Source of the DNA: Thermanaerovibrio acidaminovorans DSM 6589
GTDB lineage: Bacteria > Synergistota > Synergistia > Synergistales > Synergistaceae
DNA: 64,000 bases
Reading direction: 5' to 3'
Assembly (NCBI RefSeq): GCF_000024905.1
Contig: NC_013522.1
Span: 62,001-126,000 of the forward strand
Numbering within the stretch: the stretch's first letter is position 1; every line of letters begins with the position of its first letter. This document shows positions 1 through 64,000 of the stretch, piece after piece. Position numbers and translations under genes: made by a program. Below the pieces are notes generated by a model, which saw only the letters and a program-made list of their open reading frames with translations, did no database searches and had not been told where the DNA came from.

Positions 1-893
1 TGGTCAGCGGTGTTGCAGTCCATTATGCGCCGGATCCAGCAGGAGTCCATGCCCATCAGGGCCCCGTAGGCGCAGAGGGCCTCCATCCGGCCGTCGCTTT
101 TGGCGCTGTGGGTGTCCATGGAGCCCGACGCCACCTTGGCCATCTTGCCAACCTGGGCCACGAACAGCACCCCTCGGAAGCTAAGCTGCCGGCACCGGTC
201 CAGGGAGGGCCCCACGTAGTTGCTCACGTTGACCACCCTGTGGACCGGAACCCCCAGGCGGACCGCCACGTCCCGGCCGTAGTTCCCCGGCGCCAGGCAC
301 ACGGACGTGGCCCCCTCCGCCCGAAGGACCGACAGCTCGGCGCCTATGGTCTCCACCACCGCGTCCTCGCTCATGGGGCGAACCACCCCGGTGGTCCCCA
401 GGATGGATATGCCCCCCTCTATCCCCAGCTTGGGGTTGAAGGTCCCCTTGGCCACCCTCTCCCCCTCGGGGGCCCAGATCTCCACCCGGGCCCCCAGCCC
501 CCGGGGGAGGGCGCCCAGGAGGTTCTCCCGGATCATCCTCAGGGGGGCGGGGTTTATGGCCCTGCCCCCAACCGGCACCGGGAGCCCTGGCCGGGTCACC
601 AGCCCTATCCCGTGGCCCCCGTCCACCTCCACGCCTCCCCCCGGACGGAGCCACACCTTGGCGGCTATGGCCATCCGGTCCGTCACGTCCGGGTCGTCCC
701 CCGCGTCCTTGAAGACCCAGGCCTGGGCTCCCCCCTCTATCCGCTCGCAACCCCCCAGCGGTATGGGGAGAACCTGCCCGGAGGGGAGCGTCACCTTGAC
801 CCACCAGGAGGGCCTGCCCAGAAGCCAAAGGGCGGCCCCAAGGGTAGCGGCGGCGGCGGCGGTGCCGGTGGTGAAGCCGTACCTCAAGCTCAC
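1..893 (-). CDS. cbiD: Cobalt-precorrin-5B C1-methyltransferase CbiD (3' end cut by window edge)
   Basis: CbiD transfers the C-1 methyl group to the corrin ring in the anaerobic (early cobalt insertion) cobalamin pathway. Translating the minus strand from a GTG at 893 gives an N-terminus MSLRYGFTTGTAAAAA, which is the CbiD signature (YGFTTG followed by an Ala-rich run). The frame stays open for about 297 codons to the window edge, with family-like segments such as NPKLGIEGGISILGTTG and a late VAQVGKMAKVASGSM stretch. The GTG start overlaps the stop of the upstream binding-protein gene (GTGA), so the two are translationally coupled. It is the last visible gene of the riboswitch-controlled cbi operon. 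The C-terminus is outside the window. Confidence 0.93.
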   Translation of the reverse strand, partial: MSLRYGFTTGTAAAAATLGAALWLLGRPSWWVKVTLPSGQVLPIPLGGCERIEGGAQAWVFKDAGDDPDVTDRMAIAAKVWLRPGGGVEVDGGHGIGLVTRPGLPVPVGGRAINPAPLRMIRENLLGALPRGLGARVEIWAPEGERVAKGTFNPKLGIEGGISILGTTGVVRPMSEDAVVETIGAELSVLRAEGATSVCLAPGNYGRDVAVRLGVPVHRVVNVSNYVGPSLDRCRQLSFRGVLFVAQVGKMAKVASGSMDTHSAKSDGRMEALCAYGALMGMDSCWIRRIMDCNTAD

Positions 894-1786
894 TTGGCCC
901 CCTCCCGGATGGAGGAGAGGAGGTTGAGGCCCCGCTGGAGCCTCATGAGGCTCGGCCGGGACACGTCCCGCTCGTCCACCTGGAAGACGCTACCCCGGCG
1001 CACCGCCTCCATGGGGGCGAAGCGCTGGTCCCGGAGGAAGTCCTCCAGGCCCCCGGGGTTCATGGGGCCCCGCTGGACCAGGATCACCTTGATTTTGGGG
1101 GAGGCGGCCAGTAGCCCCTCCGCCCCCAGCCGGGCCACCGCGCTCCCCTCCGAGGTGGGGACCCCCTGGACCGCCGGGGGAAGTCCCGAGGCCTCCATCA
1201 GGCGGCTGGGCCAGGTGCCGGGGCTACAGGTGGTCGCGTCCCGATTGTTGACTATGAGGACCGCCCCCAGGGACCGGCCTCGGTTCCGCCGCCGGCTCTC
1301 CTCCAGGATACCCAGGGCCCACTTGAGCTTCGCCTGGGCCTCCTTGCGGCGGCCCACCAGGGTGCCCAGGCGAAGCACGTAGGACTCCAGCCCATCGAAG
1401 GACGGGGGGTCCAGCACCGCCACCGGCACGAACCCCTCAAGCTGGGATATGAGCTGGGGCTGCATGGAGGACTGCAGGGACCGCATGACCACCAGGTCCG
1501 GCTTGAGGGACAGTATGGTCTCCGGCGAGGGCCTCAAGGGTAGCTGCCGGGCCCCCTTTACCAGATCCGGATCGTCCCCCTGGGAGATCCCCACGATCCG
1601 GTCCCGGACCCCAAGGGCCACCAGGTTCTCCGTGTGGGCCGGGTAGAGGGACACGATCCGCCGGACCTGACCCTTGACCGTAACCCGGCGCCCCAGGTCG
1701 TCCATCACCGTAACAGCCCAGGAAAAGCGGGGCAACGCCGCCAACAGGAGCACCGCAAGGAGGATTACCAGTCTTCTTTTATGCAT
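890..1786 (-). CDS. Periplasmic cobalamin/metallophore-type ABC binding protein (BtuF/FecB fold)
   Basis: About 298 residues with a Sec signal peptide (MHKRRLVILLAVLLLAALP, then FSWA), followed by VMDDLGRRVTVKGQVRRIVS, the opening of class III metal/siderophore/vitamin B12 binding proteins. A long central helix region (LGTLVGRRKEAQAKLKWALG) is also typical. It sits inside the cbi operon behind a cobalamin riboswitch, so the ligand is probably a corrinoid or a cobalt complex. No permease or ATPase lies next to it here. An upstream in-frame ATG at 1822 is possible. I prefer 1786 because the signal peptide begins there, although neither start has a clear ribosome site. The specific ligand is inferred from context only. 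Confidence 0.8.
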   Translation of the reverse strand: MHKRRLVILLAVLLLAALPRFSWAVTVMDDLGRRVTVKGQVRRIVSLYPAHTENLVALGVRDRIVGISQGDDPDLVKGARQLPLRPSPETILSLKPDLVVMRSLQSSMQPQLISQLEGFVPVAVLDPPSFDGLESYVLRLGTLVGRRKEAQAKLKWALGILEESRRRNRGRSLGAVLIVNNRDATTCSPGTWPSRLMEASGLPPAVQGVPTSEGSAVARLGAEGLLAASPKIKVILVQRGPMNPGGLEDFLRDQRFAPMEAVRRGSVFQVDERDVSRPSLMRLQRGLNLLSSIREGAK

Positions 1787-1830
1787 GCAGGATGTCGCTT
1801 CCCTTCCCGCCCGGTGGGGCATACGTTCAC

Positions 1831-1852
1831 GAGGGGGCCCATGGGCCCCCTC
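1831..1852. repeat. Perfect 22-bp palindrome between cbiK and the binding-protein gene
   Basis: The arms GAGGGGGCCCA and TGGGCCCCCTC form a perfect palindrome just downstream of the cbiK stop on the minus strand. It can form a strong RNA hairpin but has no following T tract, so it is more likely an RNA-processing, stability or partial-attenuation element than a full terminator. It could reduce expression of the downstream binding protein and cbiD relative to cbiK. Confidence 0.45.
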
Positions 1853-1869
1853 GTCGTGGCGCCGTTGGG

Positions 1870-2772
1870 CTAGAAGCCCGCCTCCTTGGCCGCCTCCCGC
1901 AGGTGCTCCACGAGAAGGGCCCGGACCTCCGGGTTCTCCCCGAGCCCCGCCAGGTGGACGTCCACCCTTATGCCCTCCTTGGAGAGCACGCTCTTCCAGG
2001 ACTCATCCTCCGGGCCCGCCATGTCGTTGTGGGCGTGGTCCCCCGCCACCAGCATGAAGGGCACCAGCAGCGCCCGCTTGAACTTCCCGTGCTTGAGGGT
2101 GGACACCACGTCGTCCAGCGACGGGGTCCCCTCCACGGTGCCGAAGACGAAGTTGGGGTTGGTCCTCAGGCTCACGGTCTGGAGCCGGGCGTAGGCCCCC
2201 TCCGCCGGGTGGGGGGACCCGTGCCCCATGAACACCACCGCCCGGGTCCTGTCCTTACCGTATGCCCGGTTGAGGATAGCCGCCATCTTATCGAAATCCT
2301 CCGGGGACCAGAGGAGCGGCCGGCTCAGGGCTATGGCCTCGAAGCCGCTCTTGGACCCGTGGTCCCTCATGTAGTTGAAGGCCCCCACGATGGCGGACAG
2401 GTCCTCATACTCCTCCCCGGGGATCACGTGGGTGGAGAGCACCGCCACGTGGGTGAAGCCCTCCGCGTGGAGCTTGGATAGGGCCACCAGGGGATCGTCG
2501 AAGTGCTGACCCTCCTTGGCAAGCTTCCGCATTATTATGCGGCTGGTGTACGCCAGCCGGACCTCCGTCCCTGGGAAGGCACCCTTCACGGAGCTCACCA
2601 CCGCGTTTATGGCCCGCTGGCCCTCCCGCATGGAGCTGCCGAAGGCAACCACCAGGATGGCGTTCCGCTGGGTCTTAGCCTCCGAAGCCAGGGCGATACC
2701 CCCCACCAAGGGCGAGAGAAGGCTCAACGCCAACGTCAGCCCCAACGCCGCGAACCTCAATAAACTCCTCAC
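1870..2772 (-). CDS. cbiK: Sirohydrochlorin cobaltochelatase CbiK, exported form
   Basis: CbiK inserts cobalt into sirohydrochlorin, the committing step of anaerobic B12 synthesis. The protein has 300 residues. Residues 1-29 look like a cleavable signal peptide (MRSLLRFAALGLTLALSLL, then GGIALAS). The mature part starts with AILVVAFGSSMREGQRAINA and contains HVIPGEEYEDL and a VVFMGHGSPHPAEGAY segment, whose histidine is where the type II chelatase metal-binding His is expected. A second region, PFMLVAGDHAHNDMAGPEDE, matches the conserved C-terminal His motif. An export signal on CbiK is known from Desulfovibrio (periplasmic CbiK, proposed haem/iron role), so the cellular role may differ from simple cytosolic cobalt insertion. 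It lies between cbiC and the binding-protein gene. Confidence 0.93.
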   Translation of the reverse strand: MRSLLRFAALGLTLALSLLSPLVGGIALASEAKTQRNAILVVAFGSSMREGQRAINAVVSSVKGAFPGTEVRLAYTSRIIMRKLAKEGQHFDDPLVALSKLHAEGFTHVAVLSTHVIPGEEYEDLSAIVGAFNYMRDHGSKSGFEAIALSRPLLWSPEDFDKMAAILNRAYGKDRTRAVVFMGHGSPHPAEGAYARLQTVSLRTNPNFVFGTVEGTPSLDDVVSTLKHGKFKRALLVPFMLVAGDHAHNDMAGPEDESWKSVLSKEGIRVDVHLAGLGENPEVRALLVEHLREAAKEAGF

Positions 2773-2819
2773 TTTTCATACCTCCCGAGACGTTATTCGG
2801 GCGCCATGACATGACCACG

Positions 2820-3446
2820 CTAACCCTTGGTCCCCCCGCAGAGCCTCATCACCGCGTTGACCGCCGCGGCGCAGAGGTTGGATCCCCCCCTGGGGCCCCT
2901 GAGGGCCACGCAGGGGGCCCCCCAGCCTAGGGCCAGCTCCTTGCTCTCCGCCGCCCCCACGAAACCCACCGGGAAGGCGAAGATCAGGTCCACCCCGCCG
3001 GGATCCCCCCTCTCCATGAGACGAAACAGCCCCGTTGGGGCGTTGCCGAAGGCGAAGAGGCGGATACCCATCTCCAGAGCGGCGTCCACCGAGGCCATGG
3101 CCCGGGTGATACCCATCCGGCGGCTGGCGTCGGCGGTGCATTCCTGGTGTATCAGGCACACGGGCTCCAGACCCAGCTGGCGTAGCAGGTTCCTGGACAG
3201 GCCGGAGCGCACCATGTCCACGTCGCAGAGGATCCGCTGGCGGGTGAGACGCTCCCGGGCGGCGGAGAGCCACCCCGGGGTGGCGCACACCAGGTTGGCC
3301 AGTGAAAAGTCCGCCCCCGCATGGACCACCCGCTCTGCCACGGGCATGAGATCCGGGGATATGGAGTATGATTGGAGGACCTGACGGATTAGGCTAAGAC
3401 TTTGCCTCTCGATGGATATGGGATCCCGGTCGTACGAGAGAGACAG
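2820..3446 (-). CDS. cbiC: Cobalt-precorrin-8 methylmutase CbiC, probable CTG start
   Basis: CbiC moves the C-11 methyl group to C-12 to give cobyrinate. Recognisable segments are HAGADFSLANLV, GITRAMASVDAAL, LFAFGNAPTGLFRL, FPVGFVGAAESKE and RGPRGGSNLCAAAVNA. The first ATG (3347) would leave only 175 residues and lose the family's N-terminal helix. The open frame continues upstream as YDRDPISIERQSLSLIRQVL, aligning with the normal CbiC N-terminus. The only plausible initiator is CTG at 3446-3444, four bases after GGGGGGAGG. This gives 208 residues, the usual family size. It is the first gene after the cobalamin riboswitch. The function is secure. The start is inferred. Confidence 0.9.
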   Translation of the reverse strand: MSLSYDRDPISIERQSLSLIRQVLQSYSISPDLMPVAERVVHAGADFSLANLVCATPGWLSAARERLTRQRILCDVDMVRSGLSRNLLRQLGLEPVCLIHQECTADASRRMGITRAMASVDAALEMGIRLFAFGNAPTGLFRLMERGDPGGVDLIFAFPVGFVGAAESKELALGWGAPCVALRGPRGGSNLCAAAVNAVMRLCGGTKG

Positions 3447-3549
3447 CGCACCTCCCCCCTTCCTTTCGATGTTGTGCCGGGCCCGGGGCCCAAGGGCAAG
3501 GGAAGGCGTTTCCCACCGGAGGCGCCCGCCCGCGCAGGCAACCTTCCCT

Positions 3550-3695
3550 TCAGCCCCCGGCCGGTCTCCTGGCTGGCCTTCATCCTATCCGCCCCTTCCC
3601 AGGCATACCCAGTGGCATCGGCGGACTCGTCGGGCTCACAGTGGCGGGGCCGCGCCGGATTCGCACCGGACTTCCCGTTCACCGGAGGCTAACAA
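3550..3695 (-). promoter_or_regulatory. Cobalamin (AdoCbl-type) riboswitch for the cbi operon
   Basis: On the minus strand the leader reads through all the usual landmarks in order: GGTGAACGGGAAGTCCGGTG, then a CCGCCACTGTGA box, GATGCCACTGGG, GGGAAGG, a GATGAAG-type element and the B12-box GCCAGGAGACC. It begins within a few bases of the predicted transcription start. Between the aptamer and cbiC there is a CCTCC (minus strand 3522-3518) complementary to the cbiC ribosome site GGAGG, which suggests translational masking when cobalamin is bound. That part is inference. Confidence 0.92.
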
Positions 3696-3698
3696 AGA

Positions 3699-3728
3699 TG
3701 TATAACCGCTAACCCAGCGCCACGTCAA
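3699..3728 (-). promoter_or_regulatory. Sigma-70 promoter of the cbi operon
   Basis: Minus strand: -35 TTGACG (3728-3723), 18-bp spacer, -10 TATACA (3704-3699). The -35 box lies inside the last codons of the ZIP permease gene, and the start point falls at about 3692, right at the 5' edge of the riboswitch. The spacing and boxes resemble those of the eut promoter at 19239. Confidence 0.75.
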
Positions 3729-4524
3729 GGATCATCATGCAGGTGAACCCAAGGATGAGCCCCATGGTGGCCAGGTCCCCGTTGTCCTCCGACTGGGACT
3801 CGGGGATCACCTCCTCCACCACCACGTAGATCATGGCCCCGGCGGCGAACGACAGGGCGTAGGGGAGCCCCACCCGCACGAATTCCACCGCCGCGGCCCC
3901 CAGCATGGCGAACAGGGGCTCCACCACCGCGGAAAGCTGGCCGAAGAAGAACGCCTTCCCCCGGGAGAACCCCGCCTTCCGTAGCGGGAACGCCACCGCA
4001 AGCCCCTCGGGCAGGTTCTGAAGCCCTATCCCCAGCGTGAGGGCCACTGCGCCGGAGAGGGTGGCGGAGGGGGAGAGCCCCGCGGCGCCGAAGGCCACCC
4101 CGAAGGCCAGACCCTCGGGTATGTTGTGAAGCGTTATGGCCAGCACCAACAGGGTGGTCTTCATCAGGTGGGCCCTTATCCCCTCCGGCTTGGCCCCCTT
4201 GAGGGCCGGGTGAAGGTGGGGGAGCACCAGGTCCAGGAGCCGAAGGAACACCGCCCCAAGGATGAACCCCACCGCCGGCGGCAGCCATTCCACCATCCCA
4301 AGCTCCCCGGATATCTCTATGGCAGGGGCCAACAACGACCAGAAGCTGGCGGCGATCATCACTCCCCCGGCGAAGCCAAGCATCAGATCCATCAGCTTCC
4401 TGGAGGGGTTAGCCCCCAGGAACGCCATGGCGGCCCCCAGGGCGGTGAGCCCCCAGGTGAGCACCCCCCCCAGCAGGGCCTGGGTTACCGGCCCCAGGTA
4501 TTGGAACCAGAGGTGGAGCTCCAT
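3709..4524 (-). CDS. ZIP-family divalent metal permease (ZupT/GufA-like)
   Basis: A 271-residue polytopic membrane protein with about eight hydrophobic segments. TM4 carries ITLHNIPEGLAFGVAFG and TM5 carries GIGLQNLPEGLAVAFPLRK, the paired (H/Q)N(I/L)PEG metal-site motifs of ZIP transporters of the GufA/ZupT branch. A His-containing loop (VLPHLHPALKG) precedes them. ZIP proteins move Zn2+, Fe2+, Mn2+ or Co2+ into the cytoplasm, and the substrate cannot be read from sequence. It is four bases downstream of the ZnuA-like gene and just upstream of the cbi operon, so cobalt or zinc supply is plausible. The final codons overlap the cbi promoter. Confidence 0.9.
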   Translation of the reverse strand: MELHLWFQYLGPVTQALLGGVLTWGLTALGAAMAFLGANPSRKLMDLMLGFAGGVMIAASFWSLLAPAIEISGELGMVEWLPPAVGFILGAVFLRLLDLVLPHLHPALKGAKPEGIRAHLMKTTLLVLAITLHNIPEGLAFGVAFGAAGLSPSATLSGAVALTLGIGLQNLPEGLAVAFPLRKAGFSRGKAFFFGQLSAVVEPLFAMLGAAAVEFVRVGLPYALSFAAGAMIYVVVEEVIPESQSEDNGDLATMGLILGFTCMMILDVALG

Positions 4525-4528
4525 CCCG

Positions 4529-5368
4529 TCACCTCCCCGACAGGGCGGAGCGGAACGCCGCCAATGCGCCCTCCATCATGGCGAACCAGTCGTCCCCCAT
4601 GGGGTCCAGTTCCACCAGGGACACCCCCAGGGCCCTGGCGGCGGAGGCGGCGGACTTGCCCGCCTTGGAGGGCTCCACGAACATGACCTTTATGTCCTCC
4701 CGGGAGATCCGGTCCTTGAGACGGCTAATGTGCCTGGGCCCTGCCTCGGAGCCGTGGACCTCCACCGAGAGGGGCACCAGCCCCCTCTCCTGGCAGAGGT
4801 AGTTCCACGAGGGGTGGTACGAGAGGATACCCCTCCCCTTGAAGGGGGAGAGGTCATCCCCCATCCGCCGATCCAGGTCCCTCATCCGGGAAAGCACGTT
4901 GGAGAGGCTAGCCCGGTAGGCCTTGGCCCCCGCCGGGTCCAACTCGGCGAAGGCCTCCGCCATGGACCGGGCCATGGACATGCCGTTCCTTACCGACGTC
5001 CAGGCGTGGGGGTCCAGGTGCCGATGCCCGTCGTACAGGGGGTCGAACTTGAGCTGGAATATCCTCACCCCCCGCTGCCTCATCTTGGGAAGCAGCCGGT
5101 CCTCCAGGGGAAGACCGAGCCTCAGGGCCCCCCGGGCCTCCGACACCGCCTTGGCGTGGCTGGGACGCATCTCGAACGAGTGAGGATCCGCCCCCCGGGG
5201 GATCAAGGTAACCACCCGGATCCGATCACCTCCGATGAGCCTGGCCAGGTGCGACAGGGGTTCCACCGGACAGATAACCGTCACCGGAGCGGATAGCCCC
5301 GGCGACGCTAGGACCACAAGCCAAAAAAGGGCAGCCATCAGGGTCAACGCTCGCCTCACGGACGTCAC
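4529..5368 (-). CDS. Zinc/manganese-type ABC binding protein (ZnuA/TroA family)
   Basis: A 279-residue protein with a signal peptide (MTSVRRALTLMAALFWLVVL, cleavage near LSAPVT). The mature chain begins VTVICPVEPLSHLARLIGGD and has the cluster A-I metal ligands: GADPHSFEMRPS (first His), DPHAWTSVRNG (second His), ILSYHPSWNYL (third His) and VELDPMG (Asp). The His-rich linker is short (YDGHRHLDPH). The permease and ATPase genes are not adjacent. It is co-directional with and nearly contiguous to the ZIP permease, so both may respond to the same metal shortage. No Zur/Fur box was identified with confidence. Confidence 0.9.
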   Translation of the reverse strand: MTSVRRALTLMAALFWLVVLASPGLSAPVTVICPVEPLSHLARLIGGDRIRVVTLIPRGADPHSFEMRPSHAKAVSEARGALRLGLPLEDRLLPKMRQRGVRIFQLKFDPLYDGHRHLDPHAWTSVRNGMSMARSMAEAFAELDPAGAKAYRASLSNVLSRMRDLDRRMGDDLSPFKGRGILSYHPSWNYLCQERGLVPLSVEVHGSEAGPRHISRLKDRISREDIKVMFVEPSKAGKSAASAARALGVSLVELDPMGDDWFAMMEGALAAFRSALSGR

Positions 5369-5556
5369 CTCCGGAATCTGAAGGATTTTGATCCGGATTA
5401 TATCCCATCAGGGCCGAACCCAGACGGATTGTGATGGCTCCATGAGTGTGACGGCTCCATAAAATTGTTGTTATGGAGAGGGCCAAAATGCGCCAGAAAA
5501 CTGGTAGAATTTAACCGCATGGCCGGCGGTCCCCGCCGGTCCTCTGGAGGTGACAG
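5369..5556. other. Divergent intergenic region with a candidate promoter and short direct repeats
   Basis: It separates the minus-strand znuA-like gene from the plus-strand binding-protein/HD-GYP pair. An imperfect direct repeat, GATGGCTCCAT / GACGGCTCCAT, lies at about 5432-5461 and could be a regulator site. On the plus strand an extended -10 (TGGTAGAAT, ending at 5510) precedes the ribosome site CTGGAGG at 5544-5550. No convincing -35 is visible. The area is less GC-rich than its flanks. Confidence 0.35.
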
Positions 5557-6687
5557 TTGGTGCCCAAGCTCAGGCTTCCAAAGCTTGGAATGAACCCCCG
5601 GTTGCTCCGCCACGTCCTGGGGGGGCTACTGGTTCTGTCGCTCGTCTTCATGGCCTGGCGCCTAATGGGCCCAAAGGACGTGGTGGTGGCCCTTTGGTTC
5701 GAGGACAAGGGGGGAGGGGCCGCCCTTTCCAGGGAGGTGCAGCAGTCCACCCTGTTCGCCCTGGAGTACTTCAACCTGGCCCGGCGGGGCTGGGGCTACC
5801 GGCTGAGGCCCCTGGTGGTCACCGGAAAGGATGACCGAGAGGCGTTGGAGGCCATAAGGGGCGCCAACGCGTCGGCGGTGATTTGCGGCGCCACGTCCGG
5901 GTTCGTGGCCCGGATCCTCCCGCTCCTGAACCAGGCCAAGGTGCCCGCCATAGCCACCAACGCCAACGCCCCCTCGCTGGCGGTGGAGGGGGACGTGCTC
6001 TACCGGTACTCGGGCCCCTCCGGGGCCCTGGAGGCGGGGGAACTGGCTCGGGATCTGGGGGGCTTTCAGCGGTACCTGGCGGTGATCGACGGGAGCAACT
6101 CGGTCTACTCCCGGGGACAGCTGGAGGGGTTCGCCAAGGGGCTGGGGCGGGATCCCGTCCGGGTGATGGAGGGGGATCCGGGGGTCATGTTCGAGCGGTT
6201 CAGGAAGGAGCTGATGGTGGGGGACTACGACGGGCTCTACCTGGCCCTCCCCGCCTACTACACGGGCATATACCTCAACATGGCCTGGTCCCTCAGGGAC
6301 ATGGGGGCGGTGACCTCCGGCTGGGGGGTGTCGTCGGTCAGCGCCGCCCTTGCGGGGCCTAACGGGACCGCCTGGTCGGTGGTCTTTTCCCCGGTGGAGC
6401 TGGACATGGGGCATCCTTTCCTCCGGTTCCTCAAGGGCCGCATCGCGGGACTTCCGGTGCTGCCCGCGTTGGACTCCGCCTACGGGGCGGTGAGCATGCT
6501 GGCCGACGCCCTCTCTTCGGGAGGCCCGGGTCCCCAGGGGGTCCTCCGGGGGCTCCAGGGTCTCAGGACCGTCAGGGCCCTGAGGGGGGACTACCCGCTG
6601 GACGCCGCGGGGGACGCCATGCTGCCCCTTCATAGGGTGATCCTGGAGGATGGGGTCTGGCGGGATAGGGGGGGGGCGGGCCGGTGA
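5557..6687 (+). CDS. Membrane-anchored periplasmic ligand-binding protein (Leu/Ile/Val-binding-like fold)
   Basis: 376 residues. A single hydrophobic segment (VLGGLLVLSLVFMAWRL, residues about 21-37) is followed by a type I periplasmic-binding fold: FALEYFNLARRGWGYRLRPL, AVICGATSGFVARILPLLNQ, VPAIATNANAPSL and a second lobe with YLAVIDGSNSVYSRGQLEGF. There is no lipobox or clear signal cleavage site, so it may stay anchored. The TTG start at 5557 follows GGAGG by six bases, and GTG at 5560 is an alternative. Its stop overlaps the start of the HD-GYP gene, so it probably feeds a ligand signal to that sensor rather than to an ABC transporter, none of which is nearby. The ligand is unknown. Confidence 0.75.
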   Translation: MVPKLRLPKLGMNPRLLRHVLGGLLVLSLVFMAWRLMGPKDVVVALWFEDKGGGAALSREVQQSTLFALEYFNLARRGWGYRLRPLVVTGKDDREALEAIRGANASAVICGATSGFVARILPLLNQAKVPAIATNANAPSLAVEGDVLYRYSGPSGALEAGELARDLGGFQRYLAVIDGSNSVYSRGQLEGFAKGLGRDPVRVMEGDPGVMFERFRKELMVGDYDGLYLALPAYYTGIYLNMAWSLRDMGAVTSGWGVSSVSAALAGPNGTAWSVVFSPVELDMGHPFLRFLKGRIAGLPVLPALDSAYGAVSMLADALSSGGPGPQGVLRGLQGLRTVRALRGDYPLDAAGDAMLPLHRVILEDGVWRDRGGAGR

Positions 6688-8837
6688 CGTCCTTCAAGCG
6701 GCTTTTCGTCCGCTGGTTCGGACTGGTGGTCACCGCGGGGTTCCTACTCGTGGCCCTGCAGGGGGTCTACATGTTCCAGTCCCAGCTGTCCGAGTGGCAG
6801 AGGCGGTCCTGGATTTTCACCGAGAACCTGAGCTCCAACTTGGTTCGTCACCTGGACTCGGAGCTGGTGAAGGCCTCCTACATCGCCTCCGTACCATACA
6901 AGGCGGAGACCTACTTCCCCGATGTGGAGCTCCTGGCACGGCTCCTGGGGGACCAGGTGGACCAGACCTTCCGGGGCTACATCCCGACCGGCATAGCCCT
7001 TTCCGGGATGGACCAGCTGGAGGGGCTGTGGCAGGTGTCCAGCGTCTTCAACCCCGATGGGCACCCCCAGTTCGTAACCGTACGGGAGATGGAGGGCTCC
7101 CGGTACCTTATCGGCGTCAGGATGGACCCATCCCCCCTCTTGGTTACCGGAGAGATGGGGGCCTCCCCGGTGCTGGCTGGCCGGGACGGGCGGGTCATAT
7201 GGGCGGACTATGGCCCGGTGGGGCGGCACTTCGCCGCCCGGGGTTGGGTGGATGCGGGTTTCCTTAACGGCTCCACCTGGGGCCGGGGGCGCACCGCCCA
7301 GGGGCTCCCCTTCTGGGCCCGGTGCTTCGAGGTGCAGAACATGAGGCTCCTGGTCACGGTTCCGGAGCGGCAAGTGCTGTTGAACGCCATTCGAGGTTCC
7401 TTGATCCCCATTCTCATGTCCCTGGCCATGTTCTTATTGCTCTTCGCCTTCTACCGCCTCTGGCGTGACCAGGTCATGCCGGACATGGGTGAGATATCGG
7501 ACTTCTTCCGCCGGATGGAGAAGGCCCTAGCGGGTACAAGGTGCCCGGAGGAGTTATCCAACGTGATAGATTCCCTGTCGGAGGAGATGGGGAGGAAGAT
7601 GGAGCGTTGCAGGCTGGAGGAGTTTCATGCCATGTTATCCGGAGTTGCCGCCGCCATGCGGGTCCTCTGGACCCAGCAGGAGGAGATAAACGCCTACGGG
7701 GAGGAGGTGGCGGCCATGAACGCCTCCCTCACGGAGTCAAACGAGATCCTGCGGAAGCGGGAGCAGATCTGGGGCCAGACCATTCAGGTGGCCAACCTGG
7801 TCCGGTCCGGCTACCAGGCCCCCGACGAGGTGGCCCGCATTGCGGAGACCATAAGGGAGATGCTCTCCGCCTTTGGGGTGGTGGTGGACCGGCTGGAGGG
7901 GGACACCCTTATCCCGGTGGCCTACTCGGGCTACGACCAGGGGCTTCCCCCGGAGCCGGTGAAGCTGGATTCCTCCCTCATCGGCCGGGCGGTCCGGGAG
8001 GGGCTCATCTGGGCGGAGGACGTCTCCAAGGCGGAGGGGTACCTGCCCCTGCACGAGGCGGTGGTTACCGAGGTGGTCATGGGGCTCTCCCACATGGGGC
8101 GGCCGGTGGGGGGCCTCACGGTGAGCTTCACCGAGCGGCGGAGAAGGGACGAGACCCTGTTGGAGACCCTGGTGCCCGTGGCTTCGGTGCTGGCGGGCTT
8201 CCTGGACGCCAGCAAGTCCCGGCAGGAGATAAGGGAGTCCTACTACTACCTAGCCCAGAAGCTCCAGGAGATAACCGGCATATACCACAACGAGACGGAG
8301 GAGCACTTAAGCCGCATAGGCACCTATGCCTCCCGCATCGCCATGGACCTGGGGCGCACCGAGACGGAGGCGGAGGAGATAGGCATCTTCGCCCGATTGC
8401 ACGACATAGGCAAGCTCAAGGTGCCCCACGAGGTGCTCTCCAAGCCCTCTGGCCTCACCCGGGACGAGTTCGAACTGGTGAAGCGGCACACCGTATGGGG
8501 GGCGGAGATCCTGGGGGAGGCGGAGTGGCTCGCCATGGCCCGGCGCATATGCCTTACCCACCATGAGAAGTGGGATGGGAGCGGATACCCCTTTGGCCTT
8601 GCGGGGGTCCAGATCCCCTGGGAGGGCAGGGTCATGGCCCTGGCGGACATATATGACGCCTTGAGGTCCCGGCGGGCCTACAAGGAAGGCATGTCCCACG
8701 AGGAGGCGGTCCGGGTGATCCTCCAGGGGGATGGACGCACCATGCCGGAGCACTTCGCCCCGGAGGTGCTGGAGTGGTTCCGGCAGAACCACCTGGTCAT
8801 GGATGCCATATTTCAGCGCTTCAAGGACAGGGATTGA
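6684..8837 (+). CDS. Membrane sensor with HD-GYP c-di-GMP phosphodiesterase domain
   Basis: 717 residues. TM1 is at about 12-32, followed by an extracytoplasmic sensor (about 33-235), TM2 at about 240-260 (LIPILMSLAMFLLLFAFYRL) and a coiled-coil/linker. A GAF-like domain follows (about 375-510: FGVVVDRLEGDTLIPVAYSG), then a C-terminal HD-GYP domain. Catalytic features are present: LHDIGKLKVP (HD at about 572-573), KRHTVWGAEIL, LTHHEKWDGSGYP and ALADIYDALRSRRAYK. These predict c-di-GMP hydrolysis. The GTG start overlaps the stop of the binding-protein gene (GTGA), arguing for a two-protein sensing unit. Confidence 0.9.
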   Translation: MTSFKRLFVRWFGLVVTAGFLLVALQGVYMFQSQLSEWQRRSWIFTENLSSNLVRHLDSELVKASYIASVPYKAETYFPDVELLARLLGDQVDQTFRGYIPTGIALSGMDQLEGLWQVSSVFNPDGHPQFVTVREMEGSRYLIGVRMDPSPLLVTGEMGASPVLAGRDGRVIWADYGPVGRHFAARGWVDAGFLNGSTWGRGRTAQGLPFWARCFEVQNMRLLVTVPERQVLLNAIRGSLIPILMSLAMFLLLFAFYRLWRDQVMPDMGEISDFFRRMEKALAGTRCPEELSNVIDSLSEEMGRKMERCRLEEFHAMLSGVAAAMRVLWTQQEEINAYGEEVAAMNASLTESNEILRKREQIWGQTIQVANLVRSGYQAPDEVARIAETIREMLSAFGVVVDRLEGDTLIPVAYSGYDQGLPPEPVKLDSSLIGRAVREGLIWAEDVSKAEGYLPLHEAVVTEVVMGLSHMGRPVGGLTVSFTERRRRDETLLETLVPVASVLAGFLDASKSRQEIRESYYYLAQKLQEITGIYHNETEEHLSRIGTYASRIAMDLGRTETEAEEIGIFARLHDIGKLKVPHEVLSKPSGLTRDEFELVKRHTVWGAEILGEAEWLAMARRICLTHHEKWDGSGYPFGLAGVQIPWEGRVMALADIYDALRSRRAYKEGMSHEEAVRVILQGDGRTMPEHFAPEVLEWFRQNHLVMDAIFQRFKDRD

Positions 8838-8904
8838 TGGGTTAAAATTGGTAGCCACCCGGGGGATCCCCGGGGGCTTCTACTCTGCCCGGGAGGGATG
8901 ATCT

Positions 8905-9750
8905 ATGGAAGTGAGGCCCAAGAGGCTTAACGAGATGTGGCTTTTCGAGGAGCAGACCCACAACATGAAGCTGGGGCTCAGGATCACCCAGGTGCTCAGG
9001 AACATCAAGACCCAGTACCAGGACCTGCTGGTGGTGGACACCCCCGAGTACGGCAAGGTGATGGTCCTGGACGGGGCCATCCAGGTTACCGAGAGGGACG
9101 AGTTCTGCTATCACGAGATGATGGCCCACCTGGCGCTGTGCTCCCACCCTAACCCGGAGCGGGTGCTCATCGTGGGGGGGGGTGACGGGGGCACCCTCCG
9201 GGAGGTGCTGCGCCACGACTCGGTGAAGGAGGCCTTCCTGGTGGACATAGACCAGGAGGTTATCCGGGCCGCCCGGGACTTCTTCCCCACCCTGAGCTGC
9301 GCCATGGACGATCCCAGGGCCCGGGTGCTCCCCATGGACGCCCTCAAGTTCATCGAGGACAACCGGGAGTCCTTCGACGTGGTGATCGTTGACAGCACCG
9401 ACCCGGTGGAGTTCGCCGCCGGGCTCTTCGAGGCCCCCTTCTACGCCAACGTCCACCGGTCCCTCAAGGAGGACGGGTTCATCGTCTGCCAGACCGAGTC
9501 CCCCTTCTCGGACCCCCACGTGGTTGCTGGCGCCATCCAGGACCTCAGGAAGGTCTTCCCGGTGGTGAAGCTGGCGGTGGGCTTCATGCCCACCTACCCT
9601 ACCGGCTTCTGGACCTACGGCATAGGCACCAAGGGGCTGGACCCCGCGGAGGTCCGCCGACCCGCCCCGGAGGGGACCCGGTATTACTCCCACGAGATCC
9701 ACCGGGCCGCCTTCGTGCTGCCCCCGTTCCTCAAGTCCATGATAGGCTAG
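8905..9750 (+). CDS. speE: Spermidine (polyamine aminopropyl) synthase
   Basis: 281 residues, usual SpeE length. It transfers an aminopropyl group from decarboxylated S-adenosylmethionine to putrescine. Motifs include YQDLLVVDTPEYGKVMVLDG, DEFCYHEMMAHLAL, the nucleotide loop VLIVGGGDGGTLREVLRH and IVDSTDPVEFAAGLFEAPFY with the catalytic Asp region. ATG at 8905 follows GGGAGG by eight bases. A GC-rich hairpin (8858-8874) lies between it and the HD-GYP gene. It is four bases before the cobyrinate/cobyrate synthase gene, so they are probably co-transcribed. No S-adenosylmethionine decarboxylase gene is visible here. Confidence 0.95.
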   Translation: MEVRPKRLNEMWLFEEQTHNMKLGLRITQVLRNIKTQYQDLLVVDTPEYGKVMVLDGAIQVTERDEFCYHEMMAHLALCSHPNPERVLIVGGGDGGTLREVLRHDSVKEAFLVDIDQEVIRAARDFFPTLSCAMDDPRARVLPMDALKFIEDNRESFDVVIVDSTDPVEFAAGLFEAPFYANVHRSLKEDGFIVCQTESPFSDPHVVAGAIQDLRKVFPVVKLAVGFMPTYPTGFWTYGIGTKGLDPAEVRRPAPEGTRYYSHEIHRAAFVLPPFLKSMIG

Positions 9751-9754
9751 CACC

Positions 9755-12619
9755 ATGGCCAGGGGGCTAATCATCGCCGCCCCCGGCAGCTCGTCGGGGA
9801 AGACCACCGCCTGCGCCGCCCTGGCGAGGGCCCTCTCCGCCCGGGGGCTCCGGGTGCAGACCTTCAAGGTGGGGCCCGACTACATCGATCCCTCGTACCT
9901 TTCCGCCGCATCGGGCCTGGAGTGCTGGAACCTGGACGGGTTCCTCACCCCTGGCCTCGTCCGCTGGAGCTACCGTACCGCCTCGGAGGGGGCGGACCTG
10001 TGCCTGGTGGAGGGGGTCATGGGGCTCTACGACGGGTTAGGCCCCCAGGGGTTCCATTCCACCGCCCGGACCGCCGGGGAGCTGGGGCTGCCGGTGGTGC
10101 TCCTGCTGGACTGCCGGTCCGCCTCCCCCACGCTGGCGGCCCAGGCCTGGGGGCTGGTGAACCTGCCAGGGGCCCCGGAGGTGGCGGGCATCGTCCTGAA
10201 CGGGGTCTCGGGCCCCATGGGGGAGCTGCTCGCCGCCTCCATGGAGTCCCTCCACCTGCCACCGGTCCTGGGGTGCATCCCCCGGGTGGAGGGGGGCATA
10301 CCCTCCAGACACCTGGGGCTGGTCCAGGCCTTCGAGGATCCCAACCTGACCGGCTCCATAGACCGGCTGGCCTCCGCGGTGCCTGGGGAACTGCTGGATG
10401 GGCTGATCCGCATAGCCCGGGAGGCGTTGCCCCCCCAGCGGCTTCCGGACCTGCCCGTGGGGGAGGAGGTGCCGGTGGCGCTGGCCCGGGACGAGGCCTT
10501 TTCCTTCACCTACAGGAGCGGCCGGTGGGCCCTGGAGGAGATGGGGGCCCATCTGGTGGAGTTCAGCCCCCTTAGGGAGTCCATACCGGAGGGGGTGAGG
10601 GGGGTGATCCTCCCTGGGGGCTACCCGGAGGAGCACATGGACCGGCTGGCCCTCTCCCCCTTCATGGAGTCCCTCCGGGAGGCCCATCGTCGGGGGATAC
10701 CCATATACGCCGAGTGCGGGGGCCTCATGGTCCTGGGACGGTCCATCCGGGACCACCTGGGCCGGTCCGCCCCAATGGCGGGGTTGCTGAAGTTGGACTT
10801 CGCCATGGGGAACCGGCTATCCCGGTTCGGGTACGTGACCGCCCGGTTTGACGCAGACTGCCTGGTTGGCCGCCGGGGGGAGCGGATCTTCGGACACGAG
10901 TTCCACTACTCGGAGCCCTACGGGGAGGAGGAGCCCCTGATGGAGGTCTCCAAGGCCTCCTCCGGGAGGGGGTGGAGGTGCGGCTACGGGGGGCGTGACC
11001 TCTTCGGCTCCTACGTCCACCTGGATCCCCTGGGTTGCCCCATGCCGTTCCGGCGCTTCCTGGACCGTTGCCTGGCCTCGAGGCCCCTTGAGGGGGGGCC
11101 AAGGGCCATCCCGGGGGCCTCTGCCCGCCGGGAGGGTAGGGCCCTGATGGTGATGGGGGCCACCAGCGACGCGGGGAAGAGCTTCCTGGTGACCGGCCTG
11201 TGCCGGCTGTTCGCCCGGCGGGGCCTCAGGGTGAACCCCTTCAAGGCCCAGAACATGGCCCTCAACGCCTACTCCACCCCCCGGGGGGAGCTGGGCACCG
11301 CCCAGGCGGTCCAGGCGGAGGCCGCCATGGTGGAGCCGGACCCGATCCATAACCCCATCCTGCTGAAGCCCCTGGGGGACTCGGTGAGCCAGGTTATTCT
11401 CAGGGGCCGGGTGTACGCGGAGGCCTCCGCCAGGGACTACCACCGGCACATGGCCAAGGACCTCTTCTTTGAGGCCGCCTCGGCCCTCCGGGAGCTCAAG
11501 GCCTCGTCGGATCTGGTGATAATGGAGGGGGCCGGGAGCCCGGCGGAGATGAACCTCTACGCCCAGGACCTGGTGAACGTAAGGATGGCTAAGTTTGCCC
11601 AGGCCCCTGGGATACTTGTGGCGGACATAGAGCGGGGCGGGGTCTTCGCCTCCCTGCTGGGCACCCTGCAGCTGATCCCCCGGTGTGATCGATCTGTGAT
11701 TAGGGCGCTGGTGGTAAACCGCTTCCGGGGAGATCCCTCCCTCTTCGACCAGGGGGTGATCTTCCTTAAGGAGATGAGCCGCCTGCCGGTCCTGGGGGTG
11801 CTGCCCCTCAGGGAGGACCTGTCGATCCCCGCGGAGGACAGCCTGAACCGCCGGGACTTCGGCTCCGGGGAGGTCCGGGTGGCGGTGGTGGCCCTGCCCA
11901 GGATGTCCAACTTCACCGACTTTGACGCCCTGGGGGAGGACCGGTGCCGGGTCACCTTCGCCGGGCACCCGTCGGAGATCCGGGGGGCCCACCTGGTGGT
12001 GATACCTGGAACCAAGACCACCCTGGAAGACCTGCGCTGGCTGAAGGCCAGGGGGTTCCCCAGGGCCATATTAGAGGAGCTTGGAAGGGGAGCCCTGGTG
12101 TGGGGGATCTGCGGGGGCTACCAGATGCTGGGTTTGTCCATCTCGGACCCCCTTGGCGTCGAAGGGGGGGGTGAGGAGGCCGGGCTTGGGCTGCTGCCGG
12201 TGAGGACCGTGTTCGAGGGGAGTAAGGTCCTGGGCCCCGCCCGGGCCCGGGTCATGGGGGGACACTGGCTGGACCGGATAGCCGGTGCCTTCGTGGAGGG
12301 CTACGAGATCCACGCGGGGCGGACCATTCTGGAGGATGGGATGGCGCCGTTGATTTTGGATGGGGGTATCCCCGACGGGGCCTTTGGGATGGACGGACGG
12401 GTCTTTGGGGCTTACCTTCACGGGCTGGCGGACGATCCGCTGTTTAGGCGGGCCCTGCTTAACCACGTGAGGTCCCTGTGGGGGCTTGAGTCCCTCCGGG
12501 GGGAGGCCATGAGCGGCCGGGCCATGAGGGACCGGCGGTACGACCGGCTGGCGGACTTCCTGGAGGAGAGGCTGGATGTGGGGAAGATAGAGGAGATGGT
12601 GTTCGGTGGCCAAGCGTAG
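9755..12619 (+). CDS. Fused cobyrinate a,c-diamide synthase and cobyric acid synthase (CbiA-CbiP)
   Basis: 954 residues carrying two complete glutamine amidotransferase-type B12 enzymes. Residues 1 to about 455 are CbiA: P-loop APGSSSGKTT (9-18), FKVGPDYIDPSYL and a glutaminase Cys in IYAECGGLMVLG (near 321). From about 458 onward it is CbiP: MGATSDAGKSF (P-loop near 466), NPFKAQNMALNAY and a glutaminase Cys in GICGGYQMLGL (near 785), ending with the AYLHGLAD-type His region. CbiA amidates the a and c side chains, and CbiP the b, d, e and g chains. No stop or internal ribosome site separates the halves, so the fusion looks genuine. It is followed by an overlapping SUI1-like gene. Confidence 0.95.
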   Translation: MARGLIIAAPGSSSGKTTACAALARALSARGLRVQTFKVGPDYIDPSYLSAASGLECWNLDGFLTPGLVRWSYRTASEGADLCLVEGVMGLYDGLGPQGFHSTARTAGELGLPVVLLLDCRSASPTLAAQAWGLVNLPGAPEVAGIVLNGVSGPMGELLAASMESLHLPPVLGCIPRVEGGIPSRHLGLVQAFEDPNLTGSIDRLASAVPGELLDGLIRIAREALPPQRLPDLPVGEEVPVALARDEAFSFTYRSGRWALEEMGAHLVEFSPLRESIPEGVRGVILPGGYPEEHMDRLALSPFMESLREAHRRGIPIYAECGGLMVLGRSIRDHLGRSAPMAGLLKLDFAMGNRLSRFGYVTARFDADCLVGRRGERIFGHEFHYSEPYGEEEPLMEVSKASSGRGWRCGYGGRDLFGSYVHLDPLGCPMPFRRFLDRCLASRPLEGGPRAIPGASARREGRALMVMGATSDAGKSFLVTGLCRLFARRGLRVNPFKAQNMALNAYSTPRGELGTAQAVQAEAAMVEPDPIHNPILLKPLGDSVSQVILRGRVYAEASARDYHRHMAKDLFFEAASALRELKASSDLVIMEGAGSPAEMNLYAQDLVNVRMAKFAQAPGILVADIERGGVFASLLGTLQLIPRCDRSVIRALVVNRFRGDPSLFDQGVIFLKEMSRLPVLGVLPLREDLSIPAEDSLNRRDFGSGEVRVAVVALPRMSNFTDFDALGEDRCRVTFAGHPSEIRGAHLVVIPGTKTTLEDLRWLKARGFPRAILEELGRGALVWGICGGYQMLGLSISDPLGVEGGGEEAGLGLLPVRTVFEGSKVLGPARARVMGGHWLDRIAGAFVEGYEIHAGRTILEDGMAPLILDGGIPDGAFGMDGRVFGAYLHGLADDPLFRRALLNHVRSLWGLESLRGEAMSGRAMRDRRYDRLADFLEERLDVGKIEEMVFGGQA

Positions 12620-12986
12620 GCTGCCCCTGGCGGAGAGCCAGGGGAACTTGAACTCCCTGGGGGAGGCCCTGGCCAGGGCGGGGGTCTCCCTGCCAACCCC
12701 GTCGGGGGACCCCCCGGAGGGCCGCCCCTCGGCGGAGGTTCCTGCCCAGGGGCCCAAGGGGGCGGTGTTGTCCCTCCGGCGCAAGGGGCTAAAGGGTCAC
12801 GTGGGGACCTGCGTGTCCCTCCGGGGCCTGTCGGAGGACCAGGTCCAGGAGCTGTGCCGGGACTTGAAGCGGTCCCTGGGGTGCGGTGCCCGGGTGGAGG
12901 AGGGGGAGATCCTGATCCAGGGGGACCACCGGGAGAGGCTGAGGGAGATGCTGTCCCGGAGGGGGTTCCGGGTGTCCGGGGGGTGA
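12606..12986 (+). CDS. SUI1/eIF1-like translation factor (YciH family)
   Basis: 126 residues. The first 50 are Pro/Gly-rich and probably disordered. Residues about 53-122 form a SUI1 domain: LSLRRKGLKGHVGTCVSLRG, then LSEDQVQELCRDLKRSLGCG and the family-typical EILIQGDHRERLREMLSRRG. Bacterial YciH can affect start-codon and initiator-tRNA discrimination in vitro, and its normal role is uncertain. The GTG start lies inside the 3' end of the cbiA-cbiP gene (14-base overlap) and its stop overlaps the dapF start (TGATG). That gives tight translational coupling of three otherwise unrelated functions. Confidence 0.88.
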   Translation: MAKRRLPLAESQGNLNSLGEALARAGVSLPTPSGDPPEGRPSAEVPAQGPKGAVLSLRRKGLKGHVGTCVSLRGLSEDQVQELCRDLKRSLGCGARVEEGEILIQGDHRERLREMLSRRGFRVSGG

Positions 12987-13813
12987 TGGGGTTGTCCCAT
13001 TGGGTGGAGTTCTTTAAGGTGGACGGCAACGGCAACGACTTCCTGTTCGTGGACGATCTGGATGGGCGGCTCAGCTCTAGGTTTGACCTGCCGGAGCTGG
13101 CGGTGAGGGCCTGCGGCCGGAGGACCTCCGTGGGGGCCGATGGGCTCCTGGTTATGGGGTGGGACCGGGGGGCCTACAGGATGAGGATCTTCAACGCCGA
13201 CGGGTCCGAGGCGGACATGTGCGGCAACGGTGCCCGGTGCTTCGCCATGATGCTGAGATGGTTGGGGCTGGAGGACCCGGAGATGGAGTTCCTCACCAAC
13301 GTGGGTCCCGTGAGGGCCCATGTGCACCGGGACTCCACCGTGTCGCTCCACATGGGGTTCAACCCCTTCGGCGAGGGGGCCCTGTTCCGGGTGTCGGAGC
13401 GGGTTGGGGAGGTGGAGGCGGAGATGTGGTACCTCCACGTGGGGGTTCCCCACCTGGTGCTATGGGCGGACCGATGGGATCTGAGGGAGGACGGTTTCCG
13501 GTCCCTGGGGGCCCGATATAGGCACGATCCCCGGTTCCCCCGGGGGACCAACGTAAACTTCGTGAGCCCCTCGGAGGGGGGGCTCACGTGCATCACCTAT
13601 GAGAGGGGGGTGGAGGACCTGACCCTCTCCTGCGGGACCGGGGCCTGTGCGGTGGCCGCCTCAGCGGTCATGAGGGGTATGGGGTCCCCGGTGAGGGTTG
13701 AGAGCCCGGGGGGCTACAACCTGGTTGAGGTGGGGCTGGAGGACCTGGGGGCCAGGTACCGGCTAAGGGGGCCCGTGCGGGTGTCCGCCCGGGGGGTCCT
13801 GTACGTGGGCTAG
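12986..13813 (+). CDS. dapF: Diaminopimelate epimerase
   Basis: 275 residues. DapF interconverts LL- and meso-diaminopimelate for lysine and peptidoglycan synthesis. The two catalytic cysteines sit in ADMCGNGARCFA (residues about 77-88) and TLSCGTGACAVA (about 212-223). The N-terminus FFKVDGNGNDFLFVDD is canonical. I chose ATG 12986, overlapping the previous stop as TGATG, because the conserved N-terminus begins there. Upstream in-frame codons translate to a Gly/Pro-rich shadow. The 3' end overlaps the convergent K+-channel gene by four bases. Confidence 0.95.
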   Translation: MGLSHWVEFFKVDGNGNDFLFVDDLDGRLSSRFDLPELAVRACGRRTSVGADGLLVMGWDRGAYRMRIFNADGSEADMCGNGARCFAMMLRWLGLEDPEMEFLTNVGPVRAHVHRDSTVSLHMGFNPFGEGALFRVSERVGEVEAEMWYLHVGVPHLVLWADRWDLREDGFRSLGARYRHDPRFPRGTNVNFVSPSEGGLTCITYERGVEDLTLSCGTGACAVAASAVMRGMGSPVRVESPGGYNLVEVGLEDLGARYRLRGPVRVSARGVLYVG

Positions 13814-14823
13814 ATGTTGCCGGTGAGGAGGCGCCGCAGGTCCTCCACGTGGTCCACCTGGCAGAGGAAGAGGAGCTCGTCACCCCCCTGGAGAACGAAG
13901 TCCGCCGGGGGGTTGTAGACCACCTTGCCCTTCCGGTCCACCGCCAGGGCCAGCATGTTGAAGTTGCGCCGCATGTTTGCCTGGGCCAGGGAGAGCCCCG
14001 CCACCAGGCTGTCGTCCGATATGGTCACCTTGTCGAACTCCAGGTTCAGCTTCCGGGTGGTGGAGAGCAGGTCCTGCATGGCCTCCGCCGCTTTGGGGCG
14101 CAGCGCCACGTTGGCCATGGTGAAGGCCCCCGCCACCAGGGGGTTGATCACCCTGTTGGCCCCCGCCCGGTAGAGGGCGTTGGATGACTGGGGGTCGTTG
14201 GCCCGGGCGATTATCTTAAGGTTCATGTTGAGGGCCCGGGCGCAGAGGACCACGTAGACGTTGTCCGGGTCGCTGCTCAGGGTGGCGATGAGCCCCCGGG
14301 CCCGGGTGATGCCCGCCTCCTCCAGTGCCCGCTCCTCGGTGGCGTTCCGGTTGACCACCAGCCACCCCCTCTCCACCCCCGACACCATGGCCTGCTCCCC
14401 CCGCTCGATGGCCACGAAGGGGACCCCCTCGGAGGCGAAGGTCTCGGCGATCTGGGTCCCGACCCGGCCGAGGCCGCAGATGATCCAGTGATCCCTTATG
14501 GTGTTCAGCATCCTGTCGCGCCTCCTCCCGAGCATGGTGAGGATCCGGTCCTCCACGAAGTAGCGGGTTATCTCCCCTATGGCGTAGGCCATGACGCCGA
14601 AGCCCACTATTATCAGCAGCACCAGGATGACCTTGCCCCGGTCCGTCAGGTTTGGCGGCGCCTCGAACCCCACGGTGGCCAGGGTGGTTACCGTGTAGAA
14701 GAAGGAGTCCACCCAGGAGAGGCCCATGTCCATCCGCATCTCCAGGACCCCAACGGTGATCAGGGAGGCGAGGATGAGGGCTATGACCGCCACCCGCCTG
14801 GCGCCGGAGCACTTGTTCTGCAC
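13810..14823 (-). CDS. Two-TM potassium channel with cytoplasmic RCK (TrkA-N/TrkA-C) domains
   Basis: 337 residues. TM1 is at about 10-28 (VAVIALILASLITVGVLEM), the pore loop is SFFYTVTTLATVGF with the selectivity filter TVGF (most K+ channels have TVGY or TVGF), and TM2 is VILVLLIIVGFGVMAYAIGE. Then comes a Rossmann RCK domain opening IICGLGRVGTQIAETFASEG and a TrkA-C domain at about 255-335 (KVTISDDSLVAGLSLAQANM). It resembles MthK/Kch-type ligand-gated channels. The ATG lies in a divergent promoter region shared with xthA. The gating ligand is not predictable. Confidence 0.9.
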   Translation of the reverse strand: MQNKCSGARRVAVIALILASLITVGVLEMRMDMGLSWVDSFFYTVTTLATVGFEAPPNLTDRGKVILVLLIIVGFGVMAYAIGEITRYFVEDRILTMLGRRRDRMLNTIRDHWIICGLGRVGTQIAETFASEGVPFVAIERGEQAMVSGVERGWLVVNRNATEERALEEAGITRARGLIATLSSDPDNVYVVLCARALNMNLKIIARANDPQSSNALYRAGANRVINPLVAGAFTMANVALRPKAAEAMQDLLSTTRKLNLEFDKVTISDDSLVAGLSLAQANMRRNFNMLALAVDRKGKVVYNPPADFVLQGGDELLFLCQVDHVEDLRRLLTGNI

Positions 14824-14893
14824 TTCCTCCCCTCCCCTTTATCCCCCGATTACAATAGAATAGGTTCAAGGCGTTCTCTGCGGGGGGATATGA

Positions 14894-15673
14894 TTGTCAA
14901 TTTTCAAGGTGGTAACCTTCAATGTCAACTCGATAAAGGCCCGGGTCCCCATAGTGGAGGCCCTTCTGGACCGGGAAGGGCCTGATGTGCTTTGCCTTCA
15001 GGAGACCAAGACGGTGGACCGGGAGTTCCCACGGGAGATCTTCGAGGCCAGGGGCTACCGGGTCCTCGTGAGGGGCATGAAGGCCTACAACGGGGTGGCG
15101 GCGGCGATCCGGGGGGAGGAGCAGGACTCCTTCGCGGGCTTCCCCTCCGGGGAGGAGATGGATCCCTACAGGTTACTTGGGGTTAGGCTTGACGGGATGT
15201 GGCTGGTTAACTGCTACGTGCCCCAGGGGAAGGAGATAGACCATCCGGACTACGCCTACAAGCTGAGGTTCCTGTCCCGACTGGCGGAGCTGGTGCGGGA
15301 GCTCGAGGGGGACGGGGAGGTGTTGCTGGTGGGGGATCTGAACGTGGCTCCCACCGAGGCGGACGTGACCAACCCGAAGAACAAGGCGGATCACGTGTGT
15401 TTTCACCGGGACGTGAGGGAGGCCTTCGAGGGGCTCCTGGGGGCGGGGCTGGTGGACGTGTTCCGCCGGCACCGACCCGGGGAGGGGGAGTTCTCCTTCT
15501 GGGACTACCGGGTGAAGGGTGCCCTGGAGCGGAACATAGGCTGGAGGATAGATCACATCCTGGCCACCCGGGGCCTGGCGGACCGTTCGGTGGACTCGGC
15601 GGTGCTGAGGGATTACCGGGCGATGGAGCGCCCGTCGGATCACGGGCCAGTCATGGGGGTGTTCGAGCTTTGA
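14894..15673 (+). CDS. xthA: Exodeoxyribonuclease III
   Basis: 259 residues, usual length for ExoA/XthA, an AP endonuclease and 3' repair exonuclease. Motifs are VVTFNVNSIKARV, VLCLQETKTVD (metal Glu), VGDLNVAPTEADV (catalytic Asp/Asn), the KGALERNIGWRIDHILAT stretch and the terminal RPSDHGPVMGVF His. The best start is TTG 14894, which gives MSIFKVVTFNVNS after a GGGGGG run. The overlapping ATG at 14890 is in another frame. A TACAAT -10 like hexamer sits near 14849, without a clear -35. The stop overlaps the PduX-like start (TGATG). Confidence 0.94.
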   Translation: MSIFKVVTFNVNSIKARVPIVEALLDREGPDVLCLQETKTVDREFPREIFEARGYRVLVRGMKAYNGVAAAIRGEEQDSFAGFPSGEEMDPYRLLGVRLDGMWLVNCYVPQGKEIDHPDYAYKLRFLSRLAELVRELEGDGEVLLVGDLNVAPTEADVTNPKNKADHVCFHRDVREAFEGLLGAGLVDVFRRHRPGEGEFSFWDYRVKGALERNIGWRIDHILATRGLADRSVDSAVLRDYRAMERPSDHGPVMGVFEL

Positions 15674-16527
15674 TGGCGGTGGCGTCCCTCAGGGGGACAG
15701 TGGGGGAGTGGATACAGGGGTGGATCCTGCCGGACGGGGAGGCGCTGGTGAGCCTCACGGTGGAGTGGCGGGGCAGCGTAAGGGCCTTTCGCGGGGGAGG
15801 CAGGAGTCGCCTGGCGCCCAAGGCCCACCGGGCGCTGATGCTGGCCCGGGAGGCCTTCGGGGTGGATGACGCCTCGGTGGAGGTGGAGAACCCCCTTCGT
15901 CCCGCCCTGGGACTTGGGACCTCCACCATGGACGTGGGGGGGGTCATAGCCTCCTGCGGGGCCCTTGGGGGCCGGGAGGTGTCGGAGGAGGAGCTTTTCA
16001 GGATGTGCTGTTCGGTGGAGCCCTCGGACGGCACCATGTTCCGCGGCCTGGCGCTGGTGGACCACATAAACGGCAGGCTCATCGAGCGCTTGCCGGAGCC
16101 GCCGGAGATGTGGCTGGCGGCGCTTCTGCCCTACCGGACATTGGACACCGAGGCTTACCGGCGGGACCGAGGGCTGCTCAAGGCGGTGAGGGACAGGGCA
16201 CAGCGGCACGCCAAGGCCTACCAGGTGTTCAAGCGGGGTCTCCTGGAGGGGAACTCCAGGAAGGTGGCGGCGGCGGCCACCATGTCGTCCATAATCCAGC
16301 AGGCCATAATGCCTCGGGAGGAGTGGCCCCTGTTGCTCTCCGCCTGCAGGGAGAGGAAGGGAATAGGTATAGCGGTGGCCCACTCGGGCACCGCCAGCGG
16401 GGTGATATTCAAGGATCCCGTCTCCGCCGAGGCTTGCCGGGAGTTCATCGCCTCCCGGTGGGACCTGGGGGAGGTGAGGGTGGTTCGGGCCTGCGGAGGG
16501 GGGGTTGACGTGGATGTACGAGGGTGA
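15673..16527 (+). CDS. GHMP kinase, probable L-threonine kinase PduX
   Basis: 284 residues. PduX phosphorylates L-threonine to make the aminopropanol linker precursor of cobalamin. The N-terminus LRGTVGEWIQGWILPDGEAL matches the PduX/GHMP opening (GTxGExxQG). The ATP loop is LRPALGLGTSTMDVGGVIAS, where GHMP kinases have PxGxGxxSS. The C-terminal glycine loop is GIAVAHSGTASGVIFK. Other GHMP kinases are possible, but the opening motif, the lack of mevalonate genes nearby and the B12 neighbours favour PduX. The ATG overlaps the xthA stop. Confidence 0.82.
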   Translation: MAVASLRGTVGEWIQGWILPDGEALVSLTVEWRGSVRAFRGGGRSRLAPKAHRALMLAREAFGVDDASVEVENPLRPALGLGTSTMDVGGVIASCGALGGREVSEEELFRMCCSVEPSDGTMFRGLALVDHINGRLIERLPEPPEMWLAALLPYRTLDTEAYRRDRGLLKAVRDRAQRHAKAYQVFKRGLLEGNSRKVAAAATMSSIIQQAIMPREEWPLLLSACRERKGIGIAVAHSGTASGVIFKDPVSAEACREFIASRWDLGEVRVVRACGGGVDVDVRG

Positions 16528-16957
16528 TGTGAGGTTAGATAGGGTTCACCTTCTGGTTGCGATCCTTTTGACCTGGGTAACACTGGGGTTATATCCCGCT
16601 TATTGGATCTACTCGAGGCGCGGCGCATTCAACGCCATGGGGCCTCGGCGAGTGGACGACCTCCTTGGAATAGCTCCCCTTGGGATGGCGATCCTGTCGC
16701 TGGTGTTTGCAGTTCTTGGTAGAAGCGCTGACTTGGCAACGGGTGTCCTCGATGGCCTGATGTCCCTGGTTGGCGGGGTGATCATGATAGTGGTTTCCTT
16801 CCGGTTCCGGGAGAACCTGAGGTCTTGGGTGAGGGAGAGGGAGAGGAGCCCATTGGCGGCGGACTCGGTGGCGAAGTCGGGTTTGATGACCTTCCTCTTC
16901 GGGCCTCTGTATATTCAGTATCATATTAATCGGTTGAAGGACGCGGGGCTGCTCTAG
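16514..16957 (+). CDS. Small membrane protein, DUF4234-like
   Basis: 147 residues with three or four hydrophobic segments: LLVAILLTWVTLGLYPAYWI (about 9-28), a second pair near 50-90 (MAILSLVFAVLG; LMSLVGGVIMIVVSF) and a hydrophobic C-terminus TFLFGPLYIQYHINRLKDAG. The aromatic YPAYWIYSRR early motif and the terminal YIQYHINRL resemble DUF4234 proteins, whose function is not known. ATG 16514 sits nine bases after a GGAGGGGGGG site inside the end of the upstream kinase gene, which is why I prefer it to TTG 16505. Base composition is visibly less GC-rich than the neighbours. Confidence 0.7.
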   Translation: MYEGDVRLDRVHLLVAILLTWVTLGLYPAYWIYSRRGAFNAMGPRRVDDLLGIAPLGMAILSLVFAVLGRSADLATGVLDGLMSLVGGVIMIVVSFRFRENLRSWVRERERSPLAADSVAKSGLMTFLFGPLYIQYHINRLKDAGLL

Positions 16958-16978
16958 GGCTGTTCCTGGTTGCGAAGG

Positions 16979-17000
16979 AAGGGGGGCTTGTGCCCCCCTT
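16979..17000. terminator. Bidirectional hairpin terminator
   Basis: Arms AAGGGGGGC and GCCCCCCTT with a TTGT loop, followed on the plus strand by CTTGATTC. It sits between the convergent DUF4234-like and MFS genes and can serve both. Confidence 0.7.
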
Positions 17001-17010
17001 CTTGATTCGT

Positions 17011-18270
17011 TCATTCCGTCTCCAATGGTATGGTGTTTGATGAGGGGGCCTCTCTGCGGATGTGCTTGAGGAGCAGGTGGGCGGAGACGAAGCCTATGGC
17101 CGCCAGGGCGATGAGGGAGAGGAATATGAGCCGGTATCCCTGGATGCCCGGGTAGCGGTCCAGCAGGTTTCCGAAGTAGCTGTAGATGAAGGTGTCCGGC
17201 AGGTACCCCACCAGGCTTATGGCCCCGTAGGCGGCGCCGGCCAGGTGGTTGGGGATCCTTATCTCGTCCACCGGGGCGAAGTAGACCCCCTTGACGGCGA
17301 AGACGCAGAAGGATGCGGAGAGGGTGGTGGCCAGCATCAGGGCCAGCAGCTTGGGGGAGCCGGGGATGAGGTAGAGGCAGCCCACCAGGGCAGCGATGGC
17401 CACGAAGCCCATCCGGATCAGCCGGGTGGCGGATCCGATCCGGTCCGCCAGGATGCCCCCCACGGGTCCGCCCCCCAGGCGTAGCCCGTAGGTCCTTATG
17501 ATGGCGATGAAGGCCCCCATGGAGACCGACATCTTGAAGACGTCGGTGAGGTAGGGGGTGATGTAGGTTAGCCCCGCGCCGATGCTGTAGCCGGCGAAGA
17601 TTATCATGGCCGCCAGCCAGATGGCGGGCATCCTGAGCACGTCGCCGATGCCGTCGAACAGGGACTTGGCTCCCTCCGCCACCTCTCCCTTCTTCTCCTC
17701 CAGGAGGAAGTAGACCACCACTCCCAGGGCGATCATGGTGGCCGAGTAGAAGATGATGGCCCCCTTGAGGCCCAGCAGGGTGGCACCGAAGGCCTTGAAG
17801 ACGAATAGGGCCCCGAAGGCGCTTAGGGTGGCGGAGAGGCCCCGACCGAAGTCCAAGAAGCCGAAGAGGCGCCCCTGCTCGGAGCTGTCGCCCAGCATCT
17901 TGACGCTCTTGAGCATGGTGGGCCAGAAGGTGAAGACGGTGGTGAAGGCCCAGATGACGTGGATGGCCAGCGCCATGTGGTAGCCCGGGAAGGTGGAGTA
18001 GTAGAGCCCCGTGAGGCCGGTGGCTATGAGGGAGAAGGGGACCAGCTTCTTGTAGGGGAGCCGGTCCGCCAGGATGCCCCCCGGCAAGTATAGGAACAGG
18101 TTGGCGATCCCGTAGACGGTCATCAGGTTGCCTATCTGGGTGTTGTTTATCTGGAGCGCATTCTGGAGGGGAATGTAGAACTGTTCCCGCAGGTACGGGA
18201 GCTGGTAGATTATGCCGCCGGAGAATGCCAGACAGAAGAGGGTTATCCACTTCTTGACGTTTCGGTTCAT
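17011..18270 (-). CDS. Major facilitator superfamily transporter
   Basis: 419 residues with about 12 hydrophobic segments. The loop after TM2 reads GGILADRLPYKKLVPFS and the matching loop after TM8 is VGGILADRIGSATRLIRMGF, the duplicated MFS signature GxxaDrxgxrk. ATG 18270 follows GGAGGT by seven bases. The gene lies 27 bases downstream of a glycerophosphodiester phosphodiesterase gene and is probably co-transcribed with it. A substrate such as glycerophosphodiesters or glycerol phosphate is suggested by that pairing only. Confidence 0.85.
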   Translation of the reverse strand: MNRNVKKWITLFCLAFSGGIIYQLPYLREQFYIPLQNALQINNTQIGNLMTVYGIANLFLYLPGGILADRLPYKKLVPFSLIATGLTGLYYSTFPGYHMALAIHVIWAFTTVFTFWPTMLKSVKMLGDSSEQGRLFGFLDFGRGLSATLSAFGALFVFKAFGATLLGLKGAIIFYSATMIALGVVVYFLLEEKKGEVAEGAKSLFDGIGDVLRMPAIWLAAMIIFAGYSIGAGLTYITPYLTDVFKMSVSMGAFIAIIRTYGLRLGGGPVGGILADRIGSATRLIRMGFVAIAALVGCLYLIPGSPKLLALMLATTLSASFCVFAVKGVYFAPVDEIRIPNHLAGAAYGAISLVGYLPDTFIYSYFGNLLDRYPGIQGYRLIFLSLIALAAIGFVSAHLLLKHIRREAPSSNTIPLETE

Positions 18271-18297
18271 GGGCTTACCTCCTGAGGTATGAGATGA

Positions 18298-19014
18298 TCA
18301 AACGAAAAGGTCCGGTCTGTCGGAGAAGATGCCGCTGACACCCATGGATTCCAGCTCCCGGGCGGTTTGGGGGTCGTTAACCGTGTAGGAGAGCACCTCC
18401 AGTCCCATATCCAGGTAGGTCTTCACGTCCTCCCGGTCCACCAGCTCGAAGGCGGGGTGCAGGCTGTAGACCGGGAAGCCCAGCCCCTCCAGGTAGGATC
18501 TTGGGTTGACCGGGTAGTGGTAGGTGAGGAGGCCTATCCGTATCTCCGGTAGCAGTTCCTTGATGGTCTTGAGGCCCCGGTGATCGAAGGAGGACACGAT
18601 GATGTGGTGGTGTTGTCCGAAGTGGCGGATCACCTTGGCCACCTCCTCCTCCAGGCCCCGGCGGCGGTAGGCGATCTGTTTGAGCTCCACGTTGAGGAGC
18701 CTGTCGGTGGGCACCGTCTGGAGCACCTCCATGAGGGTTGGTATCCGTTCCCCCTTGAAGGAGGGGTGGAACTTGGCGCCGAAGTCCAGCCGGCGTAGCT
18801 CCTCCAGGGTCAGCCGGTCCACCTCTCCGGATCCGTCGGAGGTCCTGTCCACGGTGAAGTCGTGGATCACCACCACTTGTCGGTCCTTGGTGAGCTGCAC
18901 GTCGATCTCGATGCCGTGGACGTTCAGCTCCAGGCCGCGCCTTATGGCCTCCAGGGTGTTTTCCGGTGCCAGTCCCGCGGCGCCCCGATGTCCTATGATC
19001 TTCAAACCTCTCAC
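18298..19014 (-). CDS. Cytoplasmic glycerophosphodiester phosphodiesterase
   Basis: 238 residues of the GDPD TIM-barrel family (UgpQ-like, no signal peptide), hydrolysing glycerophosphodiesters to glycerol-3-phosphate and an alcohol. The signature KIIGHRGAAGLAPENTLEAI opens the protein, followed by the metal-binding GIEIDVQLTKDRQVVVIHD and TVDRTSDGSG. GTG 19014 is the likely start because it follows GGGAG by about six bases. TTG 19005 is an alternative, and the longer reading to 19110 would be translated through the terminator hairpin. It is followed by the MFS gene. A promoter and an intrinsic terminator both lie just upstream, suggesting leader attenuation. Confidence 0.9.
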   Translation of the reverse strand: MRGLKIIGHRGAAGLAPENTLEAIRRGLELNVHGIEIDVQLTKDRQVVVIHDFTVDRTSDGSGEVDRLTLEELRRLDFGAKFHPSFKGERIPTLMEVLQTVPTDRLLNVELKQIAYRRRGLEEEVAKVIRHFGQHHHIIVSSFDHRGLKTIKELLPEIRIGLLTYHYPVNPRSYLEGLGFPVYSLHPAFELVDREDVKTYLDMGLEVLSYTVNDPQTARELESMGVSGIFSDRPDLFV

Positions 19015-19047
19015 TCCCCTCTCCCTTGATTTGTCCCCCCAGATACT

Positions 19048-19081
19048 AAAAAAGCCCGCACGGCCCCATGGGGCCCGCGGG
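19048..19081 (-). terminator. Intrinsic terminator/attenuator in the leader of the glycerophosphodiesterase operon
   Basis: Minus strand: stem CCCGCGGGCCCC pairing with GGGGCC-GTGCGGG (one bulge and one G-U pair), followed directly by CTTTTTT. It lies about 25 bases after the predicted start of transcription and about 35 bases before the gene start, so it would end most transcripts before the gene unless antitermination occurs. Confidence 0.75.
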
Positions 19082-19113
19082 TCTCTGATCTCTAGCGGGA
19101 CGAATGCCAAATG

Positions 19114-19142
19114 ATATTAGCTTAATTTAAGAGAAAGGTCAA
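19114..19142 (-). promoter_or_regulatory. Promoter of the glycerophosphodiesterase-MFS unit
   Basis: Minus strand: TTGACC (19142-19137), 17-bp spacer, TAATAT (19119-19114). The predicted start is near 19107, just ahead of the leader terminator. Confidence 0.7.
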
Positions 19143-19238
19143 TCGGGGGTGGGTTCGGGTTTCTATATTAATTTTATTTTTGTACCAGTGGCATGGTAGT
19201 ATTAGGGATTAGAAACCATAGCGTAATATTGAGCACTG
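19143..19238. other. AT-rich spacer between divergent promoters
   Basis: This stretch between the glycerophosphodiesterase and eut promoters has no plausible gene. GGTTTCTA (about 19157) and TAGAAACC (about 19211) form an 8-bp inverted repeat about 45 bases apart. GGTTTCTAT recurs in the eut leader near 19279. These could be protein-binding sites, but nothing identifies the protein. Confidence 0.3.
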
Positions 19239-19268
19239 TTGACTTTTCTGACGAGTCTGGATTATACT
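19239..19268 (+). promoter_or_regulatory. Sigma-70 promoter of the eut operon
   Basis: TTGACT (19239-19244), 18-bp spacer, TATACT (19263-19268). The predicted start, around 19275, lies at the beginning of the cobalamin riboswitch. Box sequence and spacing match those of the cbi promoter on the other strand at 3699-3728. Confidence 0.8.
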
Positions 19269-19276
19269 AGCTAACA

Positions 19277-19478
19277 AGGTTTCTATCCCTCTATAGGGGT
19301 TTCTGTTTGGCCTTTGCCCGTTGTCAATCTCTGACCAGCCGCGATGCAAGGGAAGCCGATGGGATTTCGGCGCGGGGCCGCCACTGTGATCCGGACCAAG
19401 CCGCATTGGAGCCACTGGGTTGTCCCGGGAAGGCGCGGCGGGGGATGATGGTAAGCCAGGAGACCTATCGCGGCGGTG
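19277..19478 (+). promoter_or_regulatory. Cobalamin riboswitch for the eut operon
   Basis: Landmarks in order: GATGCAAGGGAAGCCGATG, GGCCGCCACTGTGATCCGG, GGAGCCACTGGG, CGGGAAGGCGC, ATGATGG and the B12 box AAGCCAGGAGACC. It lies directly after the promoter and upstream of eutB, the B12-dependent lyase gene. Cobalamin riboswitch control of eut genes is known in Firmicutes (for example Enterococcus and Listeria). Here it probably acts on the whole operon. Confidence 0.9.
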
Positions 19479-19499
19479 GTAGCTGGGTGCCCGCGGACG

Positions 19500-19563
19500 C
19501 CGGGGACCAGCGCGCTTGGGGCGTTGCCCCTGATGTGGCGCGCCGGGCCCCGGCGGTTCTTTT
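19500..19563 (+). terminator. Candidate riboswitch-controlled terminator upstream of eutB
   Basis: A long nested hairpin: outer CCGGGG (19500) with CCCCGG (19548-19553), an inner GCGCG/CGCGC pair and an apical GGGGC/GCCCC. It is followed after CGG by TTCTTTTAGG. Its place between the aptamer and the eutB ribosome site fits an expression platform. The pairing was judged by eye. Confidence 0.5.
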
Positions 19564-19615
19564 AGGCTCCCCACCGGGGCCCTCTCACTACACCCAAAGC
19601 GGAGGTGATGGAGAG

Positions 19616-20977
19616 GTGAGGCTAAAGACGAGGCTCTTCGGCCGGGTATACCAGTTCAAGAGCGTCAAGGAGGTCCTGGCCAAGGCGAACGAGGAGAAGT
19701 CCGGGGACAGGCTGGCGGGCATAGCGGCCCAGTCCATGGAGGAACGGGTGGCGGCCAAGCACGTTTTGGCCAACCTCACCGTGGCGGACCTGAGGAACAA
19801 CCCGGTGGTCCCCTACGAGGAGGACGAGGTCACCCGGATAATCCAGGACGACGTGAACGAGAGGATCTACCAGGAGGTGGCGGGCTGGACCATCGGGGAG
19901 CTAAGGGAGTGGATCCTGTCCGACCAGGTCACCGGGGAGGACATAAAGCGGGTCAGCCGGGGACTCACCAGCGAGGTGGTGGCCGGGGTGGCCAAGCTGA
20001 TGAGCAACATGGACCTCATCTACGGGGCCAGCAAGATCCGGATCAGCGCCCACTGTAACACCACCATAGGCCTTCCGGGGACCCTTGCCTCCCGCCTCCA
20101 GCCCAACCACCCCACCGACGACGTGGAGGGCATAAGGGCCTCCATCCTGGAGGGGCTATCCTACGGGGTGGGGGACGCGGTCATAGGCCTTAACCCGGTG
20201 GACGACACGGTGGAGAACGTCAAGAAGATCCTCCACAGCTTCCAGGAGCTCAAGGAGCGCTATCAGATCCCCACCCAGATATGCGTCCTGGCCCACGTGA
20301 CCACCCAGATGGAGGCGGTCCGCCAGGGGGCCCCCACGGACCTTTTCTTCCAGAGCATCGCCGGATCCCAGAAGGGCAACGAGGCCTTCGGCATATCGGG
20401 CACCATGCTGGCGGAGGCCATGGAGCTGGCGGCCCGGCAGGGCACCTCAACGGGCCCCAACTTCATGTATTTCGAGACTGGCCAGGGGTCCGAGCTCTCC
20501 TCCGACGCCCACTTCGACGCGGACCAGGTCACCATGGAGGCCCGGTGCTACGGCTTCGCCAAGCGCTTCAAGCCCTTCCTGGTGAACACCGTGGTTGGGT
20601 TCATCGGCCCCGAGTACCTCTACGACAGCAGACAGGTGATCCGGGCGGGGCTGGAGGACCACTTCATGGGGAAGCTGACCGGGATACCCATGGGGTGCGA
20701 CGCCTGCTACACCAACCACATGAAGGCGGACCAGAACGACATCGAGAACCTGGCGGTGCTACTCACCGCCGCGGGGTGCAACTACTTCATGGGGATACCC
20801 CACGGGGACGACGTGATGCTCAACTACCAGTGCACCGGCTACCACGACACCGCCGCGTTGAGGCAGCTCCTCAAGGTACGGCCCATAGGGGAGTTCGAGC
20901 GCTGGCTTGAGAAGTGGGGGATTCTGGAGAACGGGGTGCTGACCCAGCGAGCCGGGGACGCCTCCATCTTCTGCTGA
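19616..20977 (+). CDS. eutB: Ethanolamine ammonia-lyase large subunit
   Basis: 453 residues, the normal EutB size. With EutC and adenosylcobalamin it splits ethanolamine to acetaldehyde and ammonia. Family segments are ISAHCNTTIGLPGTLASRLQ, NPTDD-like NHPTDDVEGIRASILEGLSY, GLNPVDDTVENVKKIL, MYFETGQGSELSSDAHFDAD, IGMPMGCDAC-like GIPMGCDACYTNHMKADQND and FMGIPHGDDVMLNYQ. GTG 19616 was chosen because it gives MRLKTRLFGRVYQFKSVKEV, the standard N-terminus. The frame stays open further upstream, but only through riboswitch sequence. It is the first gene of the eut operon, 15 bases before eutC. Confidence 0.97.
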   Translation: MRLKTRLFGRVYQFKSVKEVLAKANEEKSGDRLAGIAAQSMEERVAAKHVLANLTVADLRNNPVVPYEEDEVTRIIQDDVNERIYQEVAGWTIGELREWILSDQVTGEDIKRVSRGLTSEVVAGVAKLMSNMDLIYGASKIRISAHCNTTIGLPGTLASRLQPNHPTDDVEGIRASILEGLSYGVGDAVIGLNPVDDTVENVKKILHSFQELKERYQIPTQICVLAHVTTQMEAVRQGAPTDLFFQSIAGSQKGNEAFGISGTMLAEAMELAARQGTSTGPNFMYFETGQGSELSSDAHFDADQVTMEARCYGFAKRFKPFLVNTVVGFIGPEYLYDSRQVIRAGLEDHFMGKLTGIPMGCDACYTNHMKADQNDIENLAVLLTAAGCNYFMGIPHGDDVMLNYQCTGYHDTAALRQLLKVRPIGEFERWLEKWGILENGVLTQRAGDASIFC

Positions 20978-20992
20978 CAGGAGGGGTGATCG

Positions 20993-21886
20993 ATGGTCAA
21001 GGAACAGGATCTCAAGCAGCTGGTGATGGAGATATTGAACGAGATGTCCCGGGGGGCAGAGCCCAGCCCGACCCAGCCGTCAACCCCGCCTCAGGGGGCC
21101 CAGGAGGCCCCGTCGGGCCAGGAGGGGGAGCTACCAGACCTCACCCAGGTGGACATAAGGACCCAGTGCCTGGTCCCATCCCCCAAGGACCCGGCGGCGC
21201 TCATGGCTATGAAGGCCAAGACCCCCGCCAGGATAGGGGTATGGCGGGCGGGGCCCCGGTACAAGACCGAGACCCTCCTCCGGTTCAGGGCGGATCACGC
21301 CGCCGCCCAAGATGCGGTCTTCAGCGAGGTCTCCGATGAGTTTCTCGCCAAGAACGACCTCCAGGTGGTCAAGACCGAGTGCGCCGACAAGGACCAGTTC
21401 CTCACCCGACCGGACCTTGGCCGCCGGTTCTCCCCCGAGGCTACGGAGACCATAAAGCGCCTGGTGGGATCGCCCCCCAAGGTGCTGGTCTACATCTCCG
21501 ACGGGCTCAGCACCACCGCGGTGGAGACCAACGCCATAGACACCTTCAAGGCCATGGCCCAGGCGCTGGACCGACAGGGCATAAAGTTGCCCAAGCCCTT
21601 CTTCGTAAAGTACGGCCGGGTGCCCGCCATGGACGTGATCTCCCAGGTGACCGGGGCGGAGGTGGTCTGCGTCCTCATCGGCGAACGCCCCGGGCTGGTT
21701 ACCGCGGAGAGCATGTCCGCCTACATCACCTACAAGGGCACCGTGGGGATGCCGGAGGCGAAGCGCACCGTGGTCTCCAACATCCACTCCGGCGGCACCC
21801 CTGCGGTGGAGGCGGGGGGATACGTGGCGGAGATCATAAAGCTCATGCTGGAGAAGCGGGCCAGCGGAATAGACCTAAAGCTTTAG
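20993..21886 (+). CDS. eutC: Ethanolamine ammonia-lyase small subunit
   Basis: 297 residues. It completes the lyase and helps bind the cobalamin. Residues 1-18 (MVKEQDLKQLVMEILNEM) form an amphipathic helix followed by a Pro/Gly/Gln-rich linker (about 19-45), typical of a microcompartment-targeting tail. The catalytic core has ARIGVWRAGPRYKTETLLRF, RFRADHAAAQDAVFSEV, DGLSTTAVETNAIDTF, VFCVLIGERPG-like VVCVLIGERPGLVTAESMSA and NIHSGGTPAVEAGGYVAEII. ATG 20993 is preceded by GGAGGGGTG. Confidence 0.97.
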   Translation: MVKEQDLKQLVMEILNEMSRGAEPSPTQPSTPPQGAQEAPSGQEGELPDLTQVDIRTQCLVPSPKDPAALMAMKAKTPARIGVWRAGPRYKTETLLRFRADHAAAQDAVFSEVSDEFLAKNDLQVVKTECADKDQFLTRPDLGRRFSPEATETIKRLVGSPPKVLVYISDGLSTTAVETNAIDTFKAMAQALDRQGIKLPKPFFVKYGRVPAMDVISQVTGAEVVCVLIGERPGLVTAESMSAYITYKGTVGMPEAKRTVVSNIHSGGTPAVEAGGYVAEIIKLMLEKRASGIDLKL

Positions 21887-21914
21887 CCGCTTTGTAATTA
21901 AGGGGGGAAGGCAA

Positions 21915-22568
21915 ATGAAGGGAGATCCTTTGAAGGCTAGGCTTCTGAGCGTGAAGATAATCCCCAACGTGAACCCCGACATGGCCAAGGCCCTGGGCCT
22001 GAGGCCCGATCAGAGGAGCCTGGGGATGGTGACCGCCGACAGCGACGACGTGACCTACACGGCGCTGGACGAGGCCACCAAGAAGGCGGACGTGGAGGTG
22101 GTCTACGCCAAGTCCTTCTACGGTGGGGCCGCCAACGCCAACACCAAGCTGGCGGGGGAGATCATAGGCATCATAGCGGGCCCGAACCCCGCGGAGGTGA
22201 GAAGCGGCCTCAACGCCATAGCGGACGTGATAGAGAACGAGGCATGGTTTGTATCCGCTAACGACGATGACACAATACCCTACTACGCCCACTGCATATC
22301 CAGGACCGGTAGCTACCTGTCCAAGGTGGCGGGCATAAAGGAGGGGGAGGCCCTGGCGTACCTGATCGCCCCCCCGCTGGAGGCCATGTACGCCCTTGAC
22401 GCGGCACTCAAGGCGGCGGATGTGCGGCTGGCTGCCTTCTACGGCCCCCCGTCGGAGACCAATTTCGGCGGAGGCCTCCTCACCGGATCCCAGTCGGCCT
22501 GTAAGGCCGCCTGTGACGCCTTCGCCCAGGCGGTGATCTTCGTGGCCGAGAACCCCCTGCTCTTCTAG
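21915..22568 (+). CDS. eutL: Ethanolamine microcompartment shell protein EutL (tandem BMC trimer)
   Basis: 217 residues, matching EutL, a trimeric shell tile with a gated central pore. Features are the N-terminal VKIIPNVNPDMAKALGLRPD, FVSANDDDTIPYYAHCISRT (pore/zinc-binding region in EutL structures), LAYLIAPPLEAMYALDAALK, FYGPPSETNFGGGLLTGSQS and a final CDAFAQAVIFVAENP. It is separated from eutC by 28 bases with a GGGGGGAAGG ribosome site. Confidence 0.96.
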   Translation: MKGDPLKARLLSVKIIPNVNPDMAKALGLRPDQRSLGMVTADSDDVTYTALDEATKKADVEVVYAKSFYGGAANANTKLAGEIIGIIAGPNPAEVRSGLNAIADVIENEAWFVSANDDDTIPYYAHCISRTGSYLSKVAGIKEGEALAYLIAPPLEAMYALDAALKAADVRLAAFYGPPSETNFGGGLLTGSQSACKAACDAFAQAVIFVAENPLLF

Positions 22569-22591
22569 CCCCCTGAGGGAGGCGGGCAGAG

Positions 22592-23119
22592 GTGGAGGGG
22601 CGCTCGACGGGCAGGGCCCTGGGCATTCTGGAGGTGAGGGGCATGCTGGGGGCGGTGGAGGCGGCGGACTCGGCCCTGAAGGGGGCGTCGGTCGCCCTGG
22701 TGGACCTGGTGAAGGTCAAGGGGGGGATCGTCACCGTCCTGCTCTCCGGGGACGTGGGTTCCGTCCGGGCGGCGGTGGATGTGGCGGTGGCCTCCCTGGG
22801 ACGCCTGGGGATACCGGTGACGTCCCACGTGATAGCCAGGCCCGCACCGGAGGTGCACCAGATGCTGGGCCACCAGGGGGAGCCGGAGGGGAAGGCCTGT
22901 GTCCCCCCCGATGAGGAGCCGAAGGAGTCCCCGGCGGGCACCGGGGGGGATGTGCCGGACCTGGAGTCCATGACGGTGGCCCAGCTGAGGCGTCTGGCCA
23001 GGTCCCTGCCGGTTCAGATGGACCGGGGGCGGATAAAGTTCGCCTCCAAGGGGGAGCTGATAAGACAGATAAGGGCCCTCTACCGGGGCCCGGGGGGAGG
23101 TGAGCGCCAGTGCAGGTGA
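22592..23119 (+). CDS. EutK-like shell protein: BMC domain with a SAP/Rho-N-like C-terminal domain
   Basis: 175 residues. Residues about 9-90 are one BMC domain (LGILEVRGMLGAVEAADSAL, VTVLLSGDVGSVRAAVDVAV, SHVIARPAPEVHQML). A Pro/Gly/Glu linker (about 92-122) leads to a helical C-terminal domain, VPDLESMTVAQLRRLARSLP then KFASKGELIRQIRALY. That pattern resembles Rho N-terminal/SAP helix-turn-helix motifs. In enteric EutK the BMC domain also carries a C-terminal nucleic-acid-binding-like domain, though of the winged-helix type. GTG 22592 follows GAGGGAGGCG. The 3' end overlaps eutE by ten bases. Confidence 0.85.
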   Translation: MEGRSTGRALGILEVRGMLGAVEAADSALKGASVALVDLVKVKGGIVTVLLSGDVGSVRAAVDVAVASLGRLGIPVTSHVIARPAPEVHQMLGHQGEPEGKACVPPDEEPKESPAGTGGDVPDLESMTVAQLRRLARSLPVQMDRGRIKFASKGELIRQIRALYRGPGGGERQCR

Positions 23120-24567
23120 GAGACCGGGACCTTCTGTCCCGACAGGAGGCCAGGGACCTCATATCCGCCGCCAGGGCGGCCCAGCGGGAGCTGGCCCGGA
23201 TGGACCAGGAGCAGATAGACCGCCTGGTCCGGGCCCTGGCCAACGCTGCCATGGAGGAGGCGGACCGGCTGGGCAGGATGGCCCACGAGGAGACCGGCTA
23301 CGGGAAGCCGGAGGACAAGGCCCTCAAGAACCGGTTCGCCGCCCTGGGGGTCTACGAGGCCATAAAGGACATGAGGACCGTGGGGATCATAGGGGAGGAC
23401 CCGAAACGGCGGGTCATCGAGGTGGCAGTCCCGGTGGGGGTCATAGCGGCCCTCATACCCTCCACGAACCCCACGTCTACCACCATATTCAAGGCCATGA
23501 TAGCCCTCAAGTCCGCCAACGGGATCGTGTTCTCCCCGCATCCCAGCGCCAAGGGGTGCATCATGGAGACCGTGAGGATCCTCTCCCGGGCGGTGGAGGA
23601 GGCGGGGGGGCCCAAGGGGATCTTCGGTTGCATGTCGGTCCTGTCCCCCGAGGGGACCCAGGAGCTGATGAGGTCCGATCAGGTGTCCCTGATCCTGGCC
23701 ACCGGCGGCTCCGCCATGGTGAAGGCCGCCTACAGCTCCGGAACCCCCGCCATAGGGGTGGGGCCCGGCAACACCCCCGCCTTCATCGATAGGACCGCCC
23801 ACGTGCCCCAGGCGGTGTCCAGGATCGTGGCCAGCAAGACCTTTGACTACAGCACCATCTGCGCCTCCGAGCAGTCGGTGGTGGTGGACCGCAAGGTGGA
23901 GGCCCAGGTCCGGGAGGAGTTCGTAAGACAAGGGGGCTACTTCCTGCCCCCGGAGGACGCGGAGAGGGTGGCCAGGACCATCTTCCTACCCTCGGGGCTC
24001 ATGAACCCCCGCACGGTGGGCCGAAGCCCCAGGCACATAGCGGAGATGGCGGGCATATCCATCCCGGAGGGCACCAGGCTCCTGCTGGCCGAGGGTGGCG
24101 GGGTGGGTAAGGAGTACCCCTTCTCCCAGGAGAAGCTCTGTCCCGTGCTGGCCTTCTACGCCGAGGACGGCTGGGAGGCCTGTTGCGAGCTGTGCATCCG
24201 CCTCCTGGACTTCGAGGGGGCGGGGCACACCCTGGCCATCCACTCCAACGACATGGAGGTGATCCGTCAGTTCGGGCTCAAGAAGCCCGTGTCCCGGGTG
24301 ATAGTGAACGCCGGGTCCGCCCTGGGGGCCGTGGGTGCCACCACTAACCTGCTCCCCTCCATGACGCTGGGTTGCGGGGCGGCGGGACACAATGCCACGT
24401 CGGACAACGTGGGACCCCTCCACCTGATCAACGTGAGGCGGGTGGCCTGGGGGGTCCGGGAGATCGAGGACCTGTCGGCCCCAGGACCCCGGGAGCCCGG
24501 GGGAAGGGACCTGGACCGGCTGGTGGACCGGATAACCGAGGAGATCTTGAGGCGGCTTCAGGCCTAG
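23110..24567 (+). CDS. eutE: CoA-acylating acetaldehyde dehydrogenase
   Basis: 485 residues. It converts acetaldehyde plus CoA and NAD+ to acetyl-CoA inside the shell. Aldehyde-dehydrogenase features include AVPVGVIAALIPSTNPTSTT, ILATGGSAMVKAAYSSGTPA, VGPGNTPAFIDRTA and the catalytic Cys in STICASEQSVVV (near residue 250). Unlike many EutE proteins with an N-terminal targeting helix, the C-terminal 17 residues (LDRLVDRITEEILRRL) form the best amphipathic helix here, after a Pro/Gly-rich linker. The start GTG lies within the preceding shell-gene end, giving coupled translation. Confidence 0.96.
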   Translation: MQVRDRDLLSRQEARDLISAARAAQRELARMDQEQIDRLVRALANAAMEEADRLGRMAHEETGYGKPEDKALKNRFAALGVYEAIKDMRTVGIIGEDPKRRVIEVAVPVGVIAALIPSTNPTSTTIFKAMIALKSANGIVFSPHPSAKGCIMETVRILSRAVEEAGGPKGIFGCMSVLSPEGTQELMRSDQVSLILATGGSAMVKAAYSSGTPAIGVGPGNTPAFIDRTAHVPQAVSRIVASKTFDYSTICASEQSVVVDRKVEAQVREEFVRQGGYFLPPEDAERVARTIFLPSGLMNPRTVGRSPRHIAEMAGISIPEGTRLLLAEGGGVGKEYPFSQEKLCPVLAFYAEDGWEACCELCIRLLDFEGAGHTLAIHSNDMEVIRQFGLKKPVSRVIVNAGSALGAVGATTNLLPSMTLGCGAAGHNATSDNVGPLHLINVRRVAWGVREIEDLSAPGPREPGGRDLDRLVDRITEEILRRLQA

Positions 24568-24622
24568 CCGGGGCGGCGGGGCCGTCCTGTAGGTAGACCA
24601 CTGCGACGAGGAGGTAGGGGAC

Positions 24623-24922
24623 ATGAACAACAACATGCAGGCTCTGGGAATGATCGAGACCAAGGGTTTAGTGGGGGCCATCGAGGCGGCGGACGCCATG
24701 GTCAAGGCCGCCAACGTGACGCTGATAGGCAAGGTCCTGGTGGGCGGTGGGCTGGTTACCGTGATGGTGCGGGGCGACGTGGGGGCGGTGAAGGCCGCCA
24801 CCGACGCGGGGGCCGCAGCGGCCAGCAAGGTGGGGGAGCTCATATCGGTCCACGTGATCCCCAGGCCCCACTCGGAGGTGGAGTTCATCCTCCCCAAGCT
24901 ATCCCCCTCGGAGGGGGCCTGA
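24623..24922 (+). CDS. eutM: Hexameric BMC shell protein EutM
   Basis: 99 residues with a single canonical BMC domain, the major hexagonal tile of the shell. Motifs are [20 protein letters not shown], a pore-lining [38 protein letters not shown] and [16 protein letters not shown]. It is preceded by GGAGGTAGGGGAC and lies 55 bases after eutE, within a short gap carrying no other feature. Confidence 0.96.
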
Positions 24923-24933
24923 GCGGCGGGTAG

Positions 24934-25569
24934 GTGAGACCCATGGGGTCCCGTGATACGGGGGAGCTGGCGGACCGGGTGCTGGAGGTCCTGAGGGAGC
25001 GGTTCACGTTCCCGGTGGAGGCCTCGGGGCGTCACGTGCACCTCTCGGGTCCCCACGTGGCGGCCCTCTTCGGGGAGGGTCACGTGCTCTCCCCCGCACG
25101 GCCCCTATCCCAGCCGGGCCAGTTCCTGTGTGAGGAGCGGGTCACCCTGGTGGGGCCCAAGGGGGAGATCCGTAACGTGGCGGTCCTGGGGCCCGAGAGG
25201 GGAAGGACCCAGGTGGAGGTGTCCCTGACCGATGGGGCGGCCCTGGGGATCCAGGTGCCGGTCCGGGAGTCGGGACAGGTGGAGGGCACCCCGGGGGTCC
25301 TGCTGGTGGGCCCCCGGGGGGAGGTGCAGCTGGAGGAGGGCCTCATCGCCGCCCTGAGGCATATCCACATGGACCCCCTGGACGCGGCCCTGCTGCAGGT
25401 GCGGGACGGGCAGACGGTCAGCGTCCGGGTGGAGGGGGACAGACCGGTGATCTTCGAGCAGGTGCTGGTCCGGGTGTCCCCCAAGTTCCAGCTGGCCATG
25501 CACATCGACTACGACGAAGCCAACGCCTGCGGCTATCGCATGGGCGTGAGGGGGAGGTTGGTGCCATGA
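24934..25569 (+). CDS. pduL: PduL-type phosphate acyltransferase (EutD role)
   Basis: 211 residues of the PduL family, unrelated to the classical Pta fold. It converts acetyl-CoA to acetyl-phosphate and recycles CoA in the compartment. Zinc-ligand motifs are VEASGRHVHLSGPHVAALFG (HVHL) and AALRHIHMDPLDA (HIHM), followed by FQLAMHIDYDEANACG. An N-terminal helix (DTGELADRVLEVLRERF) may target the shell. GTG 24934 or ATG 24943 is possible, and the latter follows AGGTGAG at normal spacing. The 3' end overlaps eutJ by four bases. Confidence 0.93.
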   Translation: MRPMGSRDTGELADRVLEVLRERFTFPVEASGRHVHLSGPHVAALFGEGHVLSPARPLSQPGQFLCEERVTLVGPKGEIRNVAVLGPERGRTQVEVSLTDGAALGIQVPVRESGQVEGTPGVLLVGPRGEVQLEEGLIAALRHIHMDPLDAALLQVRDGQTVSVRVEGDRPVIFEQVLVRVSPKFQLAMHIDYDEANACGYRMGVRGRLVP

Positions 25570-26414
25570 CGGGTCCATTGGGGGTCATGTCCCCGGAGGC
25601 CCTCCTGGAGGAGGCGTTCCGGACCGGGGATGAGACCCGGCGGGACTGGGAGGGCCCCCTTCGAGTGGGGGTGGACCTGGGCACCGCATCGGTGGTGCTC
25701 ACCGTGGTGGACCGGTGGGGGCGGCCGGTGGCCTTCGAGATGGAGGAGGCCTCGGTGGTCCGGGACGGCCTGGTGGTGGACTTCGCCGGTGCCTCCGCCA
25801 TAGTTAGGCGCCTCAAGGGTCGGCTGGAGGGGCGCATAGGGGAGGAGCTTGTGGCCTCCGCCATAGCCCTGCCCCCCGGCACCTCCGAGCGGGACGGGGC
25901 CGCCCACCGGTACGTGGTGGAGGGCTCCGGGCTGGAGGTGTTGGCGGTGATGGACGAGCCCACCGCGGCCAACCACGTCCTGGGGGTAAGCGACGGGGCG
26001 GTGGTGGACATAGGGGGCGGCACCACCGGGATAGCCGCATTCCGGGACGGACGGGTGGTCCGGGTCCACGACGAGCCCACCGGGGGGGTCCACGTGTCGC
26101 TGGTCATAGCGGGAAATAGGGGGATCCCCCTGGAGGAGGCGGAGGCCCTGAAGCGGGACCCCGCCATGCAGGGGGAGTTGCTGGGGGTGGTGAAGCCGGT
26201 CTTCCAGAAGATGGGGGCCATCGTCCGGCGCTCCATTCAGGGGCTTCCAATGGAGAGGCTGTATCTGGTGGGGGGCACCTGCGCCTTCGGGGGGATAGAC
26301 CGGGTCCTTGGGGCGGAGGTAGGGATCCAGGCCTCCATACCCCCCCATCCGTTCCTGGTGACCCCCCTGGGCATAGCCCTGGGCTGTCCCGTCCGTTTGG
26401 ATTGGAAGGGGTGA
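25566..26414 (+). CDS. eutJ: EutJ, Hsp70/actin-fold chaperone-like protein
   Basis: 282 residues with the sugar-kinase/Hsp70/actin ATPase fold. Phosphate-1 loop is VGVDLGTASVVLTVVD, phosphate-2 region VVDIGGGTTGIAAFRDG, adenosine motif LYLVGGTCAFGGIDRVL. MDEPTAANHVLGVSDGAVV is the typical EutJ core. Its role in ethanolamine metabolism is not settled, and a chaperone or assembly role is usually assumed. The ATG overlaps the pduL stop (ATGA). Confidence 0.92.
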   Translation: MTGPLGVMSPEALLEEAFRTGDETRRDWEGPLRVGVDLGTASVVLTVVDRWGRPVAFEMEEASVVRDGLVVDFAGASAIVRRLKGRLEGRIGEELVASAIALPPGTSERDGAAHRYVVEGSGLEVLAVMDEPTAANHVLGVSDGAVVDIGGGTTGIAAFRDGRVVRVHDEPTGGVHVSLVIAGNRGIPLEEAEALKRDPAMQGELLGVVKPVFQKMGAIVRRSIQGLPMERLYLVGGTCAFGGIDRVLGAEVGIQASIPPHPFLVTPLGIALGCPVRLDWKG

Positions 26415-26419
26415 GGTGA

Positions 26420-27088
26420 ATGGATCGGTCCCAGCTGGTGGACCTGGTGGTCAAGGAGCTCATGCGGCGGCTGGGCCCGGAGCTCTCCTCCTCTGGGGGG
26501 GACGTGCTGGTGGCCGGGGAGGTTTCGGACCTGCCGGATGGCTACCGTAGGTCCCTGTCCCTGGTGCCATGCTCGGATTGCGTATCTCCCGGAGGGTTCT
26601 TGGCGGTGCTGGTGCCCCGGCTGTCCATGGGGCAACTGGTGATGGCCTCCCTAGGGGTGCCCCAGGACCCGGTGACGTCCCTGATCCTGGACGGGCTGGT
26701 CTCGGGGGTGCCGGTGATGGTGACCCGGGAGGCGCTGGGCTGGATGGGGGGCCTTCGCCCCGGATCTCCCCTTGCGAACCACTACCGGGCCTGCCTGGAC
26801 CGGCTCATGTCCTTCGGTGTACGGGTGGTGGGCGGTCCCGAGGAGGTGGCGACTCCGGGGGAGTGTAGGGTGGCTCCGGCGGAGCCGATGGAGGCCCGTT
26901 CCCCCCAGGGATCCGGTGATGTGCTGGACCTCCGGGGGATCCGGGTGGTCTCCGAGCGGGATTTGAAGGATCGGCTGACCGAGGGGGTCCGGTGCATCCT
27001 GGTGGATCCCCGGGCCATAGTTACCCCCCTGTGCGGTGACCTTTTGAGGACCAGGGGAGTGGAGTTGCGTAGGGGGGACGGGGTTTGA
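26420..27088 (+). CDS. Conserved eut-operon protein of unknown function
   Basis: 222 residues. It resembles the uncharacterised ethanolamine-utilisation proteins seen between eutJ and eutN in clostridial-type operons (TIGR02536-like). That assignment rests on position and general appearance. The N-terminal 18 residues (MDRSQLVDLVVKELMRRL) form an amphipathic helix of the microcompartment-targeting kind. The middle (LAVLVPRLSMGQLVMASLGV, DGLVSGVPVMVTREAL) looks like a flavodoxin/Rossmann-type alpha/beta core. The end (EGVRCILVDPRAIVTPLCGD) is also alpha/beta. No catalytic motif is identifiable. The stop overlaps the TTG start of eutN. Confidence 0.75.
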   Translation: MDRSQLVDLVVKELMRRLGPELSSSGGDVLVAGEVSDLPDGYRRSLSLVPCSDCVSPGGFLAVLVPRLSMGQLVMASLGVPQDPVTSLILDGLVSGVPVMVTREALGWMGGLRPGSPLANHYRACLDRLMSFGVRVVGGPEEVATPGECRVAPAEPMEARSPQGSGDVLDLRGIRVVSERDLKDRLTEGVRCILVDPRAIVTPLCGDLLRTRGVELRRGDGV

Positions 27089-27357
27089 TCATAGCCAAGG
27101 TGATAGGCAACGTGTGGGCCACCAAGAAGGACGATAGCCTCAACGGGCTCAAGTTCTTCGTGGTCCTTCCCTGCAAGGGGGAGGCGAGCCAGAGCTTCGT
27201 GGCGGTGGATGCGGCGGGGGCCGGCATAGGGGACCACGTGCTGGTGTCCCAGGGCAGCTCCGCCCGGGTCCTCTTCAGGGACGGGACGGTGCCGGTGGAC
27301 GCGGTGATAGTGGGGATCATCGACTCGGTGGAGGTGGACGAGTCCCTGCTGGGCTAG
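27085..27357 (+). CDS. eutN: Pentameric vertex protein EutN
   Basis: 90 residues of the EutN/CcmL family, which caps shell vertices. Characteristic strings: IIAKVIGNVWATKKDDSLNG, FVAVDAAGAGIGDHVLVSQG, SSARVLF and VDAVIVGIIDSVEVD. The start is TTG 27085 overlapping the previous stop (TTGA). The preceding GGGGGGACGGGG is a serviceable ribosome site. Confidence 0.95.
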   Translation: MIIAKVIGNVWATKKDDSLNGLKFFVVLPCKGEASQSFVAVDAAGAGIGDHVLVSQGSSARVLFRDGTVPVDAVIVGIIDSVEVDESLLG

Positions 27358-27399
27358 CGGGTGCCGGGGCCTATTGGATCGATCGGAGGTGAGGTCCGT

Positions 27400-28512
27400 A
27401 TGGGTATAAACGACGTGATCCTTTACGTTATGACCGGGTTCATGGTGATAGGGGCGGTGGACAGGGCGTTCTTCGGCAACCGCTGGGGCTTCGGTGAGAA
27501 GTTCGAGGAGGGCTTCATGGCCATGGGCTCCCTGATGCTGGCCATGGGTGGAGTCATAACCATAGCCCCCCTGCTGGCGGAGCTACTCAAGCCGGTCATA
27601 GTCCCCCTCTACACCATGGTGGGGGCGGATCCCTCCATGTTCGCCACCACCCTTCTGGCCTGTGACATGGGTGGTTACCCCTTGGCCATGAAGATGGCCA
27701 TAAACCCCACGGTTGGCAAGTTCGCGGGGATAATCCTGGGATCCATGATGGGGCCCACCATAGTCTTCTCCATCCCGGTGGCGCTGGGGATCATAGAGAA
27801 GAAGGACCATCCCGCCCTGGCCAAGGGGATCCTCATAGGGATGATCACCATCCCCCTGGGGTGCTTCGCCGGGGGGCTACTGATGCTCAATGGGGAGTTC
27901 CCCTTCATGGTGATGCTCATCAACCTGGTGCCGGTGGTGGTCTTCTCCGTCCTGATAGTGCTGGGGCTCAAGATGATCCCCGAGACCATGATCCGGGGGT
28001 TCATCCTCTTCGGCAAGGGGGTTGTGTCGGTGATCACCATAGGGCTGGCCATGGGCATAATCGAGGCCCTCTCCCCCTTCCGGTTCTTCCCCGAGGGGTC
28101 CCCAATGGCGCTGACCCCCCTTACGGAGTCCTATGCGGTCATGGGGGCCATCGCCATAGTCCTGGCGGGCGCTTTCCCCATGGTGTCCTTCATAACCAAG
28201 GTCTTCAATAAGCCCCTCATGGCCTTCGGCAAGAGGCTGGGGATGAACGACGTGTCCGCCGCGGGTATGGTGGCCACCTTGGCCAACAACATCCCCATGT
28301 TCACCATGATGAAGGACATGGACGAGCGGGGCAAGGTGATAAACGTGGCCTTCGCGGTCAGCGCCGCCTTCGTCTTTGGCGATCACCTGGGCTTCACCGC
28401 CGGGGTGGAGCGGGGGCTGATCCTGGCCATGATAGTGGGCAAGTTGGTTGGGGGGATCACTGCGGTGATCCTGGCCTGCAAGTTCACCCCGGCCAATGGC
28501 CAGGCCAAGTAG
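27400..28512 (+). CDS. eutH: Ethanolamine permease EutH
   Basis: 370 residues, about ten membrane segments. Recognisable regions: INDVILYVMTGFMVIGAVDR at the N-terminus, FGEKFEEGFMAMGSLMLAM, DMGGYPLAMKM, FAGIILGSMMGPTIVFSIPV and NDVSAAGMVATLANNIPMFT. It imports ethanolamine, mainly protonated, when external levels or pH are low. I chose ATG 27400 because GGAGGT lies about ten bases upstream and the family N-terminus begins there, rather than the GTG at 27361 reachable in the same frame. Confidence 0.95.
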   Translation: MGINDVILYVMTGFMVIGAVDRAFFGNRWGFGEKFEEGFMAMGSLMLAMGGVITIAPLLAELLKPVIVPLYTMVGADPSMFATTLLACDMGGYPLAMKMAINPTVGKFAGIILGSMMGPTIVFSIPVALGIIEKKDHPALAKGILIGMITIPLGCFAGGLLMLNGEFPFMVMLINLVPVVVFSVLIVLGLKMIPETMIRGFILFGKGVVSVITIGLAMGIIEALSPFRFFPEGSPMALTPLTESYAVMGAIAIVLAGAFPMVSFITKVFNKPLMAFGKRLGMNDVSAAGMVATLANNIPMFTMMKDMDERGKVINVAFAVSAAFVFGDHLGFTAGVERGLILAMIVGKLVGGITAVILACKFTPANGQAK

Positions 28513-28642
28513 GTGGGATTCGAGCCCTTTGGGCGGGGGCCTGAGGGTCCCCGCCGGCTCCCCTTGGGGGGGCTGGATCTACAGGAGCTTCATCCCCAGG
28601 CCCTGGAGCCTGGAGGGGAAGCCCGCGGAGGGGGTGTGTCCT

Positions 28643-29092
28643 TTGAACCGGGAAGAGCTTAAGGGAATGATCAGGGAGGTACTTCTGGACATACTGAAGG
28701 ACCAGGGGGTGGAGGGGTCGTCGGTACCCAAGGTCCGGGACCCCAGCGGGGTGCTGGCGGTCAGGGCCGGGGAGGTCCGGCCCGAGAGGTTCGACACCGG
28801 CAAGCCCTCGGACCGGGTCTACCTCAAGGACATCCTCTCCCTGGAGGAGAGCCCCCGGCTGGGGTGCGGGGTGATGGAGATGGAGAGGAGCACCTTCAAG
28901 TGGACCCTCCGGTACGACGAGGTGGACTACGTGATAGACGGGACCCTGGAGATAGTGGTGGACGGCCGGCGGGTGGTGGGGCACAAGGGGGACGTGATCT
29001 TCATCCCCGCCAACTCCACCATCCACTTCAGCACCCCGGACTTCGTCCGGTTCCTCTACGTGACCTATCCCGCCGACTGGGCATCCCAGTGA
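28643..29092 (+). CDS. eutQ: EutQ, cupin-type acetate kinase/ethanolamine protein
   Basis: 149 residues. A C-terminal cupin barrel (about 55-148: GVMEMERSTFKWTLRYDEVD, YVIDGTLEIVVDGR, KGDVIFIPANSTIHFSTPDF) follows an N-terminal amphipathic helix MNREELKGMIREVLLDILKD. Acetate kinase activity has been reported for Salmonella EutQ, which would complete acetyl-phosphate to acetate with ATP here. TTG 28643 is eight bases after GGAGGGGG. The frame is open upstream to 28496 through the eutH end, but those codons lack family similarity. Confidence 0.9.
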   Translation: MNREELKGMIREVLLDILKDQGVEGSSVPKVRDPSGVLAVRAGEVRPERFDTGKPSDRVYLKDILSLEESPRLGCGVMEMERSTFKWTLRYDEVDYVIDGTLEIVVDGRRVVGHKGDVIFIPANSTIHFSTPDFVRFLYVTYPADWASQ

Positions 29093-29105
29093 CGGGGGTG
29101 ATCCC

Positions 29106-29870
29106 ATGAAGCTGGTGACCGAGCAGGACCTGAGGGCCCAGATAGGGGGTAAGGAGGTGGACCGGTACGTGGTGGACCGGGACACCATAGTTACCCCGTC
29201 GGCCCGGCAGTACCTGTCGGATAGGCGGATCCAGCTGGTGGTGGAGAGCCCCAAGGTGGACCTCCCCGCCGGGGAGGAAGAGGGGCCCCGGGAGGTCCTC
29301 CGGGCTGCCCTTCCTGCCCCCTTTGTTGGCCCCGACGGGGGGGCCTTCCGGGAGAAGCCGGAGCACATGACCCACCTAAAGGGGAACCGGCTGGTCCCCA
29401 AGGGGCATCCGGTGATCGCATTCCGGGGCAAGCTGGACACCCTGCAGGCCCGGATAGTGGCCCTGCAGGCCCGGGCAGCGGAGGTGGGCCGGGAGGACCT
29501 GGCGGAGGAGCTGGAGGACTTCCTTGGCCTGGTGAGGGGGCTGGTGAGCGCGGAGGTGATGGGCTCGCCGGTGGAGGAGATCCCCCTCATGGGGATGGAG
29601 TGGGATCAGATAAGGCGCATGTCCCACAACCCCCGGAAGCACTTTGGAATTGGGCACATAAGGGCCCACTACTCCATGGGGTCCATATGCGCGGAGCTGA
29701 ACCTGCTCAGGGCCTTAGCCCGGGAGGCGGAGCTGGCGGCCTTCAAGGCCTTCAACCGGGAGGAGGGACCGAGCCGGCCGGACGTGATAAGGGCACTCAA
29801 CCGGCTCAGCAGTGCCTTCTACGTGATGATGTACCGGAACCTTCCCAAGGGGTACGATAAGGAGTACTGA
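29106..29870 (+). CDS. eutT: EutT-type corrinoid adenosyltransferase
   Basis: 254 residues. EutT makes adenosylcobalamin from cob(I)alamin and ATP for the lyase. Features: MKLVTEQDLRAQI, RDTIVTPSARQYLSDRRIQL, PEHMTHLKGNRLVPKGHPVI, FRGKLDTLQARIVALQARA and NPRKHFGIGHIRAHYSMGSI. In enteric EutT a His/Cys metal motif (HxxxCC-type) follows the HMTHL segment. Here I see no equivalent cysteines, which would place it with the metal-independent or divergent forms. It lies 19 bases upstream of eutA. Confidence 0.92.
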   Translation: MKLVTEQDLRAQIGGKEVDRYVVDRDTIVTPSARQYLSDRRIQLVVESPKVDLPAGEEEGPREVLRAALPAPFVGPDGGAFREKPEHMTHLKGNRLVPKGHPVIAFRGKLDTLQARIVALQARAAEVGREDLAEELEDFLGLVRGLVSAEVMGSPVEEIPLMGMEWDQIRRMSHNPRKHFGIGHIRAHYSMGSICAELNLLRALAREAELAAFKAFNREEGPSRPDVIRALNRLSSAFYVMMYRNLPKGYDKEY

Positions 29871-29889
29871 TTTTTCAGGGGGGTGTGAC

Positions 29890-31320
29890 ATGGGGGAGGT
29901 GCTCACCAGCGTTGGCATAGACATAGGCACCACCACAACCCAGCTTATCTTCAGCCAGCTGGTGCTGGACGACCGGGCCGCCATGTCCTCCGCACCCAGC
30001 GTGTCGGTGGTGGAGAAGCGGGTGATCTACCGGAGCCGGATCCACTTCACCCCCCTTCTGTCCCCCACGGAGATAGACGCCCGGGCGGTGAGGCGCCTGG
30101 TGGAGGAGGAGTACCGGCTGGCGGGGGTGGATCCCCGGGAGGTGAACGCTGGGGCGGTGATAATAACCGGTGACACCGCCCGGAAGGAGAACGCCCAGGC
30201 GGTCCTGGAGAGCGTGGAGGGCATGGCGGGGGACTTCGTGGTGGCCACCGCCGGTTCAGACCTGGAGGCCATCCTGGCCGGCAAGGGGTCGGGGGCGGAG
30301 GCCCTCTCCAGGCGGGAGGGCTCCACGGTGGCCAACCTGGACGTGGGTGGCGGGACCACCAACGTGGCGGTCTTCCGGGAGGGGCACGTGGTGGATACCT
30401 CGTGCCTCAACGTGGGGGGACGGCTCGTCCGCCTCTCCCAGGATGGCACGGTGGAGCATGTGTCGGACCTGATATCCCCGGTGCTGGATCACCTGGGGCT
30501 CCGGATCCGGGCGGGGGATCGGCTGGAGCCTAAGGTGGCGGAGTCCATCTGCGGACGGATGGCTTCCCTGTGCGATGAGCTCCTGGGGCTGGTCCCCAGG
30601 ACATCCCTGCTGGATCGGATGCTGACGTCCCACGACCTGAAGGACCCCCGCAGGGAGCTGGACCGGATAACCATATCCGGTGGGGTGGGGGACTGCATCC
30701 ACCAGGGGGTGTGGGACGATCCCTATCGGTACGGGGACCTGGGGGTCCTTCTGGCCCGGGCCATGATGGGCACCCGGATGTTCGCCCTGGGTAAGGTGGT
30801 CCCCCCGGAGGAGACCATAAGGGCCACGGTGGTGGGGGCCGGGAGCCACTCCATGGAGCTGAGCGGCAGCACCATAGGGTTCAGCCACGATGGGGTCTTT
30901 CCCCTGAGGAACCTGCCGATCCTCAGGGTGTCCGAGGCGGAGGAGGCCCACTGCCTGCCCCAGGCGTTGAGGGAGAGGCTGGGCTGGTTCATGGACTCTG
31001 CGGGGGAGCAGATGAGGGTGGCCCTGGCGCTCAAGGGGTTGAGCAACCCATCCTTTGAGGAGGTCCAGCGTCTGGCGGAGGAGATCCTGGAGGGGCTGGG
31101 GGACTACCCGGTCAGGTCAGGGCTCTTGGTCCTGGTGGTGGAGCGGGACATGGGGAAGGCGCTGGGCTACGCCCTTTCGAGCCGGCTGCCCCAGGACGTG
31201 AGGGTGGTCAGCGTGGACGGCGTGAGGGTTGAGAACGGGGACTACGTGGACATAGGCCGTCCCCTGGCCCGGGGGCGGGTGTTGCCGGTGGTGATAAAGA
31301 CCCTGGTCTTCGGGGCCTGA
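29890..31320 (+). CDS. eutA: Ethanolamine ammonia-lyase reactivase EutA
   Basis: 476 residues of the actin/Hsp70 ATPase fold. EutA exchanges damaged cobalamin on the lyase for fresh adenosylcobalamin at the cost of ATP. Phosphate loops: SVGIDIGTTTTQLIFSQL (residues about 7-24) and VANLDVGGGTTNVAVFREGH (about 147-166). TGDTARKENAQAVLESVEGM and DFVVATAGSDLEAILAGKGS are typical EutA segments. It is followed after 11 bases by the pduS-like gene. Confidence 0.95.
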   Translation: MGEVLTSVGIDIGTTTTQLIFSQLVLDDRAAMSSAPSVSVVEKRVIYRSRIHFTPLLSPTEIDARAVRRLVEEEYRLAGVDPREVNAGAVIITGDTARKENAQAVLESVEGMAGDFVVATAGSDLEAILAGKGSGAEALSRREGSTVANLDVGGGTTNVAVFREGHVVDTSCLNVGGRLVRLSQDGTVEHVSDLISPVLDHLGLRIRAGDRLEPKVAESICGRMASLCDELLGLVPRTSLLDRMLTSHDLKDPRRELDRITISGGVGDCIHQGVWDDPYRYGDLGVLLARAMMGTRMFALGKVVPPEETIRATVVGAGSHSMELSGSTIGFSHDGVFPLRNLPILRVSEAEEAHCLPQALRERLGWFMDSAGEQMRVALALKGLSNPSFEEVQRLAEEILEGLGDYPVRSGLLVLVVERDMGKALGYALSSRLPQDVRVVSVDGVRVENGDYVDIGRPLARGRVLPVVIKTLVFGA

Positions 31321-31331
31321 GGGGGGGTTAG

Positions 31332-32681
31332 ATGGAGGATCTGGTGAGCGCCGTGAGGGACGCGGGGGTGGTCGGGGCCGGTGGGGCCGGGTTCCCCACC
31401 CATGTGAAGCTTGGCGGCGGGTGTGAGTCGGTCCTGGTGAACGGGGCGGAGTGCGAGCCCCTTCTTGAGGTGGATCAGCAGCTGATGGCCCTGTACCCCT
31501 CCAGGGTGTTGGAGGCGCTGGACGCGGTGGTCCGGTCCCTGGGGGCCCGGGAGGGGATCATAGGCATCAAAGACAAGTACCGGGAGGCCTTGGAGGCCCT
31601 GGGGGGCGAGATCGGTGGGTTCCCATCCCTCCGTTTGCACGTGTTGCCCAACGTCTACCCCGCCGGGGACGAGCAGGTGCTTGTCTACGAGGCCACGGGT
31701 CGGATAGTGCCCGAGGGGGGGATCCCCCTGGAGGTGGGGGTTGTGGTGCTCAACGTGGAGACCCTCCTCAATATCTGGGGGGCCATGCGGGGCATCCCGG
31801 TGACGGAGAAGTACCTCACCGTCTGCGGGGAGGTGCATAGACCCGCCACAGTGAGGGTCCCCCTCGGGGTCTCGTTCGGTGAGGTGGTAGCGGCGGTGGG
31901 GGGCAGTCCCCTTAAGGATTTCGTGGTGATCGACGGGGGCCCCATGATGGGGAGGGTGGTCCGGCGCATGGACGAGCCGGTTACCAAGACCACCAAGGGG
32001 CTCATAGTGCTCCCGCCGGACCATCCCCTGGTGGTGGCCAAGGAGAGGGACATGAGGTCCATGATGAGCCTGGCCAAGACCGCCTGCTGTCACTGCATGC
32101 TCTGCACCGACCTTTGTCCCCGTTACCTGCTGGGACATCGGCTGAGGCCCGACAAGCTGATGCGCCTTGCGGCCTACAACGACACCTGTGAGGGGGATGC
32201 GGCGGCCACCGAGGCCTTCCTGTGCTGCGAGTGCGGCATGTGCGAGGTGGCATGCGTCATGGGGCTGCAGCCCTGGAAGTTGAACCGGGAGCTCAAGTCC
32301 CGGATGGGCAGGATGGGGATAAGGAACCCCCACCGAGAGGCCCCTAAGGAGGTCAACCCCTTCAGGTCCTTCCGGGGTTTCCCGACGCCTAAGCTGCTTG
32401 GCAGGCTTGGGCTCTCCCGGTACGGTGGGGTGCACGCCCCCATGGGGGAGGTGGAGGTTCAGCCCCGGCGGCTTGTGTTGAAGCTGAAGCAGCACATAGG
32501 AGCCCCCTCGGTCCCGGTGGTGGCCCCCGGGAAGAGGGTCGCAAGAGGGGAGCTCCTGGCCCGGCTGGGGGGGAACGTGTCGGCTAACCTTCACGCCCCC
32601 TTGGGGGGGCTGGTGGAGTCCGTGGGGGAGGATCTGCTGGTCCTCCGGGTGTCAGATGATCTTGGGGGGGTTGAAGCTTGA
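31332..32681 (+). CDS. pduS: PduS-type iron-sulfur corrinoid reductase
   Basis: 449 residues with RnfC-like architecture: N-terminal flavin/NADH region starting DAGVVGAGGAGFPTHVKLGG and CESVLVNGAECEPLLEVDQQ, then two 4Fe-4S motifs. The first is CCHCMLCTDLCP (near residues 252-263), the second CCECGMCEVAC (near 297-307). A barrel-sandwich domain closes the chain (about 370-445). PduS reduces cob(III)/cob(II)alamin before adenosylation, usually in propanediol compartments. Here it would serve EutT. Its stop overlaps the TTG start of the pduT-like gene. Confidence 0.93.
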   Translation: MEDLVSAVRDAGVVGAGGAGFPTHVKLGGGCESVLVNGAECEPLLEVDQQLMALYPSRVLEALDAVVRSLGAREGIIGIKDKYREALEALGGEIGGFPSLRLHVLPNVYPAGDEQVLVYEATGRIVPEGGIPLEVGVVVLNVETLLNIWGAMRGIPVTEKYLTVCGEVHRPATVRVPLGVSFGEVVAAVGGSPLKDFVVIDGGPMMGRVVRRMDEPVTKTTKGLIVLPPDHPLVVAKERDMRSMMSLAKTACCHCMLCTDLCPRYLLGHRLRPDKLMRLAAYNDTCEGDAAATEAFLCCECGMCEVACVMGLQPWKLNRELKSRMGRMGIRNPHREAPKEVNPFRSFRGFPTPKLLGRLGLSRYGGVHAPMGEVEVQPRRLVLKLKQHIGAPSVPVVAPGKRVARGELLARLGGNVSANLHAPLGGLVESVGEDLLVLRVSDDLGGVEA

Positions 32682-33226
32682 AGGGAGCCATAGGCCTTGT
32701 GGAGTACAAGACGGTGCCCAAGGGGGTTGAGGCGGCGGACGCCATGCTGAAGGCGTCGGAGGTCAGGCTCCTCTTCTCGTCCCCCATATGTCCCGGCAAG
32801 TACGTGACTATAGTGGCTGGAGAGGTGGATGCGGTGAGGACTGCGGTGGGTAAGGCGGTGCAGGTGGGAGGCATCTTCACCGTGGACTCCCACGTGCTCC
32901 CCAACGTCCACCCGTCGGTGATCCCCGCATTGACCGCCACGGGGGAGTACGGGGACGTGGAGGCCCTGGGGCTGGTGGAGACCATATCCGCTGTAGCGGC
33001 GGTCTCGGCGGGGGACGTGGCCGCCAAGGCCGCGTCGGTTAGCCTTCTGGAGATAAGGATCGCCCGGGGTCTGGGGGGCAAGGGGTTCGTGGTGGTGACC
33101 GGTGACCTGGGAAGCGTGGAGGCCTCCATCCGGGCCTGCGAGAGGAAGCTCGGGGAGGAGGGGGGCATCGTCAGCACCGCGGTGATAGCATCCCCCCACC
33201 GGGATCTGGTCTCCGCCATGCTCTAG
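32678..33226 (+). CDS. pduT: PduT-type shell protein with two BMC domains and iron-sulfur pore
   Basis: 182 residues: BMC domain 1 at about 4-90 (GAIGLVEYKTVPKGVEAADA, SHVLPNVHPSVIPAL) and BMC domain 2 at about 96-182 (ALGLVETISAVAAVSAGDVA, FVVVTGDLGSVEASIRACER). The loop LLFSSPICPGKYVTIVAG carries a cysteine at the position that ligates a 4Fe-4S cluster at the trimer centre in Citrobacter PduT. With PduS next to it, electron transfer across the shell for corrinoid reduction is plausible. The start is TTG 32678, overlapping the pduS stop. The stop overlaps the convergent eutP end. Confidence 0.93.
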   Translation: MKGAIGLVEYKTVPKGVEAADAMLKASEVRLLFSSPICPGKYVTIVAGEVDAVRTAVGKAVQVGGIFTVDSHVLPNVHPSVIPALTATGEYGDVEALGLVETISAVAAVSAGDVAAKAASVSLLEIRIARGLGGKGFVVVTGDLGSVEASIRACERKLGEEGGIVSTAVIASPHRDLVSAML

Positions 33227-33666
33227 GGGGTCTGTCCCTCCAGGCCGAGCCTCCTGGCCAGGTCCTGGATCCCCTGGCCGGAGACGGAGGAGACCCGGTA
33301 GATCTCCCTCACCCCCGCCCCCTGGAGGGCCCTGGCGGCCCGATCCAGCTCCTGCTCCGATGCCAGGTCCGCCTTGGTCACCACTCCTATGACGGAGCCC
33401 CTCATGGCCTTCACGAACATGGAGGGGAAGCGGACGGGCCTCTTGGGGTCCGCCACCAGTAGCACCGTGGATGCCCTGGCGGAGTTGGTGATCAGGGTGT
33501 GGTAGAACCGGGGGATCTCGAAGAACTCCCCCGGGGTGTCCACCGCGTCCCCGCAGAAGGATATCGCCTCGGTCTTGGATGAGCAGGATGTAAGCCCCAG
33601 GGCCCTGAGCAGGGCGGTCTTCCCGGCCCCTATGGGGCCCACGACCATCAGCCTGCGTCGGCTCAT
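33223..33666 (-). CDS. eutP: EutP/PduV small GTPase-like protein
   Basis: 147 residues with a P-loop RRRLMVVGPIGAGKTALLRA, a degenerate switch region (AVDTPGEFFEIPRFYHTLI, here DTPGEF in place of DxxG) and VTKADLASEQELDRA (NKxD-like TKAD). EutP/PduV are Ras-like NTPases of microcompartment loci. Salmonella EutP has been reported to have acetate kinase activity, and PduV to affect compartment movement. It is on the minus strand, transcribed toward pduT, with a four-base overlap at the convergent ends and its start overlapping the eutS stop. Confidence 0.92.
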   Translation of the reverse strand: MSRRRLMVVGPIGAGKTALLRALGLTSCSSKTEAISFCGDAVDTPGEFFEIPRFYHTLITNSARASTVLLVADPKRPVRFPSMFVKAMRGSVIGVVTKADLASEQELDRAARALQGAGVREIYRVSSVSGQGIQDLARRLGLEGQTP

Positions 33667-34001
33667 GTCCTTGTGATTGGGGCGGGGGTGAAGCCCAGGC
33701 TGGAGGAGAGGACCTGGACCGCCATCTGGAGGGAGCTCTCCACCGCCGCCACGTCGCCGGTGAAGAGGATGCAGCCGGTGAACCGGTCGATGAATTCCAT
33801 GTTAACATTCCCCGCCTTGGAGGCCACGTCGGCGGCTATTATAGCCCCCTCGCCAGGGGTTATGGTCATTATCCCGATGGCCCCCGCCCGCTCCACCCCC
33901 ACCAGGGAGCAGAGCTCCTCCCTGGGGTTGCATATCATGTGGGCCAGCGTTACCTGCTTGCCCGGCACGTACTCCTGGATGACCCTTGCCTTGGCCTCCA
34001 A
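33663..34001 (-). CDS. eutS: EutS shell protein (circularly permuted BMC)
   Basis: 112 residues. Characteristic strings: RVIQEYVPGKQVTLAHMICN, VERAGAIGIMTITPGEGAII, ADVASKAGNVNMEFIDRFTG and LFTGDVAAVESSLQMAVQVL. EutS forms bent hexamers thought to make shell edges. The start is TTG 34001 after GGGGAGGTGTCGAC. It precedes eutP on the minus strand and is separated from the main operon, so it must be expressed from its own promoter or by readthrough from the lytic transglycosylase gene. No cobalamin riboswitch is visible upstream. Confidence 0.95.
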   Translation of the reverse strand: MEAKARVIQEYVPGKQVTLAHMICNPREELCSLVGVERAGAIGIMTITPGEGAIIAADVASKAGNVNMEFIDRFTGCILFTGDVAAVESSLQMAVQVLSSSLGFTPAPITRT

Positions 34002-34067
34002 GTCGACACCTCCCCTTCACCGGAATGGCGCATCATAGCGTCTACGCCATTTTACGCCCACCGGGGG

Positions 34068-34110
34068 AGGGACGTCACCCCCCGGTGGTGTCCAGGGGGG
34101 TGACGTCCCT
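34068..34110 (-). terminator. Strong 16-bp-stem hairpin between the transglycosylase gene and eutS
   Basis: Perfect arms AGGGACGTCACCCCCC (34068-34083) and GGGGGGTGACGTCCCT (34095-34110) with an 11-base loop. The upper arm overlaps the stop codon of the transglycosylase gene. There is no T tract on either side, so termination efficiency is uncertain. Just below it, ATGGCG...CGCCAT (34025-34050) makes a second small inverted repeat ahead of eutS. Confidence 0.55.
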
Positions 34111-34897
34111 ACTGGGGATAGATGGAGGACCGGATGTTGGCCATCTTGGTGTTTACCTTCCGGAAGTAGGCGGTGGAGGAGCCCCCGTAGTACCGGGCCA
34201 GGGCCTTGGGTATGGACCCGTAGGCGTTGATGTATCGGGACAGGAGCAGGCACCCCGCCGCCACCCCCTTCTCGGGGTTGAACATGTCGTCCTTGGTGGC
34301 GATGCCGTTGGCCTGCAGGAGCCCATTGTGGACCCGCCACATGACCTGCATGATCCCCATGGCCCCCTTGTTGCTCACCGCCTTGGGGTCGAACCGGCTC
34401 TCCGTGTGGGCCACCGCGGTGGACAGGTGCACCGGTATGCCGTACTTGGCGCTGTAGTACACCAGGGCCCCGGCGGTCCTGAGGGCCGTCATGGGGGCCA
34501 CGCTCGGGTTGGTGCCCCGGATGTAACGGGTCACCGTGGCCACCTTGCGCTGGTCGTCGGCGGAGAAGGAGCCAAGCTTGTGAAGTATGGATTCCGGGTG
34601 TCTTAGTAGCCAGGCGGTCAGGTCTTTGGGTGAGAGCCCCATGGATCTGAGGGCGTCCTTGATGGATTGGTGGTATTCCGCGTCCCTTGCCTCTATGGCC
34701 ACCAGCTTCGGTTCCTCGCCGGGTCCGGCGCTGTCCGCCGGTTTCGAAGCCGATGGTTGTGTGGTGGGGTTGACCTCGTCTATTCGGAAGGACCCTTCCT
34801 CTGAGTCCTCCGCGAACCCCGGTGGAGCTAAGGCGATCACCGCCGCCAGGAGGGCCATGCAAATGAGCCCCGCGGCCCAAGTTCGTCCTAGTTTCAT
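34109..34897 (-). CDS. Exported lytic murein transglycosylase (SLT domain)
   Basis: 262 residues. Signal peptide MKLGRTWAAGLICMALLAAV (cleavage near GFAEDS), a low-complexity Ser/Pro/Glu stretch, a helical region (about 60-130) and a C-terminal SLT lysozyme-like domain (about 140-260). The catalytic Glu is in STAVAHTESRFDPKAVSNKG, followed by AMGIMQVMWRVHNGL and MFNPEKGVAAGCLLLSRYI. It cleaves peptidoglycan in the periplasm. ATG 34897 follows AAAGGAGG at good spacing. The longer in-frame start at 34984 would hide the signal peptide. Confidence 0.92.
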   Translation of the reverse strand: MKLGRTWAAGLICMALLAAVIALAPPGFAEDSEEGSFRIDEVNPTTQPSASKPADSAGPGEEPKLVAIEARDAEYHQSIKDALRSMGLSPKDLTAWLLRHPESILHKLGSFSADDQRKVATVTRYIRGTNPSVAPMTALRTAGALVYYSAKYGIPVHLSTAVAHTESRFDPKAVSNKGAMGIMQVMWRVHNGLLQANGIATKDDMFNPEKGVAAGCLLLSRYINAYGSIPKALARYYGGSSTAYFRKVNTKMANIRSSIYPQ

Positions 34898-34973
34898 CAG
34901 GGATGCCTCCTTTAAAATGGTTTTATGTTTTCGTATATTGAGTCCATTTGCCACCTCCCCCGAAGATGTGGGT

Positions 34974-35001
34974 ATTATAACCAAAGACCCCGATGGGGCA
35001 A
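34974..35001 (-). promoter_or_regulatory. Promoter of the lytic transglycosylase gene
   Basis: Minus strand: TTGCCC (35001-34996), 16-bp spacer, perfect -10 TATAAT (34979-34974). It lies about 77 bases before the ATG, in an AT-richer region. Confidence 0.6.
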
Positions 35002-35040
35002 GTTTTGCGCTATAAAATTAAAAGGTCCTGACTGGTTTAA

Positions 35041-35092
35041 CCAAAAACAAACGCCATTGTCGATTTGGGGTAGTCCTTTTGTCGACAATGGC
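35041..35092 (-). terminator. Terminator of the pst-pho operon
   Basis: Perfect 11-bp arms GCCATTGTCGA and TCGACAATGGC around an 18-base loop, followed on the minus strand by GTTTGTTTTTGG. It is about 40 bases after the phoR stop. A smaller hairpin TAGCTT-ATTTT-AAGCTA lies between them. Confidence 0.7.
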
Positions 35093-35129
35093 ATCTATTT
35101 GTACGCCAAATTCGGTAGCTTATTTTAAG

Positions 35130-36893
35130 CTATTTTTTATCTAGCCCCTTGGAAACCCACAGGAGGAACCGGGAGCCAACCCCCGGCTGGCTCCACTCCA
35201 GCCTCACGTCCCCCCCGTGGGCCCGGGCGATCCCCCGGGCGATGGAGAGCCCCAGCCCGTATCCCCCCACGGGCTCACTGGACCTGGACCGGTGTTGGTC
35301 CCCCCGGCGGAACCGCTGGAAGATCTGCTCCTCCATCCCAGGGGGCACCCCGGGGCCGTTGTCCTCCACCCACAGGGAGTACCTATCCCCCTGGTCCTCC
35401 AACGTCACCTTCACGAGCCCCCCGGGGCTACGGTCGAACTTGGACCGCACGTACTTCACCGCGTTCTCTATGAGGTTCCTCACCGCCGCCTCCATCTCCG
35501 CCGACGCCCTGACCGGGGCCTCATGGGGCAGCGACAGCTCCACCTGAACCTCCCCGTCCCGGGCGAGCCAGGAGGCGTCCCCCGCCGCCCTCCGGACCAG
35601 GTCCGCCAGGTCCAACTCCCTGGGGTCCCCCAGGTCTCCCCCCTCGAAGCGGGTTAGCAACAGCAGCCGGTCCACCATGTCGGTGAGACGCCTCTGCTGC
35701 TCCAGGATCCGGTCGATGAGCATCAGGTTGTCCCCCAGGGCGTAGTCCCGGAGGAGCTCTGCGGCCCCCCGGATCACCGTCAGGGGGGTCTGGAACTCGT
35801 GCCCCACGTCGGATACGAAGCGCCTTAGGGCCTCCTCCCCCCGGACCCGCTGGGTTATGTCCTGGACGGTTACCACCGCGGAACCCTGGACGCCTACCCC
35901 CCTCATAAGGTAGTGCCGCTCCGACCAGGCGTCGCTCTGGGTCAGGGTGGCCTCCACCTGGCCCCCCTTAAGGAGCTGGTCCACCGCATCCATCAGCTTG
36001 GGATGCCTCACCGCCCCCTCCACCGGCGTTCCAGGAGGGCTGTCGGATCTCATTAGGTCCGACATCGGGTCGTTGAAGAACAGGACCCGCCTCTGCCGGT
36101 CCACCATGAGGACCCCCACCGGCATGGTTTCCACCAGCCCCTTCAGGGTCCGTCGCTCCTCCTCCAGGTCCTCCATGGCCCGGTTGAGCCGCCGGGCCAT
36201 CCGGCGGATGCTTAGCCCCAGGAGCCTCACCTCGTTGGGCCCCCCGGGGGGCAGGGGGATATCCTCCCCCGCCTCTGCCCGGTCCGCGGTCCTAGCCAGC
36301 TCCAGGATCGGGCCCGTGATCCGCCGCATCCACCAGGTCCCGACCCCTAGAGCCAGGAGCAGCGCCGCCCCCAGGGTGGTCAAGAGCCTCATCCTGAGGG
36401 AGGACAGGACCCCCTCGAACCGGTTCCTCTCCAGCGACACCCTGACCACCGTTGGCCCCCCGGGCAGCTCCACCCGCCGGGCCTCGTAGAGGTACTCAAC
36501 CCCGGTGGTGTCGCTTCGCCTAACCGAGTAGCCCTCCCCGGCCTCGAAGGCCCTACGAACCTCCGGCCTGGTCAGGTGGTTCTCCAGGGACGGAAGCCCC
36601 TCGAGGGGCACCTGGCTATCCCACAGGACCCGTCCATCCCGGTCTATCACGGTGCACCTTACCCCCGTGTCGGAGGCCCAATGTCCCAGGACCCGATCCA
36701 GACTCTCTGGTTCGGTGCCGCTCAGCCTGACCAGCGCTCCGGCGGATGCGCTCAGGGCCGACAGGTTGGACCGGGTCTCATCCTCCAGGTGGCCCCGGGT
36801 GTCCTTCAGGGCGAAGATCCACCATAGGGCAACCAGGGTCACCAGGGGGAGCGCCAGGAGCAGGGTCACCTGGCCCCTTATGGACCTGAGCAC
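35130..36893 (-). CDS. phoR: Phosphate-sensing histidine kinase PhoR
   Basis: 587 residues: TM1 (about 8-27, LLLALPLVTLVALWWIFALK), an extracytoplasmic region (28-165), TM2 (about 168-188), HAMP (about 190-245), PAS (about 250-340: LVETMPVGVLMVDRQRRVLF), HisKA with phospho-acceptor His in FVSDVGHEFQTPLTVIRGA (near residue 368) and a HATPase_c domain (NLIENAVKY, VEDNGPGVPPG, GYGLGLSIARGI). The partner is PhoB, one codon upstream. The periplasmic region is larger than in E. coli PhoR and resembles Bacillus PhoR. The stop is followed by the operon terminator. Confidence 0.93.
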   Translation of the reverse strand: MLRSIRGQVTLLLALPLVTLVALWWIFALKDTRGHLEDETRSNLSALSASAGALVRLSGTEPESLDRVLGHWASDTGVRCTVIDRDGRVLWDSQVPLEGLPSLENHLTRPEVRRAFEAGEGYSVRRSDTTGVEYLYEARRVELPGGPTVVRVSLERNRFEGVLSSLRMRLLTTLGAALLLALGVGTWWMRRITGPILELARTADRAEAGEDIPLPPGGPNEVRLLGLSIRRMARRLNRAMEDLEEERRTLKGLVETMPVGVLMVDRQRRVLFFNDPMSDLMRSDSPPGTPVEGAVRHPKLMDAVDQLLKGGQVEATLTQSDAWSERHYLMRGVGVQGSAVVTVQDITQRVRGEEALRRFVSDVGHEFQTPLTVIRGAAELLRDYALGDNLMLIDRILEQQRRLTDMVDRLLLLTRFEGGDLGDPRELDLADLVRRAAGDASWLARDGEVQVELSLPHEAPVRASAEMEAAVRNLIENAVKYVRSKFDRSPGGLVKVTLEDQGDRYSLWVEDNGPGVPPGMEEQIFQRFRRGDQHRSRSSEPVGGYGLGLSIARGIARAHGGDVRLEWSQPGVGSRFLLWVSKGLDKK

Positions 36894-37580
36894 CTAGGAC
36901 ACCTCCATGACCCGGTAGCCCCTGCCCCGGACGGTCTTTATGGTAACCCGGGCACCTGCCTCCTCAAGCTTTCGCCTCAGGCGGAACACGTTTACGTCCA
37001 CGGTCCTGCTGTCGCTCCCCACGTGCCCCCAGATCTTGCCCAGGATCTCCTCCTTGCTCACCAGCCTCCCCCGGCCGGACATGAGCACCTCCAGGAGCCG
37101 GTGCTCCGTGGGGGAGAGGTCCAGGGGTCGCCCGTCCACCAGCACGTCCCCCTGGGGCTCCAACGTCAGGTTCCCCATGGATATCTGGACCTCACCCCCC
37201 TGGGGGGAGTCGGAGCGCCTCAGGTGGGCCCTCACCCGGGCCATCAGCTCCGGGATGGAGAAGGGCTTCCGGACGTAGTCGTCCGCCCCCGCCTCCAGCC
37301 CCGCCACCGCATCCCGCTCGTCCCGCCGGGCGGTAAGCATTATCACCGGCACGTGCCTAAGCTCCTGCTCCTCCCGGATCCTACGGCAGACTTCCCATCC
37401 GTCCATCTTGGGCAGCATCAGATCCAGAATTATCAAGTCCGGCACGGCGGTAAGCGCCAGGTCCACCGCTTGGTCTCCGTCCGCGGCACACATGACCGTG
37501 TACCCCTGGCGGCGAAACGCCTCGGAGAGGATCTCCCTTATGCCCTCCTCGTCTTCCACCACTAGTATCCTCCATCTCAT
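36894..37580 (-). CDS. phoB: Phosphate response regulator PhoB
   Basis: 228 residues, OmpR/PhoB class. Receiver domain: acidic pocket in ILVVEDEEGIREIL, phospho-accepting Asp in PDLIILDLMLPKMDG (near residue 52), VIMLTARRDERDAVAG (Thr) and DDYVRKPFSIPELMARV (Lys). C-terminal winged helix: LDLSPTEHRLLEVLMSGRGR, VDVNVFRLRRKLEEAG and TVRGRGYR. The phosphorylated form activates phosphate-starvation genes, probably including this operon. Its ATG overlaps the phoU stop. Confidence 0.95.
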   Translation of the reverse strand: MRWRILVVEDEEGIREILSEAFRRQGYTVMCAADGDQAVDLALTAVPDLIILDLMLPKMDGWEVCRRIREEQELRHVPVIMLTARRDERDAVAGLEAGADDYVRKPFSIPELMARVRAHLRRSDSPQGGEVQISMGNLTLEPQGDVLVDGRPLDLSPTEHRLLEVLMSGRGRLVSKEEILGKIWGHVGSDSRTVDVNVFRLRRKLEEAGARVTIKTVRGRGYRVMEVS

Positions 37581-38272
37581 GACCTATCACCCAGGGGGCG
37601 ACGAAACTGGGAGGCCTTGACCCGCCGGCCGGTGATCATGAACATGATGTGCTCCCCCAGGTTGGTGGCGTGGTCCCCCGCCCGCTCCAGAACCCGGGCC
37701 ACCTCCCCCAGGGCCGAGGCCTGGGCGATGGTGGCGGGCCGGTCGATCATTATCATCAGCAGCTCCCGCTCCACCCGGTCCTGCAGGTCGTCCACCTGGT
37801 CGTCCATGGCGCACAGCTCCCTGGCCAGGTCCTCGTCCCCGTTGAGGTAGGCCTTCACCGCCAGGTCTAGCATGGCGCACACCCTATCCCCCATGAGGGG
37901 GATGTCCATCAGGGGCTTTATGGGCTCCTGGTCCATCAGCCGAAGGGCCCGCTTGGCCACGCTTACACCCAGGTCCGCGATCCTCTCCAGGTCCACCGCC
38001 ATGTGGATGGCACAGGAGATGGCCCGAAGGTCCGCCCCCAGTGGCTGGTACCGGGCCATGAACTCCAGACAACTCATGTCCAGCCACCCGGCCAGCTGAT
38101 CTGCCTCGTCATCGGACTCAATTACCCGCCGGGCCTCACTCCGATCCCGTTTAACCAGTGCGGCCACCCCGCCCCGGATGGACGCCTCCGCCATGGCCCC
38201 TAGCCGCATCATCCCGGACCTTATCTCCCCCAGGTCCTGGTCCATGTGCTTTCTTATGTTCAAAGGCTCCAT
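37577..38272 (-). CDS. phoU: Phosphate signalling regulator PhoU
   Basis: 231 residues of two PhoU helical bundles, each with the metal-binding EXXXD/DXXXD motifs (VIESDDEADQLAGWLDMSC; AMDDQVDDLQDRVER). IHMAVDLERIADLGVSVAKR and LERAGDHATNLGEHIMFMIT are diagnostic. It links the Pst transporter to PhoR and restrains uptake when phosphate is plentiful. ATG 38272 gives MEPLNIRKHMDQDLGE. A TTG at 38296 overlapping the pstB stop would add eight residues. Confidence 0.94.
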   Translation of the reverse strand: MEPLNIRKHMDQDLGEIRSGMMRLGAMAEASIRGGVAALVKRDRSEARRVIESDDEADQLAGWLDMSCLEFMARYQPLGADLRAISCAIHMAVDLERIADLGVSVAKRALRLMDQEPIKPLMDIPLMGDRVCAMLDLAVKAYLNGDEDLARELCAMDDQVDDLQDRVERELLMIMIDRPATIAQASALGEVARVLERAGDHATNLGEHIMFMITGRRVKASQFRRPLGDRS

Positions 38273-38288
38273 TGAAGACCAACCCCCA

Positions 38289-39056
38289 TCATCCAAATCG
38301 GCCGGTTATGTAGGCCTCGGTCCTAGGGTCCCTGGGGGATGTGAAGATCTCCCTGGTGGGTCCCTCTTCCACCAGCTCACCCATGAGGAAGAAAGCAGTC
38401 CTATCAGACACCCTGGCGGCCTGCTGCATGTTGTGGGTCACTATTATCACAGTGTAACTCTTCTTGAGCTCCCTAACCAGCTCCTCCACCTTGGCGGTTC
38501 CCATGGGATCCAAGGCAGAAGTGGGTTCATCCATCAGCAGTACCTCTGGTTCGACAGCTATGGCCCGAGCGATACAGAGCCGCTGTTGCTGTCCCCCCGA
38601 CAGGTTCATGGCGGACGACTCCAGCTTGTCCTTCACCTCGTCCCACAGGGCCGCACCCCGCAAGCTCCGCTCGACGATCTCGTCCAGCACCCGTCGGTCC
38701 TTCACGCCGTGGAGCCTTGGGCCGTAGGCCACGTTCTCCCATATGGAGAAGGGGAACGGGTTGGGTCGCTGGAACACCATCCCCACCCGCCGGCGGAGGG
38801 AGATCACGTCCGTCTGGGGGCCGTAGACGTCCTGCCCGTCGATGAGCACCTGCCCCTCCACCCTCACCTCCTCTATGAAGTCGTTCATCCGATTTATGCA
38901 TCGCAGGAACGTGCTCTTCCCGCACCCGGATGGGCCTATCAGGGCCATCACGGACCTCTCGGGCACCGATAGGTTCACGTTCCTCACCGCCGGAACCGAC
39001 CCGTAGTACAGGGTCAGTCCCTTGGAGACCACCTTGGATTCCTCCATCTGACACAT
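38289..39056 (-). CDS. pstB: Phosphate ABC transporter ATPase PstB
   Basis: 255 residues. Walker [22 protein letters not shown]-loop and PstB-typical [20 protein letters not shown], signature [20 protein letters not shown], Walker [21 protein letters not shown] and H-loop [23 protein letters not shown] hydrolysis drives phosphate import through PstC/PstA. ATG 39056 follows AGGGAGAG. It lies between pstA and phoU. Confidence 0.97.
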
Positions 39057-39092
39057 CTCTCCCTATGTGTATGTTCTATTGTGTATGTTCTA

Positions 39093-39947
39093 TCAAGCCC
39101 TGCCGGAGCGTCTGAGCCGGGACCGCCAGGCTATCCCCGTCAGAGACAGCAGGAACACGGTTCCCACCAGGACCAACGATGTGCCGTACTGTATGGGCCT
39201 GGTGGCGTCAATGTTGGTTCCAGCGGTGGCCAGCACGTATATGTGGTAAGGTAGGGCCATGACGGATTCGAAGGGGCTCTTGGCAAAGTTGGGAGTGAAG
39301 AAAACCGCTCCGGTGAACATTATGGGCGCCGTCTCCCCCGCCACCCTGCCTAGCCCCAGGATGGCCCCGGTCATTATGGAGGGCATGGCGGTGGGGAGCA
39401 CCACCTTCCTTATAGTCTGCCATCGGGTGGCTCCCATGGCAAAAGAAGCGTCCCTGAGGTCCTTGGGGACGTTCAGGAGGGCGGTCTCCGCGGCGGTTAC
39501 AACCACCGGCAGAACCAGGCAAGCCAGCGTTAGGGAGGCGCTCAGCATGCTGGCCCCCAGCCCCAGGAAGATGCAGAAGAACGACAGGCCGAAGAGGCCG
39601 AATACCACCGACGGCACCCCCGCCAGGCTCCTGATGGCAAGCCTCACCGCGGAGGCCACCGGCCCCTTGGGGGCGTACTCGGTTAGGTACACCGCGGTGG
39701 CTACACCTATGGGGAGGGCGAAGGCCATGGACAGCAACATGAGTTGGATCGTACCAACCAGTGGAGTGGCTATGCCTCCCTGGGTCATGCCGGATCGGGG
39801 CATCTGGGTGAGGAAATCCCATGTGATGGCGGAGCTCCCGTTCACCCACAGGAAGCCCAATATGGCCAGCAGCGCCCCCAGGGTCAGAAGGGCTAGAGCC
39901 CAAAGGCACCAACTGGCCAGCCGGTCCTTGACTAGCCGGATCTTCAC
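39093..39947 (-). CDS. pstA: Phosphate ABC transporter permease PstA
   Basis: 284 residues, six membrane segments starting with LWALALLTLGALLAILGFLW. The binding-protein-dependent permease motif with the conserved EAA loop is present (RDASFAMGATRWQTIRKVVL). YLTEYAPKGPVASAVRLAIR is PstA-like. The start is GTG 39947, which overlaps the pstC stop (GTGA) and follows GGAGGAGG. The frame stays open far upstream over pstC, but that part is a shadow. Confidence 0.95.
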   Translation of the reverse strand: MKIRLVKDRLASWCLWALALLTLGALLAILGFLWVNGSSAITWDFLTQMPRSGMTQGGIATPLVGTIQLMLLSMAFALPIGVATAVYLTEYAPKGPVASAVRLAIRSLAGVPSVVFGLFGLSFFCIFLGLGASMLSASLTLACLVLPVVVTAAETALLNVPKDLRDASFAMGATRWQTIRKVVLPTAMPSIMTGAILGLGRVAGETAPIMFTGAVFFTPNFAKSPFESVMALPYHIYVLATAGTNIDATRPIQYGTSLVLVGTVFLLSLTGIAWRSRLRRSGRA

Positions 39948-40891
39948 GCTCGCCTCCTCCTCTCCAGGGCCATAACCGCCAGGTTGAGCCCCATTGTGGC
40001 CAGTAGCAGCATCAGCCCCATGAAGAACAGGGCGTGATAGTGGGAGGACCCCACCGGAGTCTCCCCCATCTCCGCCGCGATGGCGGAAGTGAGGGGCCTC
40101 ACCGGGTCGACCAGTGACTCGGGCACGATGGCGGCCCCCCCAGCGGCCATGAGAACCACCATGGTCTCCCCCAGGGCCCGCATAACCCCGAGGATGCAGG
40201 CGCTCCCTATACCCCTGGCCGCGTATGGGACCACCACCCGAAATGTGGTCTCCAGTCGGGTGGCACCCAGGGCGTAGGAGCCGTCCCGAACCTCCTTGGG
40301 CACCGATGATAGGGAGTCCTCCGCCAGAGAAGCCACCGTGGGGAGCATCAGGATCCCCAAAAGGAACGAGGCGTTGAGCATGTTGAGCCCCGTCAGCACC
40401 CCGAACCTCTCCTGCAGGTGCGGGGCTATCACCACCATCCCGATGAACCCAAGAACCACCGACGGAAGGAACCCCATCACCTCCACCGCGGGCTTTATGA
40501 TTTCCCGGAGGCCCCGGGGACAAACCTCCGATAGAAAGATCCCAAGTCCCACGCTGAAAGGCAACGACATAAGGGCCGAAAGGCCCGTCACCGCCAGGGA
40601 GCCCACCCACAGGGGAAGCATGCCGAACTTGGGCTCCTCTTGGCTGGGATACCAATACGGTCCAGTAAGCATCTCCATCAGGGAGGCATCCCGAAGCACC
40701 GGTAGGCTCTCCTTGACGAGGAACACCAGTATGGCTCCGACAACTATTATCCCCGTGAAGGCCACCCCGGCTACCAATGTCCGGGGGAGCCGGTCTCCTC
40801 GCATGGCGTCCACGACCGTAACCCCCTCAGAAAAGGGGGCCCCGTTGGGCCCCCCTACAGATAAGCTAGATACCTCACCTCTCGATTCCAT
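39944..40891 (-). CDS. pstC: Phosphate ABC transporter permease PstC
   Basis: 315 residues, about seven membrane segments after a roughly 35-residue cytoplasmic N-terminus. Diagnostic pieces: GILVFL-type VVGAILVFLVKESLPVLRDA, FGMLPLWVGSLAVTGLSALM, GLGIFLSEVCPRGLREIIKP, VEVMGFLPSVVLGFIGMVVI and the EAA loop RDGSYALGATRLETTFRVVV. ATG 40891 follows AGGGAGGAACGCC. It lies downstream of pstS and upstream of pstA. Confidence 0.96.
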   Translation of the reverse strand: MESRGEVSSLSVGGPNGAPFSEGVTVVDAMRGDRLPRTLVAGVAFTGIIVVGAILVFLVKESLPVLRDASLMEMLTGPYWYPSQEEPKFGMLPLWVGSLAVTGLSALMSLPFSVGLGIFLSEVCPRGLREIIKPAVEVMGFLPSVVLGFIGMVVIAPHLQERFGVLTGLNMLNASFLLGILMLPTVASLAEDSLSSVPKEVRDGSYALGATRLETTFRVVVPYAARGIGSACILGVMRALGETMVVLMAAGGAAIVPESLVDPVRPLTSAIAAEMGETPVGSSHYHALFFMGLMLLLATMGLNLAVMALERRRRA

Positions 40892-40906
40892 CGAGGCGTT
40901 CCTCCC

Positions 40907-41725
40907 TTAGGGCTTCAGGGTCACGAAGCCCTCCTTGGCCACGTAGCGCTGGCCGTTGGGCCCCTTCATGAAGTCTATGAAGGCCTTGACCTCCCCCTTG
41001 GGCTCCCCGTTGGTGTACATGTAGAGCTCCCGGGCGGTGGGGAACTTGCCGTTTCGTGCAGTGGTGGGTGTTCCGTCAACCCCATTTATCTTGAGGGGCT
41101 TCACGAACCGCTGATCCACGTAGCCGATCCCGTCGTAGCCTATGGCCAGGGGGTTCTTGGCCACCGTCTGGATCATGGCCCCCGAGGAGGCCACCGTCAG
41201 GGCCCGGGGGCTCACCGGCTCCTTCCTAAGCACCTTCTGCTCCCAAACCTCGTAGGTTCCCGAGCTGGTGTCCCGGCTGAGCACCACGATGGGCTTGTCC
41301 GGGCCGCCAACCTCCTTCCAGTTCCTCACCTTGCCGGTGTAGATGTTCTTCAGCTGGTCCACCGTCAAGTTGGACACCGGGTTGGATGGATGCACTATGG
41401 GGATTATGCAGTCGAAGGCCACCACATGCTTCACCGGCGTGACCCCCTTGGTCTTGGCCTTCTCTATCTCCTCCGACTTCATCTCCCGGGAGGAGTTGGC
41501 TATGTGGGTGGTCCCGTCGATCAGCGCCTTTATCCCGTTGCCGCTTCCCCCGCCGGAGACCGATATCTTCACTCCCGGGTTGGCCTTCATGAACGCCTCC
41601 GCCGCAGACTGGGCAAAGGGAAGCAAGGTGGTGGAACCGTTCATGACGATCTCCCCCGCCATGGCGGCTCCGCCAAGGACCCCCACAAGTAGTGCGGCAC
41701 ACAGCACCCTCAAAATCGACCTCAC
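40907..41725 (-). CDS. pstS: Phosphate-binding protein PstS
   Basis: About 272 residues. Signal peptide SILRVLCAALLVGVLGGAAM, mature part starting EIVMNGSTTLLPFAQSAAEA. Phosphate ligands are in NGSTTL, SGGGSGNGIKALIDGTT, ANSSREMKSEE and SRDTSSGTYEVWE. There is no lipobox Cys, so it is probably a free periplasmic protein. Two starts fit: ATG 41734 directly abutting GAGGAGG, or GTG 41725 eight bases after it. I prefer GTG 41725. It heads the pst-pho operon. Confidence 0.95.
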   Translation of the reverse strand: MRSILRVLCAALLVGVLGGAAMAGEIVMNGSTTLLPFAQSAAEAFMKANPGVKISVSGGGSGNGIKALIDGTTHIANSSREMKSEEIEKAKTKGVTPVKHVVAFDCIIPIVHPSNPVSNLTVDQLKNIYTGKVRNWKEVGGPDKPIVVLSRDTSSGTYEVWEQKVLRKEPVSPRALTVASSGAMIQTVAKNPLAIGYDGIGYVDQRFVKPLKINGVDGTPTTARNGKFPTARELYMYTNGEPKGEVKAFIDFMKGPNGQRYVAKEGFVTLKP

Positions 41726-41734
41726 CTTGATCAT

Positions 41735-41899
41735 CCTCCTCTTGATCTTACCTAGCTTGGCGATCCAAGGATACCCGCCCCACGTTGGGGCTGTCTTACC
41801 GGAACCTTAAGGTTTCGTAACAACCCTCCCCCCTCCCGGGAGTGGTTAAGTTGGTCTACAATAGGCCCCAGGTAACCTTGCGTTTGGGAGGTGGGACCC
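41735..41899. promoter_or_regulatory. Divergent control region between pstS and the split HD-GYP gene
   Basis: It contains the 12-bp palindrome AACCTTAAGGTT (41803-41814), next to GTTACGAAACC on the minus strand, a candidate PhoB-binding region for pstS. GCCCCAACGTGGGGC-type sequence near 41779 can form a small leader hairpin. On the plus strand TACAAT (41857-41862) may be the -10 of the next gene. None of the -35 boxes is convincing. Confidence 0.4.
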
Positions 41900-42655
41900 A
41901 TGGAGGAGCTTCTAATGAGGGCCCTGTCCGCGTCGGGGGAGCCGGTGGCGGTGATCCGCCGGGACGGTTCGGTGGTCTTCGTGTCCGATCCCATGGGGGC
42001 CTACCTGAAGGTGGACCCCTTAAGGGCCCGGGGCATGAGATGTGAGGAACTCTTCGGGGAGGACCTCTGTAGCCTGGCCATGTGCGCCGTGAGGTCCGCT
42101 TCCTGCCCCGCCTTCGGCGTAAGCTCCCGCGACGGGCGACTGGAGTGCCGGATCATCCCCGGGGAGGACGGGATCCTGGGGGCGGTGGTGCGGCTCAACG
42201 TGAGGGACAGGGCCTTCCGGAGGGCCATGAGGGACCTTGCCTTTCAGCGGCGGCTCACGGGGCTGGTGGAGCAGGACCCGGGGACCCTCATGCTGGTCCT
42301 GGACGGGGATGGCCGGGTGTTGAGGGCCAACGGGGCGGCGGGGGACCTCTTCAGGGGCTCCCCGGTGGGGCGCTACGCCTGGGAGATGGGGTCCCCCCAT
42401 CAGGCGGCCACCCTCAGGGAGGCCATCTCCAAGGGGGACGGTACGGTCCACCTCACCTGCCCGACAAGGGACCGGGTGCGCCACCTGGTGGTCCGGATAA
42501 GATCCATGGGCTCCGGGGATGGGGCCAGGACCCTGGTCCTCTGGGGGCACGACGTGACGGAGCTGATACAGGCCAGGGATGAGGCGGACGTCTTCCGCTC
42601 CGCGTTGGACCAGTTCTCCCAGAGCGTATGCATCACAAACCCCTTGGGGCCATAA
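41900..42655 (+). CDS. 5' part of a split PAS/HD-GYP gene
   Basis: The reading frame from ATG 41900 (GGGAGG eight bases upstream) encodes 251 residues before a TAA. It holds a PAS-like domain (about 14-95: VAVIRRDGSVVFVSDPMGAY), a second PAS-like domain (about 125-230: TLMLVLDGDGRVLRANGAAG) and the first strands of a third (FRSALDQFSQSVCITNPLG). That third PAS is cut exactly where its next strand should start, and the continuation is found one frame back in the next entry. It is therefore the N-terminal part of one gene with the 42628-43587 frame, either frameshifted or read by -1 slippage. Confidence 0.8.
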   Translation: MEELLMRALSASGEPVAVIRRDGSVVFVSDPMGAYLKVDPLRARGMRCEELFGEDLCSLAMCAVRSASCPAFGVSSRDGRLECRIIPGEDGILGAVVRLNVRDRAFRRAMRDLAFQRRLTGLVEQDPGTLMLVLDGDGRVLRANGAAGDLFRGSPVGRYAWEMGSPHQAATLREAISKGDGTVHLTCPTRDRVRHLVVRIRSMGSGDGARTLVLWGHDVTELIQARDEADVFRSALDQFSQSVCITNPLGP

Positions 42656-43587
42656 CCTACGTGAACCGGGCCTTCGAGGAGATGTATGGATATACACAAC
42701 AGGAGGCGCTTGGGAAGAACCCCCGGATCCTTAACCCCGGTCTTCAGGTCTACCTTGATCATGGCATATCCCAGGAGGATTACCGACGAAGGTTCCAGGG
42801 GATGTGGGATATGGTCCTGGACCCGTCGGTGGGCCGCTGGGAGGGGGAGGTCATAAACCGCCGGAAGGACGGGTCTCTGGTTTGGGTGCAGCTCATCGTC
42901 AGCGCCATAAGAGGCAGGGATGGGGATCTCAAGGCCATAATGGGCATCCCGGTGGATCTGACCGCCCAGCGCGAGAGGGCGGAGCAGTTGCTGCTGGAGG
43001 CCTACCGGGCCATCGTCCTCATAGGGGAGATGAGGGACGAGGAGACCGGGGAGCACTTGATCCGAATAGGGAGCTACTGCCGGATCCTGGGGGAGGCCAT
43101 GGGGCTCTCGGACCGGGTCTGCCGGGACCTGGAGATCTTTTCCCAGTTCCACGACATAGGCAAGGTGGGGATCCCGGACAGCATCCTGCTGGCGCCTCGA
43201 AAGCTGGACCCCCACGAGTTCGAGCTGATGAAGCGTCACACCATCATGGGATACCAGATCTTGAAGGGGAAGGGAAGCCTGGCCATGGGGGCGGAGATAG
43301 CTTTGAACCACCACGAGCGTTGGGACGGCTCCGGCTACCCCCAGGGGCTCGAAGGGGAACGGATCCCCCTGTCGGCCCGGATAACCGCCGTGGCGGACGT
43401 GTACGACGCCCTTCGGAGCCGCCGCCCCTACAAGGAGCCCATTGAACACCGGGAGGTGGTGGACTACATCCTGAGCGGCTCCGGCTCCCAGTTCGACCCC
43501 CGGGTGGTGGAGGCCTTCAATGCGGTCCACCTGGAGATGGCGGAGGTGTTCCGCCTCACCCAGTCGATCCCGGTGGAGCGGGGGTGA
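42628..43587 (+). CDS. 3' part of the split PAS/HD-GYP gene (c-di-GMP phosphodiesterase)
   Basis: This frame supplies the rest of the PAS domain (LGAITYVNRAFEEMYGYTQQ, EGEVINRRKDGSLVWVQL) and a full HD-GYP domain: FHDIGKVGIPDSILL, KRHTIMGYQIL, LNHHERWDGSGYPQGL and ITAVADVYDALRSRRPYKEP. The catalytic residues are intact, so a joined or separately expressed product should hydrolyse c-di-GMP. The ATG at 42628 has no ribosome site and would start in the middle of a PAS domain, so an independent gene is unlikely. It ends four bases before the TTG of the GGDEF gene. Confidence 0.8.
   Translation: MHHKPLGAITYVNRAFEEMYGYTQQEALGKNPRILNPGLQVYLDHGISQEDYRRRFQGMWDMVLDPSVGRWEGEVINRRKDGSLVWVQLIVSAIRGRDGDLKAIMGIPVDLTAQRERAEQLLLEAYRAIVLIGEMRDEETGEHLIRIGSYCRILGEAMGLSDRVCRDLEIFSQFHDIGKVGIPDSILLAPRKLDPHEFELMKRHTIMGYQILKGKGSLAMGAEIALNHHERWDGSGYPQGLEGERIPLSARITAVADVYDALRSRRPYKEPIEHREVVDYILSGSGSQFDPRVVEAFNAVHLEMAEVFRLTQSIPVERG
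42637..42655 (+). other. -1 frameshift point with slippery heptamer
   Basis: In the upstream frame the codons are ACA AAC CCC TTG GGG CCA TAA. A -1 shift at A-AAC-CCC (42637-42643), which fits the X-XXY-YYZ slip pattern, gives ITNPLGAITYVNRAF, a continuous PAS domain. Alternatively one G is missing from the GGGG run at 42646-42649: five Gs would also restore the frame. Sequence alone cannot decide. Confidence 0.75.
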
Positions 43588-43591
43588 TGGT

Positions 43592-45520
43592 TTGGACCTG
43601 TCGTTGGTGACCCAGCTGAAACGGCAGCTGGAACTGGCCCAGTCCATGGCGGCCGCCTGCGCCAAGGGGGCGCAGCTGTTGTCCCGGCACCTCCGGGGCT
43701 GGACGGTGGGGATGTACCTCCCGAGGAACGGGGTGCCCGGGTCCTTCATCTGGGTTGACGTCTCCGGCGTTAGGGGCCTCGTGGATCACCCGCTGGTCCG
43801 CCGGGCCTTCGAGTCCTCGGGGGCGGTGTGCGGTGAGTGGTGCGGGGGGACCGGCTGGGCGCTTCCCCTTTCCTGGGCGGGGGAGGTCCTTGGAGTCCTC
43901 CTGGTGGCGGGGGAGGCGGGGTGCGAGCTGGGCTTCGAGGAGGCCCAGCTGGTGGAGGTTGCCGCATCGCTGCTGGCGGCGGCGCTGGTCTCCCTGCGGC
44001 TGAAGGAGCAGATCCAGCGGGAGGCGTCCCTGGCCCGGTTGAGGGAGGGGGCGCTTAACCTGAGGGTGGCCATGGGGGAGAGCCTGGCCAGGCTATTCAT
44101 CCGCCTGGCGGAGGAGCCCACCGTGGAGGGGCTCTTCCGGCTGGTGGTGGATGGGCTCCTGGAGATGGGCTACCAGGTGGCTTCCGTGGTGTCCCGGTCC
44201 AGCCGGGAGGGCCCCATGGAGTTCCGATGCAACCGGGGAAGCCCCGTCTCGGCGGCGGAGGTGAACTACCTTATCGAGGCGGGCCTTGGCCTGGTTGGCC
44301 GGGTGATGAGCACCGGCCAGGCGTACCTCTGCGAGGACTCCCTAACCGACCAGGTGGTGGTCAGGACCGAGGGGGATATAAGAAGCGAGCTGGGGGTCCC
44401 TATGTGGGGTTTGGATGGCCACATGTGGGGGATGATCCGGGTGGGCAAGAGACAGCCCCGGTCGCTCAATCTGGAACGGGATGGGAAATTGCTGGAGGCG
44501 CTCGGGGCCTTTCTGGCGCTTCGGATAGAGCGGAACGAGATGATATGCAGTTTGAGGCGTGAGCTGGACAGGACCCGTCTGCTTCACCGGGTTGTCCAGG
44601 ACCTTCAGGGGGCGGTGGATCTGGAGGACCTGGCCCAGCGGGTGGTGGCCTCCCTGTCTGCCCAGGCGGGCTACGATCTCGTGGAGTTCTACCAGGTCCA
44701 GGATGGGGATCCGGAGCTGCTAATAGTGGGCTCTAGCGTCATCACCCGGGAAGAGATGCTCCCTTGTAGCATTAGGCTGAAGGAGGCGGGGGGAGGGCTG
44801 GTGAGCAAAATCCTCCAGACCCAGCGACTCACGGTCCATCGCTGTTCCTCCGAGGACGGATACTTGTCCTTTTCGGATAGGAGCCCTGCGCAGCAGCTGG
44901 ACGTGCCTATCTTTGTGATGGGCCGGATGAGGGGGGTAATATCGGTGGAGTCCCACCGGGAGGCCTTCGACTCCGCGGACATTTGGTTCTTCGAGACGTT
45001 GGCCTGGCACGTGGGGGCCCTTTGGGAGGGGATGGAGCATCTGCACCTCCTGGAGCTCCAGTCCTTCAAGGACCCCTTGACGGGGCTGTGGAACCGCAAG
45101 TACCTGGAGGCTCGGTTGGAGGAGGAGCTGAGGCGATCCGCCCGTTCCGGCCAGGCGGTCTGCATCGCCATGGTGGACCTCTCCAACTTCAAGGCGGTGA
45201 ACGACACCTACGGTCACGAGGTGGGGGACCGGGTGCTGGCGGAAGTGGCCCGGGCGCTCTCCGCCTCGGTCAGGTCCTGCGACGTGCTGGTCCGTTACGG
45301 GGGGGACGAGTTCGTGGTTTTCTCCCCCGGGGCGGGGGAGCGGGAGCTGGAGGGGCTGTTGTCCCGGGTGAGGGCCTCCATGGAGGAGATGAAGCTGTGT
45401 TCCGTTGGGGGGATATCCTTCGACTACGGGGTCACCTGCTTCAGTCCCGACGAAAACATTATGGATGCCATCGCCAGGGCGGATGGGATCATGTACTTGA
45501 GGAAGAGGGGGGGCCGGTAG
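43592..45520 (+). CDS. GAF-GAF-GGDEF diguanylate cyclase
   Basis: 642 residues, soluble. A divergent GAF-like domain (about 30-140), a GAF domain (about 165-325: FRLVVDGLLEMGYQVASVVS), a further GAF (about 345-470: LVEFYQVQDGDPELLIVGSS) and a C-terminal GGDEF (about 475-642). Cyclase features are DPLTGLWNRKYLEARLEEEL, NDTYGHEVGDRVLAEVARAL and RYGGDEFVVFSPG (GGDEF near 570). The inhibitory I-site RSCD stands five residues before GGDEF, so product feedback is expected. The start is TTG 43592 after GGGGGTGATGG. It is paired with the HD-GYP gene just upstream, giving opposing c-di-GMP activities in one operon. Confidence 0.9.
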   Translation: MDLSLVTQLKRQLELAQSMAAACAKGAQLLSRHLRGWTVGMYLPRNGVPGSFIWVDVSGVRGLVDHPLVRRAFESSGAVCGEWCGGTGWALPLSWAGEVLGVLLVAGEAGCELGFEEAQLVEVAASLLAAALVSLRLKEQIQREASLARLREGALNLRVAMGESLARLFIRLAEEPTVEGLFRLVVDGLLEMGYQVASVVSRSSREGPMEFRCNRGSPVSAAEVNYLIEAGLGLVGRVMSTGQAYLCEDSLTDQVVVRTEGDIRSELGVPMWGLDGHMWGMIRVGKRQPRSLNLERDGKLLEALGAFLALRIERNEMICSLRRELDRTRLLHRVVQDLQGAVDLEDLAQRVVASLSAQAGYDLVEFYQVQDGDPELLIVGSSVITREEMLPCSIRLKEAGGGLVSKILQTQRLTVHRCSSEDGYLSFSDRSPAQQLDVPIFVMGRMRGVISVESHREAFDSADIWFFETLAWHVGALWEGMEHLHLLELQSFKDPLTGLWNRKYLEARLEEELRRSARSGQAVCIAMVDLSNFKAVNDTYGHEVGDRVLAEVARALSASVRSCDVLVRYGGDEFVVFSPGAGERELEGLLSRVRASMEEMKLCSVGGISFDYGVTCFSPDENIMDAIARADGIMYLRKRGGR

Positions 45521-45536
45521 GCCCCCCTTGCGGTTT
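45508..45536 (+). terminator. Terminator overlapping the stop of the GGDEF gene
   Basis: Arms GGGGGGCC (45508-45515) and GGCCCCCC (45520-45527) with loop GGTA, followed by TTGCGGTTT. The TAG stop lies inside the hairpin, and it faces the convergent peptidase gene. Confidence 0.6.
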
Positions 45537-45545
45537 CGCCCCCGT

Positions 45546-47405
45546 CTATCTCCCCGCCTGGTCCAGCAGGGTCTCCATCTCGCCAAGCCGCCTATCGAAT
45601 AGGCCTATGGCGTCCAGCACCGGCCTTGGGGATGTCATGTCCACCCCCGCGTCCTTCAGGAGCTCTATGGGATGGGCGGAGCCCCCCCGGGAGAGCATGT
45701 TCAGGTACCGGTCCCGGGCGGAGGGGTCCTTCAGTATCGCCTCCGAGAGGGATATGGCGGCGGATATGCCGGTGGCGTACTGGAAGACGTAGAAGGGGGA
45801 GTAGAAGTGGGGTATCCGGGCCCACTCCATGGTTATCCGCTGGTCCACCTGGAAGTTTGGTCCGTGGTACCGGCGGTTCAGCTTCCCCCATAGGTCCCTG
45901 AGCTCCCTGGGGCTGGTGGGCTCCCCCTCCTGGTGGCGCCGGTGCACCTCCCGCTCGAAGGAGGCGAACATGGTCTGCCGGTAGAGGGTGGACCTTATCT
46001 GGTCCAGCTGGTAGTTGATCAGGTACAGCTTCTCCTTCGGGTCCTTGGCGTTCCTTATCAGGTGTTCCAGCAGCAGCATCTCGTTGACCGTGGAGGCCAC
46101 CTCCGCCACGAAGATGCTGTAGTCGCTGGTGGGGTAGGGCTGGGTGCTGTGGCTGTACAGGGTGTGCATGGAGTGTCCCAGCTCGTGGGCCAGGGTGAAC
46201 ACGTCGGAGATGGTGCCGTTGTAGTTCATCAGGATGTAGGGGTGGGTCCCGTAGGATCCCCAGGAGTAGGCGCCCCCCCTCTTGCCCCGGTTCTCCACCA
46301 CGTCCACCCATCCGCTGGCGAGCCCCTCCCGGGCCTTGCGGACGTAGTCCTCCCCCAGGGGTGAGAGGGCCTCCAGCACCATCTCCTTTGCCCTATCCCA
46401 GGGGATGTCCCGGTGGATCTCCTCCGCCAGGGGCACGTGCAGGTCGTAGGGGGCCAGCTGGTCCAGCTTTAGGGCCTTGGCCCGGAGGTCTATGTAGCGG
46501 TGCAGGGGCTTAAGGTTGGACTCCACGGTGTCCACCAGCTGTCGGTACACCTCCTCGGGGATCGCGTCGTCGAAGAGCTCCATGGCGAGCACCGACGGGT
46601 ATTTCCTGGTCTTGGCCAGGAACGAGCTTGCCTTGAGCATGCCTCCGAAGGTGGCCCCAAGGGTGTTCTCGTGGGCCGAGTAGGCGTCGTAGAGGCTCTC
46701 ATAGGCCTCCCTTCTGACCCGCCGGTCCTTGCTCCGGAGGAACCGGTAGTACCGCTCCTCGGACATCTCCACCCGCTTGCCCTTCTCGTCCCTTATGGGG
46801 GCGAAGGTCATGTCCGCGTTGGTTAGCATCTCGAAGGACCTCTCCGGGACCTCCAGCACCTCCCCCATGGAGGCCACCAGCTCCTCCGCCTCCCGGGAGA
46901 GCACGTGGGGGGACTTCCGGATCACCTCCGACAGGAAGAACCGGTGGTCCTTAAGGGAGGGCTCGTCCAGGAAGGACCTCAGCAGTTCCCGGGGCAACTG
47001 GACCAGCTCGGGCTCGATGAAGCTGGTCTTGGCGCCGAGCAAAGTGGCCAGGGAGGAGGCCCGGTCCGACAGGGCCTGGTAGGTGGGGTTGGCGGTGTCC
47101 TCGTGGCTCCTCATCACCGCGTAGGCGTAGAGCTTTCCCACCGCTATGGAGAGCTGGTCCCTCAGCTTGAGGCAAGCGGCCAGCTCCTTCGGGGACGATA
47201 GCTTGCCCCGGAAGGCCTCCAGCCGGGGCAGCTGCTCCTGAACCGCCCGGAACTCCTCCTCCCAGCTGGCGTCCGTGGGGTAGATGTCCTCCAGACGCCA
47301 ACGGAGCTCCTGGGGGACCTGGTCCCGACTGGGCAGGTCCCCGCCGGAGGCGGGTCCCGCGGAGGCCATCAGGGCCGCCGCCAAGAGAAGCGGTTTTACG
47401 TTCAA
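45546..47405 (-). CDS. M3-family oligoendopeptidase (PepF-like) with signal peptide
   Basis: 619 residues. Zinc site LAHELGHSMHTLYSHS (HExGH, near residue 405), with the downstream Glu in FVAEVASTVNEMLLLEHLI. RWRLEDIYPTDASWEEEF and FAPIRDEKGKRVEMSEERYY are typical PepF segments. The N-terminus MNVKPLLLAAALMASAGPAS looks like a Sec signal, which is unusual because PepF is normally cytosolic. That points to periplasmic oligopeptide digestion, perhaps feeding amino-acid fermentation. TTG 47405 follows AGGAGGGG by seven bases and gives this start. A longer in-frame start at 47468 is less likely. Confidence 0.9.
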   Translation of the reverse strand: MNVKPLLLAAALMASAGPASGGDLPSRDQVPQELRWRLEDIYPTDASWEEEFRAVQEQLPRLEAFRGKLSSPKELAACLKLRDQLSIAVGKLYAYAVMRSHEDTANPTYQALSDRASSLATLLGAKTSFIEPELVQLPRELLRSFLDEPSLKDHRFFLSEVIRKSPHVLSREAEELVASMGEVLEVPERSFEMLTNADMTFAPIRDEKGKRVEMSEERYYRFLRSKDRRVRREAYESLYDAYSAHENTLGATFGGMLKASSFLAKTRKYPSVLAMELFDDAIPEEVYRQLVDTVESNLKPLHRYIDLRAKALKLDQLAPYDLHVPLAEEIHRDIPWDRAKEMVLEALSPLGEDYVRKAREGLASGWVDVVENRGKRGGAYSWGSYGTHPYILMNYNGTISDVFTLAHELGHSMHTLYSHSTQPYPTSDYSIFVAEVASTVNEMLLLEHLIRNAKDPKEKLYLINYQLDQIRSTLYRQTMFASFEREVHRRHQEGEPTSPRELRDLWGKLNRRYHGPNFQVDQRITMEWARIPHFYSPFYVFQYATGISAAISLSEAILKDPSARDRYLNMLSRGGSAHPIELLKDAGVDMTSPRPVLDAIGLFDRRLGEMETLLDQAGR

Positions 47406-47439
47406 CGTTATCCCCTCCTTAAAAAATTGTGTCCACATA

Positions 47440-47468
47440 AGTATGCCAATCAGGGGCACGGGGTGCAA
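47440..47468 (-). promoter_or_regulatory. Candidate promoter of the M3 peptidase gene
   Basis: Minus strand: TTGCAC (47468-47463), 17-bp spacer, CATACT (47445-47440). Next to it, GTTATC-ATTTTA-GATAAC (47490-47507) is an inverted repeat that could be an operator for this gene or for the divergent binding-protein gene. Confidence 0.4.
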
Positions 47469-47529
47469 GTGCCTGATGGCGGGGATGGTGTTATCATTTT
47501 AGATAACTCACCAAGGGGGGTGGGGCCCG

Positions 47530-48285
47530 ATGGTTAAGGTTCGATACGCGTTGTTGATCATGGCGGTTATGTGGCTGACCTCTGGCGGGTCTGCTTTCGC
47601 TGGCCGTGTTTTGACCGTGGCGGGGGATCCATGGGGACCCTACCTGGATCCGGGCCATCACAGGCTTGGCCTGTCGGCGGAGCTGGTGAGGGAGGCCCTC
47701 GGGACCCAGGGGTACCGGGTTGAGTTCAAGATTATCGATTGGCTGAAGGCCCAGGAGATGGCCTCCCGTGGGGAGGTTATCCTCATGAACGCCTGGTACA
47801 CCCCCGATAGGGCCTCTGCCTTCTTCGTGAGCGACCCGTACCTGAGGAGCCGGGTGGTGTTCCTGGCCAGGCGGGGGAGCGGCTTCAAATACCGTGGGAT
47901 AGAGAGCCTGAAGGGTCTCCGGGTTGGGAGGATGAGGGGTTACGCCTACGACCCGGAGTTCATTAAGGTCTACATCCCCTACGATGGGGTTAGTTTCATC
48001 GACCTGGCCAGGAAGGTGGCGTCCCGGAGGATAGACCTGGTGCCCGAGGATCAGCTGGTGGCCCTTTGGGAGCTTAAGAAGAAGGAGCCCCTGCTGTTGG
48101 ACAAGCTGCAGGTGGTGGAGGGGCCCCTCAAGGAGACCACGGTGCACCTCATGGCCTCCCGGGTCATGCCGGACGGGGAGGAGACAATAAGGGCCTTCAA
48201 TCGGGGGCTCAAGGAGCTGAAGCGAAGCGGCCAGTACCGGGCGATACTGGCCGCCTATGGGGCGTCCTCGGTGGAGGTTCGTTGA
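47530..48285 (+). CDS. Amino-acid-type periplasmic binding protein (family 3)
   Basis: 251 residues. Signal peptide VRYALLIMAVMWLTSGGSAF, then LTVAGDPWGPYLDPGHHRLG. This matches the SBP_bac_3 fold (YKVEF-like GYRVEFKIIDWLKAQEMASR; YDPEFIKVYIPYDGVSFIDL; the conserved RVGRMRGYAY region). There is no transporter gene alongside. Proteins of this shape either deliver amino acids to ABC permeases or act as free sensors, and the ligand cannot be read. It is convergent with trpB, and the 10-base gap has no terminator. Confidence 0.85.
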   Translation: MVKVRYALLIMAVMWLTSGGSAFAGRVLTVAGDPWGPYLDPGHHRLGLSAELVREALGTQGYRVEFKIIDWLKAQEMASRGEVILMNAWYTPDRASAFFVSDPYLRSRVVFLARRGSGFKYRGIESLKGLRVGRMRGYAYDPEFIKVYIPYDGVSFIDLARKVASRRIDLVPEDQLVALWELKKKEPLLLDKLQVVEGPLKETTVHLMASRVMPDGEETIRAFNRGLKELKRSGQYRAILAAYGASSVEVR

Positions 48286-48295
48286 GGCTATGAGT

Positions 48296-49492
48296 CTATA
48301 GTTCCAGCTCCCTCATGACCGTGTTGAGGTCCTTGTCCCCCCGGCCGGAGAGGTTCACCAGCACGGTGGTGCCATCGCTGAGGGTGGGTAGCAGTTTCAT
48401 GGCGAAGGCCACCGCATGGGCGCTTTCTAGGGCGGGTATTATGCCTTCGTGCCTTGAGAGGGCCAAGAAGCCATCTAGGGCCTCCTGGTCGGTGACCCCT
48501 TCACAGGATATGCGGCCCATGTCCTTGAGGTGCGCCAGCTCGGGTCCAACCCCCGGGTAGTCCAGGCCCGAGGATATGCTGTGAACCCGGCCTGGGTTCC
48601 CGTTTGGGTCGGTGATCACGTAGGTCTTGAAGCCGTGGATGATCGCCGGTTCCCCCCTCATGAGGGAGGCGGCGTGGAGCCCTGAATCGAGCCCTTTGCC
48701 GGCGGGTTCCACCGCGATGAGCTTAACGTCCAGGTCGTCCGTGAAGGCGCTGAATAGCCCCATGGCGTTGCTGCCCCCTCCCACGCAGGCCACCGCGTAG
48801 TGGGGGAGCCGCCCCTCCTCCTTCAGGAACTGCTCCCGGGCCTCGTGGCCTATCACGGACTGGAAGTGGCGCACCATGGTGGGGTAGGGATGGGGGCCCA
48901 CCACGGACCCCAGGAGGTAGAAGGCCTGGGGGTTGGAAGCGTACTCATGGAGGGCCGCGTCCACCGCCTCCTTGAGGGTCCCGTCCCCCTGGGAGACGCT
49001 CACCACCCGGGCCCCCAGGGCCTTCATCCTGGCCACGTTTGCGGCCTGGCGCTGGACGTCCTGGGAGCCCATGAAGACGGTGCACTCAAGCCCCAGGAGG
49101 GCTGCCACGGTGGCGCAGGCGGTGCCGTGCATACCTGCCCCGGTCTCGGCGATGATCTCCTTCTTCCCCATCCGACGGGCGAGCAAACCCTGTCCCAGGG
49201 CATTGTTTATCTTGTGGGCTCCGGTGTGGTTCAGGTCCTCCCGCTTGAGGTACAGCCTGGCCCCCCTGCCCAGGCGGCTGGACAGGTTGGCGCAGAACGT
49301 AAGGGCCGAGGGCCTCCCAACGTAGCGCCGGAGCAGGTCTGTGAGCTCCTGCTGGAACGACGGATCTTCCAGGGCATCTAGAAAGGCCTGATCGAGCTCC
49401 TTCAGCCTGGATCCGATGGATCCGTCCACGAATGCCCCCCCGTACTCCCCGAAGTAGCCTCGCCTGGTCTCGGTCTCCGCATGGTTCCTCAT
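48296..49492 (-). CDS. trpB: Tryptophan synthase beta subunit
   Basis: 398 residues, TrpB1 type. It condenses indole (or indole from TrpA) with serine using PLP. RREDLNHTGAHKINNALGQG-like LKREDLNHTGAHKINNALGQ holds the PLP lysine, ETGAGMHGTACATVAALLGL follows, then the phosphate loop CVGGGSNAMGLFSAF and SAHAVAFAMK. No trpA or other trp genes are visible, so it may use indole salvaged from elsewhere or from a distant trp operon. ATG 49492 follows GAGGAGG. The upstream leader is a complete Trp attenuator with its own promoter. Confidence 0.97.
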   Translation of the reverse strand: MRNHAETETRRGYFGEYGGAFVDGSIGSRLKELDQAFLDALEDPSFQQELTDLLRRYVGRPSALTFCANLSSRLGRGARLYLKREDLNHTGAHKINNALGQGLLARRMGKKEIIAETGAGMHGTACATVAALLGLECTVFMGSQDVQRQAANVARMKALGARVVSVSQGDGTLKEAVDAALHEYASNPQAFYLLGSVVGPHPYPTMVRHFQSVIGHEAREQFLKEEGRLPHYAVACVGGGSNAMGLFSAFTDDLDVKLIAVEPAGKGLDSGLHAASLMRGEPAIIHGFKTYVITDPNGNPGRVHSISSGLDYPGVGPELAHLKDMGRISCEGVTDQEALDGFLALSRHEGIIPALESAHAVAFAMKLLPTLSDGTTVLVNLSGRGDKDLNTVMRELEL

Positions 49493-49584
49493 CTCGTCTT
49501 CCTCCTCTCGATCTCACCTTGGTGTTTTCTAAAGATGAAGGGGGACCACCCCTGTGTAGGATGGCCCCCCGACCTCTTCGGGAT

Positions 49585-49619
49585 AAAAAGGGGGCCGCGG
49601 TCCTCTAGGCCGCGGCCCC
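49585..49619 (-). terminator. Trp attenuator terminator
   Basis: Minus strand: GGGGCCGCGG (49619-49610), loop CCTAGAGGA, CCGCGGCCCC (49600-49591), followed by CTTTTTAT. It lies after the leader peptide and 93 bases before trpB. An alternative pairing of upstream CGGACACCAC with GGTGGGGCCG would break its left arm, the antiterminator expected for this mechanism. Confidence 0.88.
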
Positions 49620-49645
49620 ACCAAGATCCAGTGGTGTCCGCGACC

Positions 49646-49702
49646 TCAGGGGCGCCACCACCAGAAGAGGGAGCTATGGTTGAAGTTGCCGTTCCGGTTC
49701 AT
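49646..49702 (-). CDS. trpL: Trp operon leader peptide (18 residues, three Trp)
   Basis: Minus strand ATG at 49702 encodes MNRNGNFNHSSLFWWWRP followed by TGA. Three consecutive TGG codons are placed so that a stalled ribosome would cover the first arm of the leader structure. When charged tRNA-Trp is scarce the ribosome stalls and the antiterminator forms; when it is plentiful the terminator at 49585-49619 forms. The ribosome site is weak (GATCGAGC). An in-frame ATG at 49717 coincides with the predicted start of transcription. Found by reading the leader; too short for standard gene callers. Confidence 0.85.
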   Translation of the reverse strand: MNRNGNFNHSSLFWWWRP

Positions 49703-49723
49703 GGTATGCTCGATCATGGAGGA

Positions 49724-49752
49724 AGGATACTCCCCGGGGGAGGATCGGTCAA
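49724..49752 (-). promoter_or_regulatory. Promoter of trpL-trpB
   Basis: Minus strand: TTGACC (49752-49747), 17-bp spacer, TATCCT (49729-49724). The start at about 49717 would leave a 15-base 5' leader before trpL. Its -35 box lies six bases from the -35 of the rubrerythrin promoter on the other strand. Confidence 0.7.
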
Positions 49753-49758
49753 CCCCCC

Positions 49759-49787
49759 TTGACAAGTTTGGGCCCCTGGGGTAAATA
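49759..49787 (+). promoter_or_regulatory. Promoter of the rubrerythrin gene
   Basis: TTGACA (49759-49764), 17-bp spacer AGTTTGGGCCCCTGGGG, TAAATA (49782-49787). The -35 and spacer share the words CCCCTTGAC and TTTGGGCCCC with the dtxR-like promoter at 53532. Confidence 0.7.
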
Positions 49788-49854
49788 AAAATCGTTTTAG
49801 ATACCTCGCCCTCCGGGCGGGCATCTCATGAATGAAGAGGAGGAGGATTCGGAC

Positions 49855-50346
49855 ATGAAGACCAACGAGAACCTCATGAGCGCCTTTGCGGGGGAGTCCC
49901 AGGCCAACCGTAAGTACCTGGCCTTCGCCAAGGTGGCGGAGAAGGAGGGGCATAGGCTGGCGGCCAAGATGTTCCTGGCGGCGGCGGAGGCGGAGACCAT
50001 CCACGCCCATGCGCATCTCAAGGCGGCGGGGGGCATAGGGGACACCGCCTCCAACCTGAAGTCCGCGGTGAGCGGCGAGACTTACGAGTTCACCCAGATG
50101 TACCCCCCCTTCATCGACGAGGCCAAGGCGGAGGGCCGGGACGAGGCGGTGCGCACCTTCACCTACGCCAACGAGGCGGAGAAGGTTCACGCCAGGCTCT
50201 TCCAGGAGGTGCTGGACAAGCTGGGTACCGATGACGGGGACGAGTTCTTCGTCTGCACCGTGTGCGGCCACGTCCACAAGGGGACCAGCGCGCCGGAGCA
50301 GTGTCCCATCTGCGGCGCCAAGTCCGCCGCCTACAAGATGGTCTAG
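49855..50346 (+). CDS. Rubrerythrin
   Basis: 163 residues: a di-iron four-helix domain with the paired carboxylate/His motifs (NLMSAFAGESQANRKYLAFA; AAAEAETIHAHAHLKAAGG; AKAEGRDEAVRTFTYANEAE KVH) and a C-terminal rubredoxin-type FeS4 site, CTVCGHVH and CPICGAK. It reduces hydrogen peroxide in anaerobes with electrons from rubredoxin. I chose ATG 49855 because GAGGAGGA is eight bases upstream. The in-frame ATG at 49828 lacks a site. It is followed by the CoA-disulfide reductase gene with its own promoter, giving an oxidative-defence pair. Confidence 0.95.
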   Translation: MKTNENLMSAFAGESQANRKYLAFAKVAEKEGHRLAAKMFLAAAEAETIHAHAHLKAAGGIGDTASNLKSAVSGETYEFTQMYPPFIDEAKAEGRDEAVRTFTYANEAEKVHARLFQEVLDKLGTDDGDEFFVCTVCGHVHKGTSAPEQCPICGAKSAAYKMV

Positions 50347-50408
50347 GGTCCGCTCCCTCCGGAACCTAATACTGCGCCGTGGCTTGCCGGGGACCCTTGA
50401 GGTCCCCG

Positions 50409-50437
50409 TTTACATTTGCCCTCCCTTGGTGTACCCT
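50409..50437 (+). promoter_or_regulatory. Promoter of the CoA-disulfide reductase gene
   Basis: TTTACA (50409-50414), 17-bp spacer, TACCCT (50432-50437). The GGTGTACCCTT around the -10 is identical to that of the dtxR-like promoter (53550-53560), suggesting shared control. Confidence 0.55.
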
Positions 50438-50487
50438 TAGCGCAGCATAAATACCCCCATGGGTATATCTGGTCGGAGGTGGTCCTA

Positions 50488-52185
50488 GTGGCCGGTTCGG
50501 ATTCCAAGCGGGTTGTGGTGGTAGGCGGGGTGGCCTGTGGTGCCAAGGCGGCGTCCAGGCTTAGGCGGCTCAAGCCCCATTGGGATGTCACCATCATTGA
50601 GCGATCCGACACGCTGAGCTACGCCGCGTGCGGCATGCCCTTCTTCCTGGAGGGGGCGGTGCCGGACTTCAAGGAACTGCTCTCCACCCCGGCGGGGGTA
50701 ATAAGGGACGCCAACTTCTTCAGGAACGTCAAGGGGATCCAGGTGCTGACCAACCACCTGGCCTTGGAGGTGGATCGAGCCGCCAAGGTGGTCCGGGCGG
50801 TGGACTCATCCACCGGGGAGAGGAAGGAGATCCCCTACGACAAGCTGGTTCTGGCCACCGGAGCATCTCCTGTGGTGCCGGATCTGCCCGGGGTGGACTT
50901 GGCGGGGGTCAGCCCCCTGTGGACCCCCCGTAACGCGCTGGAGATCCGCTGTGCCCTGGACTCTGGGAATGTCAGTCGGGCGGTGGTGGTGGGGGCCGGA
51001 CTGGTTGGGCTTGAGGCGGCGGAGGCCATGGCCAAGCGGGGCATCAAGGTGACGGTGGTTGAGCTCCTGGACCGGCCGTTGGCGGCCTTGTTGGACGGGG
51101 AGTTCGGTGCCGCCCTGGCCAAGGCGATCCGGTCCTACGGGGTGGAGTTCGTTCCCTGCTGCCGAGTTATGGGCTTCGAGGGGGAGGGAGGTTCCCTCCG
51201 GAGGGTCATCACCGACAAGGGGGACTTCGATGCCCAGCTGGCGCTGGTTAGCGTTGGGGTGCGTCCCAACTCCCAGCTGGCGGCGGACTCGGGCCTCGAG
51301 ATTGGTCCCACCGGGGGCATCAAGGTCGATTCCCACATGATGACCAGCGATCCGGATGTGTACGCCGGCGGCGACTGCGTGGAGACCTTCAATACGGTTA
51401 CGGGACGGCCGGTCAGGCAACCCATGGGCTCCACCGCCAACCGGCATGGTCGGGTGATAGCGGACAACCTGGTGGGGATGGGGACCTGCTTCAACGGTGT
51501 AATCGGCACGGCGGTAATGCGCTTCTTCAACCACACGGTGGGCCGCACGGGCCTTTCGGAGCAGGCCGCCCGGGAGGCGGGGTTTGACCCGGTTGGCGTC
51601 ACCGTCACGGACCCAGACAGGCCCCACTTCATGGCTGGATCCGCCCCGGTGGTGCTAAGGATTCTTGCAGACCGGAACAGCCGCCGGGTCCTGGGGGCCC
51701 AGCTTATCGGAACCGGCCAGGTTGATAAGAGGCTTGACACCTTGGCCTGTGCGGTTTACGGGGGCATGACCGTGGACATGCTGGCGGACATGGACCACGC
51801 CTACGCTCCCCCCTTCTCCTCCGCCCTGGATGTGCTGACCCATGGGGCCAATCACCTTCGCAACAGGCTGGACGGGCTGGTGGAGACCGTGCGCCCCTCG
51901 GAGGTGGCGGCACTGGTGGAGCAGGGGGCGGTGCTCCTGGACGTGAGGGGCCCCGGCGAAGTGGAGGCCCAGGGTCAGCTGCCCTTCGACGGGATCCTCG
52001 CCATCCCCTTGGGGCAGCTGGACAAGCGGATCCAGGAGTTGCCTCGGGGCCGCAAGGTGATCGCCTACTGTAAGGTGTCAGTAAGGGGCTGGGACGCGGT
52101 ATCCATACTGAGGAAGCACGGCTTCCAGGACGTGGCGGTCCTGGAGGGCGGCGTGGTGGGCTGGCCATTCAATCTGCGCAAATAG
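50488..52185 (+). CDS. CoA-disulfide reductase with C-terminal rhodanese domain (CoADR-RHD)
   Basis: 565 residues. FAD-binding VVVVGGVACGAKAASRLRRL, active-site Cys in LSYAACGMPFFLEGAV (near residue 47), a NAD(P)H-binding VVVGAGLVGLEAAEAMAKRG, FAD motif DVYAGGDCVETFNTVTG and a dimerisation domain. Residues about 470-565 are a rhodanese domain with Cys in KVIAYCKVSVRGWDA (near 527). Such enzymes reduce CoA disulfide or CoA persulfide, and some act as polysulfide or NADH oxidases. GTG 50488 follows GGAGGTGG. The frame is open further upstream, but conservation starts here. Confidence 0.92.
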   Translation: MAGSDSKRVVVVGGVACGAKAASRLRRLKPHWDVTIIERSDTLSYAACGMPFFLEGAVPDFKELLSTPAGVIRDANFFRNVKGIQVLTNHLALEVDRAAKVVRAVDSSTGERKEIPYDKLVLATGASPVVPDLPGVDLAGVSPLWTPRNALEIRCALDSGNVSRAVVVGAGLVGLEAAEAMAKRGIKVTVVELLDRPLAALLDGEFGAALAKAIRSYGVEFVPCCRVMGFEGEGGSLRRVITDKGDFDAQLALVSVGVRPNSQLAADSGLEIGPTGGIKVDSHMMTSDPDVYAGGDCVETFNTVTGRPVRQPMGSTANRHGRVIADNLVGMGTCFNGVIGTAVMRFFNHTVGRTGLSEQAAREAGFDPVGVTVTDPDRPHFMAGSAPVVLRILADRNSRRVLGAQLIGTGQVDKRLDTLACAVYGGMTVDMLADMDHAYAPPFSSALDVLTHGANHLRNRLDGLVETVRPSEVAALVEQGAVLLDVRGPGEVEAQGQLPFDGILAIPLGQLDKRIQELPRGRKVIAYCKVSVRGWDAVSILRKHGFQDVAVLEGGVVGWPFNLRK

Positions 52186-52203
52186 GGTAAGCAGGCGTCG
52201 TTT

Positions 52204-52235
52204 TCCGCCCCCCGGCGGGGATCCCGGGGGGCGGA
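52204..52235. terminator. Bidirectional hairpin between convergent genes
   Basis: Perfect 12-bp arms TCCGCCCCCCGG (52204-52215) and CCGGGGGGCGGA (52224-52235). It separates the CoA-disulfide reductase gene from the convergent Lrp gene. There is no clear T tract on either side. Confidence 0.6.
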
Positions 52236-52243
52236 GACCAAAA

Positions 52244-52699
52244 CTAGAGCCTGAGGCCCCCGCTGCGGCTCTTGTATCGCTTTAGGATCAGGTGGGTCTG
52301 GACCCGGGTTATCCCCTTGAGGGAGTAGACGTGGTCCAGCACGAACCGCTCCAGGTCCTCCATGTCCCGGAGGAGGGCGTGCATGTGCAGGGTGCTGGAG
52401 CCGGTCATGAGATAGAGGTTCTCCACCTCGTCCTTCTCCGCCAGGGCGTGGGCCACCGAGTCCAGGTGGAAGGGCTCCACGTCGATCTCGAAGAAGGCGG
52501 ACACGTGCTTGCCGGTTGCCTCGGGGTTTATGGTGACCGTGAAGGCCTCTATTACCCCCTCCTGTCGGAGCCGGTCGATCCGTTCCTTGATGCTAACCCG
52601 GGTGAGGCCGTACTTGCGCCCCAGCTCCGCGTAGCTGATCCTGCCGTCCTCGGTGAGGTCCTGAAGGAGCTTCAAGTCCAGTTGGTCCATCCGCAACAT
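52244..52699 (-). CDS. Lrp/AsnC-family transcriptional regulator
   Basis: 151 residues: an N-terminal helix-turn-helix (about 5-55: LKLLQDLTEDGRISYAELGR, TRVSIKERIDRLRQEGVI) and an ACT-like RAM ligand domain (about 70-145: VSAFFEIDVEPFHLDSVAHA, MTGSSTLHMHALLRDMEDLE). Lrp/AsnC proteins bind amino acids and control amino-acid metabolism or transport. The target is not evident. It faces the CoA-disulfide reductase gene. Confidence 0.93.
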   Translation of the reverse strand: MLRMDQLDLKLLQDLTEDGRISYAELGRKYGLTRVSIKERIDRLRQEGVIEAFTVTINPEATGKHVSAFFEIDVEPFHLDSVAHALAEKDEVENLYLMTGSSTLHMHALLRDMEDLERFVLDHVYSLKGITRVQTHLILKRYKSRSGGLRL

Positions 52700-52764
52700 C
52701 TCCTAACGGTGGTCTCCTGTGAGGGCGCGACAAGACTAACAAAAAAAGGCCAACCTTGGAAGCG

Positions 52765-53250
52765 TCACCGTAACAGCCCCAGCCTGCGGGCCTGGGAGGC
52801 CAGGTGGCCGGAGGTGGCCCTCCCGTCCAGGACCTTGAGCACCAGCAGGGCCCCATCCTCCCCCCGCACGAAGGCGAAGACCGGCACCTCCCGGACCTGG
52901 ATGGCCCGGAAGATCCGATCCCCCGGGTCCACGTAGCCTTGGACCTTGAAGCCCCACTCCCGCCATCGCTCCTCCAGGTACTCCCTGGGAGGGTAAGAGG
53001 TGGAGACCGGGATCACCTTAACCTTCCCCTTGAGCCCCCCCAGGGCCTCCCGGATCCCATCCCGGCAGGACCTGCAACCGGGGGAGAAGAGGATCAGGAG
53101 GGCCCCATCCCCGGGGGACACCAGGGACCTAAGCCTCGCCTTCCCGTGGGAGCCGATGGGGGAGAGGACCGGGTCCTCAATGCGAAGCGGGGCCCCTTGC
53201 GAGGGGGACCAGAACGTAAGCAGCAGGGCAAGACACAGAAGGATCCTCAT
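52765..53250 (-). CDS. Exported thioredoxin-like protein with CRSC motif
   Basis: 161 residues. Signal peptide MRILLCLALLLTFWSPSQGA, then a thioredoxin/AhpC-TSA-like fold with ALLILFSPGCRSCRDGIREA (CxxC at about 58-61) and a cis-Pro region REVPVFAFVRGEDG. It is likely a periplasmic thiol-disulfide or cytochrome-biogenesis type protein. The substrate is unknown. It lies 45 bases downstream of the YjfB-like gene on the minus strand. Confidence 0.75.
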   Translation of the reverse strand: MRILLCLALLLTFWSPSQGAPLRIEDPVLSPIGSHGKARLRSLVSPGDGALLILFSPGCRSCRDGIREALGGLKGKVKVIPVSTSYPPREYLEERWREWGFKVQGYVDPGDRIFRAIQVREVPVFAFVRGEDGALLVLKVLDGRATSGHLASQARRLGLLR

Positions 53251-53264
53251 GGCTGGACAGGGGA

Positions 53265-53287
53265 CCGCCGGGAGATTCCCCCGGCGG
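53265..53287 (-). terminator. Hairpin after the YjfB-like gene
   Basis: Arms CCGCCGGG (53265-53272) and CCCGGCGG (53280-53287), nine bases after the YjfB-like stop on the minus strand. There is no T tract, so it may only partly separate it from the thioredoxin-like gene. Confidence 0.45.
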
Positions 53288-53295
53288 CTTGGACC

Positions 53296-53466
53296 CTAGG
53301 CCTCCACGTTCAGGTTGTTGCCTATCCCCATGCTTCCCAGGAGCTTGTTCAGCATGTCCACCTGGAGGGCCTCGGTGGCCTTTAGGACCTTGTTGGCCGT
53401 GGCGTACTGGATCTGGACCCCGGTCACCGCCTCCCGCTGGGCCTGAAGGGCCGATACCATGTCCAT
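53296..53466 (-). CDS. YjfB-like putative motility peptide
   Basis: 56 residues: MDMVSALQAQREAVTGVQIQ then YATANKVLKATEALQVDMLN, ending in MGIGNNLNVEA. This matches the short YjfB family, whose members are often controlled with flagellar genes but have no known biochemical function. ATG 53466 follows GAGGAGG at normal spacing. The frame is open upstream to 53601 but without similarity. It lies divergent from the dtxR-like gene. Confidence 0.8.
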   Translation of the reverse strand: MDMVSALQAQREAVTGVQIQYATANKVLKATEALQVDMLNKLLGSMGIGNNLNVEA

Positions 53467-53531
53467 TCGCACCACCTCCTCTGGGTCTTCTTGAGAGATT
53501 ATCGTCCCTGGCGGTGAAAAGATAAACCCCC

Positions 53532-53560
53532 TTGACCTTTGGGCCCCGGTGGTGTACCCT
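53532..53560 (+). promoter_or_regulatory. Promoter of the DtxR-type regulator/feo operon
   Basis: TTGACC (53532-53537), 17-bp spacer TTTGGGCCCCGGTGGTG, TACCCT (53555-53560). It shares -35/spacer words with the rubrerythrin promoter and the -10 block with the CoA-disulfide reductase promoter. Confidence 0.6.
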
Positions 53561-53599
53561 TCGGGTGAAGTTTGATGGCTAAAACACGGGAGGTTCCTC

Positions 53600-54256
53600 A
53601 TGTCGTCCAGGCGCTCGGAGGACTACCTGGAGGAGATGCTGCTCCAGGAGATCCAGGGGGGCACCCCCTCGGTCACCGGCCTAGCCAGGGCCCTGGAGGT
53701 GACCAAGGGCACGGTGGTGTCGGTGCTTAAGAAGCTGTCCTCCGAGGGGCTCCTGTCCCATGAGAGGTACGGCACCCCCGCCCTGACCGAGGCGGGCAGG
53801 GCCAGGGCGCTCTCCATCTACCGGAGGCACTACAACCTCGTCTTCTTCTTGGAGCTGCTGGGGGTGGATCAGGACAGGGCCGGCCGGATCGCCTGCGAGA
53901 TGGAGCACCTGCTGGACGATGACTTGGAGGGGCGGATCTTCGCCCTGTCGGAGTTCATCTCCCAGGGGATCAAGGCCTCCGAGGGGTGGGCACGGGAGCT
54001 TCAGGAGAGGCTCTCGAACCCAGGGACCCTGCCCCATCCCCTGTGTCTCGCCGGCTCCCGGACGTGCAGGGTGGTCCGCATCACCGCCGAGGGGCCATTG
54101 AGGAAGCGCCTGATGGAGATGGGGTTCATCCCCGGGGCATCGGTGGAGCTGGCGGGAGAGTCCTGGGATCGGGACCCGCTCAAGGTGAGGCTCCAGGGAC
54201 GGGTGGTGGCGTTGAGGCGGGACGAGGCGTCCCGGGTCTGGGTGACCGAGGCTTAG
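53600..54256 (+). CDS. DtxR/MntR-type metal regulator with FeoA-like C-terminal domain
   Basis: 218 residues: N-terminal winged helix (about 1-65: SEDYLEEMLLQEIQGGTPSV, VTKGTVVSVLKKLSSEGLLS), dimerisation/metal domain (about 66-140: RRHYNLVFFLELLGVDQDRA, GRIACEMEHLLDDDLEGRIF with the E-H ligand pattern) and a FeoA/SH3-like domain (about 145-218: LRKRLMEMGFIPGASVELAG). Such regulators sense Fe2+ or Mn2+ and repress uptake genes. It heads the feo genes and probably controls them and itself. Confidence 0.92.
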   Translation: MSSRRSEDYLEEMLLQEIQGGTPSVTGLARALEVTKGTVVSVLKKLSSEGLLSHERYGTPALTEAGRARALSIYRRHYNLVFFLELLGVDQDRAGRIACEMEHLLDDDLEGRIFALSEFISQGIKASEGWARELQERLSNPGTLPHPLCLAGSRTCRVVRITAEGPLRKRLMEMGFIPGASVELAGESWDRDPLKVRLQGRVVALRRDEASRVWVTEA

Positions 54257-54301
54257 GGCGGATCCCCGCCCACTAGAGAGGGATCGACGGGAGGTGTCGT
54301 C

Positions 54302-54538
54302 ATGTGTCCGCTTTCTTCCGCCCGGGAGGGGGAGGAGTTGTCGGTCATGAGGGTGTCGCTGGACCAGCACGTGGCCCGGCGGCTCGGCGAGATGGGGCTG
54401 GTGAAGGGGGCCTCGGTGAGGCTGGTGAGCCGGGACGAGTCCTCGGTGGTGGTGTCCGTGGGGGGGAGCCGGCTGGCCCTGGGGGGGCAGATGGCCCGTT
54501 GCATATGGGTAAGCCCCTGTGCCCACCGGCGGCCCTGA
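54302..54538 (+). CDS. feoA: FeoA-domain protein, first copy
   Basis: 78 residues, a single FeoA SH3-like domain: VARRLGEMGLVKGASVRLVS and LALGGQMARCIWVSP. FeoA supports the FeoB ferrous iron transporter. GGGAGGTG lies seven bases before the ATG. It is followed after 25 bases by a second FeoA gene. A short AT-rich stretch (ATTTTTTTAAGCGCC) separates them. Confidence 0.88.
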   Translation: MCPLSSAREGEELSVMRVSLDQHVARRLGEMGLVKGASVRLVSRDESSVVVSVGGSRLALGGQMARCIWVSPCAHRRP

Positions 54539-54596
54539 ATTTTTTTAAGCGCCAATAAGTTTTATGCATCAAACAGAAGAGGTGATCGGAGTGGAA

Positions 54597-54869
54597 ATGA
54601 AGCTTCTCTCGGATGTGCCCCTGGGGGGCGTGTGCAGGGTGTCGGGGTTCGCCCAGTCGGGGCCCGTGAAGACCCGGGTGCTCCAGATGGGTCTGGTGCC
54701 CGGCACGGTGGTGGAGGTGATGCGCCCAGCTCCCATGGGGGATCCCATGTCGGTCCGGTTCCGGGGCATGGAGGTGAGCCTGAGGCGTCAGGAGGCCTCG
54801 GCGGTCCGGGTGGAGATGGTGTCCCCCTGCGGGGGTTGCGCCGGCTGCTGCGGGGGGTGCACCATATGA
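54597..54869 (+). CDS. feoA: FeoA-domain protein with Cys-rich tail, second copy
   Basis: 90 residues from ATG 54597 (GTG 54591 and the longer ATG 54564 are alternatives). FeoA core: DVPLGGVCRVSGFAQSGPVK, VLQMGLVPGTVVEVMRPAPM and FRGMEVSLRRQEASAVRVEM. It ends in SPCGGCAGCCGGCTI, five Cys in 11 residues, which could bind iron or an Fe-S cluster. The stop overlaps the feoB start (ATGA). Confidence 0.88.
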   Translation: MKLLSDVPLGGVCRVSGFAQSGPVKTRVLQMGLVPGTVVEVMRPAPMGDPMSVRFRGMEVSLRRQEASAVRVEMVSPCGGCAGCCGGCTI

Positions 54870-56872
54870 GCGCCGTGTGGGCCCTGGCGGGCAACCCCAA
54901 CGTGGGCAAGACGAGCCTCTTCAACGTGCTCACCGGCTCCCGCCAGAAGGTTGGAAACTGGCCGGGGGTGACGGTGGAGAGGAAGGAGGGGCGGGTCCGG
55001 CTCTCCCGGGGTGAGGCGGTGGTGGTGGACCTGCCGGGCATATACGGCCTGGGGGCCACGTCGGTGGACGAGCAGATCGCCAGCCAGTTCATCTCCCAGG
55101 AGGAGGTGAAGGGGGTCATCCTGGTGCTGGACGCCTCCTGCCTGGATAGGAGCCTGTACCTGGCCCTCCAGATTCGGGAGAGGGGCAAGCCGGTGCTCTG
55201 TGCCCTCAACATGGTGGACCTGGCGGAGAAGCGGGGCATAAGGGTGGACCTTAAGGCCCTGGAGGGGGCCCTGGGGGTCCGGGTGGTGCCCACCGTGGCC
55301 CGCACCGGCCAGGGGGTGGAGGATCTGCTCCGGTGTCTGGAGGAGGAGTCCCTGCCCGGAGGGACGATCCAGGTGGACTACGGCCCGGAGTTGTCCACCT
55401 CCCTGGCCAGGCTGGAGGGTTTCCTTGCCTCCCACGCGGACAAGCTCCCAGTGAGCCCCCAGGTGGGGGCGGTGATGGCCGCCGAGGGGGATCCCCGGAT
55501 ATGGGCCCTGCTGGAGGACCACCGGGAGCAACTGGACCAGCTGGTCAGGCGGGAGAGCCTGCGGCTGGAGGAGGCCATGGGCATGGACCTGGAGACCGCC
55601 TTGATGGAGCGCCGGTGGGCCATGGTTAGCTCCATCGCCTCCCGGTGCGTCACCTTCGACCCTTCCGCCAAGGCCTCCGACAGTCTGGACGACCGGCTGG
55701 ACCGGATCTTCACCAACCGCTTCCTTGGGCTGCCCCTGTTCCTCCTGGTGGCCTGGGGGATGTTCAAGCTCACCTTCGCCCTGGGAACCCCCCTGGCGGA
55801 CCGGCTGGACGAGCTCTTCGGCTCCCTGGGGGAGTGGGCCGGCGGGGTACTCCAATCCGCCGGGGCGTCGGAGATCCTCATGTCCCTGGTCTCCGACGGG
55901 ATAATAGGAGGCATCGGGTCCGTGCTGGTCTTCGTGCCCCACATATTCATCCTCTTCGCCCTCATATCGGTTTTGGAGGACTCGGGCTACATGGCCCGGG
56001 GGGCCTTCGTGATGGACCGGGTGATGAGGGCCCTGGGCCTCCACGGCAAGAGCTTCATCCCCATGCTGCTGGGCTTCGGCTGTAGCGTGCCAGCCATGAT
56101 GGCCACCCGGATCCTGGACAGCCCCAGGGACCGGAAGATAGCCCTGCTCTCCATACCGTTCATATCCTGCTCCGCCCGGCTGCCGGTGCTGGTCCTCTTC
56201 GCCGGCGCATTCTTCCCCCATGCGGCGGGGAACGTGGTGTTCGGCATGTACCTCTTGGGCATGGGGGTGGCCATCCTGTCCGCCAAACTCTTCTCGGGCA
56301 CCATCTTCAAGGGGGAGCCCTCCCAGTTCATCATGGAGCTGCCCCCCTACCGGTTGCCCCAGCCTAGGGCGGTGATCATGAGCGCCTCCACGCGGGCCAT
56401 GGCCTTCGTCCGGAAGGCGGGCACCTTCATCTTGGGCACGGTGATCCTCATCTGGGCCCTGGCGAACCTGCCCCTGGGTGTGGAGTACGCCTCGGAGGAG
56501 AGTCTCATCGGCCGCTTGGGCTCCGCCATAGCCCCCCTCCTGGAGCCCCTGGGCTTCGGCTTCTGGCAGGCGGGGGTCTCCCTGGTGTTCGGGTTCCTGG
56601 CCAAGGAGGTGGTGATAGGCGCCTTGGGCACCGTGCTGGGAGTGGGGGAGGAGGGACTCTCCTCCGTCCTGGGGGGCCTCTTCAGCCCCGCCAGCGCCCT
56701 GGCCTTCATGGTGATGACCCTCCTATACGTGCCATGCGTGGCCGCCATGGGGACCCTGTACAAGGAGAGCGGCAGCCTCAAGTGGGCCCTGTTCGGTGCG
56801 GTCTACAGCACCTCGGTGGGGTACCTGGCGGCCCTCCTGACCTACCGGCTGGCCCTGGTCATGGGTCTTTAA
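54866..56872 (+). CDS. feoB: Ferrous iron transporter FeoB
   Basis: 668 residues. G domain: G1 ALAGNPNVGKTSLFN, G2 VTVERKEG, G3 VVDLPGIYGLGATSVDEQIA, G4 ALNMVDLAEKRGI, G5-like VPTVARTGQG. The transmembrane core has two Gate domains, with YMARGAFVMDRVMRALGLHG, SFIPMLLGFGCSVPAMMATR, and GFLAKEVVIGALGTVLGVGE. The length is shorter than E. coli FeoB (773) but typical of other phyla. It imports Fe2+. ATG 54866 overlaps the feoA stop. The preceding in-frame region is a shadow. Confidence 0.97.
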   Translation: MSAVWALAGNPNVGKTSLFNVLTGSRQKVGNWPGVTVERKEGRVRLSRGEAVVVDLPGIYGLGATSVDEQIASQFISQEEVKGVILVLDASCLDRSLYLALQIRERGKPVLCALNMVDLAEKRGIRVDLKALEGALGVRVVPTVARTGQGVEDLLRCLEEESLPGGTIQVDYGPELSTSLARLEGFLASHADKLPVSPQVGAVMAAEGDPRIWALLEDHREQLDQLVRRESLRLEEAMGMDLETALMERRWAMVSSIASRCVTFDPSAKASDSLDDRLDRIFTNRFLGLPLFLLVAWGMFKLTFALGTPLADRLDELFGSLGEWAGGVLQSAGASEILMSLVSDGIIGGIGSVLVFVPHIFILFALISVLEDSGYMARGAFVMDRVMRALGLHGKSFIPMLLGFGCSVPAMMATRILDSPRDRKIALLSIPFISCSARLPVLVLFAGAFFPHAAGNVVFGMYLLGMGVAILSAKLFSGTIFKGEPSQFIMELPPYRLPQPRAVIMSASTRAMAFVRKAGTFILGTVILIWALANLPLGVEYASEESLIGRLGSAIAPLLEPLGFGFWQAGVSLVFGFLAKEVVIGALGTVLGVGEEGLSSVLGGLFSPASALAFMVMTLLYVPCVAAMGTLYKESGSLKWALFGAVYSTSVGYLAALLTYRLALVMGL

Positions 56873-56888
56873 GGGGGGGACAAGGTCC

Positions 56889-57575
56889 ATGAACCTTCAG
56901 ACCTCGACCCCGGAGCTGGACCAGTCCCCCTGGGGGGCCTGGCGGCAGTCCGACCCCTTCCGGCGATACCCGGTGATGTGGCTCCTGGATGGGAACACTC
57001 GGCTCCACTCCATCCGGGTCATGGGGATCGCCGTCCGGATCGGCAGGGCCGCAGGCCTCGAGGGACCCCGGCTGGAGACCCTCTCCACTGCGGCGCTCCT
57101 CCACGACGTGGGGAAGGTGAAGGTCCCCGAGGGGGTTCTGCTCAAGGGGGGCGTCCTGAACGATCACGAAAAGGCCATGATCCAGCGTCACCCGGTCCAC
57201 TCGGCGGAGATCCTCTCCTCCGAGGGGTTCGACCCGGAGGTGGTGGAGGCGGTGCGGCACCACCACGAGAGGTTCGACGGCCGGGGATACCCGGACGGCC
57301 TGTCGGGGAACCGGATCCCCCTCCTCTCCAGGATCATAGCCCTGGCGGACTCCTTCGACGCCATGACCTCCCACCGGCCATACCGGAGGGCCATGGGGGT
57401 CTCCCAGGCCCTGGGGGAGATATGGCACCACCGGGGGGACCAGTTCGACCCCATGCTGGCGGAGCTCTTCGTGGCCCTCTTCGACGAGAGACCCTTGGAG
57501 GGAATCCCCTGCGATCCCCATGTGCCCCACCGGGACCTGATGCACTCCGTCCGGGTCCACCGGGAGGCGTGCTAG
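56889..57575 (+). CDS. Stand-alone HD-GYP domain protein
   Basis: 228 residues, almost all HD-GYP: TALHSIRV-like NTRLHSIRVMGIAVRIGRAA, STAALLHDVGKVKVPEGVLL (HD), HPVHSAEILSSEGFDPEVVE, AVRHHHERFDGRGYPDGLSG (GYP) and IIALADSFDAMTSHRPYRRA. Expected to degrade c-di-GMP. It follows feoB by 16 bases and may be co-transcribed with it, so iron supply and c-di-GMP could be linked. It has no sensor domain of its own. Confidence 0.92.
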   Translation: MNLQTSTPELDQSPWGAWRQSDPFRRYPVMWLLDGNTRLHSIRVMGIAVRIGRAAGLEGPRLETLSTAALLHDVGKVKVPEGVLLKGGVLNDHEKAMIQRHPVHSAEILSSEGFDPEVVEAVRHHHERFDGRGYPDGLSGNRIPLLSRIIALADSFDAMTSHRPYRRAMGVSQALGEIWHHRGDQFDPMLAELFVALFDERPLEGIPCDPHVPHRDLMHSVRVHREAC

Positions 57576-57652
57576 ACATATAGATGGGTCGAGAACCGAA
57601 AACCAAAATTTGACGCGCTACGGTCGGTTGTCCGTTCCTTCCTCCTTCGAAG

Positions 57653-57686
57653 GTCCAGGGCCCCGGGGTCACCCGGGGCCCTGGAC
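57653..57686 (+). terminator. 15-bp-stem hairpin terminator after the feo/HD-GYP genes
   Basis: Perfect arms GTCCAGGGCCCCGGG (57653-57667) and CCCGGGGCCCTGGAC (57672-57686) with loop GTCA. Only TGTTGC follows, so it is a strong hairpin without a real T tract. The rest of 57576-57776 is an AT-richer upstream region of the chemoreceptor gene, with TATATA at 57736 but no clear -35. Confidence 0.6.
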
Positions 57687-57776
57687 TGTTGCGGATCTCT
57701 AACGTCCCCTTAGGGAAATCTAAATGCTTATGGGCTATATATCCCGGGTGAGACATGAAGAACGGAGGGATCCAGG

Positions 57777-59642
57777 ATGATCTTTTTTCGATCCTTAGGA
57801 GTTAGGGGCAGAGTTCTTTTTCTCCTTGGGGCCTCCCTTGGGGCACTTATTGCGGTGGGATCCTTGGGCTGTCTGTCCACCCGGGGGGTTCTATCCTCCA
57901 TGGAGGCAATGAGATCCCGATGCCTGGATTCGGTCCGGGAGCTTACGCGAATGGAGGCAAATCTCGCCAAGGCGAAGGGCAACGTCTACGATCTGATCTT
58001 CCTGGATAGGACCAAGGAGAAGGACGCGGTAACCGCTGATATAGCCGAGTGGGAAGTGGAGCAGTGGAGCTCCCAGTGCCGGGAGCTGATAGATAGGTTC
58101 AAGGGGGCTCCGCTGGATTCCTTCGAGGCGGAGCGGCTGGAAGCTCTCGCTGACGCCATGAAGGAGTGGGACTCGGTCAGAGGCATGACTTTGAAACTGG
58201 CGAAGGAGGGGAGGCGGGATGAGGCGCTGGTGAATTTCAAGGAGGAGGAGCTGCCCGCCATGTCCAAGGTGCTGAAGGGGCTGGAGGTGCTTGGGGATCA
58301 CAGATCGGAGCTGGCGGGGGGCATATCGTCCCGGGTGGCCCGCCGGGCCTACCGCTGGTCCCTCCTGGTGGCTCTGATCGCCGCCGGCGCATTCTGGGGA
58401 CTCCTTGTGCTGGGGTTGTCCCTATCCAACTCCATATCCAAGCCCCTCGGCGGGGTGATGGACGCCATGGATCGACTCTCCCGTGGAGACGTTGCCCCTT
58501 CCGGTGACTCCCTGGTGGACTCACCGGTGCCCGAACTGTCCCGTCTTGCCCGGGGGGTGGCCAATGCGGTGGAGCAGGTGAGGGATTCGATCCTGGAGGT
58601 TCGGCGTTGTGCCCGGGAGCTGCTGGACCGGTCCTGTGAGTTCACGTCCTTGTCCGAGCGGGCCGGCGAGGGGGCCGCCCGGGCGGCCCAGGGGGTCGAT
58701 TCTCTGGCGGAGCGGCTGGAGGAGCTGATGGAGTCCTCCCGATGCATGGCCGCATCGGTGGAGGAGCTGTCCCAGGGGGTACAGCGGCTGTCCCATAGTT
58801 GCGCCCGGATGGTCCGGCAGTCCCAGGAGGCCCGGTCCGCAGGCCTACTGGGGGCCCAGATGGTCCAGCGGCTGTCCCAGGGGCTGGAGGGCATGGCTTC
58901 CCACGCGGAGGGGGCCGCCCAGAGGTTGGAGGGCCTTGACAGGAGGGCGTCGGATATCCGGGGCTTCGTGTCCCGGATAGAGGAGCTGTCGGATCAGACC
59001 AACCTGCTGGCGCTGAACGCCGCCATAGAGGCCGCCCGGGCGGGGGACCAGGGCAGGGGGTTCGCAGTGGTGGCCGAGGAGGTCCGGAAGCTGGCGGAGG
59101 AGACCCGGGGGGCGGCGGTGACCATAGCCCAACTGGCCCAGGGGATCCAGGGGGACGTGGCCTCCGTGGCGGAGGCGGCTAACGGGAGCCTCCATGGGTG
59201 TCTGGCCTCCAGGGACCTGGCGGAACAGGCCCGGGGGGCAATAGATACCATGATGGGCCTGCTGGAGGAGATGAGCTCCGACACCGGGGAGCTGGCGTCG
59301 GTGGCGGAGCGGCAGGCGACCTACAGCCAGGAGATGGCCGCCACCGTCCGGGATATGTCCGCCATGGCAGGCCAGGCCTTCCTGGAGTCCCGAAGGGTCA
59401 GGATGGAGGTGCAGGGTCTTGAGGAGGAGGCCAACCTGGTGGCCCTGGGAGCCAGGGAGGTGGAGGCCCTCTCGTACGCCCTGGGAGAGGCGGTGGGGCG
59501 CTTCCGAGTGGAGCCGTCTCTGACCCAGGTGGATCTGGAGGTGGACAAGCCTTTGGAGAAGGACCAGGGCCTGGTGGATATGACCCCATGGGTTGAAAAA
59601 ATCCCCCTGGAGGGTTACCCTTCCCATGTGGCGGCGATATGA
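57777..59642 (+). CDS. Methyl-accepting chemotaxis protein
   Basis: 621 residues. TM1 at about 11-33, a periplasmic four-helix-bundle sensor (about 34-188, starting [20 protein letters not shown]), TM2 at about 192-217 ([19 protein letters not shown]), HAMP, then the cytoplasmic helical hairpin. Its tip is [20 protein letters not shown] followed by [20 protein letters not shown]. It signals to CheA/CheW, which are not in this window. The C-terminal end lacks a CheR-binding pentapeptide. ATG 57777 follows CGGAGGGATCC. Confidence 0.95.
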
Positions 59643-59673
59643 TTAGCCAACTTTAATTGATCTGGAGACAGAG

Positions 59674-60498
59674 GTGAAGCGGTTGATAAGGCTCTTGGCT
59701 TTGGACATGGACGGCACCATCCTGGATGAGGGGGGAGTCCTACCCCCCCGGAGGGCGGAGCTGCTCCGGGAGCTGGCGGATGAGGGGATCAGGATAACCT
59801 TCGTCACCGGCCGAATGTTCCGCTCCGCGGTCCGTTACGGGGAGATGGTGCCCCTTGGGGCCCCGTTGGTGGCCTACAACGGGGCCATGATAGTGGACCT
59901 CATGGGGGTCATGTGGTACCACGATCCGATCCCGGAGGAGGAGACCAGGCGGGTGCTGGGTTTCTTCCGGGACTGGGGGGTATACGTGCAGGCCTACAAC
60001 CGGGAGGAGCTCTGGGTGGAGGAGGCCACATCCCCCGCGTCCCGGTACTACGCCCGGCTGTCCGGGGTGGAGCCCACCCAGGTGGGGGATGACCTGTACA
60101 GGGGAGGCTTCGCCTCCACAAAGATCCTGGCGGTGGAGGAGGACCCAAAGAGGATGGAGGAGCTGATCCGGGAGGCCAGGTCCAGTTTCCCGTCCCTGGA
60201 CTTTTACACCTCCAAGGGACAGTTCCTGGAGGTGATGCTGAAGGGGGTCAACAAGGGCAGGTCCCTGGAGATGCTGATCTACTTCCTGGGGATCCAGAAG
60301 GACCAGGTGCTGGTCATGGGGGACGGGGACAACGACAGCCACATGCTGAGCTCCTTCCCCAACTCGGTGGCGGTTGCCGGTGCCTCCGATCTGGCCAAGA
60401 GGTCCGCCCGGTTCGTTGTGCCCCAGGGGGCGGAGCCGGTGGAGTGGATAAGGGATAACGTCATCTGCGGTGCGGAGCCCTGCCGCTGCGGCGGTTGA
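59674..60498 (+). CDS. Cof-type HAD phosphatase
   Basis: 274 residues, HAD family IIB. Motif I RLLALDMDGTILDEGG (nucleophile Asp), motif II FVTGR, motif III Lys in VNKGRSLEMLIYFLGIQKDQ and motif IV VMGDGDNDSHMLSSFPNSVA. These hydrolyse sugar phosphates, pyridoxal phosphate or FMN; which one is not predictable. The N-terminus begins GTG 59674 after GGAGACAGAG. The C-terminus ends CGAEPCRCGG, an unusual Cys pair. Confidence 0.92.
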   Translation: MKRLIRLLALDMDGTILDEGGVLPPRRAELLRELADEGIRITFVTGRMFRSAVRYGEMVPLGAPLVAYNGAMIVDLMGVMWYHDPIPEEETRRVLGFFRDWGVYVQAYNREELWVEEATSPASRYYARLSGVEPTQVGDDLYRGGFASTKILAVEEDPKRMEELIREARSSFPSLDFYTSKGQFLEVMLKGVNKGRSLEMLIYFLGIQKDQVLVMGDGDNDSHMLSSFPNSVAVAGASDLAKRSARFVVPQGAEPVEWIRDNVICGAEPCRCGG

Positions 60499-60501
60499 GG
60501 C

Positions 60502-60529
60502 CCGGGGGGGAGGTTCGCCTCCCCCCCGG
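60502..60529. terminator. UUCG-capped bidirectional terminator
   Basis: Perfect 12-bp arms CCGGGGGGGAGG (60502-60513) and CCTCCCCCCCGG (60518-60529) closed by the very stable loop TTCG. It separates the Cof-type gene from convergent deoC. Confidence 0.75.
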
Positions 60530-60539
60530 CTTCGGTGAC

Positions 60540-61211
60540 CTACCTGAAGCGCTTGTCCCACTGGTCCAGGATCTCCAGAGAGGAGCTGGTGCCTATCCGG
60601 TCCGCCCCGGCGGAGAGCATGGCCAGCATCTTGCTCAGGTCCCTTATGCCCCCCGAGGCCTTCACCCCCAGCCGGTTGCCAACGGTCTTCCGGATCAGCC
60701 GTACGGACCACTCCTCCGCGCCGCCGAAGAACCCGGTGGAGGTCTTCACGAACGACGCCCCCGAGTCCCGGGCCAGCTGACAGGCCTTCACTATGGCCCC
60801 CTCGTCCCACAGGGCGGTCTCGATTATCACCTTCACCGGGCGCCCTTGGGCGGAGGATATTACCGCCTCAACGTCCCGCTGGACCTGGTCGTAGCTGCCG
60901 GAGGCGAAGAGGGACAGGTTCATCACCATGTCGATCTCGTCCGCCCCGTCGTCCACGCACATCCTGGTCTCCAGCACCTTGGCCTCCGTGTAGGTGCTCC
61001 CCAGGGGGAAGCCCACCACCGCCACCACCTTGGTCCTGCTCCCGTCGGTCACGTTGGCCGCCATCTTGACGTGGCAGGGCTGCAGCACCACCGCCCCCAG
61101 CCCGGCCTCCACCGAGTCGGATATCCCCCGGCGGATGGCGTTCACATCCGTATCCGGCTTGAGGAAAGCGTGCTCTATCTTGGCCGCCAGCTCCCTGCGA
61201 TCCAAATTCAT
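60540..61211 (-). CDS. deoC: Deoxyribose-phosphate aldolase
   Basis: 223 residues. It cleaves 2-deoxyribose-5-phosphate to acetaldehyde and glyceraldehyde-3-phosphate. VVAVVGFPLGSTYTEAKVLE, GADEIDMVMNLSLFASGSYD (catalytic Asp), FVKTSTGFFGGAEEWS (Schiff-base Lys) and VKASGGIRDLSKMLAMLSAG (second Lys) are all present. ATG 61211 lies two bases after GGAGG, and TTG 61205 at eight bases is an alternative. The acetaldehyde product is also the eut intermediate. The genes are not linked. Confidence 0.96.
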   Translation of the reverse strand: MNLDRRELAAKIEHAFLKPDTDVNAIRRGISDSVEAGLGAVVLQPCHVKMAANVTDGSRTKVVAVVGFPLGSTYTEAKVLETRMCVDDGADEIDMVMNLSLFASGSYDQVQRDVEAVISSAQGRPVKVIIETALWDEGAIVKACQLARDSGASFVKTSTGFFGGAEEWSVRLIRKTVGNRLGVKASGGIRDLSKMLAMLSAGADRIGTSSSLEILDQWDKRFR

Positions 61212-61259
61212 CACCTCCGCGGTCTTAATCGGCGCTTTCATGTTATCACGTCACGGCGT

Positions 61260-62489
61260 CTAGTTGGGTTCCACCCGGACCCACAGGTCCGGAGAGACGT
61301 CATCCACCGGCAGGAACCCCCGGTGGACCACCAGGGCCCGCCTCTCCCCCTGGTCGGTGACGCCCCCCAGGTCGGATACGTAGAGGGTGAGGCCTCCACC
61401 CTTGAGGCAGTAGCGGTAGCCCAGGTGGTCATGGGTGTTCTCCTGCCAGATCTCGAACCTGTCCTTGAACCGATCCTTCATGAAACTCATGGTGCCGATC
61501 CCGTCGTAGGTCTTGTAGCGGTCAGAGGAGCTCTCCACCTGGACCACCGTCCCCGTCGGGTCGAACAGTATTCTAAGCCCCGGGTATTTGACCCCCGGCT
61601 GGTCCTTGAGGGTGACCGAGTTGTAGGTCCAGACCTCGTACGCCCTGCCGGACACGTCCAGCCCGTCGGATCCGTTGGGCTCCCCCAGGGTCTCCAGCAC
61701 CTGGTCCCGGCTCATTCCGATCTCCACTGGCCCCAGGGACCTGCCGGGCACCACCAGAAGGTTCCGGTCGTTAGGGATGCCCAGCATGGCGTTGGCCGCG
61801 TCCAGCCCGTGCCGGGCCCCCCGATGATCCGGCGAGAGCTCCAGGGTGCGCTCGAAGGCCCACCGGGCCCCCTCGAAGTCCTTGAGCTGGAAGAGGTCCT
61901 TGGCGTCCATGAGGACCCGCTCCGGGTCCCTATCCCGCTCGGCGGACAGCTTGAGGTGCTTGATGGCCATATCGTGGCTTCCCACCCGGCGGTACGCCTC
62001 CGCCAGGAGGCGGTTGGAGTAGGGGGAGGAGCTGGAGAGCTTCTGGGCCCTCTTGAGGGGGCCTAAGGCCTCCTCGGGGCGGCCCAGGCTTAGCAGGATC
62101 CGGCCCTTGCCCAGCAGGGGACGCGGGTCCTTGGGGTCCAGTCGGGACTGGAGGTCGAAGCTGTCCATGGCGTCGTTGAGGCGCCCCAGCCTCTCCTGGC
62201 AGAGGGCGATCCGGAGCACCACGTCCTTCCTCACGGGCCTCAGCTGGTACACCCGCTGATAGACCGGGAGGGCCTCCGCGTACCGGCCCGCCCGATAGAG
62301 GTCCTCCGCCTCCATGAAGAGCCTCTCGGGGAGCACCTTGGTCCTGTAGTGCCACCACCCGCCGCCCAAGAAGGCCATGAGCATCACGAGGCCTATGAGC
62401 CCCAGGGTCCCCTTTGAGACGGTCCTGGGCTCCTTTGGGGGGGGGTTCTCCAGTGGGGGCTCCTCCGTCCTTTGCTGGTCCTGTCTCAT
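61260..62489 (-). CDS. Membrane-anchored TPR protein
   Basis: 409 residues. A cytoplasmic Pro-rich N-terminus (EEPPLENPPPKEP), one TM segment (about 25-44, GTLGLIGLVMLMAFLGGGWW) and about five TPR units (about 55-250: AEDLYRAGRYAEALPVYQRV, ALCQERLGRLNDAMDSFDLQ, GRILLSLGRPEEALGPLKRA, AEAYRRVGSHDMAIKHLKLS). A C-terminal beta-rich domain (about 255-409: VEIGMSRDQVLETLGEPNGS) resembles SmpA/BamE-like repeats (GMTxxQVxxxLGxP). Probably a scaffold at the cell envelope; function unknown. ATG 62489 follows GGAGGGATCGG. Confidence 0.75.
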   Translation of the reverse strand: MRQDQQRTEEPPLENPPPKEPRTVSKGTLGLIGLVMLMAFLGGGWWHYRTKVLPERLFMEAEDLYRAGRYAEALPVYQRVYQLRPVRKDVVLRIALCQERLGRLNDAMDSFDLQSRLDPKDPRPLLGKGRILLSLGRPEEALGPLKRAQKLSSSSPYSNRLLAEAYRRVGSHDMAIKHLKLSAERDRDPERVLMDAKDLFQLKDFEGARWAFERTLELSPDHRGARHGLDAANAMLGIPNDRNLLVVPGRSLGPVEIGMSRDQVLETLGEPNGSDGLDVSGRAYEVWTYNSVTLKDQPGVKYPGLRILFDPTGTVVQVESSSDRYKTYDGIGTMSFMKDRFKDRFEIWQENTHDHLGYRYCLKGGGLTLYVSDLGGVTDQGERRALVVHRGFLPVDDVSPDLWVRVEPN

Positions 62490-62572
62490 GGGGCCGATCC
62501 CTCCGTTTTGGTTTAAGTATCTTTTCTTCCACAGGGTAGATTTTACCAGACCCCGGCGGGGGGGACATATAA

Positions 62573-62608
62573 ACAAAACAGGGCGGCCCGTTTCTTTGGG
62601 GCCGCCCT
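62573..62608 (-). terminator. Intrinsic terminator of the small-protein unit
   Basis: Minus strand: AGGGCGGCCC (62608-62599), loop of nine, GGGCCGCCCT (62589-62580), then GTTTTGTTTAT. It is 47 bases downstream of the 34-residue ORF. Confidence 0.8.
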
Positions 62609-62655
62609 GGATGAGAGAGGGGAGTGGAGAAGAGGGGATTTGATCCCCCGGTGGT

Positions 62656-62760
62656 CTACATGGCCACCCTGCGGATCAGATCGTAGATATCGCTCTCAAT
62701 CTTAGCATTTCCGGCGAGAACCATTTCCATCTTTATTATGTAGTTGGGATCGAAGATCAT
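62656..62760 (-). CDS. 34-residue small protein of unknown function
   Basis: Minus strand from ATG 62760: MIFDPNYIIKMEMVLAGNAK then IESDIYDLIRRVAM and TAG. GGAGGTGTATTGAGAA stands before the ATG (ribosome site, spacing about 11). A consensus promoter upstream (62830-62858) and an intrinsic terminator downstream make a compact transcription unit of about 250 bases. The peptide is amphipathic and not obviously a membrane peptide or toxin. No family was recognised. The RNA itself could alternatively be the functional product. Confidence 0.6.
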   Translation of the reverse strand: MIFDPNYIIKMEMVLAGNAKIESDIYDLIRRVAM

Positions 62761-62829
62761 TTCTCAATACACCTCCTTGATTTTCTTTCACTGGCCGTGA
62801 TCCGGCGGGTCTCTCTTTTTCGTGAACAA

Positions 62830-62858
62830 ATGATACGCCTGGGTTTATTGTCTGTCAA
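62830..62858 (-). promoter_or_regulatory. Near-consensus promoter of the small-protein unit
   Basis: Minus strand: TTGACA (62858-62853), 17-bp spacer, TATCAT (62835-62830). The start would be near 62823, about 63 bases before the ATG. Its boxes are the closest to consensus in this window. Confidence 0.8.
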
Positions 62859-62950
62859 CACGCTACTTTTACCCCAATGGGGCGTTTCCGGTTGATTTTT
62901 GTGGAGTTTCGCCCGGGTTCCGGCGGCGCACCTTGGATTTGTAAGGGGCG

Positions 62951-62979
62951 TTGGCGGAGGGGCGGGGATGTGGGATAAT
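62951..62979 (+). promoter_or_regulatory. Promoter of the DUF2156-type gene
   Basis: TTGGCG (62951-62956), 17-bp spacer, GATAAT (62974-62979). The predicted start is near 62986, only a few bases before the coding start. Confidence 0.55.
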
Positions 62980-62993
62980 CAACACAAAGGACG

Positions 62994-63881
62994 GTGTGGG
63001 TCTTGGAATATAATAGGATATCTCTGTCAATGCAGGACGACTACCTGGCCCTGCTGGACCTAACGGGCTCCGTTACCGCGGACCACTGTTTCCCCGTCCT
63101 CTTCGGCTGGGACCAGGCACTGGAGTATAGGCTTATGTTCCACGATGGCCTCTGCTGGATAAGGCAGGAGAGGCCCAGGCCCGTATATCTGGCCCCGGTG
63201 GGGGACTGGCAAGGCCGGGACTGGGAGCGGGAGCTGGCCCTACACCTGCCACTCGGGGCGGAGGTGCTGTCCGTGCCTGAGGAGCTGGCGCTGGAGTGGG
63301 GGCGACAACTCGGTGGGCGGATCCTTCTGGAGGAGGACAGGGATGCCTTCGAGTACCTGCATCTCACCGAGGACCTGGCGCACCTCAAGGGGAACCGCTA
63401 CATGAGGAAGCGAAACCACGTTAACCGGTTCGCCAGGCAGTTCGGCTACCGGTACGTGGAGATGACCTCCGGCGACCTGGAACGCATCATGGACTTCCAG
63501 CGCCGGTGGTGCGCCGCCCGGGACTGCAGTGGGTCCTTCGTGCTGGAGGGGGAGAACCGGGCGATCATGCGAGTCCTGGATAACTACCAGGCCCTGAGGG
63601 GCCTAGTGGGGGGATACGTGGAGGTGGGAGGCTCCGTGGTGGCCTACGCAATCGGGGAGGGCCGGGGTGATACCCTATTCGTTCACTTCGAGAAGGGGGA
63701 CCCCGCTTACGGGAGCGTCTACCAGGTGATAAACCGGGAGTTCGCCCTCCACAACCTGGGCTTCAAGTTCCTGAACCGGGAGGAGGACATGGGTGACCCG
63801 GGTCTCAGGGATGCCAAGATGTCCTACCTGCCCATGGACTTCGTCCGGAAGCACCGGGCGGTGCTCCGTCCAGGGAGCTGA
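62994..63881 (+). CDS. DUF2156-type GNAT-fold acyltransferase-like protein
   Basis: 295 residues. Two GNAT-like halves, with the diagnostic segment LKGNRYMRKRNHVNRFARQF near the middle and YAIGEGRGDTLFVHFEKGDP, YQVINREFALHNLGFKFLNR and EEDMGDPGLRDAKMSY near the end. Relatives include phosphatidylglycerol lysyltransferase C-domains and uncharacterised DUF2156 proteins. The substrate is unknown. The start may be GTG 62994 or TTG 63003, and AAAGGA lies just upstream. Confidence 0.8.
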   Translation: MWVLEYNRISLSMQDDYLALLDLTGSVTADHCFPVLFGWDQALEYRLMFHDGLCWIRQERPRPVYLAPVGDWQGRDWERELALHLPLGAEVLSVPEELALEWGRQLGGRILLEEDRDAFEYLHLTEDLAHLKGNRYMRKRNHVNRFARQFGYRYVEMTSGDLERIMDFQRRWCAARDCSGSFVLEGENRAIMRVLDNYQALRGLVGGYVEVGGSVVAYAIGEGRGDTLFVHFEKGDPAYGSVYQVINREFALHNLGFKFLNREEDMGDPGLRDAKMSYLPMDFVRKHRAVLRPGS

Positions 63882-63908
63882 TCGGGACCTTAGAAGGGAG
63901 GAGATGGG

Positions 63909-64000
63909 ATGGACCACAAGAAGGTGATGTTGCTGGTGGAGGACCTCTACGAGGAGATGGAGCTCTGGTACCCCAAGTATCGGCTGGAGGAGGCGGGGTA
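63909..64000 (+). CDS. PfpI/DJ-1 family protein, 5' end only
   Basis: The first 30 codons, MDHKKVMLLVEDLYEEMELW then YPKYRLEEAG, match the N-terminus of PfpI/YhbO-type proteins (VEDxxEdxElwyPxyRlxEAG). These are cysteine-dependent deglycase or stress proteins; the catalytic Cys lies beyond the window. ATG 63909 follows GGAGGAGATGG, 27 bases after the DUF2156-type gene. Confidence 0.85.
   Translation, partial: MDHKKVMLLVEDLYEEMELWYPKYRLEEAG

Follow-up and report, generated by a model that had tools for sequence, protein, structure and literature searches.

Predicted ribosome-mediated tryptophan attenuation ahead of a lone trpB in Thermanaerovibrio acidaminovorans, and related leaders across the Synergistota

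Expression of the lone tryptophan synthase beta chain gene (trpB) of Thermanaerovibrio acidaminovorans DSM 6589 is very probably governed by a ribosome-mediated attenuator that would turn on a stand-alone TrpB when charged tRNA-Trp runs short. That an attenuator of the classical, Trp codon type precedes this gene appears almost certain on the basis of sequence, computed folds and comparison among relatives. The element lies on the minus strand of the window, i.e. the whole stretch of 64,000 nucleotides analyzed (positions 62,001 to 126,000 of NC_013522.1), and its parts are given in Table 1. A fuller picture, in which a phylum-wide Trp regulon would use one stalled ribosome to disarm two serial terminators by alternating helices, often with a leaderless peptide, and in which the target in many species would be a specialised indole-scavenging TrpB, is evenly balanced between being right and being wrong.

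Table 1. Features of the trpB leader region, in window coordinates
Feature	Positions	Strand	Basis
Promoter, -35 TTGACC (49752-49747), 17-bp spacer, -10 TATCCT (49729-49724)	49724..49752	-	consensus scan, 9/12
Leader ORF including stop codon, MIEHTMNRNGNFNHSSLFWWWRP, 23 aa (probable start)	49646..49717	-	sequence; counterparts in L082 and L199
Three Trp codons TGGTGGTGG, predicted sensing codons, region 1	49655..49663	-	sequence; WW/WWW/WWWW in 43/43 relatives read
Predicted antiterminator 2:3, region 2 ~49645-49631, region 3 ~49622-49608, -24.8 kcal/mol	49608..49645	-	fold with ribosome on Trp codons; 2:3 z -6.0 over 33 leaders
Predicted terminator T1 (3:4), stem-loop 49619-49591, -26.4 kcal/mol, U tract 49590-49583	49583..49619	-	folding; 3:4 z -14
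Second terminator-like hairpin T2 (5:6), stem-loop 49570-49540, -25.7 kcal/mol, weak tail UUCAUCUU 49539-49532	49532..49570	-	folding; 5:6 z -17.8; second terminator in 38/43 relatives
Proposed second antiterminator 4:5, T1 GGCCCCC (~49597-49591/90) with T2 GGGGGGCC (49570-49563)	49563..49597	-	duplex -20.4 kcal/mol in window; family z -6.2, -5.3
trpB, lone tryptophan synthase beta chain, 398 aa, apparent single-gene transcript	48296..49492	-	TIGR00263 552 bits; flanking genes on opposite strand; genome without TrpA

A first-pass annotation of this DNA had proposed a minus-strand promoter with a 17-bp spacer and a terminator ahead of trpB, and both are borne out: a scan of 700 bases (49300-50000) finds no sigma-70-like site other than TTGACC-17-TATCCT (49752-49724), a similar site lies upstream of the leader ORF in most relatives, and T1 folds at -26.4 kcal/mol with a U tract behind it. 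The leader ORF ends in TGA at 49648-49646 (-). T1 reads GGGGCCGCGGCC-UAGA-GGACCGCGGCCCC followed by CUUUUUAU (49619-49583, -), and CTTTTTAT is the sequence that comes after its stem-loop (49619-49591). The T2 hairpin at 49570-49540, whose tail in the window is U-poor, is a feature that the first-pass annotation does not contain. Because both genes flanking trpB are on the other strand, trpB appears to form a single-gene transcript. The order and spacing of promoter, leader ORF, terminators and trpB are those required of an attenuator.

Computed folds of the window RNA behave as such a switch would. Following known footprints, a ribosome on a Trp codon was assumed to leave the RNA unoccupied beginning 12 nt downstream of the first base of the A-site codon. 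For a ribosome so stalled, RNA extending to region 3 adopts the antiterminator GGUCGCGG...CCGCGGCC, with an energy of -24.8 kcal/mol; when the ribosome is instead placed at the stop codon, it covers the 5' side of this stem and T1 forms. The folds at the two ribosome positions thus show the expected exchange of antiterminator and T1, and an antiterminator built of two 10-mers, as first drawn, proves right in its existence and too short in its extent, the pairing running from 49645 to 49608. In 37 of the 43 leaders, the occupancy of region 3 is higher when the ribosome is stalled.

RNAalifold on a MAFFT alignment of 20 leaders recovered the T1 stem only (11 pairs), because the stems shift in position between species, and cognate duplexes were therefore compared with permuted ones. 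In this test, within-leader and between-leader duplex energies are contrasted after removal of row and column effects. Over 33 non-redundant leaders, in permutations that ignore the relatedness of the leaders, the cognate pairings give z values of -6.5 (1:2), -6.0 (2:3), -14 (3:4), -6.2 (4:5) and -17.8 (5:6), against a range of -2.0 to +2.5 for six control pairings. The predicted and mutually exclusive pairings 1:2, 2:3 and 3:4 are shown in this way to have been kept through sequence change across the Synergistota. Together with a Trp run and a terminator in 43 of 43 relatives, they support the ribosome-mediated Trp attenuator that the first-pass annotation had put forward; that annotation did not include T2, the start codon that the peptide probably uses, or the occurrence of the leader before other Trp genes.

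In the proposed mechanism, a ribosome translating the leader in ample Trp would reach the stop codon and cover region 2, so that T1 would form and transcription would end, with T2 also forming as a second stop. In scarce Trp the ribosome would stall on the Trp codons, region 2 would pair with region 3, and the 3' arm of T1 (region 4) would stay free. Region 4 could then pair with region 5, preventing T2 and allowing the polymerase to pass both terminators. The TrpB so produced would join salvaged indole to serine.

Conservation among relatives is extensive. TrpB matches in 151 Synergistota genomes are of two sorts, and a leader with WW, WWW or WWWW before its stop codon, followed by a terminator, precedes every one of the 43 trpB genes of the lone sort that were read (one of these leaders starts with GTG, and one was seen in part only). 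The retention of the leader in other Synergistota, anticipated as a comparative check, thus holds for the Trp run and for the terminator alike. Immediately upstream of trpB genes that lie within trp operons, no leader of this kind is seen. A maximum-likelihood tree places 39 of 40 leader-bearing TrpBs in one clade (support 100/95); the exception is L124, an operon-type TrpB that also carries a leader. Of 188 Synergistota genomes, 63 contain a match to a covariance model of the leader at E 1e-3. Model R1 of the leader gives no match in 297 genomes of one other phylum at E 1e-5; in 17 genomes of other groups it has three matches, all weak, and no WWW leader is seen at the two best. Divergent forms may occur outside the Synergistota. 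On Zetaproteobacteria-like contigs (L021, L023 and L027) a short ORF with WWYRS recurs 310-340 bases upstream of trpB, and may be either a leader or part of the upstream gene.

The leader is not confined to lone trpB genes. Nearly always with tandem terminators, it is also found before trpE and trpD operons, and the same leader precedes a TrpP-family membrane protein (PF17099) that is followed by an ABC ATPase. At two loci (L192 in G177 and L205 in G174) a Trp-run leader lies before TrpB2 with no adjacent TrpB1 seen, the TrpB2 of L205 scoring over the TIGR01415 cut-off. Trp-run leaders with tandem terminators stand before an SNF-family sodium symporter (L195 in G016), which is a candidate Trp transporter; before a PaaK-like arylacetate-CoA ligase (L196 in G112 and L198 in G118); and before an iron-sulfur protein with a TIGR04076 domain together with an aldehyde ferredoxin oxidoreductase (L180 in G010). 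Trp synthesis from indoleacetate is a route in some anaerobes, and it is our guess that these ligase and oxidoreductase genes may serve it. Judged from the genes that follow it, the leader is a mark of a predicted phylum-wide Trp regulon and is not peculiar to the lone trpB.

A second hairpin with a U-rich tail follows soon after T1 in 38 of the 43 leaders; the others (L116, L118, L119, L120 and L126) keep T1 and group together in a single sub-branch of the tree. Were T2 permanently in place, the switch would be of no use, and for this reason the switchability of T2 was examined. Within a leader, the 5' arm of T2 is complementary to the T1 3' arm and the U tract that follows it (z -6.2, a value equalled in 0 of 20,000 permutations; z -4.1 for the stems alone), the pairing extending over ~15 bp into the U tract in L084 and L086 and over ~10-12 bp in L131 and L132. 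Repetition on 34 non-redundant and previously unused leaders that precede other genes gives a 4:5 z of -5.3 (stems alone -3.6; controls -1.9 to +1.7). The origin of T2 as a copy of T1 was considered and rejected, since 3:6 should then pair as well as 4:5, and its z is -2.0. The 4:5 signal depends on base composition: z is -5.5 below 55% GC, -0.6 at 0.55-0.62 and -2.0 in the five richest leaders. In the GC-rich leader of the window, the 4:5 duplex of -20.4 kcal/mol ranks 4th and 5th of 33 and exceeds 192 of 200 shuffles. At equilibrium T2 is there more stable than 4:5, so that a relay in the window would need co-transcriptional folding.

The lack of a 4:5 signal in leaders of 0.55-0.62 GC, the equilibrium preference for T2 in the window, and the five relatives that have T1 without T2 would all suit a classical attenuator with a passive fail-safe, in which T1 alone is regulated, T2 is an unregulated back-up for leaky transcripts and 4:5 is a by-product of similar GC-rich stems. 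This explanation is possible and on the whole doubtful, since a strong unregulated terminator would also block the transcripts needed in starvation; the cognate 4:5 pairing, moreover, is significant in two separate sets and reaches into the U tract, and it exceeds the 3:6 control, which duplication of the stem should likewise have raised. For the family, moderate preference is accordingly given to a relay by way of 4:5, through which starvation would disarm the two terminators together. For the window itself the relay is less certain, and no more than plausible, the signal being weak or absent among GC-rich leaders and T2 being the favoured fold there at equilibrium.

The product under this control is a TrpB1: the window TrpB scores 552 bits against the TIGR00263 equivalog (cut-off 392), and the ~175 bits that it attains against TIGR01415 fall short of the TrpB2 cut-off of 519. 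The first-pass annotation had called the gene solitary, with no trpA in view, and this can be extended to the whole genome, in which family searches find a single TrpB, no TrpB2 above cut-off, no TrpA, no IGP synthase and no chorismate-binding enzyme; matches were obtained in 14 of 14 control genomes, and the TrpB2 model was over its cut-off in 4. The same searches thus find no de novo Trp pathway of the usual kind, and TrpB would appear to depend on indole from elsewhere; joining of salvaged indole to serine is proposed as its reaction because TrpA, IGP synthase and a chorismate-binding enzyme were not found in the genome. The indole could come from an enzyme of the tryptophanase/tyrosine phenol-lyase family, whose gene (L172, G000:C1, ~676.2-677.6 kb) scores 647 bits against NF009709 and reaches no equivalog cut-off. 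Among the 43 genomes with lone trpB genes, TrpA over cut-off is missing in ~20 by hand count, several of these assemblies being incomplete. One genome that keeps a lone trpB has two fragments resembling a decaying trpA (G050:C12:137119-137386).

The lone TrpBs are set apart from operon-type and outside TrpBs by Met in place of Gln in the GAGQHG loop in 41 of 42 (position 121; Gln114 in Salmonella numbering). At 182 (Salmonella 175) they are without the usual Arg and at 179 (172) without the usual Glu, and at 288 Phe is present in 42 of 42. Positions near 175 in Salmonella numbering are those which we take to touch TrpA, and the type-specific residues are fitting for indole salvage. Met in the GAGQHG loop is also seen in a few operon TrpBs with trpA nearby (L121-L123 and L128); two genomes have a trpB copy on either side of trpA. 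The best PDB match of the window TrpB is LBCA TrpB (5ey5). Stand-alone activity is known in the TrpBs of Pelodictyon luteolum and LBCA, and the LBCA-Res6 set is reported to confer TrpA-independent activity (PMC11917138). The likeness to these two enzymes would lie in a TrpB1 able to work without TrpA (PMC11917138). The LBCA-Res6 set is E, E, T, S, A, M; the five of its six positions that were placed by hand in the window TrpB, by alignment to 5ey5, all differ, reading S, T, S, F, K and not E, E, T, A, M. LBCA-Res6 is accordingly rejected as the cause, and we infer stand-alone activity from the missing TrpA partner and not from a known signature.

The near-fixed Gln-to-Met change (41/42) and the other type-specific residues could also mean that the switch is real and that the lone TrpB makes something other than Trp from indole and serine, e.g. 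by beta-replacement with another nucleophile. This is improbable, since control through Trp codons suggests that Trp is what the enzyme makes, the window TrpB passes the TrpB equivalog cut-off, and the Met is shared by operon-type TrpBs that have trpA nearby. The lone TrpB lineage, in which a usually conserved active-site loop bears a near-fixed change, offers a set of candidate stand-alone tryptophan synthases.

An 18-residue leader peptide with three adjacent Trp codons, beginning at 49702, had been proposed at first. The Trp run is there, and it is the start that probably needs revision: an in-frame ATG at 49717 lies 6 nt downstream of the -10 box, at about the predicted start of transcription, and this start, unlike that of the 18-residue version, has a counterpart in each of the other two genomes of the genus (L082 and L199), whose peptides are likewise of 23 residues and begin MI. 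The peptide is thus probably one of 23 residues from the predicted +1 and not of 18, and its ORF would probably lack a 5' UTR, i.e. be leaderless. Among leaders with a promoter score >= 8, 14 have a distance of 6 or 7 nt between the -10 box and the first in-frame start, and in the rest this distance is scattered from 4 to 51 nt. In Sinorhizobium meliloti the trpL transcript likewise starts at the ATG of a Trp leader peptide (PMC7298713), as is predicted for the trpB leader; the S. meliloti leader differs in preceding trpE(G) and in having had trans-acting roles shown (PMC7298713). Given this precedent and the leaderless start predicted for the window leader and 13 others, the attenuated RNA or its peptide might be supposed also to act in trans, as rnTrpL and peTrpL do in S. 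meliloti. This supposition is improbable: outside the Trp run the peptide varies freely among genera, which is not suggestive of a conserved peptide function.

The rarity of the arrangement in the window sets it apart from its commonplace parts. The window contains one short ATG ORF that closes directly behind WWW and has a strong terminator downstream, and 0 of 60 window shuffles contain such a combination. A covariance model of the leader, for which the window leader was in the model-building set, has a single clear hit in the genome (E 1e-16, against E 0.23 for the next). That a chance ORF lies next to an ordinary terminator with no attenuation, as the frequency of TGG runs in a GC-rich genome (TGGTGGTGG by itself occurs 13 times in the window and 375 times in the genome) might suggest, is so improbable that it is rejected on conservation and shuffles, the ORF-terminator combination found in no shuffle being kept in 43 of 43 relatives, and the upstream gene being divergent, so that there is no upstream transcript to be ended there. 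Nor does the leader belong to a known Trp leader family of Rfam, an identity that was rejected because no curated covariance model matches: at the gathering threshold no leader family is found for the trpB leader, and at E up to 10 there are only unrelated weak matches. Elsewhere in the window two cobalamin riboswitches (RF00174) are found, at 3542-3701 (-, 96 bits) and at 19325-19486 (+, 86 bits).

Ribosome-mediated Trp attenuation is familiar from textbooks, with most known cases in Proteobacteria and Actinobacteria. A literature search that left most subscription papers outside its reach found no report of it in the Synergistota, and as far as could be seen it is new for this phylum. The regulation of his genes in Synergistetes has been assigned to HisR (PMC9413887). 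In the Actinobacteria, classical Trp attenuators are described, among them those before trpB1EDGC and trpB2A of Corynebacterium diphtheriae (PMC1262725). In the portion of that account available to us, the actinobacterial elements resemble the present one in a leader with double or triple UGG and a GC-rich terminator, and those of C. diphtheriae do so further in preceding operons that begin with trpB; they differ in that trpB there heads operons, and a second terminator is not mentioned in that portion (PMC1262725). In the Synergistota the attenuator appears to be widespread, and to stand before salvage and uptake as well as synthesis genes.

The attenuator of the E. coli trp operon has a leader peptide with consecutive Trp codons and four segments, in which a 2:3 antiterminator alternates with a 3:4 terminator. 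The Synergistota version shares the consecutive Trp codons, the alternating segments 1-4 and the opposition of 2:3 to 3:4; it differs in standing before a lone trpB, and in relatives also before transporters and TrpB2, and in the window by the second terminator that follows and by a leader ORF that probably has no 5' UTR. The relay, if true, would explain how a gene behind two terminators can be induced, and would represent a natural design for a tight switch. Its closest analogue as a chain of alternating helices is the his operon attenuator of Salmonella and E. coli, with six segments A-F in which A:B, C:D and E:F are opposed to B:C and D:E. In the his leader the codons are those of His and the terminator is E:F only, whereas the Synergistota leader has Trp codons and carries U tracts behind both its middle and its last hairpin.
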